This document shows positions 1 to 64,000 of a stretch of DNA of 64,000 bases, one piece after another. Source of the DNA: Pseudomonas mosselii (GTDB lineage: Bacteria > Pseudomonadota > Gammaproteobacteria > Pseudomonadales > Pseudomonadaceae); contig NZ_CP081966.1 in NCBI RefSeq assembly GCF_019823065.1, forward strand, positions 1,078,001 to 1,142,000. The letters are read 5' to 3'. The position numbers and the translations under genes were made by a program. Within the stretch, counting starts at the first letter, position 1. The number at the start of each line of letters is the position of its first letter. The notes under the pieces were generated by a model. That model was given only the letters and a program-made list of their open reading frames with translations. It did no database searches and had not been told where the DNA came from.

Positions 1-107
1 AGCGGCGATCTTTTTTGCGTCCCCCTCTTCTCAGCCGTTCGCGCCTGGATTACAAATAGCGCCGCGGGCGCTCGCCCCGATAACAACAACCTCCTTCCCT
101 GGCCATC

Positions 108-491
108 ATGTCCGATCAGAACCCTTGCCTGACCTGCGGCGCCTGCTGCGGCTACTTTCGTGTGTCTTTCTTCTGGGGTGAATGCCAGTCCGCCGGTGGC
201 GTGGTGCCCGACGATCTGGTGGTGCAGATCAATCCGACCCGGGTCGCCATGATCGGCACCGACGCCAAGCCTTGCCGCTGCGTCAGCCTGGGCGGCGAGA
301 TCGGCACGCAAGTGGCGTGCTCCATTTATGAGAACCGCTCCAGCCCCTGCCGCGAGTTCGAGGCCTCGTGGGAAAACGGTGTGCACAACCCCAGCTGTGA
401 CGACGCACGGGCGGCCTATGGTCTGCCACCGCTGACACCACCGGGCGCCAATGAGCCGCATTGGCCGGAAGAGGGAGCGGAGGTCGCCTGA
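108..491 (+). CDS. YkgJ-type cysteine-cluster protein
   Basis: A 127-residue soluble protein of the YkgJ / zinc- or iron-chelating CxxCxxCC family. The N-terminus carries the family signature CLTCGACCGYF (residues 7-17). More cysteines follow at about residues 57-59, 70 and 81, and the motif C-S-I-Y-E-N-R near residue 72 is typical of the family. The cysteines are expected to bind a metal (family knowledge); the cellular role is unknown. I see no signal peptide or membrane segment. The ATG lacks a clear Shine-Dalgarno, but the family signature starts within ten residues of it, so an earlier start is unlikely. It is followed by a 370-base gap before the giant adhesin and shows no operon partner inside the window. 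Confidence 0.85.
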   Translation: MSDQNPCLTCGACCGYFRVSFFWGECQSAGGVVPDDLVVQINPTRVAMIGTDAKPCRCVSLGGEIGTQVACSIYENRSSPCREFEASWENGVHNPSCDDARAAYGLPPLTPPGANEPHWPEEGAEVA

Positions 492-861
492 AAGTCGACC
501 TGCCTTCCGAGCGACGGTACGGCGATGGGAATTGCCCCGTGATGGCCGTATGGCCTTATCGCGGGTAGGCTTGCTTTCACACACCGCCGTACATTTTGGC
601 CTCCGCCATTACCGCTCGTCGGTTGGATCCAATGCTCGGGTGGCTGAAACCCGCGAAACACGTGCCGCCTCGACAAAGTATTAACACCATTTGACCGTCC
701 CCTGCGCCGTATTGCCCGCGCCTGAGCGGCTACACATTCCTTCAAAGGATATTCGTAGCCATAGATCAGGCGTTTCGGCCGTCGCGTGTTCCACTGCTCT
801 TTTCTGCCCTGCTGTGCACGCATTCAAGGACTGAAGTGCCTGATCCACGAAGGAGCTCTAC
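492..861. other. Intergenic gap upstream of the giant adhesin
   Basis: 370 bases with lower GC than the flanking genes. Frames that open here overlap the 3' end of the YkgJ-type gene or the start of the adhesin in the wrong frame and have no family features. The only element I can place is the ribosome binding site AAGGAG at 850-855, six bases before the adhesin's GTG. The adhesin promoter must lie here, but I cannot point to convincing -35/-10 boxes. Confidence 0.5.
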
Positions 862-3800
862 GTGGACAGACGTGCCGCCCCCCGTTCACCCGCCCGTTTC
901 TCGCAACTGTCGCTGGCTGTCAGCCTGGCTGTCGGTGCGATGGCATTTGGTCTGTCCAGCGAACAGGCGCTGGCCGTCTGTAGCGCGGCCGGTTCGACGA
1001 TCACCTGCAACGGCGCTGCCAACCCGCTGGCGCCGAGCTATACCAATGGCGGCAGTGGCCTTACCGTCAACGTCAACCCAGGCGCGAGCCTGGGTACCTT
1101 GCTGGGCGTGGGCGGCACTTCGTTGTCACTGGCCGGGAACAACAACACCCTGAACAACTCCGGCACCATCGACCCGACGTTGCTCGGGCTGCTGAGCATC
1201 CAGTCCTCCGCCGTGCTGATCGGCAACACCGGCACCGGCAGCATCCTCAACATCAACAACAACGCCACGGGCGTGATCAAGGGCACCGGCGCCTTGCTCG
1301 GCGCCAACCTGCTGAACCTCACCGGCATGGCGCTGGACGCGCGCAACGGCGCCGGCGGCACCACCACCATCAGTAACGCCGGCAGTATCGGCTCCTCGGC
1401 GCTGGCCAGCCTCACGCTGGTGAGCGAGGACACGCCGGTCATCGCCGTGACCGGCGGCAGCACGGTGAACTTCACCAACACCGGCACCATCCTTGGCCGT
1501 GCCGCGTTCGAGGCTTCCGCGGCTGGCAACACCTTCACCAACGCCGGGACCCTGACCGGCAGCCTGTCGATGGGGGCCAACAGCACCAACCGCTTCAACG
1601 CCATCACCGGCTCCAGCGTTGGGGCAGGGCTTGGCGTCGGCGTGGCCTTGCTGGTCACCAGCAACCCGAACCTTGCCTACGCGGCAGCTGGCAAGATCGA
1701 CGGCGGCGCAGGCGGCACTAATACCTTGGCATTGCAAAACGCCATTGGCGGCGGCAGTGGGACCAGTGGCAGCGGCACGATCAACGCCACCAACTACATC
1801 AACTTCAGCCGCCTGATTGTCGACGCCGGCACCTGGAGCCTGATCGGCCAGGTGCTCAACGGCACCACCCAGACCACCCTCAACGGTGGCCAGCTCAACT
1901 TCGACAACGCCAGCGCCTTCGGTAGCGGTGCCATTACCGTCAATGGGGGTGGGCTGGCGGGGACTGTCGGTGGTCTGAGCCTGGCCAACAACTTCATCCT
2001 CAACGCCGGTCTGAGCGTCGGCGGCGCCACCGACATGGCCCTCAATGGCGTGGTTTCGGGTGTCGGCGGGCTGACCAAAACCGGCGCCGGGCTGCTCACC
2101 CTTGGCGCCACCAACACCTACAGTGGCGGCACCACCCTCGCCGCCGGCGGTCTCAACCTGACCAGTGCCGCGGCGCTGGGCAGTGGCGGCCTCACCGTCA
2201 GCGGCGCCAGCAGCCTGCAGGGCAGCGTGCCGCTGGTGTTGAACAGCAACGTGGCATTGAACGCGGCGTTGACCTTGCCCGGCAGCAATGCCCTGACTCT
2301 GGGGGGCGTGCTCAGCGGCACCGGTTCGCTGGTCAAGAGCGGTAGCGGTGGCTTGACGCTGAACGGCGTCAACACCTACAGCGGCGGCACGACCCTGGGC
2401 AGCGGTACCCTCACCCTCGGCAACGCCAGCGCCCTGGGCAGCGGCGCGTTGGCACTGAGCGGCAACGGCACCCTGGACACCACGGCGACCATGGCCCTCG
2501 GCAATGCCATCAATCTGGGCAGCAGTACCCTGATCTTGCCGGGCAATAACGCCTTGACGCTCAACGGCGTGATTGGCGGCAGCGGCAGCCTGACCAAGAA
2601 TGGCACCGCCGACCTCACTCTCAACGGCGTCAACACCTACAGCGGCACCACCACCCTGGGCGGTGGCAAGCTCACCGTCGGCAACAGCGCGGCGCTGGGC
2701 ACCAGCGGCCTGACCCTGGGCGGCAATGCCAGCCTGGACGCCAGCAGCGCGGTCAGCCTGGGCAATGCGATCAACCTGGGGGCCAACACCCTTGACCTGC
2801 TGGGCACCAGCGCCACCACCCTGGGCGGTGTCATCAGCGGGACTGGCGCGCTGGTCAAGAATGGCGCCGGCGACCTGACCCTCAATGGCAACAACACCTT
2901 CAGCGGCGGCCTGACGCTCAACACCGGCAAGCTCACCGTCGGGCACAGCAATGCGCTGGGCAGCGGTGCGCTGACCCTGGGCGGCAACGTCAGCCTCGAC
3001 GCCGGTACCGCGGTCAACCTGGGCAACGCGGTCAACCTCGGCGCCAACACCCTCAACCTGCTGGGCAGCAGTGCCACGACCCTGGGTGGTGTCATCAGCG
3101 GTACCGGCGCGCTGGTCAAGAACGGCAGCGCCGGCCTGACCCTCAACGGCAGCAACACCTTCAGCGGCGGCACCACCCTCAATGGCGGCGTGCTGACCGT
3201 GGGCAACAACAATGCCCTGGGCACCGGCGCGCTGTCCCTGGGCGGCAATGCCAGCCTCGATGCGGGCGTGGCGGTCAACCTGGGCAACGCCATCAACCTG
3301 GGTGGCAACACTCTCACTCTGCCGGGTACGAGTGCCACCACCCTGGGTGGCGTGATCAGCGGCACCGGGGCGCTGGTCAAGAATGGCGGCAGCAACCTGA
3401 CCCTGGGTGGCGCCAACACCTTCAGCGGCGGGCTGACCCTCAATGCCGGTACCCTGACCCTGGCCAGCGCCGCAGCCCTGGGCACGGGCGGCTTGACCGT
3501 CGGTGGGGCCTCGACCCTGGCCAACACAGCAGCGATGACCCTGAACAATGGCGTCAACCTTGGCGCCGACCTGACCCTCGCCGGCGCCAACAATCTCACG
3601 CTGGCCGGCAACCTCGGCGGCAGCGGCGGCCTGATCAAGAACGGCAGCGCCAGCCTGACCCTGAGTGGCAACAACACCCAGAACGGCGCCACGGCGCTGA
3701 ACGCCGGCACCCTGGTGCTCGGCAGCAACACCGCGCTGGGCACCGGCGCGCTCAATGCCGCGGCCAACACCACCCTGGATACCAGTGTCGCCGGGCTGAA

Positions 3801-6800
3801 CATCGGTAACGCCCTCAACCTGGCCGGCAACCTGAACCTGCCCGGCAGCAACGACCTGACCCTGAGCGGCGTCATTGCCGGCGCCGGCGGCATCACCAAG
3901 GGCGGCAACACCACCTTGACCCTGACCGGTGCCAACACCAACAGCGGCTCCACCTTCCTCAACGCCGGCACCCTAATGGTCGGCAACAACACCGCGCTGG
4001 GCACCGGAACCCTCAACACCGCAGCCGGCACCCACCTGGACGCCAGCACGGCCGTGAGCCTGGCCAACGACGCCATCATCGCCGGCCCCCTGACCATCGA
4101 CGGCACCGCCAACCTGGGCTTGAGCGGCGTGCTCAGCGGCATCGGCTCGCTGGTCAAGAACGGCAACGCCAGCCTGACCCTGAGCGGCAACAACGTCTTC
4201 ACCAACGGCACCCAGCTCAACGCCGGTACGCTGGTCCTGGGCAGCAACACGGCATTGGGCATCGGTAGCCTGACCCTGGGTGGCAACGCCAACCTCGACA
4301 CCAGCAGCGCTGTCGCGGCCACCAACACCATCAGCCTCGGCGCCAACACCCTGACCGTGCTGGGCAGCAACGCCACCACCCTGACCGGGCAGATCAGCGG
4401 TACCGGCGCGCTGGTCAAGAGCGGCAGCGCCGCCCTGACCCTCAACGGCAACAACACCTACAGCGGCGGCACCACCCTCAACGGTGGGTTGCTGACCCTG
4501 GGCAACAACAACGCCCTGGGCACCGGCGGCTTGACCCTGGGTGGCAACGCCAGCCTCGACAGCAGCGGCACCCTCAACCTGGGCAACGCCATCAACCTCG
4601 CCGGCAATACCCTGACCCTGGCAGGCAGCAATGCCACCACCCTAGGCGGCGTGATCAGTGGCACTGGCGCACTGACCAAGAACGGCAGCACCAACCTGAC
4701 CCTGTCAGGCGCCAACACCTTCAGCGGTGGTCTCAACCTCAATGCCGGGACCTTGACCCTGGCCAGCGCCGCCGCGCTGGGAACCGGCGCGCTGAACGTC
4801 GGCGGCGCGGCCACCCTGGCCAACGCCACGGCCATGACCCTGAACAACGCCATCAACCTCGCAGCCGACCTGTCCCTGCCCACCACCAGCAACCTCACCC
4901 TGGCCGGCAACCTCAGTGGCACCGGCGGCCTGGTCAAGAGCGGCAGCGCCACCCTGACCCTGAGCGGCAACAACACCCACAGCGGCGCCACCGCGCTCAA
5001 CGCCGGCACCCTGGTACTGGGCAGCAACACCGCCCTGGGCACTGGCGCGCTGAATGCCGCCAACAACACCACCCTGGACACCAGCGTCGCCGGCCTGAAT
5101 ATCGGCAACGCGCTGAACCTGGCCGGCAACTTCATCCTGCCCGGCAGCAACGACCTGACCCTGAGCGGCACCATCGCCGGCGCCGGCGGCATCACCAAGA
5201 ACGGCGCCACCCGCCTGACCCTGACCGGCAACAACAGCAACAGCGGCATCACCCGTCTGAACGCCGGTACCCTGGTGGTCGGCAGCAATACCGCGCTGGG
5301 CACCGGCACCCTCAACACCCTGGCCGGCACCCACCTGGATGCCAGCACCGCGGTCAGCCTGGCCAACGACGTCACCATCGCCGGCCCCCTGACCATCGAC
5401 GGCAGCGCCGACCTGGGCCTGAGCGGCGTGGTCAGCGGCATCGGTTCGCTGGTCAAGAACGGCAACGCCAACCTGACCCTGAGTGGCAACAACCTCTACA
5501 CCAACGGCACCCAGCTCAATGCCGGCACGCTCACCCTTGGCAGCAACACTGCGCTGGGGATCGGCGCCCTGACCCTGGGCGGCAACGCCAACCTCGACGC
5601 CAGCACCGCCGTGGCGGTGACCAACGGCATCAGCCTGGGCAGCAACACCCTGAGCGTGCTGGGCAGCAATGCCACCACCCTCGGTGGCCTGATCAGCGGC
5701 AGTGGCGCGCTGGTCAAGAATGGCAGCGCCGGGCTGACCCTCAACGGCAACAACACCTACAGCGGCGGCACCACCCTCAATGCCGGGCTGCTGACCCTGG
5801 GCAACAACAACGCCATCGGCAGCGGCGCCCTGAGCGTGGGCGGCAATGCCAGCCTCGACGGCAGCGCCGCGCTCAACCTGGGCAACGCCATCAACCTCGG
5901 CACCGGCGCCACCCTGACCTTGCCGGGCAGCAATACCACCACCCTTGCTGGCGTGATCAGCGGCGCTGGCGCGCTGACCAAGAACGGCAGCACCAACCTG
6001 ACCTTGTCAGGCGCCAACACCTTCAGCGGGGGGCTCAACCTCAACGCCGGCACCCTGACCCTGGCCAATGCCGCGGCGCTGGGGACTGGCGCGCTGAACG
6101 TCGGGGGGGCCGCAACCCTGGTCAACAGCGTGGCGATGACCCTGGGCAACGATGTCAACCTCGGCGCCAACCTGACCCTCGGCGGCAGCAACAACCTGAC
6201 CCTTGGCGGCGTGCTCGCAGGCACCGGCGGCTTGGTCAAGAACGGTGTGTCCGACCTGACGCTGACCGGCAACAACACCTTCAGCGGTGCCATCGACCTG
6301 CTCGGCGGCAGCATCACCACGGTCGGTACCACGGCCCTGGGCAATACCTCGGCGGTCAGTGTCGGTGCCGGCACCAGCCTCAACCTCGGCGCCAGCGCCA
6401 CCATCGGTGGCCTGAGCGGTGCCGGTACGGTGAACATCGCCGCTGGTGGCGCCCTGACCCTGGGCGGCAACAACCTCAACAGCGTGTTCAGCGGTGCATT
6501 GGCCGGCAGCGGTGGGTTGGTCAAGACCGGCACTGGCAGCTTCGAGCTGTCCGGGGTCAACGTGCTAGGTGGCAACACCACGGTCAATGCCGGCCTGCTC
6601 AATGTCACCGGCTCGCTGGCCAGCCCCGGCGTGCAGGTCAACAGCGGTGCCAGCCTCGGCGGCACCGGCAGCTTGCTGGGGGCGGTCGACATCGCCAACG
6701 GCGCGCACCTGCTGGCCAACAGCGGTGCGACCCTCAGTACCGGCGCGCTGACCCTGCACAGTGGCTCGATCCTCGACTTCGGCCTGGGCTCGCCAGCCAC

Positions 6801-9800
6801 TGGCGGTACCGCGCTGGTCAACGTCAACGGCAACCTGACCCTGGACGGCACCCTCAACGTCACCGACGTCGGCGGCTTCGGCACCGGTATCTACCGGCTG
6901 TTCGACTACACCGGCGCGCTGGTCGACAACGGCCTGCTGGTCGGCAACGTGCCAGGCGCCATGCTGCCTGGCGACCTGCAGGTGCAGACCTCGATCGGTA
7001 GCCAGGTCAACCTGCTTGTCGGCGGCGCCTCCGGCACCGTGCAGTTCTGGGATGGCGGCCAAAGCGTGCCCAATGGCGTGATCGACGGCGGCACCGGCAC
7101 CTGGAATGGCAGCAACACCAACTGGACCGATGTCAACGGTGTGCTCAACGGCAGCTGGGCCAGCGACTTCGCGGTATTCCAGGGCACTGCAGGGGATGTC
7201 ACCGTGGTCGGCACCCAGGCCGCCACTGGCCTGCAGTTCGTCACCAACGGCTACCGACTGATCGGCGCCGGTGGGCTGGACCTGGTCAACGGCAGCAACG
7301 GCGCCTTCGCCGTGCGTGTCGACCCTGGCGTCACCGCGACCCTCAACGTTGGCCTCTCGGGCAGCGGCCAACTGGCCAAGCTCGACAGCGGCACCTTGGT
7401 GCTCAATGGCGCCAACAGCTACACCGGCGGCACCCTGCTCAACGGTGGCACGATCGTGGTCGGCAACAACACCGCTTTGGGTAGCGGTTCTGTCAGTACC
7501 GCCAACAGCACCACCCTGGACAGCAACACCGCCGTGACCCTTGGCAACGCCTTCAATCTCAGCGGTGCCCTGACCGTCGCGGGCTCCGCCGACCTGGGGC
7601 TGTCCGGCGTGGTCTCCGGCCTTGGCAGCCTGGTCAAGGCCGGCGGCGCCAACCTGACCCTGGGTAACGCCAACACCTACAGTGGCGGCACCAGCCTGGG
7701 TGCCGGTACCCTGACCCTCGGCAACGCCCAGGCGTTGGGTACTGGCGGCCTGACCGTCACCGGCGCCGCCAGCCTGGACACCTCCGGTAACCTGGCACTG
7801 GGCAATACCGTCGCCCTGAATGCCAACCTCACGCTGCCGGGAACAAACGACCTCAGCTTCAACGGAGCGCTCAGTGGCACCGGGGGCCTGGTCAAGACAG
7901 GTTCCGGCACGCTCACCCTCAACGGCAGCAACAGCCAGCAGGGCAGCACCAGCCTGAACGGCGGCACCCTCGTGGTAGGCAGCAACACCGCGCTGGGCAC
8001 CGGTGCGCTGAACGCAGTCGGTGGCACCACCCTGAGCAGCAATGCCAACGTCAACCTGGCCAACCAGCTCAACCTGGCCGGCAACCTGACCATCGCCGGG
8101 GCGCAGAACCTGACCCTGGGCGGCAACGTCAACGGCGTCGGCGGCCTGACCAAGACCGGCAGCGGCACCCTGACCCTGAACGGCACCAATGGCAACCTGG
8201 GCAACACCAACCTCAATGCCGGTACCCTGGTGCTCGGTAGCGCCAGCGCCCTCGGCCTTGGCCAGCTCAACGCGGCGGCCGGCACCACGCTGGACAGCGC
8301 TGCGGCGATCAACATCGGCAACACCGTCAACCTGGGCGGCGACCTCACCATCACCGGCAGCAACGACCTGGGGCTGGGCGGGCTGGTCACCGGTGCCGGT
8401 AGCCTGATCAAGAACGGTGCCAGCAACCTTACCCTCAGTGGCGCCAACACCCTGATCGGCGGCGTGACCCTCAATGCCGGCACGCTTACCCTGGGCAACA
8501 ACCAGGCGCTGGGCACTGGCACCCTGACTGTCGGTGGCGCCAGCAACCTGGCCACCACCGGCGCCCTGACCCTGGCCAATCAGGTGACGCTCAACAGCAC
8601 CCTGAACCTGACCGGCAACAACAACCTGGCCCTCAATGGCGTGATCAGCGGCACCGGCGGCCTGAGCAAGACCGGCAGCGGCAACCTGACCCTCGGCGCC
8701 GCCAACACCTACCAGGGCACCACCACCCTTGGCGGCGGCACCCTGACCCTGGGCAACAACGTCGCCCTGGGCACGGGCAACCTTGCGGTGACCGGCAACA
8801 GCACCCTGGCCACCATCGGTGTACTGCAGGTGGTCAACGCCATTGGCCTTGGTGCCGGCACCACCCTCGGCATCAACAACACCCAGACCCTGACCCTCGA
8901 TGGCGTCATCAGCGGTGCCGGGGCGTTGAACAAACTGGGTGCCGGGCAACTGGTGCTCAATGGCAGCAACACCTACGCCGGCGGCACCTCGCTGCAGGCC
9001 GGCAGCCTGCTGCTGGGCAATGCCGGCGCCCTGGGCAGCGGAGCACTGACCGTCAACGGCGCCGCCAGCCTCGATGCCAGCCAGGCGCTGGCGCTGGTGA
9101 ACGCCATCAACCTCGCCGGTGGCAACCTGACCCTTGGCGGCAGCCAGGCGCTGACCCTCAACGGCGTGATCTCCGGCAGCAACGGCCTGGTCAAGAACGG
9201 CGCCGCTACCCTGGCCCTGAACGGCAACAACACCTACAGCGGCGGCACCACCCTCAACGCCGGCACTCTGGTGGTCGGCAGCAACACCGCGCTGGGCAGC
9301 GGTGACCTCAGCACCGGCGCCAACACCAGCCTCGATGCCGGCGGCGCGGGCGTCACCCTGGCCAACAATGTGCATCTGGGCGGTACCCTCAACCTGCCGG
9401 CCAGCGCCGACCTGACCCTCAACGGCGTGGTGGATGGCGTCGGCGGCCTGAACAAGTCGGGCGCCGCGACCCTTACCCTCAACGGCGCCAACAACTACCT
9501 GGGCGGCACCACCCTGAATGCTGGCCGGTTGGTGGTCGGCAACGACAACGCGTTGGGGCAGGGCGCCCTGACCGTCGCCGGGGCCTCGACCCTGAGCAGC
9601 GGCGCCAGTACCGCCCTGGCCAACAACGTCACCCTCAACGCCGGCCTGACCGTCGATGGCGGCAACGACCTGACCCTCAACGGCGTGATCAACGGCACCG
9701 CCGGCCTGACCAAGAACGGCAGCGGCAACCTGACCCTCAATGGCAACAACGGCTTCCAGGGCGGCACCCAGCTCAACGCCGGGCGCCTGACCGTGGGCAA

Positions 9801-12800
9801 CAGTGGGGCGCTGGGTACCGGCACCCTGTCGGTCACCGCCGACGCCACCCTGGCCAACAGCGCGCCCATGGCCCTGGGCAACACCATCGCCCTGAGCAAT
9901 GGTGCCAACCTGACCGTCGATGCTGTCAACGCGCTGATCCTCAGTGGTGACCTGGGCGGCAGCGGCAACCTGGTCAAGACCGGCGTCGACGACCTGACCC
10001 TGGTCGGCGTCAAGACCTTCACCGGCAATGTCGACATCCAGGCCGGCTCCCTCACCACCCTCGGCAGCGGTGTGCTGGCCAACGTCGACACCCTCAACGT
10101 CGGTGCCAGCGGCCAGCTCAACCTCAACGGCAACGCCAGCCTCGGCAGCCTGACCGGCAGCGGCCAGGTCGATGTCGGCATCGGCAGTGTCCTGAGCCTG
10201 GGCGGCAACAACCTCAGCAGCACCTTTGCCGGCGGCCTCAACGGCCTGGGCGGCCTGACCAAGGTCGGCAGTGGCACCCTGACCCTTACCGGCACCAGCA
10301 ACCTGGCTGACAACACCCTGGTCAACGCCGGCACCTTGAAAGTCGACGGCACATTGGGCAGCAACCTGCTGACCGTCGCCAGTGGCGCCACCCTGGCGGG
10401 TAGCGGCACCGCCAACGCCACGGTGGTGATCAACAACGGCGGTCACCTGGCCGGGCAGAGCGGTGCCACCCTGAGCCTCGGCAGCCTGGTGCTCAACAGC
10501 GGCTCGATCGTCGATGTCGGCTTGGCGTCACCGTCTACCGGCGGTACCGCGCTGTTCAACGTCGGCGGCAACCTGACCCTCGACGGCACGCTCAATGTCA
10601 GCAGCATCGGCGGCTTCGGCAACGGTGTGTACCGCATCTTCGACTACACCGGCGCCTTGACCGACAACGGCCTGGACTTCGGCACTCTGCCGCTGGGCGT
10701 GGGCCTGGGCGACGTGACCCTGCAGACCGCACTGGCCAACCAGGTCAACCTGCTGGTCAGCGCCGCGGGCCTGAACATCCAGTTCTGGGACGGCAGCCAG
10801 AGCGTGGCCAACGGCCAAGTCGATGGCGGCACTGGCGTGTGGAACGCCGGCAACACCAACTGGACCGACCTCAACGGCGTGCTCAACACCACCTGGGGCA
10901 GCACCTTTGCGGTGTTCCAGGGCACGGCGGGCGACGTCACCGTCGATGGCAGCCAGACCGTCAATGGCCTGCAATTCGTCACCGATGGCTACCGCTTGCT
11001 GGCCGGCACCGGCGGTGCGCTCGACCTGATCAATGGCACGAGTGGCGACACCAGCGTGCGGGTCGATCCAGGTGCCACGGCAACCCTCGATGTCGGCCTG
11101 ACCGGCGTCGGCAAGCTCAACAAGCTCGACAGCGGCACCCTGGTGCTCAATGGCAGCAACAGCTACAGCGGCGGCACCCTGCTCAGCGGCGGTACCTTGA
11201 TTGTCGGCAGCAACACGGCCCTGGGCGGCGGCGCGCTCGACACCACGGCGGGCACCACCCTCGACAGCAACGCCTCGGTAGCGCTGGGCAATGCCATCAC
11301 CCTGGCCGGCCCGCTGAACATCGCCGGTAGCAATGACCTGGCCCTCAACGGCAACATCGGCGGCGCCGGTGGCCTGGTCAAGGCCGGCAGCGCGCGGCTG
11401 GCGCTGGCCGGCAACAACACCTATGCCGGCAATACCGCGCTCAATGGCGGCACCCTGGTGCTGGGCTCCAACACCGCGCTCGGCACCGGCACCCTGACCA
11501 CCGCACCTGGCACCAGCCTGGACAGCAGCCAGGCGGTCACCCTGGCCAACAATGTCACCACCATGGGCGACCTCACCGTGCTGGGCAGCAACGACCTGAC
11601 CCTGGGGGGTACCGTCGGCGGCACCGGCCGCCTGCTCAAGGCCGGCCTGGCGCGCTTCGCGCTGATGGGGGCCAACACCTACAGCGGCGGCACCGAGTTG
11701 CAGGCCGGCACGCTGGTGGTCGGCAACAACGCGGCGCTGGGCACTGGTGGCCTGGAGGTCACCGGTAACGCCAACCTCGACAGCGCCAGCGCCGTCACCC
11801 TGGCCAACCCGGTCAATGTCAGCGGTGTGCTCAACGTGCTTGGCACCAACGACCTGCACCTGGCCGGCGTGCTCAGCGGCGCGGGCGAGCTGAACAAGAG
11901 CGGCCTGGCCGACCTGACCCTGTCGGGCAACAACACCTTCAGCGGCATCCTCAACATTCTCTCCGGCAGCCTGAGCACCCTCGGCACCACTGCCCTGGGT
12001 ACCCAGAGCCAGTTGAACGTCAGCACCGGCGCCAGCCTCAACCTCGACGGCAACACCAGCCTTGGCGACATCGGCGGCACCGGCGCGATCCAGATCGCCG
12101 CCGGCAACAGCCTGACGGTCGAAGGCGGCGTGTTCGGCGGCAATATCAGCGGCACCGGTACCTTGAACAAGCTCGGCAGCGCCACCCTGGCGCTGAACAG
12201 CGCCAACAGCCATACCGGCACCACCAACGTCCAGGCGGGCGGTCTGAAAGTGGACGGCTCCCTGGCCAGCGGCGCGGTCAACGTGGCCAGCGGCGCCAGC
12301 CTCAGCGGTGCCGGCAGCCTCGGCGGGGCGGTGACGGTGGCCAACGGCGGCAATCTCGCGGCCACCAGTGGCAGCACGCTGAACGCCGGCAACCTGGTGC
12401 TCGACAGCGGCGCCAACTTCAACGCTTCACTGGGCACGCCCTCGGGCGGCGGCAGCCCGCTGGTCAACGTCGCCAACAACCTGACCCTGGGCGGTACCCT
12501 CAACGTCACCGACATCGGCGGCTTCGGCGCCGGGGTCTACCGGTTGTTTGCCTACGGCGGCAGCCTCACCAACAACGGCATGAGCTTCGGCACCACGCCG
12601 GTACCGATCACCGACCTGACCGTGCAGACCGCCGTGGCCAACCAGGTCAACCTGGTGGTCGGCGGTGCCAGCAACGTACTGTTCTGGGACGGCAGCCAGA
12701 GCGTCGCCAACGGCCAGATCGACGGTGGCAGCGGCACCTGGGACGCCATCAACACCAACTGGACCGACGTCAACGGCGTGTTGAACAGCACCTGGAACGA

Positions 12801-15800
12801 CACCTTCGCGGTGTTCCAGGGCGCCCCCGGCACCGTCACCGTGAACGGCAGCCACAGCATCACCGGCCTGCAGTTCGTCACCGATGGCTATGTGCTCAAC
12901 GCCGGTACCGCCGGTGAGTTGCTGGGCAACGGCACCACCAACCTGCGTGTCGACAACGGCGTCACCGCCACCCTCAACGTCGCCCTCAACGGCACCGGCA
13001 GCGTCGCCAAGCAAGACGGCGGCACCCTGGTGCTCAACGCCGCCAACGGCTACAGCGGTGGCACCGCCCTCAACGGCGGCACCTTGGTGCTGGGCAACAA
13101 CAGCGCGCTGGGCAGTGGCACCCTGACGGCCGCGGGCGGCACCACGCTGGACAGCAACACCGCCGTCACCCTGGCCAATACCACCGTGCTCAACGGTGCC
13201 CTGGCCATCGCCGGCAGCAATGACCTGACCCTCAACGGTGTGGTCAGTGGTACCGGCGGGCTGATCAAGAACGGTGCCGGCCTGCTGACCCTGAACGGGG
13301 CCAACACCTACAGCGGCGGCACCCAGATCAATGCCGGCGGCGTGGTGGGCAATACCACCAGCCTGCAAGGCGCGATCCTCAACAACGGAGCCCTGACCTT
13401 CGCGCAGAACGCCAACGGCAGTTACACCGGCAACCTCAGCGGCAACGGCACCCTGGCCAAGAACGGCACTGGCGAGCTGCTGCTGACCGGGGTCAACACC
13501 TTCACCGGCGCCACTAGCGTCAACGCCGGCACCTTGTTGGTCAACGGCCGTCTCGACAGCACCAGCGTGCAGGTCGCCACCGGCGCCCGCCTGGGTGGCA
13601 GCGGCACCTATGGCGGTGCCGTGCAGATCGCCAACGGCGCCACCCTGGCTGCTGGCCAGAGCGCCACGCCACTCACCGTCGGCAGCCTCGACCTGGCGTC
13701 GGGCAGCGCCCTGGACTTCAGCCTCGGCGCTCCGGCCGCCTCCACCACCGTGGTCAGGGTCAACGGCAACCTGGTGCTCGACGGCACGCTGAACATCACC
13801 GATGCCGGCGGTTTCGGCACTGGTGTCTACCAACTGTTCAGCTACGGCGGCACGCTCACCGACAACGGCCTGGTGTTCGGCGCCATTCCGGGCAGCGTGG
13901 TCCTGGGCGACCTCAGCCTGCAGACCGCCATCGCCAACCAGATCAACCTGGTGGTGCAGAACTACGGCGAGGAGCTGCAATTCTGGAATGGCGGCAAGAC
14001 CAATCCCGACGGCAGCATCGGCGGCGGCAGCGGCACCTGGGGCTCGAACACTGGCTGGACCAACGCCGGTGGCACCACCAGCGAAGGCTGGAGCGGCGGC
14101 TACGCGGTCTTCGGCGGTACGCCGGGCACCGTCACCGTGGTCGGCAACCAGTCGTTCGACGGGCTGCAGTTCCTCAGCAGTGGTTACCAGGTGGTCCCGG
14201 GGGCCGGTGGCAGCCTGACCCCAGTCAACGATACCGACGGCAGCCTGGCGTCGGTGCGTGTCAACGCCGGCGCCACGGCCACCATCAGCGCGCCGCTGGT
14301 CGGCACCGGCGGTATTGAGAAACTCGACGCCGGCACCTTGATCCTCGCAGGCGCCAACACCTACAGCGGCGGCACTACCGTCAGCGGAGGTACCCTGGTC
14401 GGCAACACCACCAGCCTGCAGGGCAACATCCTCAACAATGCCAACCTGGTGTTTGCCCAAGGTAGCAATGGCACCTTTAACGGCACCCTAAGCGGAACCG
14501 GCACCACCACCAAGCAGGGCGGTGGCACCCTGCTGCTGACCGGTAACCAGCCGTTCAGCGGCGCCTTCAACGTCAACCAGGGCGTGCTCCAGGTGGGCGA
14601 TGCCGCCCACCCGGGCAGCACCCTCGGCGCCCAGGTCACGGTAGCCAACGGCGCCGCGCTGACCGGCAACGGCACCGTCGCCGGGCTGACCAACAACGGC
14701 ACCGTGCTGCCGGGGCCGGCCGGCAACCTGAACGTATCGGGCAACTTCACCAATGGCGCCACCGGCACCCTGGTAATCGACCTTGCCACCTCGCCGGTGA
14801 ACTACTTGAACGTGGGCGGCACGGCCAACCTCGGCGGCAGCCTGATGGTGGCCAACCTCGCCAGTGGCAACGGCCAGTACACCGTGGTCAGCGCGGCGGG
14901 CGGTGTCACCGGCACCTTCGCCACCACCAACCTGGCAAACTCGGCGTTCCTCAACAGCTCGCTGAACTATGGCGCCAACCAGGTGACCCTGTCGGTCAGC
15001 CGCAACGGCACCTCCTTCGCCGATGTCGCCGCCACCGGCAACCAGCGTGGTGTGGCCACCGCCCTCAGCAGTGCCGGGGCGCCGGCCGAGCTGGTCAACA
15101 ACGTGCTGCCGCTTGACCGCCAGGCTGCCCAGGCGGCATTCGACAGCCTGTCCGGCGAGATCCACGCCAGCACCGCGACCGTGCTGATCGAGGACTCGCG
15201 CTACGTCCGCGACGCGGTCAACGACCGCCTGCGCCAGGCTGACTGCAGCAACCAGGACGATCCGCGTCGCACCTTGGCGCCGACCGCCAACCAGCAACTG
15301 ACCAGCGAAGGCTGCCAGGGCCAGGCCGTGGGCTGGATCCGCGCCATCGGCGGCTGGGGCACCTACGACGGCAGCAGCAGCCATGCCAGCGTCGACCGTG
15401 ACCTGTCGGGCTTCATGCTTGGTGTCGACCGTGCCCTGGATGACCAGTGGAAAGTCGGCGCCGCCGCCGGCTACACCCGCTCGAGCATCGATGCGCACCG
15501 TCGCCGCTCCGACGCCACGGTGGACAGCTATCACCTGACCACTTACCTCGGCTACCAGCTGGACGCCTTCGCCGCCCGTATGGGCGTGGCCTACAGCTGG
15601 CACGACATCGACACCAAGCGTGATGTCACCGTGGGCAGCTACGACGACCGCCTCAAGGCCAAGTACAAGGCGCGCAGCGCCCAGGTGTTCGGCGAGGTGG
15701 GCTATGCCATCGATGCCGGCGGTATCGCTCTGGAGCCGTTCGCCGGCCTGGCCTACGTCAACTACGACAGCGACACCGCCCACGAGAAGGGCGGAGCAGG

Positions 15801-16146
15801 GCGGCTGGAGGGCAAGGTCGATCAGGACGTGACCTTCTCCACCCTGGGCGTGCGGGCCGGCAAGCGCATGCTGCTCGACAACGGCAGCAGCGTTACGCCG
15901 CGGCTGTCGGTGGGCTGGCGCCATGCCTTCGGTGACGACAAGCCTGATGCCGATCTGCGCTTCGTCGGTGGCGGCGCCGGGTTCAGCACCGAGGGCGTGC
16001 CGATCGCCAAGGACGCGGCGGTGGTCGAGGCCGGGGTGGATTTGTCGGTGGGCGCGAGCGGCAAGCTGGGGGTCGGGTATTCCGGGCAGCTGTCGAGCGA
16101 GAACCGCGACCATGGTGTGGTGGTGAGCTTCAGCATGGGGTTCTGA
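862..16146 (+). CDS. Giant PATR-repeat autotransporter / adhesin
   Basis: A 5,094-residue type Va secreted protein in one uninterrupted frame. The GTG start is set by AAGGAG six bases upstream. An N-terminal signal segment (about residues 10-38, hydrophobic core ending in ALA) is followed by ~350 residues of Gly/Asn/Thr-rich beta-helix. About thirty copies of the autotransporter-associated beta-strand repeat (PATR) follow, roughly residues 395-4570. Each is ~87 residues with the pattern GxGGLxKxGxGxLTLxGxNTYSGGTxLNxGTLxxGxxxALGxG. Four longer Trp-containing modules interrupt them. Residues ~4720-5094 form a linker and autotransporter beta-barrel ending in the expected C-terminal Phe (SFSMGF). 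Cysteines occur only near the N-terminus and just before the barrel, as is usual for passengers that cross the outer membrane unfolded. No protease triad or other catalytic motif is visible. Adhesion, autoaggregation or biofilm formation is an inference. The barrel region resembles those of the two S8 autotransporters at 57-63.6 kb. Confidence 0.93.
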   Translation: MDRRAAPRSPARFSQLSLAVSLAVGAMAFGLSSEQALAVCSAAGSTITCNGAANPLAPSYTNGGSGLTVNVNPGASLGTLLGVGGTSLSLAGNNNTLNNSGTIDPTLLGLLSIQSSAVLIGNTGTGSILNINNNATGVIKGTGALLGANLLNLTGMALDARNGAGGTTTISNAGSIGSSALASLTLVSEDTPVIAVTGGSTVNFTNTGTILGRAAFEASAAGNTFTNAGTLTGSLSMGANSTNRFNAITGSSVGAGLGVGVALLVTSNPNLAYAAAGKIDGGAGGTNTLALQNAIGGGSGTSGSGTINATNYINFSRLIVDAGTWSLIGQVLNGTTQTTLNGGQLNFDNASAFGSGAITVNGGGLAGTVGGLSLANNFILNAGLSVGGATDMALNGVVSGVGGLTKTGAGLLTLGATNTYSGGTTLAAGGLNLTSAAALGSGGLTVSGASSLQGSVPLVLNSNVALNAALTLPGSNALTLGGVLSGTGSLVKSGSGGLTLNGVNTYSGGTTLGSGTLTLGNASALGSGALALSGNGTLDTTATMALGNAINLGSSTLILPGNNALTLNGVIGGSGSLTKNGTADLTLNGVNTYSGTTTLGGGKLTVGNSAALGTSGLTLGGNASLDASSAVSLGNAINLGANTLDLLGTSATTLGGVISGTGALVKNGAGDLTLNGNNTFSGGLTLNTGKLTVGHSNALGSGALTLGGNVSLDAGTAVNLGNAVNLGANTLNLLGSSATTLGGVISGTGALVKNGSAGLTLNGSNTFSGGTTLNGGVLTVGNNNALGTGALSLGGNASLDAGVAVNLGNAINLGGNTLTLPGTSATTLGGVISGTGALVKNGGSNLTLGGANTFSGGLTLNAGTLTLASAAALGTGGLTVGGASTLANTAAMTLNNGVNLGADLTLAGANNLTLAGNLGGSGGLIKNGSASLTLSGNNTQNGATALNAGTLVLGSNTALGTGALNAAANTTLDTSVAGLNIGNALNLAGNLNLPGSNDLTLSGVIAGAGGITKGGNTTLTLTGANTNSGSTFLNAGTLMVGNNTALGTGTLNTAAGTHLDASTAVSLANDAIIAGPLTIDGTANLGLSGVLSGIGSLVKNGNASLTLSGNNVFTNGTQLNAGTLVLGSNTALGIGSLTLGGNANLDTSSAVAATNTISLGANTLTVLGSNATTLTGQISGTGALVKSGSAALTLNGNNTYSGGTTLNGGLLTLGNNNALGTGGLTLGGNASLDSSGTLNLGNAINLAGNTLTLAGSNATTLGGVISGTGALTKNGSTNLTLSGANTFSGGLNLNAGTLTLASAAALGTGALNVGGAATLANATAMTLNNAINLAADLSLPTTSNLTLAGNLSGTGGLVKSGSATLTLSGNNTHSGATALNAGTLVLGSNTALGTGALNAANNTTLDTSVAGLNIGNALNLAGNFILPGSNDLTLSGTIAGAGGITKNGATRLTLTGNNSNSGITRLNAGTLVVGSNTALGTGTLNTLAGTHLDASTAVSLANDVTIAGPLTIDGSADLGLSGVVSGIGSLVKNGNANLTLSGNNLYTNGTQLNAGTLTLGSNTALGIGALTLGGNANLDASTAVAVTNGISLGSNTLSVLGSNATTLGGLISGSGALVKNGSAGLTLNGNNTYSGGTTLNAGLLTLGNNNAIGSGALSVGGNASLDGSAALNLGNAINLGTGATLTLPGSNTTTLAGVISGAGALTKNGSTNLTLSGANTFSGGLNLNAGTLTLANAAALGTGALNVGGAATLVNSVAMTLGNDVNLGANLTLGGSNNLTLGGVLAGTGGLVKNGVSDLTLTGNNTFSGAIDLLGGSITTVGTTALGNTSAVSVGAGTSLNLGASATIGGLSGAGTVNIAAGGALTLGGNNLNSVFSGALAGSGGLVKTGTGSFELSGVNVLGGNTTVNAGLLNVTGSLASPGVQVNSGASLGGTGSLLGAVDIANGAHLLANSGATLSTGALTLHSGSILDFGLGSPATGGTALVNVNGNLTLDGTLNVTDVGGFGTGIYRLFDYTGALVDNGLLVGNVPGAMLPGDLQVQTSIGSQVNLLVGGASGTVQFWDGGQSVPNGVIDGGTGTWNGSNTNWTDVNGVLNGSWASDFAVFQGTAGDVTVVGTQAATGLQFVTNGYRLIGAGGLDLVNGSNGAFAVRVDPGVTATLNVGLSGSGQLAKLDSGTLVLNGANSYTGGTLLNGGTIVVGNNTALGSGSVSTANSTTLDSNTAVTLGNAFNLSGALTVAGSADLGLSGVVSGLGSLVKAGGANLTLGNANTYSGGTSLGAGTLTLGNAQALGTGGLTVTGAASLDTSGNLALGNTVALNANLTLPGTNDLSFNGALSGTGGLVKTGSGTLTLNGSNSQQGSTSLNGGTLVVGSNTALGTGALNAVGGTTLSSNANVNLANQLNLAGNLTIAGAQNLTLGGNVNGVGGLTKTGSGTLTLNGTNGNLGNTNLNAGTLVLGSASALGLGQLNAAAGTTLDSAAAINIGNTVNLGGDLTITGSNDLGLGGLVTGAGSLIKNGASNLTLSGANTLIGGVTLNAGTLTLGNNQALGTGTLTVGGASNLATTGALTLANQVTLNSTLNLTGNNNLALNGVISGTGGLSKTGSGNLTLGAANTYQGTTTLGGGTLTLGNNVALGTGNLAVTGNSTLATIGVLQVVNAIGLGAGTTLGINNTQTLTLDGVISGAGALNKLGAGQLVLNGSNTYAGGTSLQAGSLLLGNAGALGSGALTVNGAASLDASQALALVNAINLAGGNLTLGGSQALTLNGVISGSNGLVKNGAATLALNGNNTYSGGTTLNAGTLVVGSNTALGSGDLSTGANTSLDAGGAGVTLANNVHLGGTLNLPASADLTLNGVVDGVGGLNKSGAATLTLNGANNYLGGTTLNAGRLVVGNDNALGQGALTVAGASTLSSGASTALANNVTLNAGLTVDGGNDLTLNGVINGTAGLTKNGSGNLTLNGNNGFQGGTQLNAGRLTVGNSGALGTGTLSVTADATLANSAPMALGNTIALSNGANLTVDAVNALILSGDLGGSGNLVKTGVDDLTLVGVKTFTGNVDIQAGSLTTLGSGVLANVDTLNVGASGQLNLNGNASLGSLTGSGQVDVGIGSVLSLGGNNLSSTFAGGLNGLGGLTKVGSGTLTLTGTSNLADNTLVNAGTLKVDGTLGSNLLTVASGATLAGSGTANATVVINNGGHLAGQSGATLSLGSLVLNSGSIVDVGLASPSTGGTALFNVGGNLTLDGTLNVSSIGGFGNGVYRIFDYTGALTDNGLDFGTLPLGVGLGDVTLQTALANQVNLLVSAAGLNIQFWDGSQSVANGQVDGGTGVWNAGNTNWTDLNGVLNTTWGSTFAVFQGTAGDVTVDGSQTVNGLQFVTDGYRLLAGTGGALDLINGTSGDTSVRVDPGATATLDVGLTGVGKLNKLDSGTLVLNGSNSYSGGTLLSGGTLIVGSNTALGGGALDTTAGTTLDSNASVALGNAITLAGPLNIAGSNDLALNGNIGGAGGLVKAGSARLALAGNNTYAGNTALNGGTLVLGSNTALGTGTLTTAPGTSLDSSQAVTLANNVTTMGDLTVLGSNDLTLGGTVGGTGRLLKAGLARFALMGANTYSGGTELQAGTLVVGNNAALGTGGLEVTGNANLDSASAVTLANPVNVSGVLNVLGTNDLHLAGVLSGAGELNKSGLADLTLSGNNTFSGILNILSGSLSTLGTTALGTQSQLNVSTGASLNLDGNTSLGDIGGTGAIQIAAGNSLTVEGGVFGGNISGTGTLNKLGSATLALNSANSHTGTTNVQAGGLKVDGSLASGAVNVASGASLSGAGSLGGAVTVANGGNLAATSGSTLNAGNLVLDSGANFNASLGTPSGGGSPLVNVANNLTLGGTLNVTDIGGFGAGVYRLFAYGGSLTNNGMSFGTTPVPITDLTVQTAVANQVNLVVGGASNVLFWDGSQSVANGQIDGGSGTWDAINTNWTDVNGVLNSTWNDTFAVFQGAPGTVTVNGSHSITGLQFVTDGYVLNAGTAGELLGNGTTNLRVDNGVTATLNVALNGTGSVAKQDGGTLVLNAANGYSGGTALNGGTLVLGNNSALGSGTLTAAGGTTLDSNTAVTLANTTVLNGALAIAGSNDLTLNGVVSGTGGLIKNGAGLLTLNGANTYSGGTQINAGGVVGNTTSLQGAILNNGALTFAQNANGSYTGNLSGNGTLAKNGTGELLLTGVNTFTGATSVNAGTLLVNGRLDSTSVQVATGARLGGSGTYGGAVQIANGATLAAGQSATPLTVGSLDLASGSALDFSLGAPAASTTVVRVNGNLVLDGTLNITDAGGFGTGVYQLFSYGGTLTDNGLVFGAIPGSVVLGDLSLQTAIANQINLVVQNYGEELQFWNGGKTNPDGSIGGGSGTWGSNTGWTNAGGTTSEGWSGGYAVFGGTPGTVTVVGNQSFDGLQFLSSGYQVVPGAGGSLTPVNDTDGSLASVRVNAGATATISAPLVGTGGIEKLDAGTLILAGANTYSGGTTVSGGTLVGNTTSLQGNILNNANLVFAQGSNGTFNGTLSGTGTTTKQGGGTLLLTGNQPFSGAFNVNQGVLQVGDAAHPGSTLGAQVTVANGAALTGNGTVAGLTNNGTVLPGPAGNLNVSGNFTNGATGTLVIDLATSPVNYLNVGGTANLGGSLMVANLASGNGQYTVVSAAGGVTGTFATTNLANSAFLNSSLNYGANQVTLSVSRNGTSFADVAATGNQRGVATALSSAGAPAELVNNVLPLDRQAAQAAFDSLSGEIHASTATVLIEDSRYVRDAVNDRLRQADCSNQDDPRRTLAPTANQQLTSEGCQGQAVGWIRAIGGWGTYDGSSSHASVDRDLSGFMLGVDRALDDQWKVGAAAGYTRSSIDAHRRRSDATVDSYHLTTYLGYQLDAFAARMGVAYSWHDIDTKRDVTVGSYDDRLKAKYKARSAQVFGEVGYAIDAGGIALEPFAGLAYVNYDSDTAHEKGGAGRLEGKVDQDVTFSTLGVRAGKRMLLDNGSSVTPRLSVGWRHAFGDDKPDADLRFVGGGAGFSTEGVPIAKDAAVVEAGVDLSVGASGKLGVGYSGQLSSENRDHGVVVSFSMGF
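2990..6290 (+). repeat. Higher-order repeat, ~1.30-kb period (five PATR units)
   Basis: Inside the PATR array, groups of five units repeat as a block. The segment coding AGTLTL(A)SAAALGTG begins at 3451, again at 4750 (offset 1,299 bp) and again at 6052 (offset 1,302 bp). The intervening units match in order: the AAALG unit, the ALNAA unit, the TLNT.AGTHLDAS unit, the IG(S/A)LTLGGNANLD unit and the NNNA(L/I)G unit. About 2.5 copies are present before the similarity ends near 6290. Confidence 0.8.
6590..7400 (+). repeat. Trp-containing adhesin module, copy 1
   Basis: In-frame module within the giant adhesin: a short beta-helix stretch, the motif GGFGTGIYRLFDYTG, then FWDGGQSV near nt 7047, TWN...NTNW and GLQFVTNGYRL. 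Related copies lie at about 10330-11150, 12230-13040 and 13520-14350 and divide the PATR array into blocks. These are the only passenger segments with Trp residues at regular places. Confidence 0.75.
10330..11150 (+). repeat. Trp-containing adhesin module, copy 2
   Basis: Second copy of the module, with GGFGNGVYRIFDYTG, FWDGSQSVANGQ near nt 10786, VWN...NTNW and GLQFVTDGYRLL. It lies ~3.74 kb after copy 1 in the same frame. Confidence 0.75.
12230..13040 (+). repeat. Trp-containing adhesin module, copy 3
   Basis: Third copy: GGFGAGVYRLFAYGG, FWDGSQSVANGQ near nt 12684, TWD...NTNW and GLQFVTDGYVL. It lies ~1.9 kb after copy 2 and is closest to it over the FWDGSQSVANGQ segment. Confidence 0.75.
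13520..14350 (+). repeat. Trp-containing adhesin module, copy 4 (diverged)
   Basis: Fourth, more diverged copy: GGFGTGVYQLFSYGG, FWNGGKTNPDG near nt 13983, TWG...TGW and GLQFLSSGYQ. It lies ~1.3 kb after copy 3. After it the passenger changes to a short set of imperfect repeats leading to the barrel. Confidence 0.7.
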
Positions 16147-16154
16147 AGTAGATC

Positions 16155-16368
16155 GCCGGGGCTGCTTTGCAGCCCTTTCGCGATACAAGGCCGCTCCCAC
16201 ATCTATTTCGGGCCAATTTTTCCTGTGAATGAGGCGGCGCCCGCCTTGGTGCACGCCTCAAGTCGTGCGGGGCGGCAGTGGTGCCCATGCTGAAGTTGCG
16301 TCGGACCAACAAGGCGGACCAGGTAATGGCTCAGGACTGACTGGCCCGAAACAGATGTGGGAGCGGCC
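16155..16368. repeat. REP doublet with 27-bp inverted arms
   Basis: Two REP-like palindromic units in opposite orientation flank 126 bp. The first (16155-16200) has GGGCTGC TTT GCAGCCC followed by TTTCGCGATACAAGGCCG. The outward 27-bp arms at 16189-16215 and 16342-16368 are inverted copies of each other with one mismatch and extend past the REP core into TTTCGGGCCA. The enclosed 126 bp carry no recognisable gene. The first unit sits 9 bases after the adhesin stop and could act as its transcription terminator. Confidence 0.7.
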
Positions 16369-16594
16369 TTGCGTCGCGATGCGCCGCGCGGGCGGCGCTC
16401 GATCTTGCAGGCGCTGCAAGGCCATCGCCAAGCACCTGGTGGCCATGACGCGATCAAAACCTCGCCCCAAACCCCGTAAGACATTTCCGAATTTGAAACC
16501 AAATCCTTCAGCCAGCCAGCGCTTCGGACCTATCCTACGCGCCTGCCGGAAGGCTCTGAATTGGCCGGGAAATACATCAGGGGTACCGTCACTG
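16369..16594. other. Non-coding stretch before the structured leader
   Basis: About 225 bases between the REP doublet and the leader. No supported gene. One frame stays open right through this stretch and the leader into the DUF6124-like gene, but the protein it predicts here has no start signal and no family features. A TTGAAA sits at 16493-16498 without a suitably spaced -10 box. Confidence 0.4.
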
Positions 16595-16795
16595 GGTCGT
16601 CACATTTGGCGACCGGGTGTGAGAAGCCCGTCCATGTCCAGATTCAGGTTGCCTGTTATGGCAGCCGTGCGCGCGCAGACTTCGGTCTGGCCGTGGTGTC
16701 TGGACACGGTCTTCTCACCTCGCGTACGGCTGCCACCCTTGTCTGTGAGAAGGATGCTGGTGGTTGCTCTAGAAACCCTTTCCAGAGTAACAACT
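16595..16795 (+). promoter_or_regulatory. Structured 5' leader with mutually exclusive stems
   Basis: A ~200-base leader of the DUF6124-like gene. Stem P1 pairs 16619-16626 (GTGAGAAG) with 16711-16718 (CTTCTCAC) and continues inward as CCGT/ACGG and GTCCAGA/TCTGGAC (16636-16642 with 16699-16705), 19 pairs in all. Inside it P2 (16647-16653 with 16660-16666) and a UUCG-capped P3 (16676-16680 with 16685-16689) form a junction. A small hairpin may precede it at 16595-16614. Two rival pairings exist: 16659-16673 with 16721-16735 (15 pairs, one G-U), and 16711-16718 with a third GTGAGAAG copy at 16745-16752. These cannot form together with P1, as in attenuators or riboswitches. The gene's own ribosome binding site is weak. 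I cannot name an Rfam family. Confidence 0.6.
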
Positions 16796-17041
16796 ATGAA
16801 AAAACTAGTACCTGACCCACCCTACCCAATCCCCTTCGTCACCATCATCAGCGACCTCGACCCCGAGGAAGCGATGGCCCACGCCAACAAGCTGATGCAC
16901 ATCCTCAGCGACACCGTCCACGCCTACACCGTCTGCCAGCGCGACGAGCGTCTCGACGTGATGATGGACAGCGTCGAGATCCTCGGCCAACTGGTCATCT
17001 CGCTGGTCCGCCACGCCCGGGCCAAGGGGGCGCCGGTATGA
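16796..17041 (+). CDS. Small DUF6124-like protein
   Basis: An 81-residue acidic, probably helical protein of unknown function, of the kind labelled DUF6124 in pseudomonads (my recognition, not a search). It begins MKKLVPDPPY; a helical segment around residues 25-45 and a hydrophobic C-terminal helix (SVEILGQLVISLV, about 60-72) follow. The start is the ATG at 16796, where the conserved MKK(L/I)VPDPP start lies. A weak GAG precedes it, and the frame is open far upstream through the leader, which I treat as non-coding. Its TGA overlaps the ATG of the next gene (ATGA), so the two are translationally coupled. The two proteins look like distant paralogues: both have a Pro-rich start, a mid helix and the pattern s..iL..L...Li near the end. 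Confidence 0.7.
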   Translation: MKKLVPDPPYPIPFVTIISDLDPEEAMAHANKLMHILSDTVHAYTVCQRDERLDVMMDSVEILGQLVISLVRHARAKGAPV

Positions 17042-17283
17042 GCGACGACTTCAAGCCCGGCCCGACCCAGGGCAAGACCACCTGCCTCGAGATCTTCTGC
17101 ATCCAGCCCGGCATCCCGTTTGACCACGCGTTCAGCGACCTGTCGGTGCTGCTCGGCTGTGTGGCGCATTTCACCACCGAGGCCGAGATGGAGGGTGACC
17201 TCATGGCCGCCAGTGCGGCGCGAATTCTCAGCGGGCTGGCCAAGGGGCTGATCGATGACATGGAGCTGGGGTTGAACCGGTAG
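17038..17283 (+). CDS. Small DUF3077-like protein
   Basis: An 81-residue protein matching the DUF3077 pattern common in Pseudomonas: LEIFCIQPGIPFDHAFSDLSVLL (about residues 19-41), then an Ala-rich helix and GLAKGLIDDMELGL at the end. The function is unknown. It overlaps the upstream DUF6124-like gene by four bases and ends just before a GC-rich hairpin at 17292-17310. There is no signal peptide or membrane segment. The pair, with its structured leader, appears to be an independent transcription unit. Confidence 0.7.
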   Translation: MSDDFKPGPTQGKTTCLEIFCIQPGIPFDHAFSDLSVLLGCVAHFTTEAEMEGDLMAASAARILSGLAKGLIDDMELGLNR

Positions 17284-17291
17284 CGCTGAAA

Positions 17292-17310
17292 GGGGCCGCA
17301 AAGCGGCCCC
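17292..17310 (+). terminator. Hairpin after the DUF6124/DUF3077 pair
   Basis: Perfect 8-bp stem GGGGCCGC - AAA - GCGGCCCC nine bases after the stop codon. There is no T-run, so it is a weak or Rho-assisted terminator, or a lone REP half. Confidence 0.45.
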
Positions 17311-17376
17311 AGGGATGCCAGACCGAGCCACTGTCGTTAGACTGTCATCTCCTCACCACCGGACAGGAGTCCCGGC

Positions 17377-17940
17377 GTGCCCGACCCCCGCAGTTTCCCC
17401 AGCGACCTGTGCCTCGACAGCCCACGCCTGCAGCTGCGCCCCATGCGCCATGGCGATGCGCAGCAGTGGCTGACCATCATGGCCGACCCGGAAGTGATGC
17501 GTTACTGGTACCACGCCCCCTGGCAGACCCTGGCCGAGGCCGAAAGCGCCCTGGCCGCCGACCGCGAAGCCTACGCCGCCGGACAGTTGCTCAAGCTGGG
17601 CATGTACCGCCGCGACAACGGCGAGCTGATCGGCATGGTCCAGCTGTTCAACCTCGAGGAGGGGTCACGCCGTGGCGAGATCGGCTACTGCCTGGCCAAA
17701 TCCGCCCAGGGCCGGGGCTACATGGACGAGGCGCTGACCTGCTTCATCGACTACCTCGCCCACACCCTGCACCTGCGTCGCCTGGAGGCGGAAATCGATC
17801 CGCGCAACCAGGGCTCGGCGCGTACACTGGAACGCCAGGGCTTCGTCCTTGAGGGCACCTTGCGCGCCCGCTGGTGTGTCGCCGGTGAGCTCTCCGATTC
17901 GGGCTTGTACGGGCTGCTGCTCGAACTGCCTGTCGCCTGA
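17377..17940 (+). CDS. GNAT N-acetyltransferase (RimJ/RimL type)
   Basis: 187 residues with the acetyl-CoA-dependent GNAT fold. The N-terminal LRPMRHGDAQQWLTIMADPEVMRYW (about residues 21-45) is typical of the RimJ/RimL branch. The acetyl-CoA loop is seen as GYCLAKSAQGRGYMDEAL (about 107-124), with the pattern Q-G-R-G-Y. The C-terminal segment RRLEAEIDPRNQGSARTLERQGF is also standard for this branch. The GTG start is set by AGGAG at 17365-17369, seven bases upstream. The substrate (ribosomal protein N-terminus, amino acid or antibiotic) cannot be deduced. It stands alone, with 51 bases before the next gene on the same strand. Confidence 0.88.
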   Translation: MPDPRSFPSDLCLDSPRLQLRPMRHGDAQQWLTIMADPEVMRYWYHAPWQTLAEAESALAADREAYAAGQLLKLGMYRRDNGELIGMVQLFNLEEGSRRGEIGYCLAKSAQGRGYMDEALTCFIDYLAHTLHLRRLEAEIDPRNQGSARTLERQGFVLEGTLRARWCVAGELSDSGLYGLLLELPVA

Positions 17941-17991
17941 GGCACAGGTACGCTATGGTCGGGTTTTGCCGATGATCGACGGAGTCTGTGT

Positions 17992-18531
17992 TTGCCAGCC
18001 TTCTATCTGACCTTCAGCTTGCTGCTGTACCTGCTGAGCCTGGCTTTCGATGGCGCCCTGATGGGGGCGGGCCGGCATATGCCGGCGTTGCAGATGCTGC
18101 TCTACGGCCCCTGGGGCATCGCCTTCGGCCTGTACCAGTGGTTCGCCAACCCGCTGCTGGCGCTGGCAGTCCTCGCCCACCGCCGGTTCCGCCGCCTGGC
18201 GCTGGTATGCGGCCTGGTGGCGTTGTACCTGGCGGCCAGCAGCTTCGCCATCACCCGCTTGCCGGACAACCAGAGCTACGCCTTCCAGGATGTGACCGGC
18301 TTTGGTGCGGGCTTCTACCTGTGGCTGCTGGCGATCCTGGTGTTCTGCCTGGGGCAGCTGTGGTGGTGCTGGAAGGCGCGCTCGGCGGCGCAGGTGCCGG
18401 GCTGGAGCTGGCTGGATGTGGCGCTGATCGCTGCCCTGAGCGTGGCGCTGTATGCCGGTACGCAGATGCCCTCGCTGCGCTTCGAGCCGCACAAGGTGAT
18501 CGTGCCGCCGGAGCAGCCGCACACCTTGTGA
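17992..18531 (+). CDS. Hypothetical multi-pass membrane protein
   Basis: 179 residues with four to five hydrophobic segments (about residues 2-20, 33-60, 68-85, 103-122, 135-152), each flanked by Arg/His-rich loops. I do not recognise the family. It uses a TTG start with GGAG at 17981-17984, and the hydrophobic first segment begins right at that start. It converges on the YdcZ-type transporter gene, with an 8-base gap. Confidence 0.65.
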   Translation: MPAFYLTFSLLLYLLSLAFDGALMGAGRHMPALQMLLYGPWGIAFGLYQWFANPLLALAVLAHRRFRRLALVCGLVALYLAASSFAITRLPDNQSYAFQDVTGFGAGFYLWLLAILVFCLGQLWWCWKARSAAQVPGWSWLDVALIAALSVALYAGTQMPSLRFEPHKVIVPPEQPHTL

Positions 18532-18539
18532 GGGTGCGC

Positions 18540-19007
18540 TCAACGCGCCGTGCCCCACTGCACCACGATCATCCCGATCACGATCATCCCCACCCCCGCC
18601 AGCCGCAGCAGGTTCACCGGTCGCTCCGGCAACCCCATCAAGCCAAACTGGTCGATCAGCAGCGACGACAGCACCTGCCCGGCCACCACGCAGACGATGA
18701 ACCCGGCTGCCCCCAGGCGCGGCGTCAGCACCAGCGCGGCGGTGATGTACAGCACCCCGGCGACCCCGCCGAACCAGGCCCACCAGGGCGCATGGGCCAG
18801 TTGCTGCACCTGCGGCAGCGGCGCGCGCATCAGCAGCAGGGCCGGCACCAGCATCAGCAGGCTGACCAGCAACGACACCCCGGCGGCCCACAGCGGATGG
18901 CCGAGCAGGCGCCCGAGCGCGGCGTTGCTGCCGGCCTGGAACGGCACGGCGGCCCCGGCGAGCAGGGCGATGAACAAGGGGAGGGCGGCGAAGAGGCTGG
19001 CGGGCAT
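18540..19007 (-). CDS. YdcZ/DUF606-type DMT transporter
   Basis: 155 residues with about five membrane helices, of the small DUF606 (YdcZ) group in the drug/metabolite transporter superfamily. Recognisable parts are LLAGAAVPFQAGSNAALGRLLGHP (first helix and loop) and GFIVCVVAGQVLSSLLIDQFGL. Such half-size proteins usually work as dimers; the substrate is unknown. I set the start at 19007 rather than the longer frame at 19031, because GGAG lies eight bases before this ATG and the hydrophobic helix starts directly after it. It is transcribed divergently from the LysR regulator, which probably controls it. Confidence 0.8.
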   Translation of the reverse strand: MPASLFAALPLFIALLAGAAVPFQAGSNAALGRLLGHPLWAAGVSLLVSLLMLVPALLLMRAPLPQVQQLAHAPWWAWFGGVAGVLYITAALVLTPRLGAAGFIVCVVAGQVLSSLLIDQFGLMGLPERPVNLLRLAGVGMIVIGMIVVQWGTAR

Positions 19008-19052
19008 GGTGTCTACTCCAGATAAGAACACTGGCCTCAGTCTCGATCATGC

Positions 19053-19069
19053 ATTTCAATGATGGAAAT
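19053..19069. promoter_or_regulatory. Candidate LysR-type operator
   Basis: Inverted repeat ATTTC-N7-GAAAT in the 91-base gap between the divergent transporter and LysR genes. Size and symmetry suit a LysR-family box, and the location fits autoregulation plus control of the transporter. This is inferred from symmetry and position only. Confidence 0.4.
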
Positions 19070-19098
19070 TCGAACTTCGCACAGGCTGTATTCGTACC

Positions 19099-20019
19099 AT
19101 GGATGATCTGCGCCGCATCGACCTGAACCTGCTGCTGACCTTGCACGCCTTGCTCAGCGAGCAACATGTCTCGCGCGCGGCCCTGCGCCTGCATCGCAGC
19201 CAGCCGGCGGTCAGCCATGCCCTGGCGCAGTTGCGCGAGCTTTTCGCCGATCCGTTGCTGGTGCGACGCGGTGGCCGCTTGCAACTGACAGCCCGTGCCG
19301 AGGCTTTGCAAGCGCCGTTGCAGGAGGCGTTGCAGCAACTCGACGGACTGCTCGGCACGCCGGGCTTCGAGCCGGCGCGGGCCCGGCGCACGTTTCGCCT
19401 GGCCATGTCCGACTACGGCGCCCGCGTGGTGCTGCCTGCGTTGATGCGCCTGATGCGGCGCGAAGCGCCGTGCATCGACCTGGTGGTGTCCCAAGGCAGC
19501 CGCGAGGCGATGCTCGGCCAGTTGATCGACGGCGAGGCAGACCTGGCGCTGGGCGTGTTCCCGGAACTGCCGACGGAAATGGCCCAGCAGGTGCTGTTCG
19601 AGGAATCCTTCGTTTGCCTGGCCGACCGGGCCAGCCTGCCGCCCCGAGGCGGCCTGGCGCTCGACCCCTGGCTGGCGCGGCCCCATGTGCTGGTGGCGGT
19701 GCGCCCCGGCATCGACAACGAGATCGACCAGGCCCTGGCCAGCTTGGGCGCACGCCGACGCATCGCCCTGACCTTGCCGCATTGGGGGGTGGCCCAAAGT
19801 GTCATTGCCGGGACCGACCTGGTGCTCACCGTGGCCCGGCGCAGCCTTGCCGGTGCCCGGCTGGACCCGGCGCTGCGCCGGTTCGCGCCGCCCCTGGCGA
19901 TCTCACCGTTCGCCTTTGCCCAGGCCTGGCACTCGCGGCGTGACGGCGATGCCGGGCACCGCTGGCTGCGGGCGCGGATCCAGGCGCTGTGCGTGAACGA
20001 AGGTGCGGCAGGGTGCTAG
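19099..20019 (+). CDS. LysR-family transcriptional regulator
   Basis: 306 residues. The N-terminal winged helix-turn-helix is canonical for LysR regulators (LRRIDLNLLLTLHALL, then HVSRAALRLHRSQPAVSHALAQLRELF, about residues 4-50), followed by a periplasmic-binding-like effector domain (about 90-300). The effector domain resembles the NodD/LinR-like subgroup (FRLAMSDYGARVVLPALMRLMR). The effector is unknown. The gene lies back to back with the YdcZ-type transporter gene, with a candidate LysR box between them, so it probably regulates that transporter. Confidence 0.88.
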   Translation: MDDLRRIDLNLLLTLHALLSEQHVSRAALRLHRSQPAVSHALAQLRELFADPLLVRRGGRLQLTARAEALQAPLQEALQQLDGLLGTPGFEPARARRTFRLAMSDYGARVVLPALMRLMRREAPCIDLVVSQGSREAMLGQLIDGEADLALGVFPELPTEMAQQVLFEESFVCLADRASLPPRGGLALDPWLARPHVLVAVRPGIDNEIDQALASLGARRRIALTLPHWGVAQSVIAGTDLVLTVARRSLAGARLDPALRRFAPPLAISPFAFAQAWHSRRDGDAGHRWLRARIQALCVNEGAAGC

Positions 20020-20053
20020 GCTGTGCCGCATTCATCTGCGAAAAGGAAAACCC

Positions 20054-20440
20054 ATGTTCAAGCATTGCCTGGTCGGCGCCGCCGCCCTGCTGATCGCCGC
20101 CGGCGCCCAGGCCGAGGACTATTCGCCCACCTACACCCAGTGCATGGACAAGGCCTCCAGCACCCTGGCCATGGGCGCTTGCATCCAGGCCGAGACCCAG
20201 CTGCAGGATGACCGGCTGAACCGGGTCTACAAGCAGCTGATGGCCAAGCTCGACAGCCAGCAGCAGAAGGACCTGCGCGACGTCCAGCGCACCTGGATGA
20301 AGTACCGCGACGGCAACTGCGCCTTCCACGGCAAGTTGAGCAACGGCAGCATCTACCGCATCGAAGGCGCCATGTGTGAGATGGACATGAGCAAGGACCG
20401 CGCGGCGGAGCTGGAGCGGGTGCTCAGTCCTGGGCAGTGA
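20054..20440 (+). CDS. LprI-like (DUF1311) secreted protein
   Basis: 128 residues with a signal peptide (MFKHCLVGAAALLIAAGAQA, cleavage about residue 20) and the Cys-containing DUF1311 pattern: QCMDKASSTLAMGACIQAETQLQDDRLNRVYKQL, then QRTWMKYRDGNC. The family includes lysozyme-inhibitor-like LprI proteins, so a periplasmic role is likely, but no activity is shown. The ATG at 20054 follows AAAAGGA; the longer in-frame start at 20003 would lack a signal peptide. Converges on mnmH. Confidence 0.82.
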   Translation: MFKHCLVGAAALLIAAGAQAEDYSPTYTQCMDKASSTLAMGACIQAETQLQDDRLNRVYKQLMAKLDSQQQKDLRDVQRTWMKYRDGNCAFHGKLSNGSIYRIEGAMCEMDMSKDRAAELERVLSPGQ

Positions 20441-20455
20441 TGCGGCATCCGCGAA

Positions 20456-21568
20456 TCAGGCGCCGCGTTGCTCACGCAGTGCCCGGGCCTTCAGGTACTC
20501 GCGCACCTCCACGCCGTCTCCGGCGAACTCGATCCGCTGTGCCTTGGCCGCTCGCTGGTAGGCGTACATCGGGTCGTAGTACTCCTTGAGCAGCCCTTCG
20601 ATCCACCCTCGGTGCAGGCTCACGTCGCCGCTGCGCAGCTGCTCCTCCAGCGCCTGGTCGAGCAACGTCGACAGCCGCTGGAAGCGTTCGCCGCCCAGGC
20701 GCTTGTAGATGTTGATCATGCTCTGGCGCATGCGCTCGGCGAACAGCGGGCCGCCGGTTTCTTCACCGTGCACGGCGATGTACTCGGCGCACAGGTTGAT
20801 CACGTAGTCGCGCAGGATACGTTCCACGCGATGCGCGAAGCTGTCTTCCAGCCACACCAGCGGATAGCGCTGCATGCCCTGGTACATTTCCAGCGGCACC
20901 GCGCAGCTGCCGACCACGCGGCCTTCGTCCTCGAGCACGAACTGGCCGATGCCTCGCTCGCGTTTCTTGAGGATGTCGATGGCCAGCGCGTTCTCGAAAT
21001 CGATCTGCGCCGGCTGCGCCGTGGCGCGCTTGCCGAAGCTGGAACCGCGGTGATTGGCGTGGCCTTCGAGGTCGAGCACGTTGTCCAGCTGGTGCAGCAC
21101 ATCGGTCTTGCCGGTGCCGGTCAGTCCGCCCACCAGGACGAACTCGCACTGCTGCACCGCCTGCAGCGTGGTGTCCATCAGCAGGGTGCGCATGGCCTTG
21201 TAGCCGCCCACCACCTTCGGATACTGGATGCCGGCGTCCTTGAGCCAGCCCTGGACGATCTGCGAGCGCAGGCCGCCACGGAAGCAGTAGAGGTAGCCGT
21301 CGGGATGGGCCTGGGTGAACGCGGCCCAGGCCTCCAGGCGCTGTTGCTTGAGCGCGCCGTTGACCAACTGGTGGCCCAAGGTGATGGCGGCGGCCTGGCC
21401 CTGCTGCTTGTAGCAGGTGCCGACCTTCTGCCGCTCCTGGTCGTTCATCAGCGGCAGGTTGACCGCGCCGGGGAAGGCGCCTTTGGTGAATTCGATCGGT
21501 GCGCGCATGTCCATCATCGGCACGTCGTCGAGGAACAGCTGTTTCAGCTCGGTGCAGTCGGGGCGCAT
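20456..21568 (-). CDS. mnmH: tRNA 2-selenouridine synthase MnmH (SelU)
   Basis: 370 residues. It replaces sulfur of 2-thiouridine at the tRNA wobble position with selenium from selenophosphate. The N-terminal rhodanese domain carries the catalytic Cys in [12 protein letters not shown] (about residue 96). A P-loop domain follows with [18 protein letters not shown] (about 142-159), the known fusion order for this enzyme. The start is the ATG at 21568, which overlaps the selD stop by one base (TGATG), so it is translated from the selD-mnmH operon. A longer upstream frame runs inside selD and is rejected. The selenium donor (SelD) and a probable selenate importer are next door. Confidence 0.95.
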
Positions 21569-22602
21569 CAGATCACCTCGACTGCGTGGCTCTGTCGCTC
21601 GACCAGCTCGCCGATCGGCGCCAGTTCGAGCCCGAGCTCCCGCGCCACGGCGAGGAATTCCGCCTCGCCTTGCGGGGTGACCGCCACCAGCAGGCCGCCG
21701 CTGGTCTGCGGGTCGCACAGCAGGTGCTTCTGCTCGTCGCTCAGCGCGCCGATCTTGTGGCCGTAGCTGTCGAAGTTGCGCAGGGTGCCGCCGGGGATGC
21801 AGCCCTCGGCCAGGTAATGCTCGACGCTGGGCAGGCGCGGCACCGCGGCGTACTGCAGGCGGGCGGTGAGGCCGCTGCCCTCGGCGACTTCGACCAGGTG
21901 GCCGAGCAGGCCGAAACCGGTGACGTCGGTCATCGCCTGTACGCCGTCGAGCTTGCCGAAGCGGCTGCCCGGGGTGTTGAGGGTGCACATCCAGTCACGG
22001 GCCAGGCCCTGGTCCTGTTCGCGCAGCTTGGCCTTCTTCTCGGCGGTGGTGAGAATGCCGATGCCCAGTGGCTTGGTCAGGTACAGGCGGCAGCCGACGC
22101 TGGCGGTGTCGTTGCGCTTGAGGTGGCGCTTGCTCACCACGCCGGTCACGGCCAGGCCGAAGATCGGCTCGGGGGCGTCGATGGAATGGCCGCCGGCCAG
22201 CGGGATGCCGGCTTCGGCGCACACGGCGCGGCCGCCGCGGATCACCTCGCGGGCGACCTCCGGCGGCAGCACGTTGACCGGCCAGCCGAGGATGGCGATG
22301 GCCATCAGCGGGTCGCCGCCCATGGCGTAGATGTCGCTGATGGCGTTGGTGGCGGCGATGCGGCCGAAGTCGTACGGGTCGTCGACGATGGGCATGAAGA
22401 AGTCGGTGGTCGAGACCACGCCGCGCTCGTCATCCAGGGCGTAGACGGCGGCGTCGTCGCGCGAGGCGTTGCCGACCCAGAGTTTCGGGTCGAGGGCCTG
22501 CGTGCCGCTCTCGGCGAGGATCACATCCAGGACCTTGGGAGAAATCTTGCAGCCACAGCCAGCGCCGTGGCTGTACTGTGTCAGACGAATCGGCTCGCTC
22601 AT
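21568..22602 (-). CDS. selD: Selenide, water dikinase SelD
   Basis: 344 residues. It makes selenophosphate from selenide and ATP. The N-terminal motif [15 protein letters not shown] (about residues 10-24) holds the active-site Cys and Lys; here the residue is Cys, not selenocysteine. The AIR-synthase-like motifs [33 protein letters not shown] and [17 protein letters not shown] follow. The start at 22602 begins with [13 protein letters not shown]; the longer frame from 22686 is upstream leader. First gene of the operon with mnmH, divergent from the selenate-type transporter. Confidence 0.96.
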
Positions 22603-22629
22603 GTGCACCTCGACTTTTCGTGATGCGCG

Positions 22630-22638
22630 ATTGTAGCA
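22630..22638 (-). promoter_or_regulatory. Extended -10 promoter candidate for selD-mnmH
   Basis: Read on the minus strand this is TGCTACAAT, an extended -10 element 27 bases before the selD ATG. No good -35 box is visible, which is acceptable for extended -10 promoters. It lies in the 119-base divergent gap. Confidence 0.35.
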
Positions 22639-22721
22639 AAGCTGGCCTTTGTGCCTGCGGCTCTTATACTTCCCGCGATGCAACACCGACTCATACCCCG
22701 CGATCGAACCGGAGAATCCCC

Positions 22722-23576
22722 ATGCTCAAACGTCCCCTGGCACTGTTTGCCGGCCTCGCGCTGTCCTGCTGCGCGGTGTTCGCCCAGGCCGCCGATGTGC
22801 TGCGCGTCAGCGCCATCCCCGACGAGGCGCCAACCGAACTGCTGCGCAAGTTCAAGCCACTGGGCGAGTACCTCGAGCAGCAGCTGGGCATGAAGGTGCA
22901 GTTCGTGCCGGTGGCCGACTACCCGGCTGTGGTCGAGTCGCTGGCCAGCGATCGCCTGGACCTGGCCTGGCTGGGGGGCTTCACCTTCGTCCAGGTGCAC
23001 CTGAAGGACCCCAAGGCCACGCCGCTGGTGCAGCGTGAGCAGGATGCCAAGTTCACCAGCAAGTTCATCACCGCCAACCCGGACGTGAAAAGCCTTAAGG
23101 AACTCAAGGGCAAGACCTTCGCCTTCGGTTCGATTTCGTCCACCTCGGGCAGCCTGATGCCGCGTTACTTCATGCTCAAGAACGACAACATCAAGCCCGA
23201 GGAGTACTTCAGCCGCGTTGCCTATTCCGGCGCCCACGATGCCACCGCCGCCTGGGTCCAGGCCGGCAAGGCCGATGCCGGCGTGCTCAACGCCAGCGTC
23301 TGGGACAAGCTGGTCGCAGCCGGCAAGGTCGACACCAGCAAGGTAAAGGTGTTCGCCACCACGCCGGAGTACTTCGACTACAACTGGACCGTGCGCGGCA
23401 ACATGGACCCGGCACTGAAAGAAAAGATCAAGCAGGCCTTCCTCGCCCTGGACCCGGCCAAGCCTGCGGACAAGGCGATCCTCGACCTGCAGGCCGCCAG
23501 CCGCTTCATCGAGACCAAGCCTGAGAACTACGCGGGCACCGAGCAAGCCGCGCGTGAGGCCGGTCTGCTCAAGTGA
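22722..23576 (+). CDS. Putative selenate ABC transporter, binding protein
   Basis: 284 residues with a Sec signal peptide (cleavage about AQA-ADV, residue 24). It belongs to the PhnD/PtxB group of periplasmic oxyanion-binding proteins: [26 protein letters not shown] (about 67-92), [15 protein letters not shown] (about 137-151, the oxyanion loop) and [22 protein letters not shown]. One branch of this group is annotated as putative selenate binding because it sits beside selD. Here it is the first gene of a four-gene importer divergent from selD-mnmH, which supports that reading. Phosphite, phosphonate or another oxyanion cannot be excluded. GGAG lies at 22711-22714. Confidence 0.85.
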
Positions 23577-24367
23577 GTATCCGTGTTCAGGGCGCCAGTG
23601 TGCGCCATGGTCAGGTCCAGGCCTTGAGCGCGGTGGACCTGCTGATCGGCCAGGGCGAGCGGGTGGCGATCATCGGTCCGTCCGGGGCCGGCAAATCCAG
23701 CCTGCTGCACCTGATGGGCACCGCCGTGCCGCCCAGTGGCGGGCGGCTGGAGTTGTTGGGCGAGCAGCCCTGGGCATTGTCTGCCCGGGCCCGCCAGCGC
23801 TTGCGCGCACGGGTTGGCCTGGTACACCAGGCGCCGCCCCTGCCGCTGCGCCAGCGGGTGGTCACCGCCGTGTTGGCGGGGCGCCTGGGGCAGTGGGGCA
23901 CGTTGCGCGGGCTGCTCAACCTGATCCACCCCGGCGATGTACCCGGTGCCCGTGCGGCGCTGGCCGAGCTGGGCATGGCCGACAAACTGTTCGCCCAGTG
24001 CGGGCAGTTGTCCGGTGGCCAGTTGCAGCGGGTCGGCATTGCCCGTGCCTTGTACCAGCGACCTGAAGTGCTGCTGACCGATGAACCGGTTTCGGCCATG
24101 GACCCGGTGCTGGCCGACCATAGCCTGGCGCTGCTCAATCGCCATGCCCAGGCCCATGGCGTGACCCTGGTCGCCAGCCTGCACGCGGTGGAGCTCGCCT
24201 TGGCGCATTTTCCGCGCATTGTCGGCATTCGTGCCGGGCAGGTAGCGTTCGACTGCCCGGCAGAAGCGGTCAGCGAAGCGATGCTCGATGCCTTGTACGC
24301 CAACGAGCAACTGGCCTCGCCTGTTGCCGCGACGGCGAGCCTGCAGGTGCAGATCCCGCGATGCTGA
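23573..24367 (+). CDS. Phosphonate/selenate-type ABC transporter ATPase
   Basis: 264 residues. Walker [12 protein letters not shown] (about residues 36-46), a Q-loop in the VHQAPP region, ABC signature [15 protein letters not shown] (about 146-160), Walker [14 protein letters not shown]. It belongs to the PhnC group. The GTG start overlaps the stop of the binding-protein gene by four bases (GTGA), and its own end overlaps the first permease by seven bases, so the four genes are tightly coupled. It should power uptake of the same oxyanion as the adjoining binding protein. Confidence 0.9.
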
Positions 24368-25188
24368 GCACTGACCAGCGCGATCCTGCTGCCATCCCTC
24401 GTTTGCTGTTGACCCTGTTGTGCCTGGCGCTGCTCTGGCCAGGCCTGCGCTTGAGCGAACTCGACCCCGGCGTGCTGTTGCTGGCCGAGAACCGTCAGCA
24501 GATGGCCAGCTTCGTCAGCGCATTCTGGCCCCCGGCCCACGACGCCGGCTTTCTGCATCTGCTGCTCAGCGCCACGGTGCAGACCCTGGCCGTGGCCACG
24601 GCGGGCATGACCCTGGCGCTGCTGCTGGCGGTGCCGGCCAGCCTGCTGGCCAGCCGGGCGCTGTCGCTGCGGGCAGCTTCCAATGGTGGACGTCTGGGAC
24701 CATGGTCACGCGCTGCGCGCCTGCCGGTGCGTGGCGTGCTGATCTTCCTGCGCAGTGTGCCCGAGATCGTCTGGGCACTGCTGTTCGTCCGTGCCGTGGG
24801 CCTGGGCCCGACCGCCGGGGTGCTGGCCATCGCCATTACCTACAGCGGCATGCTCGGTAAGGTCTACGCGGAAATCTTCGAGTCGGTGGACCAGCGTCCG
24901 GCCCATGCCTTGCTCCAGGCCGGCAGCAGCCGCCTGTCGGCGTTTTTCTACGGCACCCTGCCCGAGGCCGCGAGCGAGGTGGTGTCCTATACCGTGTACC
25001 GCTGGGAATGCGCGGTGCGCGCCTCGGTGGTGATGGGCTTCGTCGGCGCTGGTGGCCTGGGCCAGCAGATCGACTTGTCGATGCGCATGTTCGCCGGGGC
25101 CGAGGTGGCGAGCATGCTGCTGACCTTCCTGTTGCTGGTGGTGCTGGCCGACCTGCTCAGCCGCTTCCTGCGCGGGAGGCTCGCATGA
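24361..25188 (+). CDS. Phosphonate/selenate-type ABC permease 1
   Basis: 275 residues, a PhnE-type inner-membrane permease with about six hydrophobic segments. The coupling loop that contacts the ATPase is seen in the stretch [20 protein letters not shown], and the C-terminal part has [20 protein letters not shown]. It overlaps the ATPase gene by seven bases and the second permease by four. Paralogous to the next gene, with which it should form a heterodimeric channel. Confidence 0.88.
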
Positions 25189-25952
25189 GGCGGGTGATCA
25201 ATGGGCTGGTGATCGTCGCGATCCTGGCGGCGGTGCTGGCGTCGTTCGCCTACCTGGAGCTGGACCTGGCAGCGCTCGTCGGCAGCGGCGGACCGGCGCA
25301 GATGGGCGACTACGCGGCGCGCTTCCTGCTCCCGGACCTTTCCCTGACGCACCTGCGGGCGGTGGGGCAGGGCGCCCTGGAAACGCTGGCCATGTCCGGG
25401 ATGGGGACGCTCTCAGCGATGCTGCTGGGTCTATTGCTGGCGCTGCCGGCCGCCGGCCGCTTCGGTTGGCCGTTGCAGGGCGCGGCGCGCCTGCTGCTCA
25501 ATGCGTTGCGGGCGATTCCGGAGCTGGTCTGGGCGGCGCTGACCGTGCTGGCGGCGGGCCTGGGGCCGAATGCCGGCACCCTGGCGCTGGCGCTGCACAC
25601 CGCCGGGGTGCTGGGGCGGCTGTTCGCCGAGGCACTGGAGAATGCACCGCCGGAGCCGGCGGCGGCGATCCGACTGCAGGGCGGCAGCCAGCTGGCGGCG
25701 TTCTGTTTCGGCACGCTGCCCAACTTGTGGCCGCAACTGCTGGCGTACAGCCTGTATCGCTGGGAGAACAACATCCGCATGGCCAGCGTGCTGGGGTTCG
25801 TGGGGGCAGGCGGTCTGGGGCAGATGCTCTACGCGACCCTGAGCCTGTTCCAGGAGGCCCAGGCCAGCACGGTGATCATTGCCATGCTGTTGCTGGTGCT
25901 GCTGGTGGACGCCCTGAGCGATGTGCTGCGCCAGCGTTTCGTGCGCGCCTGA
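25185..25952 (+). CDS. Phosphonate/selenate-type ABC permease 2
   Basis: 255 residues, second PhnE-type permease. It repeats the signature of the first (RAIPELVWAALTVLAAGLGPNAG, then [20 protein letters not shown]). The start is the ATG at 25185, overlapping the first permease stop as ATGA; the longer frame starting at 25008 lies inside the first permease gene. Last gene of the importer operon. No terminator with a T-run is visible downstream. Confidence 0.88.
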   Translation: MRRVINGLVIVAILAAVLASFAYLELDLAALVGSGGPAQMGDYAARFLLPDLSLTHLRAVGQGALETLAMSGMGTLSAMLLGLLLALPAAGRFGWPLQGAARLLLNALRAIPELVWAALTVLAAGLGPNAGTLALALHTAGVLGRLFAEALENAPPEPAAAIRLQGGSQLAAFCFGTLPNLWPQLLAYSLYRWENNIRMASVLGFVGAGGLGQMLYATLSLFQEAQASTVIIAMLLLVLLVDALSDVLRQRFVRA

Positions 25953-26246
25953 ACGGGCTTGAAGCGGTACCTGATCCTTGACTGTAGTCCCGCTCAGGCC
26001 CCACGCCAAGCCCTGTTCGTCAATCCGAAAAATAAACTTCACCGGAGCGTAAAAAGACTTTTTTCGGTCATGGTTTTTGCGGTATCAAGGAACCAGACAG
26101 CCGAACCCTGCAGCACAGGTGGCGTCATCCACGCCCCTTTTGCCAGGTGAGCTTCCCGCCCGTAACGACGCGGATACGGGAAGAACGGCAGTCACTCTGC
26201 GGCGCAGCCGTTCGCGCCGTGTGGCTTTCACATAAGGTGAACGAGT

Positions 26247-27641
26247 ATGGATGACCAAGGACGCAACCCTTCCTCCAACCAGCCAATCCTGTATGTGCTC
26301 GATACCAACGTCCTGATTCACGACCCCAACGCCCTGCTCAACTTCGAGGAGCACCACGTCGCCATACCGATGACGGTGCTGGAGGAACTCGACAAGCTCA
26401 AGACCGGCAAACACACCATCGCCGCCGAATGTCGCCAGGCCATCCGCCTGATCGACCAGACCTTGGGCGACGCCTCGCCCAGCGATGTCGAGCAAGGCGT
26501 GCCGATCCAGCGCGGCAAGAGCGGGCCCAAGGGCTTCCTGTCCATCCTCATGAGCACGCGCAACGAGCCGAACCGCCTGCTCCCCGAAAACCTCGCCGAC
26601 AACATCATCATCAACCAACTGCTGGACCTGCGCGCCAAGCGTAAGGACCTCGACGTGGTGCTGGTGACCAAGGACATCAACATGCGCTTGAAGGCGCGTG
26701 CCTGCGGGATCGCCGCCGAGGACTACAGCACCGACCAACTGGTCGACGACGTGTCCTTGCTGTCCAAGGGCTACCACTCGGTCACGGGGTCGTTCTGGGA
26801 CCGTGTGAGCAAGGTCGACACCCGCCAGGAACGCGGCCGTACCTGGCACCGGGTGCAACTGATCGACAACCTGCCGGCGGTACACATCAACGAGTTCATC
26901 ATCGATGAGCAGGGCTTTGTCGGCTGGATCAAGGGCATCCGCGACAGCGAACTGTTGCTGCTCGACCTGCATCAGGAGCCGCTGCTGCACCAGGAAGCCT
27001 GGGGCCTCAAGCCACGGGACATCCACCAGAGCCTGGCGCTGTTCGCCCTGCTCGACCCGGATATCCACCTGGTCAACCTGACCGGCGCCGCCGGTTCCGG
27101 CAAGACCATCCTGGCGCTGGCCGCGGCCATCGAGCAGACCATGGTCAGCAAGCGCTACCGGCGCATCATCGCCACCCGCAGCGTGCAGGGGCTGGACCAG
27201 GAGATCGGCTTCCTGCCGGGCACCGAGGCGGAGAAGATGGAGCCCTGGCTGGGCGCCATCACCGACAACCTCGAAGCGCTGCACATGGACGACGAGAGCA
27301 CCCACGGCAGCGTCGAGTACATCCTCGAGCGGGTGCCGTTGCAGTTCAAGTCGCTGAACTACATCCGCGGTCGCAGCTTCCAGCAGAGCCTGATCCTCAT
27401 CGACGAGTGCCAGAACCTTACGCCGCACCAGATCAAGACCATCATCACCCGCGCGGGGAGCGGGTCCAAGGTGGTCTGCCTGGGCAACCTGGCGCAGATC
27501 GACACGCCGTACCTGTCGGCCACCAGCTCCGGGCTGACCTACCTGACCGAACGCTTCAAGGACTTCCCCCACGGCGTTCACATCACCCTGCAGGGCGTGC
27601 CGCGCTCGGTGCTGGCCGAGTACGCCGAGTCGCATCTGTAA
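26247..27641 (+). CDS. PIN-PhoH fusion ATPase
   Basis: 464 residues of the long PhoH2-like class. An N-terminal PIN ribonuclease-like domain has acidic residues in VLDTNVLIHDPNAL, TVLEELDKLK and LVTKDINMRLKA (about residues 10-155). It is followed by a PhoH helicase-like ATPase with Walker A GAAGSGKTILALA (about 282-294), Walker B LILIDECQNLTP and the sensor GSGSKVVCLGN. Homologues are reported as RNA-unwinding and RNA-cleaving proteins (family knowledge); the target here is unknown. It lies upstream of moaC and is followed by a 13-bp stem, so it is probably its own unit. Confidence 0.92.
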   Translation: MDDQGRNPSSNQPILYVLDTNVLIHDPNALLNFEEHHVAIPMTVLEELDKLKTGKHTIAAECRQAIRLIDQTLGDASPSDVEQGVPIQRGKSGPKGFLSILMSTRNEPNRLLPENLADNIIINQLLDLRAKRKDLDVVLVTKDINMRLKARACGIAAEDYSTDQLVDDVSLLSKGYHSVTGSFWDRVSKVDTRQERGRTWHRVQLIDNLPAVHINEFIIDEQGFVGWIKGIRDSELLLLDLHQEPLLHQEAWGLKPRDIHQSLALFALLDPDIHLVNLTGAAGSGKTILALAAAIEQTMVSKRYRRIIATRSVQGLDQEIGFLPGTEAEKMEPWLGAITDNLEALHMDDESTHGSVEYILERVPLQFKSLNYIRGRSFQQSLILIDECQNLTPHQIKTIITRAGSGSKVVCLGNLAQIDTPYLSATSSGLTYLTERFKDFPHGVHITLQGVPRSVLAEYAESHL

Positions 27642-27654
27642 ACGTCAGCGCACA

Positions 27655-27685
27655 GCCTGTTCGTCGGTATTGCCGGCGAACAGGC
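27655..27685. terminator. Stem-loop after the PhoH gene
   Basis: Thirteen-pair stem beginning GCCTGTTCG at 27655 and ending CGAACAGGC at 27685, one T-G pair, five-base loop, no T-run. It lies 14 bases after the PhoH stop. Possible Rho-aided terminator or mRNA 3'-end stabiliser. Confidence 0.4.
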
Positions 27686-27761
27686 CGGTGCGTCGATACA
27701 CCCTCTGCGCAAACCTGACCTACGGGTTTACACTCTGCATTCCCTTCCCAGGAGCAGAGCA

Positions 27762-28232
27762 GTGCTGACTCATCTTGATTCCCAGGGGCGCGCCAACATG
27801 GTCGACGTCACTGAAAAGGCCGTGACCGCCCGCGAGGCGATTGCCGAGGCACGGGTGCGCATGTTGCCGGACACCCTGCGCATGATCGTCGATGGCCAAC
27901 ACCCCAAGGGCGATGTGTTCGCCGTGGCGCGCATCGCCGGCATCCAGGCGGCGAAGAAGACCAGCGACCTGATCCCGCTGTGCCATCCGCTGATGCTCAC
28001 CGGCGTCAAGGTCGAGCTGGCCGCCGAAGGCGAGAACGTGGTGCATATCGTCGCCCGCTGCAAGCTGGCCGGGCAGACCGGCGTCGAGATGGAAGCCCTG
28101 ACCGCCGCCAGCGTCGCCGCGCTGACGATCTACGATATGTGCAAGGCGGTGGACAAGGGCATGGTCATCGAGCAGGTGCGCCTGTTGGAGAAGACCGGCG
28201 GCAAGAGCGGCCACTACAAGGTGGAGGGGTGA
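27762..28232 (+). CDS. moaC: Cyclic pyranopterin monophosphate synthase MoaC
   Basis: 156 residues. It converts the GTP-derived cyclic intermediate made by MoaA to cPMP, the first molybdopterin intermediate. Family blocks are clear: [25 protein letters not shown] at the start, [17 protein letters not shown] (about 63-79) and [28 protein letters not shown] (about 106-133). The GTG at 27762 has AGGAG ten bases upstream. Its TGA overlaps the moaD ATG, giving a coupled moaC-moaD-moaE unit. Confidence 0.97.
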
Positions 28233-28477
28233 TGAAGGTCAAGGTCATGTATTTCGCCCGCTACCGTGAGTTGCTGGGCGTCGACGCCGAGCGCCTGGAA
28301 GGCGACTTCAAGGTGCTGGACGATGTGCGCCAGACCCTGGTGGGCAAGGGCGGGCACTACGCGGTGCTGGCCGAGCAGAACCTGATGTGCGCCCGCAACG
28401 AAGAGCTGTGCCGGCTCGATGAGCCATTGGACGAGGGTGACGAAATCGCGTTCTTCCCACCCGTGACCGGAGGTTGA
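28232..28477 (+). CDS. moaD: Molybdopterin synthase sulfur carrier MoaD
   Basis: 81 residues with a ubiquitin-like fold. The C-terminal Gly-Gly (FFPPVTGG), which becomes a thiocarboxylate and donates sulfur to cPMP, is intact. The start is the ATG at 28232, overlapping the moaC stop by one base; the longer frame from 27980 lies inside moaC. Partner of MoaE, encoded immediately downstream. Confidence 0.95.
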   Translation: MKVKVMYFARYRELLGVDAERLEGDFKVLDDVRQTLVGKGGHYAVLAEQNLMCARNEELCRLDEPLDEGDEIAFFPPVTGG

Positions 28478-28479
28478 CC

Positions 28480-28926
28480 GTGGCCGTACGTGTTCAGCAG
28501 GCGGCCTTCGACCCGGGCACCGAGGTCAACGCCATGCACGCCGCCAATGTCGGCGTGGGCGCGGTGGTCGGTTTCGTCGGCTACGTGCGCGACTTCAACG
28601 ATGGCCTGGACGTGGCCGGGATGTTCCTCGAGCACTACCCGGGGATGACCGAGAAGGCCCTGGCCAAGATCGTGGTCGAGGCCGAGCAGCGCTGGCCGTT
28701 GCTCAAGGTCGAGGTGCTGCACCGCATCGGCGCCCTGGAGCCGGGCGAGCCGATCGTCTTCGTCGGTGTGGCCAGCGCGCACCGGCAGGCAGCGTTCGAT
28801 GCCTGCAACTTCATCATGGATTACCTGAAGACCCGGGCGCCGTTCTGGAAGAAGGAGAACACCCAGGAGGGGCCGCGCTGGGTGGCAGGGAAGCAGAGCG
28901 ACCAGGATGCGGCGGGGCGCTGGTAA
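28480..28926 (+). CDS. moaE: Molybdopterin synthase catalytic subunit MoaE
   Basis: 148 residues. It joins the sulfur from MoaD onto cPMP to make molybdopterin. Family motifs are VGAVVGFVGYVRDFNDGL, LEHYPGMTEKAL, HRIGALEPGEPIVFVGVASAHRQAAF (catalytic region) and the C-terminal KTRAPFWKKE. I chose the GTG at 28480 because GGAGG at 28469-28473 is six bases upstream; the earlier TTG at 28474 would sit directly against that site. Third gene of moaCDE, two bases after the moaD stop. Confidence 0.95.
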   Translation: MAVRVQQAAFDPGTEVNAMHAANVGVGAVVGFVGYVRDFNDGLDVAGMFLEHYPGMTEKALAKIVVEAEQRWPLLKVEVLHRIGALEPGEPIVFVGVASAHRQAAFDACNFIMDYLKTRAPFWKKENTQEGPRWVAGKQSDQDAAGRW

Positions 28927-28945
28927 ATCCAGGCTCAGATCGCTT

Positions 28946-29066
28946 TTGTGGGAGCGGCCTTGTGTCGCGAAAGGGCCGCCTCGCGGCCCCCGGATCTGAG
29001 CATTGATGCAGATATTGCAGGGGCCGCTTTGCAGCCCTTTCGCGACACAAGGCCGCTCCTACAGGG
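28946..29066. repeat. REP pair, inverted
   Basis: Two REP units facing each other: GTGGGAGCGGCCTTGTGTCG at the left and its inverted copy CGACACAAGGCCGCTCCTAC at the right, each with its own GGGCCGC..GCGGCCC-type hairpin. They sit between the convergent moaE and rhlB genes, a usual location for these elements. Confidence 0.8.
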
Positions 29067-29085
29067 AGGTGAGTGGCCTTGAAGA

Positions 29086-30552
29086 TCAGTGATGCTTGCG
29101 TGGCACCGGCTTCAACAGCTCGTCCGGCGGCATCTCGCACTTGATCTTGCGCCCCAGCAGCGTCTCGATCGCCGGCAACTGGTACGAATCGTCCTCACCG
29201 GCAAAGCTGATCGATACCCCGCTGCTGCCCGCACGACCCGTACGACCGATACGGTGCACGTAGTCATCCGGATCTTCCGGCAGGGTGAAGTTGATCACGT
29301 GGCTGATGCCGTCGATATGGATGCCGCGGCCGGCCACGTCGGTGGCCACCAGCACGCTGATGCGCCCCTCGCGGAAGTTCTCCAGGGTACGGATGCGCTT
29401 GTGCTGCGGCACGTCGCCCGACAGCTGGGCGGCGTTGATGCCGTCGCGCACCAGTTTTTCCTCGATGCGCCGCACCTCGTCCTTGCGGTTGGCGAACACC
29501 ATCACCCGTTCCCACTTGTTCTGCGTGACCAGGTTGTACAGCAGCTTGTACTTGTCGCTGCCAGCCACGGCATAGACGTGCTGCTCGACGGTCTCACTGG
29601 CCACGTTCTCCGGCTCGATCTCGACGATGGCCGGGTTGGTGGTCCACTGCTTGGCCAGGTTCATCACGTCGTCGGTGAAGGTGGCGGAGAACAGCAGGGT
29701 CTGGCGTTCGCTCTTCGGTGGGGTCTGGCGGATGATCTGGCGGACCTGGGGGATGAAGCCCATGTCGAGCATGCGGTCGGCCTCATCCAGCACCAGCACC
29801 TCGACCATGTCCAGATGCACCTCGCCGCGCTGGTTGAAGTCCAGCAGGCGGCCGGGGGTGGCCACCAGGATGTCGCAGTGGCGGGCTTCCAGCGATTTCA
29901 GTTGCTTGTCGAAGTCCATGCCGCCGACGAAGCTCATCACGTTCAGGCCACTGTACTTGGTCAGGGCCTGGGCGTCCTTGGCGATCTGCACCACCAGCTC
30001 GCGGGTCGGGGCGATGATCAGCGCCCGCGGCTCGCCCATGTAGCGCTCCTTGGGCGGTGGCACCTGCTGCAGCTGCGAGATGATCGAGATCAGAAACGCG
30101 GCAGTCTTGCCGGTGCCGGTCTGGGCCCGGCCAATGGCATCCTGGCCACGCAGGGTGTGGCCCAGGACCTGGGCCTGGATCGGTGTGCAGTAGGGGAAGC
30201 CAAGGTCGTGGATGGCGTGCATCAGCTCGTTGGAGAGCTTGAAGTCGTGGAAGCGGGTCTTGCCTTCCTGCGGCTCGACCACGAAATCCTCGGGCTTCCA
30301 CAGGCTGGCCTGGGGCTTGGGCTTGCGTTCGCGGCGCGGCTTGTCCCGGGCGGGCTGTTCGGCGCGCGCCTGGTTGCCGGGTTGGGGGGCGGCCTGTGGT
30401 TTTGCCGCGGCCCTGGGCTTGGCGTGCTGGCGTGCTGGCGCCTTTTCGACAGGCGGTTGCGCGGCCGGCGCGGCCGGGGTCACGGCGACGGGCTCGGCGG
30501 CCTGCGGCGCGGCGTCTCCCTTGGCGAATATTTTCTTGAGTGCCTTGAGCAC
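29086..30552 (-). CDS. rhlB: DEAD-box RNA helicase RhlB
   Basis: 488 residues. It unwinds structured RNA, usually as part of the RNA degradosome. All DEAD-box motifs are present: Q motif with [11 protein letters not shown], motif [13 protein letters not shown] (about residues 139-150), [12 protein letters not shown] in [16 protein letters not shown] in LFSATFTD, and [10 protein letters not shown]. The first ~95 residues are a low-complexity Ala/Pro/Lys-rich extension with [18 protein letters not shown] sequence, longer than in enterobacterial RhlB. The C-terminus is short (KPVPRKHH). Single gene, convergent with moaE across the REP pair. Confidence 0.9.
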
Positions 30553-30644
30553 GGTCGTCTCGTCAACTGGTTAAGGAATGTACGCCGGGCAGTGTAATGC
30601 AAGAATCGGGCGCGGCGTAGTGCAATGCATGGCGGGCTACAGGG

Positions 30645-31635
<991 letters not shown>

Positions 31636-32664
31636 ATGAAGATGTTGAAAACCACCCTGGCAGTCCTGACCGCCGCCGCCGCGCTGGGCGCTACCAGCTT
31701 CGCCCAGGCCGGCGCCACCCTCGACGCGGTGAAGAAGAAGGGCTTCGTCCAGTGTGGCGTGAGCGATGGTCTTCCAGGCTTCTCCGTACCAGACGCGCAA
31801 GGCAAGATCGTCGGCATCGACGCCGATGTATGCCGCGCCGTGGCCGCCGCGGTCTTTGGTGACGCGACCAAGGTCAAGTTCAGCCAGCTCAACGCCAAGG
31901 AGCGCTTCACCGCGCTGCAGTCCGGCGAAGTCGACGTGCTGTCGCGCAACACCACCTGGACCAGCTCGCGCGATGCCGGCATGGGCCTGGTGTTCGCCGG
32001 CGTCACCTACTACGACGGCGTCGGCTTCCTCGCCAACAAGAAGCTCGGTGTCTCCAGCGCCAAGGAGCTCGACGGCGCGACCATCTGCATCCAGGCCGGT
32101 ACCACCACCGAGCTGAACGTTTCCGACTACTTCCGCGCCAATGGCCTGAAGTACACCCCAATCACCTTCGACACCTCCGACGAAAGCGCCAAGTCGCTGG
32201 AATCCGGCCGTTGCGACGTGCTGACCTCGGACAAGTCGCAGCTGTTCGCCCAGCGCTCCAAGCTGGCCGCGCCGACCGAGTACGTGGTGCTGCCGGAAAC
32301 CATCTCCAAGGAGCCGCTCGGCCCGGTGGTACGCAAGGGTGACGAGGAATGGTTCAGCATCGTCAAGTGGACCCTGTTCGCCATGCTTAACGCCGAAGAG
32401 GCCGGCATTACCTCGAAGAACGTCGAGGCCGAGGCCAAGTCCACCAAGAACCCTGACGTCGCCCGCCTGCTGGGGGCCGATGGCGAGTACGGCAAGGACC
32501 TCAAGCTGCCCAGGGACTGGGTAGTGCAGATCGTCAAGCAAGTCGGCAACTATGGCGAAGTGTTCGAGAAGAACCTGGGCCAGAGCACCGACCTGAAGAT
32601 CGACCGTGGCATGAACGCCCTGTGGAACAACGGCGGCATCCAGTACGCGCCACCGGTGCGCTGA
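31636..32664 (+). CDS. aapJ: General L-amino-acid ABC transporter, binding protein
   Basis: 342 residues with a Sec signal peptide (cleavage about AQA-GAT, residue 22). Family-3 solute-binding protein: FVQCGVSDGLPGFSVPDAQGKIVGIDADVCRAVAAAVFGD, then DVLSRNTTWTSSRDAGMGL and CDVLTSDKSQLFAQR are characteristic of AapJ. I chose the ATG at 31636, six bases after GGAGG, over two in-frame codons just upstream. First gene of aapJQMP, the broad-range L-amino-acid importer. Confidence 0.94.
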   Translation: MKMLKTTLAVLTAAAALGATSFAQAGATLDAVKKKGFVQCGVSDGLPGFSVPDAQGKIVGIDADVCRAVAAAVFGDATKVKFSQLNAKERFTALQSGEVDVLSRNTTWTSSRDAGMGLVFAGVTYYDGVGFLANKKLGVSSAKELDGATICIQAGTTTELNVSDYFRANGLKYTPITFDTSDESAKSLESGRCDVLTSDKSQLFAQRSKLAAPTEYVVLPETISKEPLGPVVRKGDEEWFSIVKWTLFAMLNAEEAGITSKNVEAEAKSTKNPDVARLLGADGEYGKDLKLPRDWVVQIVKQVGNYGEVFEKNLGQSTDLKIDRGMNALWNNGGIQYAPPVR

Positions 32665-32731
32665 TGGTTGCACCCCGCGGCGGCATCCTGCCGCCGCGGG
32701 TCGTTCGAATCCCTTCTTTTCGGGGCACTTC

Positions 32732-33910
32732 ATGCAAAATCAAATCGGCGCACGGAAAGGGTTTTCCCTTAGTGATCCACGTGTGCGCGCGTGGCTGTTC
32801 CAGATCCTCACGGTGGTCTTCGTGGTGGGCCTGGGCTGGTACCTTTTCCACAATACGCAGACCAACCTGCAGCACCGGGGCATCACCTCGGGCTTCGATT
32901 TCCTCGAGCGCAGCGCCGGCTTCGGCATCGCCCAGCACCTGATCCCCTACGTGGAATCGGACAGCTACGCCCGGGTGTTCGTCATCGGCCTGCTCAACAC
33001 CCTGCTGGTGACCTTCATCGGCATCATCCTGGCGACACTGCTGGGCTTCATCATCGGCGTGGCGCGTCTGTCGCCGAACTGGATGATCAACAAGCTGGCG
33101 ACGGTGTACGTGGAGACCTTCCGCAATATTCCGCCGCTGCTGCAGATCCTGTTCTGGTACTTCGCCGTGTTCCTGACCCTGCCGGGGCCACGGGGCAGCA
33201 TCAACATCGACGACACCTTCTTCATCAGCAACCGCGGCCTGAACATGCCCGGCGCCTCGATGGCCGAGGGTTTCTGGCCGTTCGCCATCGCGCTGGCGCT
33301 GGCGATCGTCGCCATCGTGGTGATGGTGCGCTTTGCCAACAAGCGTTTCGATGAAACTGGCGAGCCGTTCCATAAGTTCTGGGTCGGCCTGCTGCTGTTC
33401 ATCGGCATCCCCGGCGTGTGCGCGCTGCTGTTCGGCAGCCCGGTGCACTGGGAAATGCCGCAGCTCAAGGGCTTCAACTTCGTCGGTGGCTGGGTGCTGA
33501 TCCCCGAGCTGCTGGCGCTGACCTTGGCGCTGACTATCTACACCGCGGCGTTCATCGCCGAGATTGTGCGCTCCGGCATCCGTTCGGTCAGCCATGGCCA
33601 GACCGAGGCGGCCCGCTCGCTGGGCCTGCGCGAAGGCCCGACGCTGCGCAAGGTGATCATTCCCCAGGCGTTGCGGGTGATCATTCCGCCGCTGACCAGC
33701 CAGTACCTGAACCTGGCGAAGAACTCGTCGCTGGCCGCCGGTATCGGCTACCCGGAGATGGTCTCGCTGTTCGCCGGTACCGTGCTCAACCAGACCGGCC
33801 AGGCCATCGAGGTGATCGCCATCACCATGAGCGTCTATCTCGCCATCAGCATCAGCATTTCGCTGTTGATGAACTGGTACAACAAGCGCATTGCGCTGAT
33901 CGAACGGTGA
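32732..33910 (+). CDS. aapQ: General L-amino-acid ABC permease AapQ
   Basis: 392 residues. Inner-membrane permease of the HisM/GltJ type with an N-terminal extra helix (residues 22-44) and a large loop between helices, as in AapQ. The conserved His/Glu/Gln/polar-type segment GLLNTLLVTFIGIILATLLGFIIG opens the core domain, and the EAARSLGL..G..LRKVIIPQALRVIIPPL stretch (about 290-322) is the ATPase-contact loop. It lies 67 bases after aapJ and pairs with AapM. Confidence 0.93.
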   Translation: MQNQIGARKGFSLSDPRVRAWLFQILTVVFVVGLGWYLFHNTQTNLQHRGITSGFDFLERSAGFGIAQHLIPYVESDSYARVFVIGLLNTLLVTFIGIILATLLGFIIGVARLSPNWMINKLATVYVETFRNIPPLLQILFWYFAVFLTLPGPRGSINIDDTFFISNRGLNMPGASMAEGFWPFAIALALAIVAIVVMVRFANKRFDETGEPFHKFWVGLLLFIGIPGVCALLFGSPVHWEMPQLKGFNFVGGWVLIPELLALTLALTIYTAAFIAEIVRSGIRSVSHGQTEAARSLGLREGPTLRKVIIPQALRVIIPPLTSQYLNLAKNSSLAAGIGYPEMVSLFAGTVLNQTGQAIEVIAITMSVYLAISISISLLMNWYNKRIALIER

Positions 33911-33920
33911 GGGTACATCC

Positions 33921-35018
33921 GTGACAGCCCATGTTTTCAAACCCGACATGCCGCCACCGGTGAAGACCGTTGGCGTGCTCGCCTGGATGCGGTCCAACCT
34001 GTTCTCCAGCTGGCTCAACACCCTGCTGACATTGTTCGCCCTGTACCTGGTCTGGCTGATCGTGCCACCGCTGGTGCAGTGGGCGTTCATCGACGCCAAC
34101 TGGGTCGGTACCACCCGCGCCGACTGCACCAAGGAAGGCGCCTGCTGGGTGTTCATCCAGCAGCGCTTCGGCCAGTTCATGTACGGCTACTACCCGGCGG
34201 AACTGCGCTGGCGCGTCGACCTGACCGTGTGGCTCGCCGTGCTCGGTGCAGCGCCCTTGTTCATCAAGCGCTTCCCGCGCAAGGCGGTGTACGGCCTGGG
34301 CTTCCTGGTGCTGTACCCGATCCTCGCCTACCTCCTGTTGCACGGCGGCGCGCTGGGCCTGGACACGGTGCCCACCAGCCAATGGGGCGGCCTGATGCTG
34401 ACCCTGGTGATCGCCACGGTCGGTATCGTCGGCGCCTTGCCGCTGGGTATCCTGCTGGCGCTGGGGCGGCGCTCGAACATGCCGGCGGTGAAGGTGGTCT
34501 GCGTGACCTTCATCGAGTTCTGGCGTGGCGTGCCGCTGATCACCGTGCTGTTCATGTCGTCGGTGATGCTGCCGCTGTTCCTGCCCGAGGGCATGAGCTT
34601 CGACAAGCTGCTGCGGGCGATGATCGGCGTGATCCTGTTCCAGTCGGCGTACATCGCCGAGGTAGTGCGTGGCGGGCTGCAGGCTATCCCCAAGGGCCAG
34701 TACGAGGCCGCCGCGGCCATGGGCCTGGGCTACTGGCGGGCGATGGGACTGGTGATCCTGCCCCAGGCGCTCAAGCTGGTGATCCCCGGCATCGTCAACA
34801 CCTTCATCGCCCTGTTCAAGGACACCAGCCTGGTGATCATCATCGGCCTGTTCGACCTGCTCAACAGCGTCAAGCAGGCGGCGGCTGATCCGGCCTGGCT
34901 GGGCATGGCCACCGAGGGCTACGTGTTCGCCGCCCTGGTGTTCTGGATTTTCTGTTTCGGTATGTCCCGCTACTCCATGCACCTGGAGCGCAAGCTGGAC
35001 ACTGGCCACAAGCGTTAG
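33921..35018 (+). CDS. aapM: General L-amino-acid ABC permease AapM
   Basis: 365 residues. Second permease of the aap system, with a GTG start 10 bases after aapQ. Its N-terminal half contains the [21 protein letters not shown] segment typical of AapM, followed by core helices and the [25 protein letters not shown] contact loop (about 256-280). Forms a heterodimer with AapQ. Confidence 0.93.
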
Positions 35019-35028
35019 GAGTTTCGAA

Positions 35029-35793
35029 ATGAGTGAAGCGATCAAGCAGCCTGCCGGCCCCGAAGGCATCATCCAGATGCAAGGCGTGAACAAGTGGTAC
35101 GGCCAGTTCCATGTGCTCAAGGACATCAACCTGAACGTGCGCCAGGGCGAGCGCATCGTGCTGTGCGGGCCGTCCGGCTCGGGCAAGTCGACCACCATCC
35201 GTTGCCTCAACCGCCTGGAGGAGCACCAGCAGGGGCGCATCGTCGTCGACGGCGTGGAGCTGACCAACGACCTCAAGCAGATCGAGGCGATCCGCCGCGA
35301 GGTGGGCATGGTGTTCCAGCACTTCAACCTGTTCCCGCACCTGACCATCCTGGAGAACTGCACCCTGGCGCCGATGTGGGTGCGCAAGATGCCGCGGCGC
35401 AAGGCCGAGGAAATCGCCATGCACTTCCTCGAGCGCGTGCGCATTCCGGAGCAGGCGCACAAGTACCCGGGGCAGTTGTCCGGTGGTCAGCAGCAGCGGG
35501 TGGCGATTGCCCGGGCGCTGTGCATGAAGCCGAAGATCATGCTGTTCGACGAGCCGACCTCGGCGCTGGACCCGGAGATGGTCAAGGAGGTGCTCGACAC
35601 CATGGTCAGCCTGGCCGAAGACGGCATGACCATGCTCTGCGTGACCCACGAAATGGGCTTTGCCCGCACCGTGGCGAACCGGGTGATCTTCATGGACAAG
35701 GGGGAGATCGTCGAGCAGGCGGCGCCGGATGACTTCTTCGACCGGCCGCGCAGTGATCGGACCAAGCTGTTCCTGAGCCAGATCCTGCATTGA
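35029..35793 (+). CDS. aapP: General L-amino-acid ABC transporter ATPase AapP
   Basis: 254 residues. Walker [16 protein letters not shown] (about residues 46-60), Q-loop [15 protein letters not shown] signature [15 protein letters not shown] (about 152-166), Walker [16 protein letters not shown], and H-loop CVTHEMGFA. Polar amino-acid class ATPase. It follows aapM by 10 bases and ends the operon; a REP pair separates it from convergent algW. Confidence 0.95.
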
Positions 35794-35830
35794 TGCAATC
35801 GGGGCCGCCCCACGGGGCGGCTGACGCGGT

Positions 35831-35947
35831 CCCTGTGAGCGGCCTTGCGTCGCGATGGGGCGCGTAAGCGGCCCCAGGTTTTCAGCTTCGCAGCACATGT
35901 CCCCGGGGCCGCTACGCGCCCCATCGCGACGCAAGGCCGCTCCAGGG
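35831..35947. repeat. REP pair, inverted
   Basis: Two facing REP units, GCGGCCTTGCGTCGCGATGG on the left and the inverted CCATCGCGACGCAAGGCCGC on the right, with GGGGCGCG/CGCGCCCC as the inner arms. Slightly different core (GCGTCGCGATGGGG) from the other pairs. Located between convergent aapP and algW. Confidence 0.8.
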
Positions 35948-35964
35948 ATCGCGCATGTGTTGGT

Positions 35965-37125
35965 TTACTTCTCTTCCTTCGGGGCCACCGGCGCCGGCGG
36001 CGGCCGCAGTCCCACTTCGGCGACCAGCTTGAGCTGCTGCCCATTGCGCACCACCTCGATGGTGATCTTCTCGTTGGGCTTGATCCTTGCCACCTGGTTC
36101 ATCGACTTGCGCCCGTCACCGGCCGGTTCGCCGTTGATGCTCAAGATCACGTCACCCAGTTGCAGCCCCGCGCGCGCCGCCGGGCCATCGCGGAAGATAC
36201 CTGCCACGACAATGCCCGGGCGGCCCTGCATGCCGAACGACTCAGCCAGCTCCTGGCTCAGCGGCTGCACTTCGATGCCCAGCCAGCCACGGATCACCTG
36301 GCCGTGCTCGACGATCGACTTCATCACCTCCAGTGCCAGCTTGACCGGAATGGCGAAGCCTATGCCCTGGGATCCGCCGGACTTGGAGAAGATCGCCGTG
36401 TTGATACCCACCAGGTTGCCGTTGGCATCCACCAGCGCGCCGCCGGAGTTGCCCGGGTTGATCGCAGCGTCAGTCTGGATGAAGTCTTCGTAGTTGTTCA
36501 GGCCCAGCTGGTTGCGGCCGGTGGCGCTGATGATACCCATGGTCACGGTCTGGCCGACGCCGAACGGGTTGCCGATGGCCAGGGTCACGTCACCGATGTG
36601 GATATTGTCGGAGCGGCCGATGGTGATCGCCGGCAGGCTGTTGAGGTCGATCTTGAGCACCGCCAGGTCGGTTTCCGGATCGCTGCCAATCACCCGGGCG
36701 AGGGTCTCGCGGCCGTCCTTGAGGGCCACCACGATCTGGTCGGCACCGCTGGTGACATGGTTGTTGGTCAGCAGGTAGCCTTCCGGGCTCATGATCACCG
36801 CCGAGCCCAGGCTCGACTCCCAGCGCCGCTGCTTGGGCAGGTTGTCGCCGAAGAACCGGCGGAATTGCGGGTCTTCGAACAGCGGGTGGGCGCTCTTGTT
36901 CACCACCTTGGTGGTGTACAGGTTGACCACCGCCGGCGCGGCCAGGGTCACGGCATCGGCGTAGGACACCGGACCCTGCATGATTTTCGTGGTTTGCGGG
37001 GCCTGCTGCAGGTTGACGTCCTGGCTGGGCAGGCCGACCCATTGCGGGAAGCGCTGGATGATCAGTATGGCGATCAGCACACCGGTGAGCAGGGGCCAGC
37101 CGAAGTAACGCAGAGCCTTGAACAT
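35965..37125 (-). CDS. algW: Periplasmic serine protease AlgW (DegS family)
   Basis: 386 residues, near the length of P. aeruginosa AlgW. An N-terminal membrane anchor (residues 8-24) is followed by a trypsin-like domain with the triad in TNNHV (His), DPETDLAVLKID (Asp) and NPGNSGGALV (Ser), then one PDZ domain (about 270-365) ending in a Pro-rich tail. It senses misfolded outer-membrane proteins and starts cleavage of MucA-type anti-sigma factors, activating AlgU (established for the family). The start at 37125 places the anchor directly at the N-terminus. Divergent from the Nif3-like gene. Confidence 0.94.
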   Translation of the reverse strand: MFKALRYFGWPLLTGVLIAILIIQRFPQWVGLPSQDVNLQQAPQTTKIMQGPVSYADAVTLAAPAVVNLYTTKVVNKSAHPLFEDPQFRRFFGDNLPKQRRWESSLGSAVIMSPEGYLLTNNHVTSGADQIVVALKDGRETLARVIGSDPETDLAVLKIDLNSLPAITIGRSDNIHIGDVTLAIGNPFGVGQTVTMGIISATGRNQLGLNNYEDFIQTDAAINPGNSGGALVDANGNLVGINTAIFSKSGGSQGIGFAIPVKLALEVMKSIVEHGQVIRGWLGIEVQPLSQELAESFGMQGRPGIVVAGIFRDGPAARAGLQLGDVILSINGEPAGDGRKSMNQVARIKPNEKITIEVVRNGQQLKLVAEVGLRPPPAPVAPKEEK

Positions 37126-37330
37126 GAATGAATCCTGGGAGTAGGGCGGGGGCCATGTCAGTTCGGCCCGGGGCGAGCGCGCGCGATCATACACGTGAAC
37201 ACAACGATCAGCGATGGCCGGAATCCCCAGGCGATTGTCGCCGGTTCCCCCGAAACCGGCGACGGCCCATAATGGCGGCCATTATAGGGCCTCGCGCCCT
37301 GTCGCAACGCCGAATTCGAGGAGATTTTTC

Positions 37331-38089
37331 ATGGCCGTCGCCCTCAATACACTGGTCGAGGAAGCCGAGCGCTACCTGGGCAGCGCGAAGATCCAGGACT
37401 ACTGCCCCAATGGCCTGCAGGTCGAGGGTCGCCCCCAGGTCAGCCGTATCGTCAGCGGCGTCACCGCCAGCCAGGCGCTGTTGGACGCGGCGGTCGAGGC
37501 CGAGGCAGACCTGGTGCTGGTACACCATGGCTACTTCTGGAAGGGCGAGAACCCGTGCATCACCGGGATCAAGCAGCGGCGCCTGAAGACCCTGCTCAAG
37601 CACGATATCAGCCTGCTGGCCTTCCACCTGCCGCTGGACGTGCACCCGGAAGTGGGCAACAACGTGCAGCTGGCGCGCCAGCTCGACATTACCGTCGAAG
37701 GCCCTCTGGACCCGAACAATCCCAAGGTGGTCGGCCTGGTCGGGTCGCTGGCGGAACCGGTGTCGGCGCGGGACTTCGCCCGTCGGGTGCGCGAGGCGCT
37801 GGGGCGTGAGCCGTTGGTCGTCGAGGGTGAGCAGATGATCCGCCGGGTCGGCTGGTGCACCGGCGGCGGGCAAGGCTACATCGACACCGCCATCGCCGCC
37901 GGGGTCGACTTGTTCATCAGTGGCGAGGCGTCCGAGCAGACGTTCCACAGTGCCCGCGAGAACGGCGTGAGCTTCATCGCCGCCGGCCATCACGCCACCG
38001 AGCGCTATGGCGTGCAGGCGTTGGGGGATTACCTGGCGCGACGGTTCGCGGTCGAGCACCTGTTCATCGATTGCCCGAATCCGATCTGA
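37331..38089 (+). CDS. Nif3-like dinuclear metal centre protein
   Basis: 252 residues of the Nif3/YbgI family, which forms hexamers with a two-metal site per subunit. Metal ligands are visible in VLVHHGYFWKG (His-His, about residues 62-72), FHLPLDVHPEVGNN (Asp, about 100) and AAGHHATERYGVQALG (His and Glu, about 215-230). Often associated with GTP cyclohydrolase-like activity in annotations, but the reaction is unproven. The ATG at 37331 has GAGGAG eleven bases upstream. Adjacent to algW, as in other pseudomonads. Confidence 0.92.
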   Translation: MAVALNTLVEEAERYLGSAKIQDYCPNGLQVEGRPQVSRIVSGVTASQALLDAAVEAEADLVLVHHGYFWKGENPCITGIKQRRLKTLLKHDISLLAFHLPLDVHPEVGNNVQLARQLDITVEGPLDPNNPKVVGLVGSLAEPVSARDFARRVREALGREPLVVEGEQMIRRVGWCTGGGQGYIDTAIAAGVDLFISGEASEQTFHSARENGVSFIAAGHHATERYGVQALGDYLARRFAVEHLFIDCPNPI

Positions 38090-38114
38090 CGGCCAGCAGC
38101 AAGAATGCGGTTTC

Positions 38115-38233
38115 CTGTGGGAGCGGCCTTGTGTCGCGAAAGGGCCGCAAAGCGGCCCCAAGATTTATGCGCCAACGCAAAAATTCTGGGTCTGCTACGC
38201 AGCCCTTTCGCGACACAAGGCCGCTCCACAGGG
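38115..38233. repeat. REP pair, inverted
   Basis: Facing REP units with CTGTGGGAGCGGCCTTGTGT at the left and its inverted copy ending at 38233, separated by about 30 bases. Located between tandem genes (Nif3-like and cysD), 26 bases after a stop codon. Confidence 0.8.
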
Positions 38234-38266
38234 ACCTCGCATGGCCCAAACCCCCAGTCATATCGT

Positions 38267-38283
38267 TAGATTGTTTCGATCTA
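38267..38283. promoter_or_regulatory. Candidate LysR/CysB operator upstream of cysD
   Basis: TAGAT-N7-ATCTA inverted repeat about 95 bases before cysD. CysB, a LysR-family regulator, controls sulfate activation in Pseudomonas, so position and symmetry fit, but its sites are degenerate and this is a guess. Confidence 0.3.
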
Positions 38284-38377
38284 GGCAGCCTCCTAAATAG
38301 AATCAGGTGCTGTGATAAAGTGGCTCGCTCGAACACGGCCCGCAGGCCGTCCATAAGATCGTTTTTCGTGAGTAGCC

Positions 38378-39295
38378 ATGGTCGACAATCTGACGCACTT
38401 GAAACAGCTGGAGGCGGAGAGCATCCACATCATCCGCGAGGTGGCCGCCGAGTTCGACAACCCGGTGATGCTGTACTCGATCGGCAAGGATTCCGCGGTC
38501 ATGCTGCACCTGGCGCGCAAGGCGTTCTTCCCGGGCAAGCTGCCGTTCCCGGTGATGCACGTCGACACCCAGTGGAAGTTCCAGGAGATGTACCGCTTCC
38601 GCGACAAGATGGTCGAAGAGATGGGCCTGGAGCTGATCACCCACGTCAACCCCGAGGGTGTGGCGCAGGGCATCAACCCGTTCACCCATGGCAGCTCCAA
38701 GCACACCGACATCATGAAGACCCAGGGCCTGAAGCAGGCGCTGGACAAGCATGGTTTCGACGCCGCCTTCGGTGGCGCGCGCCGCGACGAAGAGAAGTCG
38801 CGGGCCAAGGAGCGCGTCTACTCGTTCCGTGACAGCAAGCACCGCTGGGACCCGAAGAACCAGCGCCCGGAGCTGTGGAACATCTACAACGGCAAGGTCA
38901 ACAAGGGTGAGTCGATCCGCGTGTTCCCGCTGTCGAACTGGACCGAGTTGGACATCTGGCAGTACATCTACCTCGAAGGCATCCCGATCGTGCCGCTGTA
39001 CTTCGCCGCCGAGCGTGAAGTGATCGAGAAGAACGGCACCCTGATCATGATCGACGACGAGCGCATCCTCGAGCACCTGAGCGACGAGGAAAAAGCCCGC
39101 ATCGTCAAGAAGAAGGTCCGTTTCCGCACCCTTGGCTGCTATCCGTTGACGGGGGCAGTCGAGTCCGAAGCCGAAACGCTGACCGACATCATTCAGGAAA
39201 TGCTTCTGACGCGTACTTCCGAGCGTCAGGGCCGGGTCATCGACCACGATGGCGCAGGCTCCATGGAAGACAAGAAACGTCAGGGCTACTTCTAA
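38378..39295 (+). CDS. cysD: Sulfate adenylyltransferase subunit 2 CysD
   Basis: 305 residues. It forms APS from sulfate and ATP together with CysN. The PP-loop ATP pyrophosphatase motif is seen as [19 protein letters not shown] (about residues 30-48), followed by [12 protein letters not shown] and [19 protein letters not shown], all conserved in CysD. Ends EDKKRQGYF as usual. First gene of cysD-cysNC, sixteen bases before cysN. Confidence 0.97.
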
Positions 39296-39311
39296 TTTTC
39301 AGGGTTACTCC

Positions 39312-41213
39312 ATGTCGCACCAATCCGATTTGATCAGCGAAGACATCCTCGCTTATCTGGCTCAGCACGAGCGCAAAGAACTGCTGCGTTTCCTCACCTG
39401 CGGCAACGTGGACGACGGCAAGAGCACCCTGATCGGGCGCCTGCTGCACGACTCGAAGATGATCTACGAGGACCACCTCGAGGCCATCACCCGCGACTCG
39501 AAAAAATCCGGCACCACCGGTGAGGAAGTCGACCTGGCGCTGCTGGTGGACGGCCTGCAGGCCGAGCGCGAGCAGGGCATCACCATCGATGTCGCCTACC
39601 GCTACTTCTCCACCGCCAAGCGCAAGTTCATCATTGCCGACACCCCGGGCCACGAGCAGTACACCCGCAACATGGCCACTGGCGCGTCCACCTGCGACCT
39701 GGCGATTATCCTGGTCGATGCCCGCTACGGCGTGCAGACCCAGACCCGCCGACACAGCTACATCGCCTCGTTGCTGGGCATCAAGCACATCGTCGTCGCG
39801 GTCAACAAGATGGACCTCAAGGGCTTCGACGAGCAGGTCTTCGAGTCGATCAAGGCCGACTACCTGAAGTTCGCCGAGGGCATCAACCTCAAGCCGAGCA
39901 GCCTGCACTTCGTGCCGATGTCGGCGCTCAAGGGCGACAACGTGGTCAACCGCAGCGAGCGTTCGCCCTGGTACACGGGCCCGGCGCTGATGGAGATCCT
40001 CGAGACCGTTGAGATCGCCGCCGACCGCAACGTCACCGACCTGCGTTTCCCGGTGCAGTACGTCAACCGTCCGAACCTGAACTTCCGTGGCTTCGCCGGT
40101 ACCATCGCCGGTGGCGTGGTGCACAAGGGTGACGAGATCGTCGTGCTGCCGTCGGGCAAGAGCAGCCGGGTCAAGTCCATCGTCACCTATGAAGGCGAGT
40201 TGGAGAACGCCGGCCCCGGCCAGGCCGTGACCCTGACCATGGAAGACGAGATCGACATCTCCCGTGGCGACCTGCTGGTGCATGCCGATAACGTACCGCC
40301 GGTCACCGACCAGTTCGATGCCATGCTGGTGTGGATGGCCGAGGAGCCAATGCTCCCGGGCAAGAAGTACGACATCAAGCGCGCCACCAGCTACGTGCCG
40401 GGCTCGATTGCCAGCATCACCCACAAGGTCGATGTGAACACTTTGGAGCAGGGCGCCGCCAGCGCGCTGCAGCTCAACGAGATCGGCCGGGTCAAGGTCG
40501 CGCTGGACAGCGCCATCGCCCTGGACGGCTACGAGAGCAACCGCACCACCGGCGCGTTCATCGTCATCGATCGCCTGACCAACGGCACGGTCGGTGCCGG
40601 CATGATCATCGCCCCGCCGGTACTGCCGCACGGCAGCACCGGCCAGCACGGCAAGCTGGCCCATGTGTCCACCGAGGAGCGCGCCCTGCGCTTCGGCCAG
40701 CAGCCGGCCACCGTGCTGTTCAGCGGCCTGTCCGGCGCCGGCAAGAGCACCCTGGCCTATGCCGTGGAGCGCAAGCTGTTCGACATGGGCCGCGCGGTCT
40801 ATGTGCTCGATGGCCAGAACCTGCGCCACGACCTGAACAAGGGCCTGCCGCAGGACCGCGCCGGCCGCACGGAGAACTGGCGTCGCGCCGCCCATGTGGC
40901 GCGCCAGTTCAACGAAGCCGGCCTGCTGACCCTGGCAGCGTTCGTTGCCCCGGATGCCGAAGGCCGCGAGCAGGCCAGGGCGCTGATCGGCAAAGAGCGT
41001 CTGGTCACCGTCTATGTGCAGGCGTCGCCGCTGGTGTGCCGTGAGCGTGATCCGCAAGGGCTGTACGCGGCCGGTGGCGACAACATTCCGGGCGAGAGCT
41101 TCCCGTTCGACGTGCCGCTGGATGCGGACCTGGTGATCGACACCCAGTCGGTCAGTGTCGATGAAGGTGTGAAGCTGGTGCTGGATGTGCTGCGTCAGCG
41201 TGGTGCGATCTGA
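39312..41213 (+). CDS. cysNC: Bifunctional CysN-CysC (ATP sulfurylase GTPase / APS kinase)
   Basis: 633 residues, the fused form found in pseudomonads. The N-terminal GTPase (about 1-440) has G1 [16 protein letters not shown]3 [13 protein letters not shown] and G4 NKMDLKGF and drives sulfate adenylation by CysD. The C-terminal APS kinase (about 450-633) has its own P-loop [15 protein letters not shown] and the [13 protein letters not shown] segment; it makes PAPS. The start is the ATG at 39312 ([12 protein letters not shown]); the longer frame from 39249 overlaps cysD. A strong terminator follows. Confidence 0.97.
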
Positions 41214-41231
41214 GTAACCGTGTGATCTGAG

Positions 41232-41256
41232 AAACCCCGCTTCGGCGGGGTTTTTT
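41232..41256 (+). terminator. Rho-independent terminator after cysNC
   Basis: AACCCCGC-TTC-GGCGGGGTT followed by TTTTT: a GC-rich stem with tetraloop and T-run, 19 bases after the cysNC stop. Confidence 0.9.
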
Positions 41257-41300
41257 GTTTGCTTCGGGAGAGTTGGGCTGCACAGCAGCCCCTGGCATTG

Positions 41301-41780
41301 CTAGATATGTTTCTCGGAAACGGGAATCACCCGCCGTTCCTTCACCGCCTTGTACGAAAAGCTCGAATAGATCTCCTTCACCCCCGGCAACCGTTGCAGC
41401 ACCTCCCGGGTGAACTCGCCAAACGACTCCAGGTCCCGCGCCAGGATCTCCAGCAAAAAATCATAGCGCCCGGAGATGTTGTGGCAGGCGACGATCTCGG
41501 GAATTTCCATCAGCCGCTGCTCGAACGCCAGGGCCATCTCCTTGGTGTGCGAGTCCATCATGATGCTGACGAACGCGGTCACTCCGAAGCCCAGCGACTT
41601 GGGCGAAAGAATGGCCTGGTAGCCGGTGATGTAGCCGTTGTCCTCCAGCAGCTTGACCCGGCGCCAGCAGGGCGAAGTGGTCAGGGCAACCTGGTCGGCG
41701 AGTTCGGAAACGGTCAGGCGGGCGTTGTCCTGCAGGGCGGCGAGCAGGGCGCGGTCGGTACGGTCGAGAGCTGAAGGCAT
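41301..41780 (-). CDS. Lrp/AsnC-family regulator (MdeR-like)
   Basis: 159 residues. N-terminal helix-turn-helix (LDRTDRALLAALQDNARLTVSELADQVALTTSPCWRRVKLLEDNGYI, about residues 4-50) and C-terminal RAM ligand-binding domain (about 70-150). It is transcribed away from the methionine gamma-lyase gene with 127 bases between them. P. putida MdeR, a leucine-responsive-like regulator, activates mdeAB from exactly this location (established), so this is the likely orthologue; methionine would be the expected effector. Confidence 0.85.
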   Translation of the reverse strand: MPSALDRTDRALLAALQDNARLTVSELADQVALTTSPCWRRVKLLEDNGYITGYQAILSPKSLGFGVTAFVSIMMDSHTKEMALAFEQRLMEIPEIVACHNISGRYDFLLEILARDLESFGEFTREVLQRLPGVKEIYSSFSYKAVKERRVIPVSEKHI

Positions 41781-41820
41781 ATCTTGCCCTCCTGATTCTA
41801 TTTTTGTTGTTTTTCTTTCA

Positions 41821-41848
41821 AAACTTGCGCAATTGCGTGGGCAAGTTT
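41821..41848. promoter_or_regulatory. Nested palindrome in the mdeR-mdeA gap
   Basis: Outer inverted repeat AAACTTGC - 12 bases - GCAAGTTT encloses a perfect 10-bp palindrome CGCAATTGCG at 41828-41837. It lies between the divergent Lrp-type regulator and mdeA, close to where an activator would bind. A second palindrome ATAAGCTTAT is at 41874-41883. Likely regulator site, inferred from symmetry and position. Confidence 0.5.
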
Positions 41849-41907
41849 GGAAAAAGCGCGGCAGCTTGGTGGCATAAGCTTATAACAAACCACAAGAGGC
41901 TGTTGCC

Positions 41908-43104
41908 ATGCGCGACTCCAACAAAAACACCGGTTTCTCCACGCGGGCCATCCACCATGGCTATGACCCGCTGTCCCACGGCGGCGCCCTGGTGCCGCCG
42001 GTGTACCAGACCGCCACCTATGCCTTCCCCACCGTCGAGTACGGCGCCGCCTGCTTCGCGGGCGAGGAACCGGGGCATTTCTATAGCCGAATTTCCAATC
42101 CGACCCTGGCCCTGCTGGAGCAGCGCATGGCGTCCCTGGAAGGGGGCGAGGCCGGGCTGGCGCTGGCCTCCGGGATGGGCGCCATCACCGCCACGCTATG
42201 GACGCTGCTACGTCCGGGTGACGAGCTGATCGTTGGCAGTACCCTGTACGGCTGCACCTTCGCCTACCTGCACCACGGTATCGGCGAGTTCGGCGTGAAG
42301 ATCCGCCATGTCGACCTCAACGACATCCCGGCACTGCGGGCCGCGATCACCTCGAAGACGCGGATGATCTATTTCGAGACCCCGGCCAACCCCAACATGC
42401 AGCTGGTGGACATTGCCGCGGTGGTCGATGCCGCCCGGGGCCACGACCTGAGCATCGTGGTCGACAACACCTACTGCACGCCTTACCTGCAACGCCCGCT
42501 GGAACTGGGCGTGGACCTGGTGGTGCATTCGGCCACCAAGTACCTGTCCGGGCATGGCGATATCACCGCCGGGCTGGTGGTCGGGCGCAAGGCACTGGTC
42601 GACCGTATCCGCCTGGAAGGGCTCAAGGACATGACCGGCGCGGTGCTGTCGCCCCATGACGCGGCGCTGCTGATGCGCGGCCTCAAGACCCTGGCCCTGC
42701 GCATGGACCGTCACTGCGCCAATGCTCAGCAGGTGGCCGAGTTCCTCGCCGAACAATCACAGGTCGAGCTGCTGCACTACCCGGGGCTGCCGTCCTTTGC
42801 GCAGTACGCGCTGGCCCAGCGGCAGATGCGCCTGCCGGGCGGCATGATCGCCTTCGAGCTCAAGGGCGGGATCGAGGCCGGTCGTCGCTTCATGAACGCC
42901 CTGCAGCTGTTCAGCCGCGCGGTGAGCCTGGGCGATGCCGAGTCGCTGGCCCAGCACCCGGCGAGCATGACCCACTCCAGCTATACCCAGCAGGAGCGTG
43001 CCGAGCATGGCATCTCGGAAGGGCTGGTGCGCTTGTCGGTGGGGCTGGAGGACATCGACGACCTGCTCGCCGACATTGCCCAGGCCTTGAAGGCCTGCGC
43101 CTGA
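41908..43104 (+). CDS. mdeA: Methionine gamma-lyase MdeA
   Basis: 398 residues, the same length as the P. putida enzyme. PLP-dependent; it splits L-methionine to methanethiol, ammonia and 2-oxobutyrate. The PLP lysine is Lys211 in HSATKYLSGH, and Cys116 in LYGCTF, diagnostic for methionine gamma-lyase against cystathionine enzymes, is present. Other markers are GHFYSRISNPT, ASGMGAI and VVDNTYCTPYLQRP. It begins MRDSNKNTGFSTRAIHHGYDP. Upstream is the divergent Lrp-type regulator, downstream mdeB, which should consume the 2-oxobutyrate. Confidence 0.96.
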   Translation: MRDSNKNTGFSTRAIHHGYDPLSHGGALVPPVYQTATYAFPTVEYGAACFAGEEPGHFYSRISNPTLALLEQRMASLEGGEAGLALASGMGAITATLWTLLRPGDELIVGSTLYGCTFAYLHHGIGEFGVKIRHVDLNDIPALRAAITSKTRMIYFETPANPNMQLVDIAAVVDAARGHDLSIVVDNTYCTPYLQRPLELGVDLVVHSATKYLSGHGDITAGLVVGRKALVDRIRLEGLKDMTGAVLSPHDAALLMRGLKTLALRMDRHCANAQQVAEFLAEQSQVELLHYPGLPSFAQYALAQRQMRLPGGMIAFELKGGIEAGRRFMNALQLFSRAVSLGDAESLAQHPASMTHSSYTQQERAEHGISEGLVRLSVGLEDIDDLLADIAQALKACA

Positions 43105-43128
43105 ACCGCCACGGACGAGGCCTGCGCG

Positions 43129-45819
43129 ATGGTAGCAATGATGAACCCGAACGAGCCGTTGACGGCCCTGGAAACCGCGCTGGACAGTGACCCCGGTGAA
43201 ACCGCCGAATGGTGCGAGGCCCTGTCCTCGACCCTGGCCCACTGCGGGCCGGCACGGGCGCGCTACCTGCTGCAGCGCCTGCAGGCCCATGCCCTGGAGC
43301 TGGGCCTGGAGCGTGAGGCCCAGGCCTTCTCGGCCTACCGCAACACTTTGCCGGTGGAGCAGCAGGGCAACTATCCGGGCGACTTGGAACTGGACGAGCG
43401 AATCACCGGCATCCTGCGCTGGAACGCCCTGGCCATGGTGGTACGGGCCAACCATGCCTACGGCGAGCTGGGCGGGCATATCGCCAGCTATGCCTCGGCG
43501 GCGGAAATCTTCGAGGTCGGTTTCCAGCACTTTTTCCGGGGCGAGGGCGGCGGCGCGCAGCGCAGTGGCGACCTGGTGTTCTTCCAGCCGCACTCGGCGC
43601 CGGGTATCTATGCCCGCGCCTTCCTTGAAGGGCGCCTGAGCGAGGCGCAACTGGCCAACTACCGCCAGGAGGTCGCGGGAAACGGCCTGTGCTCCTATCC
43701 GCATCCCTGGCTGATGCCTGACTTCTGGCAGTTCCCCACCGGCTCCATGGGCATCGGCCCACTCAATGCCATCTACCAGGCGCGGTTCATGCGCTACCTG
43801 CAGCACCGCGGTCTGCTCGATACTTCGGCGCGGCATGTGTGGGGCGTGTTCGGCGATGGCGAGATGGACGAGCCGGAATCGATCGCCGGCCTGACCCTGG
43901 CGGCCCGCGAAGGCCTGGACAACCTGACCTTCATCGTCAACTGCAATCTGCAGCGCCTGGATGGCCCGGTGCGTGGCAACGGCCAGATCATCCAGGAACT
44001 CGAAGCGCTGTTCAGCGGCGCCGGCTGGAACGTGATCAAGGTGCTGTGGGGCTCGGAGTGGGACGCGCTGTTCGCCCGGGATCATGAGCATGCGCTGCTG
44101 CGCCAGCTGGCGGCGACACCCGACGGGCAATTCCAGACCCTCGGCGCCAAGGACGGCAGCTACAACCTCGAGCACTTCTTCAAGCAGAACCCGGCCCTGC
44201 AGCGCTTGGTGGCGCACATGAGCGCCGACGAGATCAACGCCCTCAAGCGTGGTGGCCACGATTTTCGCAAGCTGCATGCCGCCTATGCCGCGGCCAAGGC
44301 CTGCAAGGGCCGGCCGACGGTGATCCTGGCCAAGACCAAGAAAGGCTACGGCATGAGCAGTGCCGGTGAGTCGCGGATGACCGCGCACCAGGCCAAGAAG
44401 CTCGATGTTCAGGCACTGCTGGCCTTCCGCGACCGCTTCCACCTGCCGCTGTCGGACGAGGAAGTGGAGCAGTTGCGTTTCTACCGTCCGGCCGCCGACA
44501 GCCCGGAGATGATCTACCTGCGCCAGCGCCGCGAGGCCCTGGGCGGGCCGCTGCCGGTGCGGCGCAGCGACTGCGCCGGCCTGCCCGTGCCGGACCTGGA
44601 CAGCTTCGCCGGCTTTGCCCTGCGCGCCGAGGGCAAGGAGATGTCCACCACCATGGCTGCCGTGCGCCTGCTTGGCAACTGGCTCAAGGTGCCGGGATTG
44701 GGGCCGCGGGTGGTGCCGATCGTCGCCGACGAGGCACGCACCTTCGGCATGGCCAGCCTGTTCCGCCAGATCGGCATCTACTCGCCCCAGGGGCAACGCT
44801 ACGAGCCGGAGGACGCCGGCTCGCTGCTGGTCTACAAGGAAGCGCGCGACGGCCAGTTGCTGGAGGAGGGCATCACCGAGGCCGGGGCGATCTCTTCCTG
44901 GATCGCGGCGGCGACTGCCTATGCCGTGCATGGCGAGGCGATGCTGCCGGTGTACATCTATTACTCGATGTTCGGCTTCCAGCGGGTCGGCGACCTGATC
45001 TGGGCCGCCGCCGACCAGCGCGCCCGCGGCCTGTTGCTCGGCGCCACCGCGGGGCGTACCACGCTGGGTGGCGAGGGGCTGCAGCACCAGGACGGCTCGA
45101 GCCTGGTCATGGCTTCCATGGTGCCCAATTGCCGTGCCTGGGACCCGTGCTTTGCCGGCGAGCTGGCGGTGATCCTCGAGCATGCCGCGCGGCGCATGCT
45201 GGTGGAGCAGCGGGACGAGTTCCACTATGTGGCGGTGATGAATGAAAACTACCCGCAGCCGTCATTGCCCGAGGACATGCACGAGGATGTGTTGCGAGGC
45301 ATGTACCGGCTTGCCCGGCATGCGTCGGCAGCGTCCCGTGGTCAGGTACGGCTGTTGGGTTCGGGCACCATCCTGCGCGAGGTGATCGCCGCCGGCGAGT
45401 TGTTGGCCAGCGACTGGCAGGTCGACAGCGAGGTGTTCAGCGTCACCAGCTTCAGCGAGCTGGCGCGTGGGGCCAGGGATGCGCAACGCCTGGCGATGGC
45501 CGGGGAGCAAGCGGATTGTCACGTGCGTCATAGCCTGCCAGGTGATGCCCCGGTGATCGCGGCCAGCGACTATGTGCGTGCCTGGCCGCAACTGATTGCC
45601 GAGTATGTACAGGCGCCCTACATCACCCTGGGCACCGATGGATTCGGGCGCAGTGATACGCGTCAACAACTGCGGCGGTTCTTCGAGGTGGATCGGCATG
45701 CCGTGGTGCTGGCGGCATTGTACGGGCTGGTGTGCCAGGGCGTGCTGCCGGCAGATGTGCTGGGGCAGGCAAGGGCGCGGTATGGGATTGGCGAGGAGGG
45801 GGCGGCCTGGTATCGGTGA
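43129..45819 (+). CDS. mdeB: 2-oxoacid dehydrogenase E1 (homodimeric, MdeB-type)
   Basis: 896 residues, related to the AceE-type homodimeric pyruvate dehydrogenase E1. The thiamine diphosphate motif is intact: FGDGEMDEPES ... NCNLQRLDGPVRGNG (about residues 241-285). Further AceE-like blocks are SYPHPWLMPDFWQFPTGSMG, TKKGYGM and GRTTLGGEGLQHQDGSS. Located 24 bases after mdeA; in P. putida mdeB encodes the 2-oxobutyrate-decarboxylating E1 that follows methionine gamma-lyase. No dedicated E2/E3 is in the window, so it would borrow partners. Start at 43129 has GAGG eight bases upstream. Confidence 0.92.
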   Translation: MVAMMNPNEPLTALETALDSDPGETAEWCEALSSTLAHCGPARARYLLQRLQAHALELGLEREAQAFSAYRNTLPVEQQGNYPGDLELDERITGILRWNALAMVVRANHAYGELGGHIASYASAAEIFEVGFQHFFRGEGGGAQRSGDLVFFQPHSAPGIYARAFLEGRLSEAQLANYRQEVAGNGLCSYPHPWLMPDFWQFPTGSMGIGPLNAIYQARFMRYLQHRGLLDTSARHVWGVFGDGEMDEPESIAGLTLAAREGLDNLTFIVNCNLQRLDGPVRGNGQIIQELEALFSGAGWNVIKVLWGSEWDALFARDHEHALLRQLAATPDGQFQTLGAKDGSYNLEHFFKQNPALQRLVAHMSADEINALKRGGHDFRKLHAAYAAAKACKGRPTVILAKTKKGYGMSSAGESRMTAHQAKKLDVQALLAFRDRFHLPLSDEEVEQLRFYRPAADSPEMIYLRQRREALGGPLPVRRSDCAGLPVPDLDSFAGFALRAEGKEMSTTMAAVRLLGNWLKVPGLGPRVVPIVADEARTFGMASLFRQIGIYSPQGQRYEPEDAGSLLVYKEARDGQLLEEGITEAGAISSWIAAATAYAVHGEAMLPVYIYYSMFGFQRVGDLIWAAADQRARGLLLGATAGRTTLGGEGLQHQDGSSLVMASMVPNCRAWDPCFAGELAVILEHAARRMLVEQRDEFHYVAVMNENYPQPSLPEDMHEDVLRGMYRLARHASAASRGQVRLLGSGTILREVIAAGELLASDWQVDSEVFSVTSFSELARGARDAQRLAMAGEQADCHVRHSLPGDAPVIAASDYVRAWPQLIAEYVQAPYITLGTDGFGRSDTRQQLRRFFEVDRHAVVLAALYGLVCQGVLPADVLGQARARYGIGEEGAAWYR

Positions 45820-45830
45820 GGTGATCTGGG

Positions 45831-45864
45831 CTGGCCCTGTCGCGGGGCAAGCCCGCTCCCACGG
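45831..45864. repeat. Single REP-like unit
   Basis: CTGGCCCTGTCGCGGGGCAA followed by GCCCGCTCCCAC, a lone REP-type unit of the second type seen in P. putida. It sits between mdeB and the terminator. Confidence 0.55.
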
Positions 45865-45892
45865 AGTGATATGTCTGGTAGATCACGCTCAC

Positions 45893-45920
45893 AAAAAAGG
45901 CCTCTTTCGAGGCCTTCTTC
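45893..45920. terminator. Bidirectional terminator mdeB / yhcB
   Basis: AAGGCCTC - TTTC - GAGGCCTT with A-run before and T-rich tail after, between convergent mdeB and yhcB. It can serve both strands. Confidence 0.8.
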
Positions 45921-45931
45921 ATGTCATCGAC

Positions 45932-46369
45932 TCAACGCTTGAGCCCGTAGCTCTCGTCGAGCATGCCCGGCGAATTCGGGGCCTTCGGTGCGTAGTCGCG
46001 CGGCACCTCGGCGGTGTCCTTCGGCGGTGTCAGGCGATCGCGCGGGCCTTGCGCGGCTTCCGAGTGCAGCGCGGCCAGCAGGCGCTGGCGGGTCAGCTCG
46101 TCCAGGGCCAGGCGGTTGGCGCCGTCGGCCAGGTGATCCTGGACGTCCTGGTAGCTCTGGGTCAGCTTCTTGACCAGCGAAGCGGTGCTGTTGAAGTGGG
46201 TCACCACTTCATTCTGGTAATTGTCGAAGCGCTGCTGGATGTCATCCAGCTGGCGTTGGGTGTTGCTCGGTGCCGCATTGGGCAGCAGGCGGGCCAGCGC
46301 GAAACCGACGACGACGCCGACAACCAGGGCCAGGGTCGGCAGCAACCAAACAAGGAGCGAGTGTTCCAC
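45932..46369 (-). CDS. zapG: YhcB/ZapG-like envelope protein (DUF1043)
   Basis: 145 residues. An N-terminal membrane helix (about residues 6-28), then a coiled coil including NTQRQLDDIQQRFDNYQNEVVTHFNSTASLVKKLTQSYQDV (about 35-76), matching YhcB/ZapG (DUF1043), linked to cell division and envelope growth. The tail is Pro-rich. Single gene, convergent with mdeB, and divergent from the hydrolase at 46505. Confidence 0.88.
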   Translation of the reverse strand: MEHSLLVWLLPTLALVVGVVVGFALARLLPNAAPSNTQRQLDDIQQRFDNYQNEVVTHFNSTASLVKKLTQSYQDVQDHLADGANRLALDELTRQRLLAALHSEAAQGPRDRLTPPKDTAEVPRDYAPKAPNSPGMLDESYGLKR

Positions 46370-46504
46370 GAGTCCTTCCTCTATAAACGGCTTTGCTTTA
46401 CGTTAACGGCTCAGACCTGCGCTGTATACCGCGAGCGATCGCAAATCAGAACAGAATTCCTCAGCTAGACGAGTCGACCCTCCTCGAGGTCACGGAGTAG
46501 TGCC

Positions 46505-47140
46505 TTGCTTATCCGCGAAACACCCTTGTTCATCGATGGCCCGTGCGGCCAGCTGGAAGCCTTGTACCTGGACGTGGCCGACGCCCGTGGCGCGGTGCTG
46601 ATCTGCCACCCCAACCCGGTCCAGGGCGGCACCATGCTCAACAAGGTGGTGTCGACCCTGCAACGCACCGCCCGTGACGCCGGCTACGTCACCTTGCGCT
46701 TCAACTACCGCGGTGTCGGCCAGAGTGCCGGCAGCCATGACATGGGTGCCGGTGAAGTGGCCGACGCCGAGGCCGCTGCCGCCTGGCTACGCGCGCAGCA
46801 TCCCGAGCTGCCCCTGGTGCTGATGGGCTTCTCCTTCGGTGGCTTCGTTGCCGCCAGCCTGGCCGGGCGCCTGGAGGCCGGGGGCGCGGCCCTGCAACAC
46901 CTGTTCATGATCGCCCCGGCGGTGATGCGCTTGAGCGAGCAGTTCCCGCTGCCCGAGCGCGTCGACCTCACGGTGGTGCAGCCGGACACCGACGAGGTGG
47001 TCGATCCGCAGCTGGTCTACGACTGGTCGAATGACCTGTCGCGCCCCCATGAGCTGCTGAAAGTGGCAGAATGCGGACACTTCTTCCATGGCAAGCTGAC
47101 CGATCTGAAGGATCTGCTGCTGCCGCGCCTTTCGAACTGA
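46505..47140 (+). CDS. Alpha/beta hydrolase upstream of trpS
   Basis: 211 residues, a small alpha/beta hydrolase. It has the [15 protein letters not shown] segment, [13 protein letters not shown], nucleophile elbow GFSFGGFV (about residues 112-119), catalytic Asp in [10 protein letters not shown] and His in CGHFFHG, the usual set. It starts with TTG at 46505, seven bases after GGAG. The substrate is unknown. It lies 25 bases before trpS on the same strand and is probably co-transcribed, an arrangement I recall from other pseudomonads. Confidence 0.88.
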
Positions 47141-47165
47141 GCCAAGCCTGAATAAGCGAACACCC

Positions 47166-48515
47166 ATGACCACGCGCATCCTCACCGGTATCACCACCAC
47201 CGGCACCCCGCACCTGGGCAACTACGCCGGCGCCATCCGCCCGGCCATCCTCGCCAGCCAGCAGCCCGGCGTCGACTCGTTCTACTTCCTGGCCGACTAC
47301 CACGCCCTGATCAAGTGCGACGACCCGCAGCGCATCCAGCGCTCGCGCCTGGAGATCGCCGCCACCTGGCTGGCCGGCGGCCTGGATCCGGACAAGGTGA
47401 CCTTCTACCGCCAGTCGGACATCCCCGAAATCCCAGAGCTGACCTGGCTGCTGACCTGCGTCGCCGCCAAGGGCCTGCTCAACCGCGCCCACGCCTACAA
47501 GGCTTCGGTGGACAAGAACGTCGAGGCCGGCGAAGACCCGGACGCCGGCGTGACCATGGGCCTGTTCAGCTACCCGGTGCTGATGGCCGCCGACATCCTG
47601 ATGTTCAACGCCAACAAGGTGCCGGTCGGCCGTGACCAGATCCAGCATGTGGAAATGGCCCGCGACATCGGCCAGCGCTTCAACCACCTGTTCGGCCAGG
47701 GCAAGGACTTCTTCGCCTTGCCGGAAGCGGTGATCGAGGAAAGCGTGGCGACCCTGCCAGGCCTGGACGGGCGCAAGATGTCCAAGAGCTACGACAACAC
47801 CATCCCGTTGTTCACCAGCGCCAAGGACATGAAAGACGCCATCTCGCGCATCGTCACCGACTCCAAGGCGCCGGGCGAGGCCAAGGATCCGGATAATTCG
47901 CACCTGTTCACCCTGTTCCAGGCCTTCTCCACGCCAGCGCAATGCGCCGCGTTCCGTGAAGAGCTGGTGCAGGGCCTGGGCTGGGGCGAAGCCAAGCAGC
48001 GCCTGTTCCAGCTGCTCGACGGCCAGCTGGCGGAAAAGCGCGAGCACTACCACCAGCTGATCTCGCGCCCGTCGGACCTGGAGGACATTCTCCTTGCTGG
48101 CGCCGCCAAGGCTCGCAAGATTGCCACGCCATTCCTCGAACAGCTGCGTGAAGCGGTTGGTCTGCGTTCGTTCCGCACCACCGTGCAAGCCACCACTGAA
48201 GTGAAGAAGAAGGCCGCCAAGACCGCCCGCTTCGTCAGCTTCCGCGATGAAGACGGCAGCTTCCGCTTCCGACTGCTGGCCGCCGATGGCGAGCAACTGC
48301 TGCTGTCGCGCAGCTTCGCCGATGGCAAGAGCGCCGGTGCGGTGAGCAAGCAACTGCAGCAAGGTGGCGAGGCCGATGTACGGGTAGAGGGCCTGAGCTT
48401 CAGCCTGTGGCTGGAGGGCGAGCAGGTTGCCGACGGGCCGCAGTTCGAGGCCGCCGAGGCCCGTGACGCGGCCATCGCAAGCCTGCGCGAGGCCCTGGCG
48501 CCGCAGCAGGACTGA
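47166..48515 (+). CDS. trpS: Tryptophanyl-tRNA synthetase
   Basis: 449 residues. Class I synthetase charging tRNA-Trp. The HIGH-like motif is [13 protein letters not shown] (about residues 10-22) and the KMSKS motif is [10 protein letters not shown] (about 201-210). The protein is ~115 residues longer than E. coli TrpS; the extra C-terminal domain (about 340-449, with [19 protein letters not shown]) is found in many Pseudomonas TrpS proteins. Ends just before a REP pair. Confidence 0.96.
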
Positions 48516-48526
48516 TACGCCTACGC

Positions 48527-48640
48527 TGTAGGAGCGGCCTTGTGTCGCGAAAGGGTCGCGTAGCGGCCCCAGAATCTCTGTTTCATGCAGAACTGCCGGG
48601 GCCGCTTTGCGGCCCTTTCGCGACACAAGGCCGCTCCCAC
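48527..48640. repeat. REP pair, inverted
   Basis: Facing REP units, TGTAGGAGCGGCCTTGTGTC at the left and inverted GACACAAGGCCGCTCCCAC at the right, 11 bases after the trpS stop. The inner arms differ slightly (GGGTCGCG vs GGGCCGCT). Confidence 0.8.
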
Positions 48641-48739
48641 TAGGCAGGTAATGAGGCAAGTGGTCGCATGTATCATTGCCATCAGGCGGGCCGGTCGCTA
48701 CAGTGACGGCCCGTTTTTTGTTGCCTCGCTAACGAAATC

Positions 48740-49834
48740 ATGACTCCTCTAGAACGCTATCAAGCAGATCTGAAACGTCCCGACTTCTTCCATGATGCGG
48801 CGCAGGAAACTGCGGTGCGTCACCTGCAGCGCCTGTACGACGACCTGGTGCGCGCGCAGAACAACAAGCCGGGCGTGTTCGGCAAGCTGTTCGGCAAGAA
48901 GGAGCAGACGCCGGTCAAGGGTCTGTACTTCTGGGGCGGGGTAGGGCGAGGCAAGACCTACCTGGTCGACACCTTCTATGAAGCGCTGCCGTTCAAGCAG
49001 AAGATGCGCACGCACTTCCACCGCTTCATGAAGCGCGTCCACGAGGAGATGAAGACCCTCAAGGGCGAGAAAAACCCGCTGACCATCATCGCCAAACGCT
49101 TCAGCGAAGAGGCCAAGGTGATCTGCTTCGACGAGTTCTTCGTCTCCGACATCACCGATGCGATGATCCTCGGCACCCTGATGGAAGAGCTGTTCAAGAA
49201 CGGCGTGTCGCTGGTGGCCACCTCCAACATCGTCCCCGACGGCCTGTACAAGGACGGCCTGCAGCGCGCGCGCTTCCTGCCGGCCATCGCCATGATCAAG
49301 CAGTACACCGACGTGGTGAATGTCGACAGCGGCGTCGACTACCGCCTGCGTCACCTGGAACAGGCCGAGCTGTACCACTTCCCGCTCAACGAGGCGGCCC
49401 ACGAGAGCCTGCGGGCGAGCTTCAAGGCGCTGACCCCGGAATGCACCCAGGCCGTCGACAATGACGTGCTGATGATCGAGAACCGCCCGATCCATGCCCT
49501 GCGCACCTGCGACGACGTTGCCTGGTTCGACTTCCGCGCCCTGTGCGACGGGCCGCGCAGCCAGAACGACTACATCGAGCTGGGCAAGATCTTCCATGCC
49601 GTGCTGCTGAGCAACGTCGAGCAGATGGGCGTGACCACCGACGACATCGCCCGGCGCTTCATCAACATGGTCGACGAGTTCTACGACCGCAACGTGAAGC
49701 TGATCATCTCGGCCGAGGTGGAGCTCAAGGACCTGTACACCGGCGGGCGCCTGAGCTTCGAGTTCCAGCGCACGCTCAGCCGCTTGCTGGAAATGCAGTC
49801 CCACGAGTTCCTGTCGCGGGCGCACAAGCCGTAA
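48740..49834 (+). CDS. zapE: Cell division ATPase ZapE
   Basis: 364 residues. AFG1/LACE1-type AAA ATPase that associates with the FtsZ ring. Walker A is WGGVGRGKTYLVD (about residues 66-78), Walker B VICFDEFFVSDI (about 128-139), with NIVPDGLYKDGLQRARFLPAI following, all typical of ZapE. Preceded by an A/T-rich stretch after the REP pair. Converges on the AraC-type regulator gene. Confidence 0.94.
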   Translation: MTPLERYQADLKRPDFFHDAAQETAVRHLQRLYDDLVRAQNNKPGVFGKLFGKKEQTPVKGLYFWGGVGRGKTYLVDTFYEALPFKQKMRTHFHRFMKRVHEEMKTLKGEKNPLTIIAKRFSEEAKVICFDEFFVSDITDAMILGTLMEELFKNGVSLVATSNIVPDGLYKDGLQRARFLPAIAMIKQYTDVVNVDSGVDYRLRHLEQAELYHFPLNEAAHESLRASFKALTPECTQAVDNDVLMIENRPIHALRTCDDVAWFDFRALCDGPRSQNDYIELGKIFHAVLLSNVEQMGVTTDDIARRFINMVDEFYDRNVKLIISAEVELKDLYTGGRLSFEFQRTLSRLLEMQSHEFLSRAHKP

Positions 49835-49838
49835 GAAT

Positions 49839-49861
49839 CCGGGGCTGCAAAGCAGCCCCGG
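49839..49861. terminator. Stem-loop between convergent zapE and AraC-type gene
   Basis: CCGGGGCTGC - AAA - GCAGCCCCGG, a perfect 10-bp stem, followed by CGATTTT. It resembles a REP inner hairpin and may act as a two-way terminator. Confidence 0.55.
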
Positions 49862-49867
49862 CGATTT

Positions 49868-50872
49868 TCAGGCCTCCTGCATGAACTGCTGCCGATACTG
49901 GTTCGGCGATAGCTCCGTATGCTGGCGGAACAACCGGGCGAAGAAACTCGCGTCGTCGTACCCCACCTCATAGCTGATGGTCTTGATGCTTTTGCGCGTG
50001 CTCGACAGCAGGCCCTTGGCCGTCTCGATCCGTAGCCGCTGCAGGTAGTGCAGGGGCTTGTCGCCGGTGGCGCTCTGGAAACGGCGCATGAAGTTGCGGA
50101 TGCTCATGCCGTGGTTGCGGGCCACGTCCTCGAAGCGGAACTTGTCGGCGAAGTGTTCCTCGAGCCAGTGCTGGATCTGCAGGATGATCAGGTCCTGGTG
50201 CAGCTTCTGGCCGCCGAAGCCCATGCGCCCCGGGGTGTAGCTGCGCTGCACCTCGTAGAGGATGTCGCGGGCCACGGCGCGGGCCACGTTGGCGCCGCAG
50301 AAACGCTCGATCAGGTAGATGTACAGGTCGCAGGCCGAGGTGGTGCCGCCGGCGCAGTACAGGTTGTCGGCGTCGGTCAGGTGCTTGTCCTGGTTCAGGC
50401 GGATCTTCGGGAAGCGCTCGGCGAAGCTGGCGAAGAAGCGCCAGTAGGTGGTCGCCTCCTTACCATCCAGCAGCCCGGATTCGGCCAGCCAGAACACGCC
50501 GCTGGCCTCGGCGCACAGCACCGCGCCGCGGGCATGCTGCTCGCGCAGCCAGGGCAGGACCTGGGGGTAGCGTTGCAGCAGGTTGTCGAAGTCGTCCCAG
50601 AAGGCCGGCAGGATGATCACGTCGGCGTCGTTCAGGCCGCTGTCGACCGGCAGTTGCACGTTGCTGAAGCTGTCCACGGGCAAGCCGTCCGGGCTCACCA
50701 GGCCGATCTCGAACATCGGTTGCAGGCCCAGCCCCAGCTGCTTGCTGTAGCGCAGGCTGGCCAGGTGGAAGAAATCCTTGGCCTGCATCAGTGTCGAAGC
50801 GAACACTTTGTCCACGGCCAGGATACTGACGCGCCGCAAGGACGCGGAGGGTTGGGTAAACATCATTGTCAT
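49868..50872 (-). CDS. GlxA-type AraC-family regulator
   Basis: 334 residues. N-terminal DJ-1/PfpI-like domain (about 14-190) with Cys in GAVLCAEASGVFWLAESGLLDG, and C-terminal AraC DNA-binding domain with two helix-turn-helix units (FRFEDVARNHGMSIRNFMRRF and IKTISYEVGYDDASFFARLFRQHTELSPNQYRQQ). Such GlxA-like regulators often control amino-acid, quaternary amine or aldehyde-related catabolism; the signal here is unknown. No catabolic operon is adjacent; the aldo/keto reductase gene lies upstream on the same strand. Confidence 0.88.
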   Translation of the reverse strand: MTMMFTQPSASLRRVSILAVDKVFASTLMQAKDFFHLASLRYSKQLGLGLQPMFEIGLVSPDGLPVDSFSNVQLPVDSGLNDADVIILPAFWDDFDNLLQRYPQVLPWLREQHARGAVLCAEASGVFWLAESGLLDGKEATTYWRFFASFAERFPKIRLNQDKHLTDADNLYCAGGTTSACDLYIYLIERFCGANVARAVARDILYEVQRSYTPGRMGFGGQKLHQDLIILQIQHWLEEHFADKFRFEDVARNHGMSIRNFMRRFQSATGDKPLHYLQRLRIETAKGLLSSTRKSIKTISYEVGYDDASFFARLFRQHTELSPNQYRQQFMQEA

Positions 50873-50957
50873 TGTTCTTATAGGGTAGAGTGGTCAATCA
50901 CCGGCTGGATCGTCTTATTTTTTGGCGATTGTGTCTACCCCGCCAAAGTACGATCTC

Positions 50958-51006
50958 TCTCGCCGGGGCAAGCCCGCCCCCACGCATCCGCGCCGGGCTT
51001 GCCTGG
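50958..51006. repeat. REP-like palindrome
   Basis: CTCTCGCCGGGGCAAGCCCG and inverted CGCCGGGCTTGCCTGG flank a short centre. A degenerate REP doublet of a second type, in the gap between the AraC-type regulator and the aldo/keto reductase. Confidence 0.5.
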
Positions 51007-51021
51007 TGACTCGGTAGCCGC

Positions 51022-52062
51022 TCAAGGCGCCGGGTTCGGCTGCTCCTGATGCACCGCCTCGATCGCTGCCAGCAGCTCATCGCCCAGGTTCAGCGCTTGG
51101 CTGTCGATATTGCTGCGCAACTGATCGAGGCTGGTGGCGCCGATGATGTTGCTGGTCACGAAAGGCTGGCGCGTCACGAACGCCAGCGCCATCTGCGCCG
51201 GGTCCAGGCCGTGCTCGCGGGCCAGTTGCACGTAGCGGCCGCAGGCAGCCACGGTCTGCGGGTTTGAGTAGCGGGCGAAGCGGCTGAACAGGGTCAGGCG
51301 GGCGTTCGCCGGACGGGCGCCATTTTCGTACTTGCCCGAGAGCATGCCGAAGGCCAGCGGCGAATAGGCCAGCAGACCGCATTGCTCGCGGATCGCCACC
51401 TCCGCCAGGCCCACCTCGAAGCTGCGGTTGAGCAGGTTGTAGGGATTCTGGATCGACACCGCCCGCGGCCAGCCGCGGGTCTCGGCCAGGTGCAGGAACT
51501 TCAGGGTGCCCCATGGGGTTTCGTTGGACAGGCCGACATGGCGGATCTTGCCGGCGCGGACCTGCTCGTCGAGTACCTCCAGGGTTTCCTCCAGCGGGGT
51601 GAAGATGTCCTGGGGCAGGTGCTGGTAACCAAGTTTGCCGAAGAAGTTGGTGCTGCGTTCGGGCCAGTGCAGCTGGTACAGGTCGATGCGGTCGGTCTGC
51701 AGGCGCTTGAGGCTCTCGTCCAGGGCGGCGACGATGTGCTGGCGATTGTGTTTGAGCTGGCCGTCGCGGATGTGGCTGATACCGTTGCCGGGGCCGGCGA
51801 CCTTGCTGGCCAGGATCCAGTCGTCGCGGTCGCCGTTGGCGGCGAACCAGTTGCCGATGATGCGCTCGGTGGCGGCGTAGGTTTCCGGGCGCGGTGGCAC
51901 TGGGTACATCTCGGCGGTGTCGATGAAGTTGATGCCCCGGGCCTTGGCCAGGGCGATCTGGGCGAAGGCCTGGTCCTGGGTGTTCTGCTCGCCCCAGGTC
52001 ATGGTGCCCAGGCACAGGGCGCTGACGTTGAGGTCGGTACGGCCGAGCTTGCGGTATTCCAT
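51022..52062 (-). CDS. Tas-like aldo/keto reductase
   Basis: 346 residues. NADPH-dependent TIM-barrel oxidoreductase: YRKLGRTDLNVSALCLGTMTWG at the start, INFIDTAEMYP (catalytic Asp and Tyr), SKVAGPG (Lys), DLYQLHWPER (His) and GHVGLSNETPWG-type loop, close to E. coli Tas. The start at 52062 (MEYRKLGRT) is the usual one; the longer frame to 52263 has no matching family sequence and overlaps the rplM promoter region. The substrate is unknown. It is transcribed divergently from rplM. Confidence 0.9.
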   Translation of the reverse strand: MEYRKLGRTDLNVSALCLGTMTWGEQNTQDQAFAQIALAKARGINFIDTAEMYPVPPRPETYAATERIIGNWFAANGDRDDWILASKVAGPGNGISHIRDGQLKHNRQHIVAALDESLKRLQTDRIDLYQLHWPERSTNFFGKLGYQHLPQDIFTPLEETLEVLDEQVRAGKIRHVGLSNETPWGTLKFLHLAETRGWPRAVSIQNPYNLLNRSFEVGLAEVAIREQCGLLAYSPLAFGMLSGKYENGARPANARLTLFSRFARYSNPQTVAACGRYVQLAREHGLDPAQMALAFVTRQPFVTSNIIGATSLDQLRSNIDSQALNLGDELLAAIEAVHQEQPNPAP

Positions 52063-52247
52063 CGGGAAGACGCTCCATGGCAAAGAGGCCCATAAAAGCA
52101 GGTTGAAATTTTTCCTGCAATCTGGATAATTCGGCCCCTCTCCGTGTGGCGGAAGTGATGCACCACCATGCAGGGGAACCCTTGTCGAACATTGGCGTGC
52201 CCGACCCGAGCCCCCAAAAGCGTCAGCGTTCGGCTGCGCGCTTGCCC

Positions 52248-52276
52248 TTGGCAAGTTGTGCACTATCCAGTAAGAT
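52248..52276 (+). promoter_or_regulatory. Sigma-70 promoter of rplM-rpsI
   Basis: TTGGCA, 17-base spacer, TAAGAT, on the correct strand 44 bases before the rplM ATG. A near-consensus promoter, as expected for ribosomal-protein genes. A small hairpin GCCT-CTG-AGGC just before the start codon may play a translational role. Confidence 0.7.
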
Positions 52277-52319
52277 TCGCCGTCTATTTTTCGCTGGGCG
52301 GCCTCTGAGGCTTTAGAGA

Positions 52320-52748
52320 ATGAAAACTTTTACTGCTAAACCGGAAACAGTAAAGCGCGAGTGGTTCGTAGTCGACGCCGCTGGTCAGACCCTGGGTCGT
52401 CTGGCTACCGAAATCGCTAGCCGCCTGCGTGGCAAGCACAAGCCAGAATACACCCCTCACGTTGACACCGGCGACTACATCGTCGTCATCAACGCCGAGC
52501 AAATCCGTGTGACTGGTGCCAAGTCTTCCGACAAGATGTACTACTCCCACTCCGGCTTCCCGGGCGGTATCAAGGAAATCAACTTCGAGAAGTTGATCGC
52601 CAAGGCCCCTGAGCGTGTTATCGAAACCGCGGTCAAAGGCATGCTGCCGAAGAACCCGCTGGGTCGCGACATGTACCGCAAGCTGAAAGTGTACGCGGGT
52701 GCAGCTCACCCACACACTGCTCAGCAGCCTCAAGAACTGAAGATCTAA
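52320..52748 (+). CDS. rplM: 50S ribosomal protein L13
   Basis: 142 residues. Starts [20 protein letters not shown] and contains [16 protein letters not shown] and [20 protein letters not shown], the family signatures. Typical L13 length. Codon use is that of a highly expressed gene. First gene of rplM-rpsI, 14 bases before rpsI. Confidence 0.98.
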
Positions 52749-52762
52749 CGGGATAGTTCATT

Positions 52763-53155
52763 ATGTCGGCGACTCAAAACTACGGCACTGGCCGTCGCAA
52801 GACCGCAACCGCACGTGTATTCCTGCGTCCGGGCACTGGCAACATTTCCATCAACAACCGTTCTCTGGACGTGTTCTTCGGCCGCGAAACCGCTCGCATG
52901 GTTGTTCGCCAGCCGCTGGAACTGACCGAGACCGTTGAGAAGTTCGACATCTACGTCACCGTTTCCGGTGGTGGTGTCAGCGGTCAAGCCGGTGCAATCC
53001 GCCACGGCATCACCCGCGCCCTGATGGAATACGACGAAACCCTGCGTGGCGCCCTGCGTCGTGCTGGCTACGTCACCCGCGACGCTCGTGAAGTCGAGCG
53101 TAAGAAAGTGGGTCTGCGTAAAGCGCGTAAGCGTCCTCAGTACTCCAAGCGTTAA
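52763..53155 (+). CDS. rpsI: 30S ribosomal protein S9
   Basis: 130 residues. Starts [21 protein letters not shown] and ends [12 protein letters not shown], the conserved S9 tail that reaches the ribosomal P site. [19 protein letters not shown] segment is seen as [19 protein letters not shown]. Followed by a strong terminator. Confidence 0.98.
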
Positions 53156-53172
53156 TACCGCTTCGGCAGTCG

Positions 53173-53210
53173 AAAAAAGCCCGGTTCCTTTTTGGAACCG
53201 GGCTTTTTTT
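53173..53210. terminator. Rho-independent terminator after rpsI
   Basis: GCCCGGTTCC and GGAACCGGGC separated by a TTTTT loop, with A-run before and T-run after; bidirectional in form. 18 bases after the rpsI stop. Confidence 0.92.
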
Positions 53211-53420
53211 ATGTCTTGAACTAACCTCTCTGTCAGTCCGTGGCCGTTTGTCGCATAGACACAGATCAAGCAAAGCGAGGGTTGTAGCCCGACGAGCGGG
53301 TAATCACCTTGTCAGCGTGTGGATTTGTTCCTTACCATTGCGGCCAATTTTTAGTGCCACAGACATACCTAAGTAGATGCCTGTTAGAGCAGGCCAAGCA
53401 AGCTGATGGGAGAGGACTGA

Positions 53421-54014
53421 ATGAGCAATGACGGCGTCAACGCAGGCCGGCGCCGCTTCCTCGTAGCCGCGACATCCGTGGTCGGGGCAGCGGGGGCAGT
53501 GGGGGCTGCGGTACCGTTCGTGGGGTCATGGTTTCCCAGTGCCAAGGCGAAAGCCGCAGGGGCACCGGTGAAGGTCAATATCGCCAAGGTCGAGCCCGGC
53601 CAGCAGATGGTAGCCGAGTGGCGCGGTCAACCTGTATTCATCGTGCGGCGAACGGAAGAGATCCTCGGCAATCTGAAAAAGATCACCGGTGAGCTGTCCG
53701 ACCCCGAGTCCAAGGCGTCGGTGCAGCCGACCTACGTCGATCCGCAAGTTCGCTCGATCAAGCCCGAAATCCTCATCCTGGTCGGCCTGTGCACTCACCT
53801 GGGTTGCTCGCCGACGTTCCGTCCTGAAGTCGCTCCCGCCGACCTCGGCCCGAAATGGGTCGGTGGCTATTTTTGCCCATGCCACGGCTCGCACTATGAC
53901 CTGGCTGGCCGGGTCTACAAATCCCAGCCGGCCCCTCTCAACCTGCCAGTGCCACCGCACTCGTACGAGTCGGACGAAATCATCGTCATCGGCGTCGATC
54001 AGGAGAACGCATGA
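53421..54014 (+). CDS. petA: Cytochrome bc1 Rieske iron-sulfur subunit
   Basis: 197 residues. Twin-arginine type start (AGRRRFLVAATSVVG, residues 8-22), a membrane anchor, and the 2Fe-2S ligands in CTHLGCSP and CPCHGSHYD (about residues 131-160). Transfers electrons from ubiquinol to cytochrome c1. First gene of petABC; its stop overlaps the next start. Confidence 0.97.
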   Translation: MSNDGVNAGRRRFLVAATSVVGAAGAVGAAVPFVGSWFPSAKAKAAGAPVKVNIAKVEPGQQMVAEWRGQPVFIVRRTEEILGNLKKITGELSDPESKASVQPTYVDPQVRSIKPEILILVGLCTHLGCSPTFRPEVAPADLGPKWVGGYFCPCHGSHYDLAGRVYKSQPAPLNLPVPPHSYESDEIIVIGVDQENA

Positions 54015-55225
54015 TGAGCAAGTTCATGGAGTGGATCGATGCGCGCTTCCCCGCGACGAAGATGTGGGAAGACCATCTGAGCAAGTATTACGCGCCCAAG
54101 AACTTCAACTTCCTGTACTTCTTCGGCTCCCTGGCACTGCTGGTGCTGGTCAACCAGATTGTCACCGGCGTGTGGCTGACCATGAGCTTCACCCCCTCGG
54201 CGGAAGAGGCCTTCGCCTCGGTCGAGTACATCATGCGCGACGTCGAATACGGCTGGATCCTGCGCTACCTGCACTCCACCGGCGCCTCGGCGTTCTTCAT
54301 CGTGGTCTACCTGCACATGTTCCGCGGGCTGCTCTATGGCTCCTACCAGAAGCCACGCGAACTGGTCTGGCTGTTCGGCATGCTGATCTACCTGGCGCTG
54401 ATGGCCGAGGCGTTCATGGGCTACCTGCTGCCGTGGGGGCAGATGTCCTACTGGGGCGCCCAGGTGATCATCTCGCTGTTCGGCGCGATTCCGGTCATCG
54501 GTGATGACCTGACCCAGTGGATTCGTGGTGATTACCTGATCTCCGGCATCACCCTGAACCGCTTCTTCGCCCTGCATGTGGTGGCCCTGCCGATCGTGAT
54601 CCTCGGCCTGGTGGTGCTGCACATCCTGGCGCTGCACGAAGTGGGGTCGAACAACCCCGATGGCGTGGACATCAAGAAGAAAAAGGACGAGAACGGCATC
54701 CCGCTGGATGGCATCCCGTTCCACCCTTACTACACCGTCAAGGATATCGTCGGCGTGGTGGTGTTCCTTTTCGTGTTCTGCGCGGTGGTGTTCTTCTTCC
54801 CGGAAATGGGTGGCTACTTCCTGGAAAAACCGAACTTCGAGCAGGCCAACGCCTTCAAGACCCCTGAGCACATCGCGCCGGTGTGGTACTTCACGCCGTT
54901 CTACGCGATCCTCCGTGCGGTACCCGACAAGCTGTTCGGGGTCATCGCCATGGGTGCGGCGATCGCCGTGCTGTTCGTGTTGCCCTGGCTCGACCGCAGT
55001 CCGGTGCGCTCCATGCGCTACAAAGGCTGGCTGAGCAAAATCTTCCTGCTGGTGTTCTGCGTGGCCTTCATCATCCTTGGTGTACTGGGCGTGCTGGCGC
55101 CGACACCAGGGCGTACCTTGCTGTCGCAGGTGTGCACGGTGCTGTACTTCGCGTACTTCCTGCTGATGCCGTTCTACACAAGGCTCGAGAAGACCAAACC
55201 GGTTCCGGAAAGGGTGACTGGCTGA
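54014..55225 (+). CDS. petB: Cytochrome bc1 cytochrome b subunit
   Basis: 403 residues. Eight-helix cytochrome b with haem His residues in HSTGASAFFIVVYLHMFRG and NRFFALHVVALP, Q-site PDGVDIKK region and GYLLPWGQMSYWGA. I take the ATG at 54014, eight bases after AGGAG, as the start (MSKFMEW); an ATG one codon earlier is the alternative. Coupled to petA by overlap. Confidence 0.97.
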   Translation: MSKFMEWIDARFPATKMWEDHLSKYYAPKNFNFLYFFGSLALLVLVNQIVTGVWLTMSFTPSAEEAFASVEYIMRDVEYGWILRYLHSTGASAFFIVVYLHMFRGLLYGSYQKPRELVWLFGMLIYLALMAEAFMGYLLPWGQMSYWGAQVIISLFGAIPVIGDDLTQWIRGDYLISGITLNRFFALHVVALPIVILGLVVLHILALHEVGSNNPDGVDIKKKKDENGIPLDGIPFHPYYTVKDIVGVVVFLFVFCAVVFFFPEMGGYFLEKPNFEQANAFKTPEHIAPVWYFTPFYAILRAVPDKLFGVIAMGAAIAVLFVLPWLDRSPVRSMRYKGWLSKIFLLVFCVAFIILGVLGVLAPTPGRTLLSQVCTVLYFAYFLLMPFYTRLEKTKPVPERVTG

Positions 55226-56004
55226 TGAAAAAGTTTATTGCAGTATGCTTGCTGGCACTGATGCCTGGCCTTTCCTTCGCCGCCGAGCATGGCCTGGAGC
55301 TGGACAAGGTCGATATCGACCTGACCGACAAGGCCGCGATGCAGGATGGCGCGCGTACTTTCGCCAACTATTGCATGGGGTGCCATAGCGCCAAGTTCCA
55401 GCGGTACGAGCGAGTCGCCGACGACCTGGGGATCCCGCATGAGGTGATGCTCGAGAACCTGGTGTTCACCGGCGCCAAGATCGGCGACCACATGAAGATC
55501 GGCATGCAGCCCAGCGATGCCAAGACCTGGTTCGGCGCCGCGCCGCCCGACCTGACCCTGGTCGCTCGGGTGCGTGGCAGCGACTGGCTGTACACCTACC
55601 TGCGCAGCTTCTACGAGGACAAGACGCGGCCATACGGGGTGAACAACAAGGTCTTCCCGAACGTCGGCATGCCCAACGTGCTGGTGGGCCTGCAGGGTAA
55701 CCAGGTGATCGGTTGCAAGCAGGTGCAGACCGAGGTCGATGGCAAGAAGCAGTTCGACCCGCTGACCGGCAGCCCGCTGACCCATGAGGCGTGCGACCAG
55801 CTGACCGTGGAGGAGAAATCCGGTACCCTGACGGCCGAGCAGTTCGACGAGAAGGTCAAGAACCTGGTGACCTTCCTGGCCTATTCGGCCAACCCGGTCA
55901 AACTGGAAAGCCAGCGCATCGGTACCTACGTGTTGCTGTACCTGGCTTTCTTCTTCGTGTTCGCCTACTTGCTCAAGCGCGAATACTGGAAGGACGTGCA
56001 CTGA
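55225..56004 (+). CDS. petC: Cytochrome bc1 cytochrome c1 subunit
   Basis: 259 residues. Sec signal peptide (to about residue 19), CMGCH haem motif (about residues 49-53), axial Met in the PNVGMPNVL region, and a C-terminal membrane anchor (about 237-252). The ATG overlaps the petB stop by one base. The longer frame from 54883 lies within petB. Followed by a strong stem. Confidence 0.97.
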   Translation: MKKFIAVCLLALMPGLSFAAEHGLELDKVDIDLTDKAAMQDGARTFANYCMGCHSAKFQRYERVADDLGIPHEVMLENLVFTGAKIGDHMKIGMQPSDAKTWFGAAPPDLTLVARVRGSDWLYTYLRSFYEDKTRPYGVNNKVFPNVGMPNVLVGLQGNQVIGCKQVQTEVDGKKQFDPLTGSPLTHEACDQLTVEEKSGTLTAEQFDEKVKNLVTFLAYSANPVKLESQRIGTYVLLYLAFFFVFAYLLKREYWKDVH

Positions 56005-56030
56005 TCACGCAGTAGTTTCTGGTAGTTGAA

Positions 56031-56080
56031 CGCGCCCGGGGGGCTCCAGCGATAGTGCTGGGGCGCCCCGGGCGCGTTTT
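56031..56080 (+). terminator. Terminator after petABC
   Basis: CGCGCCCGGG...CCCGGGCGCG outer stem with further inner pairing, then TTTTCATTT. Lies 26 bases after the petC stop. Confidence 0.85.
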
Positions 56081-56121
56081 CATTTGCAGTTTTACAAGCA
56101 TCCCGTGCGAGGAGGCGCTAC

Positions 56122-56745
56122 ATGGGCGCAACCAACAGGTTAGCCTGCTATTCCGACCCCGCTGATCATTACTCTCATCGGGTCCGCCTGGTGCTCGCGG
56201 AGAAAGGCGTCACGGTGCAGATCATCGATGTCGACGCCAATCGCCTGCCGCCCAAGCTGATTGAAGTGAACCCTTACGGCAGCTTGCCGACCCTGGTCGA
56301 TCGCGACCTGGCGCTGTACGAATCGACCGTGGTGATGGAGTACCTCGAGGAGCGTTACCCGCACCCGCCGCTGATGCCGGTCTACCCGGTGGCCCGGGGC
56401 AACAGCCGCCTGCTGATGCACCGCATACAGCGTGACTGGTGCGCCCTGGCCGACACCGTGCTTGATGCGCGCAGCAGCGAGGCGGCACGCACCCAGGCGC
56501 GCAAGGAGCTGCGCGAGAGCCTGACCGGCGTGGCGCCGCTGTTCGGCGAGATGGCCTGCTTCATGAGCGAGGAGCAAAGCCTGGTCGATTGCTGTCTACT
56601 GCCCATTCTCTGGCGTTTGCCGGTGATGGGTATCGAGTTGCCGCGGCAGGCCAAGCCGCTGCTGGATTACATGGAGCGACAGTTCGCCCGCGAGCCTTTC
56701 CAGGCGAGCCTGTCCGCTGCCGAACGTGAAATGCGCAAGGTTTAA
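56122..56745 (+). CDS. sspA: Stringent starvation protein A
   Basis: 207 residues. GST-fold protein without catalytic activity that binds RNA polymerase. Markers are [22 protein letters not shown] at the start, [19 protein letters not shown] and [13 protein letters not shown]. Coupled with sspB 12 bases downstream, as in other proteobacteria. Confidence 0.96.
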
Positions 56746-56757
56746 GAGGAACCGTTG

Positions 56758-57177
56758 ATGAACTCCAGTCGCCCCTATCTTGTTCGTGCGCTGTACGAGT
56801 GGATCGTCGACAACGATTGCACGCCACATATGCTGGTCAATGCCGAGTATCCGGCGGTCCAGGTGCCCCAGGGTTTCGCCAGCGATGGCCAGATCGTCCT
56901 GAACATCTCCCCCAGTGCCGTGCGCAGCCTGCACATGGATAACGAGGCGGTGAGCTTCGAAGGCCGTTTCGGCGGCGTTGCGCACTCGCTCTTCGTGCCG
57001 GTCGGCGCCATCCTCGGGATCTATGCCCGGGAGAACGGCCAGGGCATGGTCTTTGAACTGGAGCCGCCGTTCGAGGATGAGGATGACCATGAAGATGAAG
57101 GCGTCGAGCCGGATGATGATGGGCCGCCCGAGCCACCACGCCCCACTGGCCGTCCGAGCCTGAAGGTGGTCAAGTAG
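56758..57177 (+). CDS. sspB: ClpXP specificity factor SspB
   Basis: 139 residues. Delivers SsrA-tagged substrates to ClpXP. Starts MNSSRPYLVRALYEWIVDNDCTPH; the C-terminal part is strongly acidic and ends in the ClpX-binding RPSLKVVK tail, typical of SspB. I start at the ATG at 56758, eight bases after AGAGGA, not the TTG one codon earlier. Confidence 0.95.
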   Translation: MNSSRPYLVRALYEWIVDNDCTPHMLVNAEYPAVQVPQGFASDGQIVLNISPSAVRSLHMDNEAVSFEGRFGGVAHSLFVPVGAILGIYARENGQGMVFELEPPFEDEDDHEDEGVEPDDDGPPEPPRPTGRPSLKVVK

Positions 57178-57428
57178 GCGTTGGGCAGTCAGGCCGGGCA
57201 GGTTCGGCACCGCTGAAGATGTTTCGACGCCGATTGACTTATCGTAAGCAATTTCAGAAGCTCACGACTTGCAGCCGTAGGCTGCCTCCAGGCCTGAGGC
57301 CGAAGTAACTTGGCCAGGGGCGGGCGACCGCCTCTGGCTCGATAGGGCCTTGCGGCCGAGCAGTGCAGCGACACACCGGTCGACCCAGGACGGGCGACCC
57401 AACAACAAAAACAAGAGAAGTCATCGAC

Positions 57429-60428
57429 ATGGATGTGAGATGTGATCAGCTCAAGGCGCTGACGGGTACCCTGTGCCTGGCGTTCGCCACCGGACTGCCG
57501 CTGCCTGCTGTGGCGGCCTATCAGGAAACCGGTCGCCTGGGCGACCCCGCCAGCTGGCGGTCGGCCGAGTACCAGCAGGACTGGGGCCTGGAGCGCATGC
57601 AGGCGAGTCAGGCCTATGCCGCCGGCATCACCGGCGCCGGCGTCAGCATCGGCGCCCTGGATTCGGGATTCGACGCCGCCCACCCTGAAGCCAACCCCTT
57701 GCGTTTTCACGCCGTTACCGCCACCGGCCAGTACCTGGATGGCACTCCGTTCAGCGTGTCCGGGGGACTCAATGGCGCCAACGACAGCCATGGCACCCAT
57801 GTCACCGGCACCCTGGGCGCGGCCCGTAATGGCGCTGGCATGCATGGCGTGGCCTTCAATGCCCAGGTCTACGTGGGCAACACCAACCACGACGACAAGT
57901 TTCTGTTCGGCCCCAGCCCTGACCCCAAGTATTTCAAGGCGGTCTACGATGCCCTGATGGACGCCGGTGTGCGGGCCATCAACAACAGTTGGGGCAGCCA
58001 GCCCAAGGATGTCAGCTACCAGACCCTGGACGGCTTGCGCGCGGCCTACGCTCAGCATTTCCAGCAGGACACCTGGCTCGACGCCGCCGGCGACGTGGCG
58101 CGTCGGGGCGTGATCAACGTATTCAGCGCCGGCAACAGCGGCTATGCCAATGCCAGCGTGCGCTCGGCGCTGCCGTACTTCCAGCCGGAGCTGGAAGGCC
58201 ACTGGCTGGCGGTGTCGGGCCTGGACAAGAACAACCAGCAGAAATACAACCAGTGCGGCATCGCCAAGTACTGGTGTCTGGCGGCCCCGGGTGCGGCGAT
58301 CAGCAGTACCGTGCCCGGTGGCGGCTACGCCACCTACAACGGCACCTCGATGGCCGCACCTCATGCCACAGGGGCCTTGGCCCTGGTCATGGAGCGCTAT
58401 CCCTACCTGGACAACCAGCAGGCCCTGCAAGTGCTGCTGACCACCTCGCGCCAGCTCGACGGCTCGCCGACCCAGGGACCCAGCGAGCGGGTAGGCTGGG
58501 GCGTTCCGGACCTGGGCCGGGCGTTGCACGGACCCGGGCAGTTGCTGGGTGAATTCGACGTCAACCTGGGGCGCGGGCAGGGCGATAGCTGGAGCAACGG
58601 CATCTCCGACCAGGCTTTGGTGCAGCGTCAAATCGAGGATGCCGCGGAACGCCAGGCCTGGCAGCAGACCCTCAAGGATCGCGGCTGGGAGCATGGCCTG
58701 GCAGCGGGCGCCAGCCAGCAGGATCGCAGTGACTATGCCTTGGGCATGGCCCGTGACGCGGCTGCCGCGCAGCGGGTCTACCAGGGCAGCCTGGTCAAGT
58801 CCGGGGCTGGCTGGCTCGAGCTCACGGGTGACAGCAGCTACCGCGGCCCGACCCGCGTCGATGGCGGCCTGCTGGCGGTCAACGGCAGCCTGCAATCGGC
58901 GGTGACGCTCAACGCGGGCGGTACCCTGGGCGGCAACGGGCGGGTCGGTGCCCTGACCGCCAGCGCCGGGGGCGTGGTGGCCCCGGGTAACTCCATCGGC
59001 ACCTTGAGTGTCGCTGGCAACCTGGACTTGCAGCCGGGCTCGACCTACCGGGTGGAACTGTCGCCCACGGCCAGCGACCGCCTTGTCGTTGCTGGTCAGG
59101 CCAGTGTCGGCGGCGCCAATCTCAGCCTGGAGCCCCAGGCGCGGCCGAACCTTTTGGCCGGTGGCCCGGTCTCCAGCCTGGTGGGGCGCCAGTTCGACAT
59201 CCTGCAGGCCGCAGGTGGCGTCAACGGGCGCTTCGCCCAGGTCGAGCCCGACTACCTGTTCCTGGGGACCTTCCTTGATTATTCGGCCAACGGCGTGCAA
59301 CTGGACGTGACGCGCAGCGCCACGACGTACGCCAGTGTTGGTGCCACGGCCAACCAGCGCGCCAGCGGCGGTGCCGTGGAGCGGTTGGGGCCGGGCAATC
59401 CCGTGTATGAAAGCCTGCTGCTTTCGACCTCGGCGGACCAGGCCCGGGACGGCCTGCGTCAGCTGGCCGGGGAGATCTACCCGGCGCTGGACTCGATGCT
59501 GCTCAGCCAGGGCTCGGTCTTGCGCGATGCCCTGGGTGAGCGAGTGCAAGGTCGCGCACTGATTACCAATGCCTCTGGAAAAGGTGACAGCGAGTCGGGT
59601 GCGACTCAGCTCTGGCTCAAGGGCCTGGGCAGCTGGGGGCGCATCGAGGGTGTGCAAGGCACCGAGTCCTATACCAGTTCCCTGGGCGGCGTGCTGCTGG
59701 GCGTGGACCATGACCTTGACGAGCAGACCCGGGCCGGCCTGGCCGCAGGCTACAGCGACAGCTCCCTGGGCATGGGCGGCAGCCACTCCCGGGCCACGGT
59801 CGACAGCTACCACCTGGGTGCCTATGCTCGCCACGACCTGGACCAGTTGCGCCTGAGCCTGGGCGCCAGCCACAGCTGGCACCGTGCCGAAGTCCGGCGC
59901 GACCTGGCCTATGGCGAGGTGTCTGGCCGCCAGCGCGCACGGATCGATGCCCGCAGCCAGCAGGTGTTCGCCGAGGCGGCCTATCGCCTGGCGTTGCCGG
60001 CGGTACAGCTGGAGCCTTTCGCCAACCTGACCTACCAGCACCTGGAGCGCGACGGCTTCCACGAGAAAGGCGACGCCGCGGCGCTGCATGCCGGTGACGA
60101 GCAGCGCGACGCCTGGCTCGGCACCTTGGGCCTGCGTGGGCGCCAGCAATGGCAGCTGGGCCCGCAGCAGGACCTGCAACTGGCGGCAAGCCTGGGCTGG
60201 CAGCATCGCCTGAGCGGCACCCAGGGCCGTGAGCACCTGGCTTTCGCTGGCAGCGACCTGCCGTTCCGGGTGGAGACTGCGCCGGCCTTGCGCGATGCCG
60301 CGCTGGTGGGACTGCAGGCACGGGTAGGGCTGACCCGCGACCTGGACCTGAGCCTGGACTACCAGGGGCGCCTGGCCAGTCGCGAGCAACAGCATGGCGC
60401 AGGGCTCAACCTGCAATGGCGGTTCTGA
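57429..60428 (+). CDS. Subtilisin-type autotransporter protease 1
   Basis: 999 residues. Signal peptide (about 1-30, ending AVAA). The S8 protease domain has a full triad: Asp78 in ALDSG, His121 in SHGTHVTG, Ser307 in NGTSMAAPHA, plus oxyanion Asn236 in SAGNSG. One PATR-type passenger module with VAPGNSIGTL (about 455-560) and an autotransporter barrel ending in WRF (about 735-999) follow. I set the start at 57429 because the signal peptide begins there; the longer frame from 57363 adds a charged tail with no start signal. Surface-bound or released protease (Ssp/Psp-like). Tandem with a paralogue 88 bases downstream. Confidence 0.93.
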   Translation: MDVRCDQLKALTGTLCLAFATGLPLPAVAAYQETGRLGDPASWRSAEYQQDWGLERMQASQAYAAGITGAGVSIGALDSGFDAAHPEANPLRFHAVTATGQYLDGTPFSVSGGLNGANDSHGTHVTGTLGAARNGAGMHGVAFNAQVYVGNTNHDDKFLFGPSPDPKYFKAVYDALMDAGVRAINNSWGSQPKDVSYQTLDGLRAAYAQHFQQDTWLDAAGDVARRGVINVFSAGNSGYANASVRSALPYFQPELEGHWLAVSGLDKNNQQKYNQCGIAKYWCLAAPGAAISSTVPGGGYATYNGTSMAAPHATGALALVMERYPYLDNQQALQVLLTTSRQLDGSPTQGPSERVGWGVPDLGRALHGPGQLLGEFDVNLGRGQGDSWSNGISDQALVQRQIEDAAERQAWQQTLKDRGWEHGLAAGASQQDRSDYALGMARDAAAAQRVYQGSLVKSGAGWLELTGDSSYRGPTRVDGGLLAVNGSLQSAVTLNAGGTLGGNGRVGALTASAGGVVAPGNSIGTLSVAGNLDLQPGSTYRVELSPTASDRLVVAGQASVGGANLSLEPQARPNLLAGGPVSSLVGRQFDILQAAGGVNGRFAQVEPDYLFLGTFLDYSANGVQLDVTRSATTYASVGATANQRASGGAVERLGPGNPVYESLLLSTSADQARDGLRQLAGEIYPALDSMLLSQGSVLRDALGERVQGRALITNASGKGDSESGATQLWLKGLGSWGRIEGVQGTESYTSSLGGVLLGVDHDLDEQTRAGLAAGYSDSSLGMGGSHSRATVDSYHLGAYARHDLDQLRLSLGASHSWHRAEVRRDLAYGEVSGRQRARIDARSQQVFAEAAYRLALPAVQLEPFANLTYQHLERDGFHEKGDAAALHAGDEQRDAWLGTLGLRGRQQWQLGPQQDLQLAASLGWQHRLSGTQGREHLAFAGSDLPFRVETAPALRDAALVGLQARVGLTRDLDLSLDYQGRLASREQQHGAGLNLQWRF

Positions 60429-60516
60429 AGCGCCCTGGCGTGATACGGGCCAGGCGTTGCAACACGGAGTGTGACCAACGCGGTACTAAACCAAAACAAA
60501 ACTAAGGAAGGTTGTA

Positions 60517-63500
60517 GTGAAGCACGTCAGAAAGGATGACAGCGCACTCGCGCAGGGCTGGGCCTTGGCCCCACTGGGGCGGGCATTGGTGGGTTGGGCG
60601 GCGCTGATGGGGACGGCCCAGGCCGCGCCCTACGTGGAGAGTGGGCGCCTCGGCGATGCCGGCAGCTGGCGCAGCAGCGAGTTCAAGGCCGACTGGGGGC
60701 TGGGGGCGATCCACGCCGACAGCGCCTATGCCGCCGGCTACAGCGGCAAGGGGGTGAAGCTGGGGATTTTCGACCAGCCGGTATATGCCCCGCACCCCGA
60801 GTTCGCCGGCAAGGACAAGATCGTGACCCTGGTCACCAGCGGCATTCGCCAGTACACCGACCCCTATATCCCGGTGAAGGCCGGCGATGCGTTCCGCTAT
60901 GACGGCAGCCCGTCGGTGGGCTCGGACGGCAAGCTCGGCTCCCACGGCACCCACGTCGGCGGGATCGCCGCCGGCAACCGTGATGGCGAGTCGATGCACG
61001 GCGTGGCCTATGATGCGCAGATCATCAGCGCCGACAACGGCGACCCCGGCCCCGAGGATGGCATCGTCCTGGGCAACGATGGCGCGGTGTACAAGGCCGG
61101 CTGGGACAGCCTGGTGGCCAGCGGCGCGCGGATCATCAACAACAGCTGGGGCATCGGTATCACCGATCGCTTCGCCAAGGGCGGGCGCAATCCGGACTTT
61201 CCGCATTTTACCGTGGACGATGCCCGCGCACAGTTCGCGCAGATACAGCCACTGCTGGGCACCTTGCCTGGCGGCGCCTACGACGGGGCCATCGCCGCCG
61301 CCCGCAGCGGAGTCCTGACGATCTTCGCCGCCGGCAACGACTACAACCTGAACAACCCCGACGCGATTGCCGGCCTGGGCTATTTCGTTCCGGACATCGC
61401 CCCGAACTGGATGACCGTGGCGGCGTTGCAGCAGAACCCCGACACCAGTAGCGCCAACCCGTACCTGGCCAGCACGTTCTCTTCCCGTTGCGGCTATACC
61501 GCGAGCTTCTGCGTCTCGGCTCCCGGTACCCGGATCTACAGCGCGGTGATCGGCGGCACCAGTCTGGAGGACCTGACCCAGGGCTATGCCAACAAGAACG
61601 GCACGTCCATGGCCGCGCCCCATGCCGCCGGCGCGGCGGCGGTGCTGATGGAGCGCTTCCCCTACATGAGCGGCGCACAGATCGCCAGCGTGCTGCGCAC
61701 CACCGCCACCGACATGGGCGCGCCCGGCATCGATGCCTTGTACGGGTGGGGCATGATCAACCTGGACAAGGGGATCCGCGGTCCGGGCATGTTGGTCACC
61801 GAGCAGGACATCCCCGAGGAGTTCCGCATCGCCGGCGGCTACGGCCCGAGCCAGTTCGTGGTCGATCTGCCGGGTGTCGGCGCCGTGGTGGACGCCGGTA
61901 GGCCGACCCAGCGACTCTGCAACGGCCTTAGCTGCGTACTGGACCTGTGGAGTAACGATATCTCCGGCCATGGTGGCCTGACCAAGCAGGGTATCGGTAC
62001 CCTGGTGCTCAGCGGCAACAACACCTACGCAGGTCCAACCCTGGTCAACCAGGGGCGGCTGGCGGTCAATGGCTCGCTGCAATCGACGGTGACGGTCAAT
62101 GACGGCGGCGTGCTGGGCGGCAATGGCCGGATCGGTGCGCTGGTGGTCAACCGTGGCGGGGTGGTGGCGCCAGGCAACTCCATCGGCACCCTGCGGGTGG
62201 GCTCCGATGTCACCTTCCAACCGGGCTCGACCTATGCCGTGGAGCTTGATGCTACTGGCAGCGACCGCCTGGTCAGCGATGGCACGGTTTCTGTAAACGG
62301 TGCGAACCTGGCCCTGGATCTGCAGAATCCCGGGGTTTCGCTGCAGTCCCAGCCGGCAACCAGCCTGGTGGGACGTCAGTTCGACATCCTACAGGCCGCT
62401 GGCGGCGTGCAGGGCGGTTTTGCCGCTGTGCAGTCCAACCTGCTGTTCCTTGGTGGTGGCCTGGCCTACACCGGCACCGGGGTGCAGCTGGCGGTGCAAC
62501 GTAGCGCCAGCTTCGCCAGTGTCGGCCTGACCGCCAACCAGCGTTCGGTGGCCGCGGCCGCCGAACGGCTCGGCGCGGGCAATCCGGTCTACGAGAGCCT
62601 GTTGTTGTCGGCTGATGCCGGCAGCGCCCGGCAGGCGTTCGATCAACTGTCCGGTGAAATCCACCCGGCGGTGGGCAATCTGCTGCTCAACGATAGTCGC
62701 CAGTTGCGCGACGCCGTGGGCGAGCGTACCCGCCAGCAGGGTGTCGCCGCCGCGCCGGCCATGGACGCCCAGGGCAACGGCCTGTGGGTCAAGGCCCTGG
62801 GGGCCTGGGGCAAGGCCGACGGTGATTCTGGCCATGCGCGCTACAGCAGTTCGATCGGCGGCATGCTGCTGGGTGTCGACGGGCAGATGAGCGAGGACAC
62901 CCGCCTTGGCGTCTTCACCGGCTACAGCGACAGCTCGCTGAGCATGGGTGATAGTCGTCATTCCTCGGCCAGCGTCGACAGCTACCACTTGGGTGCCTAT
63001 GCCGGCAAGGAACTGGAGCAGGTGCGCCTGAGCCTGGGCGGCAGCCACAGCTGGCATCGCATCGAGACCAAGCGCGAGCTGCAGTACAACGAGGTCAGCG
63101 ATCGCCAGAAGAGCAAGCGTGATGCGCAGAGCACCCAGGTGTTCGGCGAGGCCGCCTGGAAGGTCGCGGTGCCTGGCATGGCCCTGGAGCCGTTCGCCAA
63201 CCTGGCCTATGTGCATATCGCCAGCGATAGCTTCAAGGAACATGGCGGCGCCGCCGCGCTCGAGGGTGGGCGGGATAACCGTGATGCCTGGCTCTCTACC
63301 CTGGGCATGCGCGCCGGTAAGCAACTGCAATTGTCCAGCGGCCAGGCGGTGGAGCTATCCGCCACCCTGGGTTGGCAGCACAACCTGAGCTCCACCGGGT
63401 CCGACCAGCATCTGGCCTTTGCCGGCCAGGGCGATAGCTACAAGGTCCAGGCGCTGTCCCTGGACCGTGATGCGGCGGTGGTTGGCGCACGGGCGGGGAT

Positions 63501-63603
63501 CAGCCTCGGGCGTCAGGCCCGGGTCAACCTCGACTACAACGGACTGCTGGGTAGCCGCGACAAGAGCCACGGGGTCGGCCTGACCCTGGACTGGGCGTTC
63601 TGA
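60517..63603 (+). CDS. Subtilisin-type autotransporter protease 2
   Basis: 1,028 residues. GTG start with AAGGAAGG six bases upstream and a long signal region (about 1-37, ending AQA). The S8 triad is intact: Asp86 in IFDQP, His143 in SHGTHVGG, Ser364 in NGTSMAAPHA, oxyanion Asn274. Spacing in the protease domain is longer than in protease 1 (57 vs 43 residues from Asp to His). A full PATR repeat (LTKQGIGTLVLSGNNTYAG, about 488-506), a VAPGNSIGTL module, and a barrel ending in WAF follow. Paralogue of the preceding gene; the barrel halves are close in sequence (VDSYHLGAYA, SLG.SHSWHR). Confidence 0.93.
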   Translation: MKHVRKDDSALAQGWALAPLGRALVGWAALMGTAQAAPYVESGRLGDAGSWRSSEFKADWGLGAIHADSAYAAGYSGKGVKLGIFDQPVYAPHPEFAGKDKIVTLVTSGIRQYTDPYIPVKAGDAFRYDGSPSVGSDGKLGSHGTHVGGIAAGNRDGESMHGVAYDAQIISADNGDPGPEDGIVLGNDGAVYKAGWDSLVASGARIINNSWGIGITDRFAKGGRNPDFPHFTVDDARAQFAQIQPLLGTLPGGAYDGAIAAARSGVLTIFAAGNDYNLNNPDAIAGLGYFVPDIAPNWMTVAALQQNPDTSSANPYLASTFSSRCGYTASFCVSAPGTRIYSAVIGGTSLEDLTQGYANKNGTSMAAPHAAGAAAVLMERFPYMSGAQIASVLRTTATDMGAPGIDALYGWGMINLDKGIRGPGMLVTEQDIPEEFRIAGGYGPSQFVVDLPGVGAVVDAGRPTQRLCNGLSCVLDLWSNDISGHGGLTKQGIGTLVLSGNNTYAGPTLVNQGRLAVNGSLQSTVTVNDGGVLGGNGRIGALVVNRGGVVAPGNSIGTLRVGSDVTFQPGSTYAVELDATGSDRLVSDGTVSVNGANLALDLQNPGVSLQSQPATSLVGRQFDILQAAGGVQGGFAAVQSNLLFLGGGLAYTGTGVQLAVQRSASFASVGLTANQRSVAAAAERLGAGNPVYESLLLSADAGSARQAFDQLSGEIHPAVGNLLLNDSRQLRDAVGERTRQQGVAAAPAMDAQGNGLWVKALGAWGKADGDSGHARYSSSIGGMLLGVDGQMSEDTRLGVFTGYSDSSLSMGDSRHSSASVDSYHLGAYAGKELEQVRLSLGGSHSWHRIETKRELQYNEVSDRQKSKRDAQSTQVFGEAAWKVAVPGMALEPFANLAYVHIASDSFKEHGGAAALEGGRDNRDAWLSTLGMRAGKQLQLSSGQAVELSATLGWQHNLSSTGSDQHLAFAGQGDSYKVQALSLDRDAAVVGARAGISLGRQARVNLDYNGLLGSRDKSHGVGLTLDWAF

Positions 63604-63612
63604 GGCCCTGAA

Positions 63613-63651
63613 AAGCAAAACGCCCGATGCTGAGCATCGGGCGTTTTGCTT
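63613..63651. terminator. Bidirectional terminator
   Basis: AAGCAAAACGCCCGATGC - TGA - GCATCGGGCGTTTTGCTT, an 18-bp perfect stem with T/A-runs, between convergent protease 2 and the YgdR-type lipoprotein. Confidence 0.92.
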
Positions 63652-63677
63652 GACCTGCCTGAACCGCCATTTCGCAA

Positions 63678-63896
63678 TTACAGGTCCTTGATGCTCTGCA
63701 CCTGGTCCTTGTTGATGCGGGTCGGCTTGCCGTCCAGTTGCTTGAACTCGTAGAAGCCGGAGTTGCGGTCGAAGTGCGGAGTGTCGGTGGTCTGCAGTTC
63801 GCGACCATCGTTGAGGGTGATCACGCTCGGGGTGGAGCAGCCGGCCAAGGTGGCGAAGGCGCCGATCAGCAGGGCGGGCAGCAGCAACTTTTTCAT
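63678..63896 (-). CDS. YgdI/YgdR-type lipoprotein
   Basis: 72 residues. Lipoprotein signal with lipobox LAGC (Cys19) and the SH3-like YgdI/YgdR domain (VITLNDGRELQTTDTPHFDRNSGFYEFKQLDGKPTRINKDQVQSI). Periplasmic or outer-membrane lipoprotein of unknown role. Common as a single gene. Confidence 0.9.
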   Translation of the reverse strand: MKKLLLPALLIGAFATLAGCSTPSVITLNDGRELQTTDTPHFDRNSGFYEFKQLDGKPTRINKDQVQSIKDL

Positions 63897-63954
63897 GGAG
63901 TACTTCCTGGATCAGAGGGGAAAGGCGAGCGTCCTGACGCCCGCCGAAGGGTTG

Positions 63955-64000
63955 TCAGTCGATGTATTCGAACAGCTTGACGATCTTCTGCACGCCCGAC
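63955..64000 (-). CDS. 3' end of a probable BON-domain protein (partial)
   Basis: Only the last 14 codons and TGA are in the window, on the minus strand: SGVQKIVKLFEYID. The pattern GVxK(V/I)VKxFEYI is the usual end of BON-domain lipoproteins, which lie next to sspB in other pseudomonads. Identification from so few residues is tentative. Confidence 0.45.
   Translation of the reverse strand, partial: SGVQKIVKLFEYID

Follow-up and report, generated by a model that had tools for sequence, protein, structure and literature searches.

A C4-type antisense RNA cassette ahead of two small genes in Pseudomonas mosselii, and its many counterparts with mostly locus-specific pairing codes in Pseudomonas chromosomes

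The leader of two small overlapping genes in Pseudomonas mosselii is a C4 antisense RNA unit of the kind known from phage P1. This identity of the RNA is close to certain, and the match between the layout of the cassette and a C4 unit is strong. A Pseudomonas chromosome can hold dozens of these cassettes, most of them with a pairing code of their own. As an overall explanation we favour, with a probability of roughly 85%, a self-silencing cassette, in which the C4 RNA probably keeps the two genes behind it switched off, as its counterpart in P1 would suggest. The window referred to below is the whole analysed stretch of 64,000 nucleotides (contig NZ_CP081966.1, positions 1,078,001 to 1,142,000), and its coordinates are used throughout.

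An Rfam scan of the whole window returned a sole match, C4 antisense RNA (RF01695) at 16654-16740, with 66.6 bits against a cut-off of 45; this was also the outcome of the comparison with Rfam that the earlier note on this DNA had proposed. The alignment spans 87 of 87 positions, with two non-standard pairs marked, and consists of a closing stem and two inner hairpins, with a' single-stranded and b' exposed in a loop. A laxer scan added the c4-a1b1 element (RF03163) with 26.1 bits (E 2.2e-4), below its cut-off of 46.7, which is exceeded in 6 of 18 paralogous loci. Up to E 0.1 the leader matched C4-clan models and one lncRNA model but no riboswitch family. The following features, all on the forward strand, make up the cassette:

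16561-16589, +, predicted promoter: -35 TTGGCC (16561-16566), 17-nt spacer, -10 TACCGT (16584-16589)
16583-16634, +, c4-a1b1 element, comprising the putative transcript start with a hairpin and a1 (RF03163, below cut-off)
16619-16626, +, a1, the first GTGAGAAG copy, flanked by CGGG and CCCG (from the sequence; position equivalent to the annotated a1 of P1)
16635-16642, +, b1 TGTCCAGA, complement of b' (from the b'-b1 score)
16654-16740, +, C4 antisense RNA (RF01695); predicted mature form 16660-16737 (78 nt)
16696-16704, +, b' loop GTGTCTGGA in the second inner hairpin (Rfam alignment and sequence)
16711-16718, +, a' CTTCTCAC, unpaired in the C4 fold (Rfam alignment)
16745-16752, +, a2 target, a further copy of GTGAGAAG, pairing with a' (16711-16718)
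16763-16791, +, ribosome-binding-site hairpin GTTGCTCT...AGAGTAAC (predicted fold), containing b2 TCCAGA (16781-16786)
16796-17041, +, ORF1, 81 aa, beginning MKKLVPDPP
17038-17283, +, ORF2, 81 aa, DUF3077 (PF11275), overlapping ORF1 by 4 nt

The predicted promoter would place the transcript start near 16596. Upstream of C4, a corresponding motif (TTGNNN-N16..18-TANNNT) was found at 47 of the 62 loci in two genomes; 200 block-shuffled sets had 4.2 on average and 10 at most. The ends of the mature C4 are predicted by analogy with the annotated 77-nt c4 of P1; the GG start and GCCACC end that both RNAs have in common are consistent with RNase P processing to about 77 nt. The distance from a2 to the ATG of ORF1 (44-51 nt) resembles that from a2 to icd in P1 (41-47 nt). 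Within the cassette, b' pairs with its own b1 at a score of 10.0, compared with 5.4-6.2 against the b1 of seven relatives, and a' ranks first in its row for its own downstream a2, ties allowed. The b'-b2 pairing is short, with an ungapped score of 8.7 and cognate rank 8 of 19.

Two other elements lie upstream. An open frame at 862-16146 would encode a repeat-rich protein of 5094 aa whose end, judged by eye, is autotransporter-like. Between this frame and the C4 unit, a 48-nt inverted pair (16178-16225 and 16332-16379; 85% complementary, GCCGCTCCCACA core) probably represents a pair of REP-type elements.

The earlier note had described the leader as a set of competing stems, and its pairings are borne out. 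The arms 16619-16631 and 16706-16718 of its 19-pair stem 'P1' are 92% complementary (inverted repeat I18), its 15-pair rival between 16659-16673 and 16721-16735 is 93% complementary (inverted repeat I11), and GTGAGAAG is found both at 16619-16626 and, as the 'third copy', at 16745-16752. The minimum-energy fold of 16596-16800 (-89.4 kcal/mol, z = -4.05) includes the 'P1' stem, and the rival fold of 16660-16737 has -46.2 kcal/mol (z = -5.07). Because none of 200 shuffles was as good in either case, the stems go beyond chance. All of them can be read as parts of a C4 unit: in the 'P1' stem a1b1 pairs with b'a', the 15 rival pairs close the C4 fold, and the third copy is a2, a rival for a'. The best fold of the whole leader has the a1b1:b'a' form, and the C4 form is the fold of the excised RNA. 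The two folds would fit a role of a1b1 in delaying or limiting C4 while the precursor is uncut.

These folds also bear on what kind of regulator the leader is. The earlier note rightly saw a folded regulatory leader, with pairings that exclude one another, in front of two putatively coupled genes; the ribosome binding site, described there as weak, is predicted to be masked. From this layout the note inferred a riboswitch, an attenuator or a leader under protein control. The rival stems and the masked ribosome binding site would suit stems that switch in cis on binding a ligand or protein, as would the fact that the whole leader is most stable as a1b1:b'a' rather than as C4. However, Rfam offers nothing outside the C4 clan but the low-scoring lncRNA match, and the variable loops co-vary with the target sites from locus to locus (see below), which a ligand pocket would not need. 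A ligand-dependent switch is thus highly improbable, and the element is better described as a C4 antisense RNA with P1-like a1/b1 and a2/b2 sites. Compensatory changes, which the earlier note had suggested as a check, are present: the 19 C4 RNAs of this genome adopt one common fold with 24 predicted pairs, 13 of which have changes on both sides.

Two other readings of the leader were discarded. The lncRNA match, to a human model, reaches 18 bits against a cut-off of 70 and was taken as chance. A coding leader was considered because the ORF1 frame is open through leader and C4 in the window (567 nt), which left room for translation as part of a longer protein; however, in 10 of 19 paralogues and in 5 of 7 orthologous-type loci the same frame meets a stop past the start of C4.

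The cassette is one of many. The P. mosselii genome contains 19 C4 loci above the cut-off, all 19 with an ATG 39-57 nt past the C4 end and 17 with a peptide start of the K-x-x-PDPP type (16 found by script, L017 by eye; L009 and L011 differ). Pfam places a DUF3077 or DUF6124 gene no more than 1 kb from 11 of the 19, and the remaining loci include short leader peptides and proteins that score below the Pfam models. A second complete Pseudomonas genome (G097) has 43 C4 matches, 42 of them above the cut-off. Here 37 of the 43 precede a DUF6124 or DUF3077 gene and, conversely, C4 lies within 1 kb of 35 of 39 DUF6124 and 4 of 5 DUF3077 genes; in both genomes together, 48 of 62 C4 loci are ahead of such genes. 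A genus-wide sample gave a C4 match in 110 of 119 genomes (109 above the cut-off), with up to 33 candidates scored per genome, so that the copy counts in the 16 genomes that reached this ceiling are lower bounds. In a sample of the class, 18 of 274 genomes, P. mosselii included, had a match, with up to 15 candidates scored per genome. DUF6124 was found in 12 of 148 genomes of the family, from 2 of 19 genera, and neither C4 nor DUF3077 nor DUF6124 occurred in 14 control genomes. Relatives of ORF1 were found at 34 loci in named genomes, 33 of them under Pseudomonas titles and the other in a metagenome assembly with the title Paucimonas (L084), and C4 lies upstream in all 34. These loci were recruited partly by the pattern MKKLVPDP, which biases their common start.

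Several individual loci deserve mention. The Paucimonas-titled assembly has the same kind of C4-DUF unit. Four tandem copies of C4 plus ORF occupy 1.4 kb at L155 (G379, contig 9), in a 1.5-Mb genome with six C4. In L017 and L024 the xKIVPDPP start belongs to a separate short peptide (18 or 25 aa) running into a larger ORF, an arrangement reminiscent of the coupling of icd and ant. tmRNA and tRNA genes lie less than 2 kb from two C4 loci (L009, 2079-2471; L025, 4575-4661) and may mark integration sites. Three of the 12 DUF3077 genes of P. mosselii have no C4 within 1 kb, and the C4 model finds none in their stretches; these genes (L141, L142 and L143, near 3640792, 3659337 and 3336739) are possible targets in trans.

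Pairing between C4 RNAs and targets was measured with a windowed ungapped score of a'+b' against a2+b2, a measure chosen after plain duplex energies had been seen. In the P. mosselii genome the cognate target came first in 17 of the 19 rows and in as many columns (z 12.2; 0 of 20,000 permutations as good), the exceptions being L016 and the window locus. The within-genome permutation retains the Shine-Dalgarno constraint common to all targets. In G097, where three of the 43 loci were omitted (one with an unrecognised start, one without a2b2, one degenerate), the cognate target ranked first in 31 of 40 rows and 34 of 40 columns (z 19.7; 0 of 10,000 permutations as good); 9 of the 40 loci lacked first rank by rows, and 34 of 1560 non-cognate pairs reached the cognate score. 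The 40 usable loci comprise 40 distinct b' and 27 distinct a' segments. The pairing of b' with b2 is strong in most paralogues, and b' alone gives row rank 1 in 15 of 19 loci of P. mosselii. Among loci with identical a' segments, b' finds its own target in 5 of 5 cases in P. mosselii and, in G097 (n=8), in 6 of 8 rows and 8 of 8 columns. The a1b1 element favours its own C4 too, less sharply (z 7.5 in P. mosselii). RNAduplex energies alone point in the same direction with lower ranks, the whole b'a' segment coming first in 8 of 19 rows, because stem letters pair everywhere. Against the self-silencing reading stands the window locus, whose own b'-b2 pairing is weak and whose a'+b' scores higher on the target of L015 (19.9) than on its own (16.6).

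The same scores can be set against the proposal that chromosomal C4 RNAs act mainly in trans, as an immunity repertoire against incoming phages with C4-type targets, and that the genes behind them are secondary. Pseudomonas phages do carry C4 modules, and the accessible part of a study of Acinetobacter raises the same idea (PMC5320573). But the best of the 62 chromosomal C4 RNAs beat the cognate RNA for one of seven phage or viral targets (PAJU2, 17.9 versus 17.0) and stayed below it for the other six, whereas each chromosomal C4 fits the gene directly behind it far better than chance. A repertoire of this kind is therefore very unlikely to be the main function, and silencing of the adjacent genes is the reading followed here.

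How the code changes can be seen at a single chromosomal site. Both flanks of the window site match those of L057-L059 (P. peradeniyensis, P. soli and P. mosselii) and of L063; among the first 12 rows listed per locus, L060 and L062 have the left flank alone and L061 neither. Between the window and L057-L059, the ORF1 DNA (97-99% identity), a1 (97-100%), a' (100%) and a2 with its flank (93%) are conserved, whereas b1 (36-41%), b' with its stem (57%) and b2 (47-53%) have diverged, so that b1, b' and b2 differ together. The C4 body (72-82%) and the spacer (62-67%) have changed too, and import of a leader segment by recombination is thus as possible as stepwise change. The b' segments of L057-L059 score 12.5 on their own b2, and that of the window 5.4-5.9 on the b2 of these loci; conversely, the b' of L057 scores 9.1 on the window b2, as good as the window's own b' (8.7). 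The matrix of orthologues is mixed, several b' pairing equally well or better with the b1 or b2 of another locus. For the 23 locus pairs whose proteins are at least 80% identical, identity averaged 1.00 for a', 0.88 for the stems, 0.76 for b', 0.73 for b2 and 0.91 for the ORF DNA, and b' was unchanged in several of these pairs. The joint change of b1, b' and b2 beside nearly constant coding DNA raises the question of which pressure drives divergence of the code.

The target leaders often fold as two hairpins that expose a2 and b2 (mean z -0.94, n=59), a predicted shape that is suggestive of loop-loop contact. In 19 of 59 loci a CTCC precedes the GGAG Shine-Dalgarno sequence, compared with a mean of 8.7 and a maximum of 13 after shuffling. 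This potential CTCC/GGAG stem, together with the hairpin predicted over the ribosome binding site in the window, could be taken to mean that C4 activates ORF1 by opening a hairpin that masks its start; the IsrK RNA of Gifsy-1, not called C4 in the accessible part of the source, activates orf45-anrP in trans (PMC4825925). However, in many loci b' pairs with the Shine-Dalgarno sequence or the start codon itself and should block ribosomes, and the C4 of P1 represses. Activation is hardly credible on these grounds, and repression remains the preferred direction.

The earlier note had named the downstream genes a DUF6124/DUF3077 pair. This is correct for ORF2, which matches PF11275 (DUF3077) with 34.5 bits (cut-off 21), while ORF1 stays below every Pfam cut-off and has no match in PHROGs. 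Among 37 aligned ORF1-type proteins, five match DUF6124 and five DUF3077 at E <= 0.01, and the ORF1 and ORF2 profiles are homologous to each other (probability 94%, E 1.4e-7). AlphaFold2 models ORF1 as a helical hairpin (pLDDT 85.1) and ORF2 as a strand pair plus a helical hairpin (pLDDT 92.6). A sequence search of the PDB with both profiles gave one weak match, chain SG122_C3 (E 3e-4 and 0.01). The changes in an evolved P. putida include a DUF3077 gene annotated as a pseudogene, according to the accessible part of PMC9630843.

In the proposed mechanism, which for processing and repression of C4 rests on analogy with P1 and P7, a single promoter would read a1b1, C4 and the ORF1-ORF2 mRNA. The closing stem of C4 is tRNA-like, and here RNase P would presumably release the RNA; in the uncut precursor, pairing of a1b1 with b'a' may compete with C4 folding. 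With its a' and b' loops the free C4 RNA would bind the a2 and b2 sites of the mRNA species from which it came and cover the ribosome binding site of ORF1, which would silence ORF1 and, through putative translational coupling, ORF2 with it. This phage-type switch has probably been copied to many chromosomal places ahead of small paralogous DUF6124/DUF3077 proteins, each copy having drifted, or been selected, towards its own a'/b' code.

Outside Pseudomonas, 24 of the 30 non-own C4 matches listed were examined, and each has complements of a' and b' before an ORF, found without permutation control and with two weak a' matches. In at least six of these 24 the gene behind C4 has an AntA, Rha (2), P22_AR_N, Bro-N or KilA-N domain, all of phage antirepressor types, and copies per genome number 1-6 (up to 15 scored). 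In Pseudomonas phages, 32 records match one C4 region of G097; the four examined all score with the C4 model, and one of these carries an annotated Rha-like gene upstream. A phage antirepressor switch was likely taken over and then multiplied in the Pseudomonas chromosome. The window leader had no match in phage DNA, nor did a coding stretch of G097. A phage or plasmid origin of the protein pair was considered and rejected: tblastn with ORF2 found nothing in 50,697 phage records and matched one Pseudomonas plasmid. Seven IMG/VR loci encode relatives, two of them with C4; in at least four of the others the match lies less than 100 nt from the end of the stretch, where C4 could not be seen.

The host chromosome would here have adopted and multiplied an immunity RNA of phages, with a candidate regulatory function for two families of domains of unknown function (DUF6124 and DUF3077). 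The natural pairs of antisense RNA and target, roughly 20-40 in each genome and with their cognate preference measured, form a ready-made set. In the literature searched, which extended to few subscription journals, no description of the Pseudomonas C4 set was found; as far as this search shows, what is new is the expansion in Pseudomonas, the gene families linked to it and the near-orthogonality measured here. One could go further and suppose that Pseudomonas domesticated a phage immunity switch into many near-orthogonal self-silencing cassettes whose code is under diversifying pressure, forming a self/non-self or zygotic-induction system distributed along the chromosome, with DUF6124/DUF3077 proteins as output. 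This idea is speculative and rather unlikely. If true, a cassette would be silent beside its own C4 and be expressed on entering a cell that lacks its code, until C4 accumulates.

In multi-copy type I toxin-antitoxin systems, too, an antisense RNA silences a small protein, and many paralogues coexist with separate specificity. Unlike in these systems, the C4 RNA would be cotranscribed with its target and cut from the leader, instead of arising from an opposing promoter. A close likeness is to the immI operon (c4-icd-ant) of P1 and P7. The P1 record annotates a1, b1, c4, a2, b2, icd and ant1, with ant1 beginning 4 nt before the icd end, and the window has the same order of promoter, a1, b1, C4, a2 and b2, followed by a small ORF and a second ORF that overlaps it by 4 nt. 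P1 scores 68.8 bits with the C4 and 51.0 bits with the a1b1 model, and five C4 loci of P. mosselii have the same a' CTGTCAACC as P1. The C4 RNAs of P1 and P7 are processed by RNase P and bind their target mRNA through a' and b', and a 4-nt difference restricts cross-reaction between the two phages (PMC5320573, in the accessible part, citing Citron & Schuster and Hartmann). In contrast to immI, the Pseudomonas cassettes are chromosomal and multi-copy, and their ORF1 and ORF2 are of the DUF3077 type. The cassette is not a P1-type immunity operon, in which C4 controls icd and an antirepressor, since ORF2 is a DUF3077 protein and ORF1 has no Pfam or PHROGs match; by eye, ORF1 bears no visible resemblance to Icd of P1. 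The copy number has a precedent in the Group 1 sRNAs of Acinetobacter baumannii AB5075, 21 C4-like sRNAs in one genome (PMC5320573, accessible part), which makes that of Pseudomonas less surprising. These sRNAs are reported to be highly expressed and processed from longer transcripts, and their a' loop is variable; the accessible part of that paper names no cis-linked target gene and leaves the targets open. In Pseudomonas, by contrast, a target site and a gene directly follow the C4 RNA, and the pairing between them was measured and is locus-specific.
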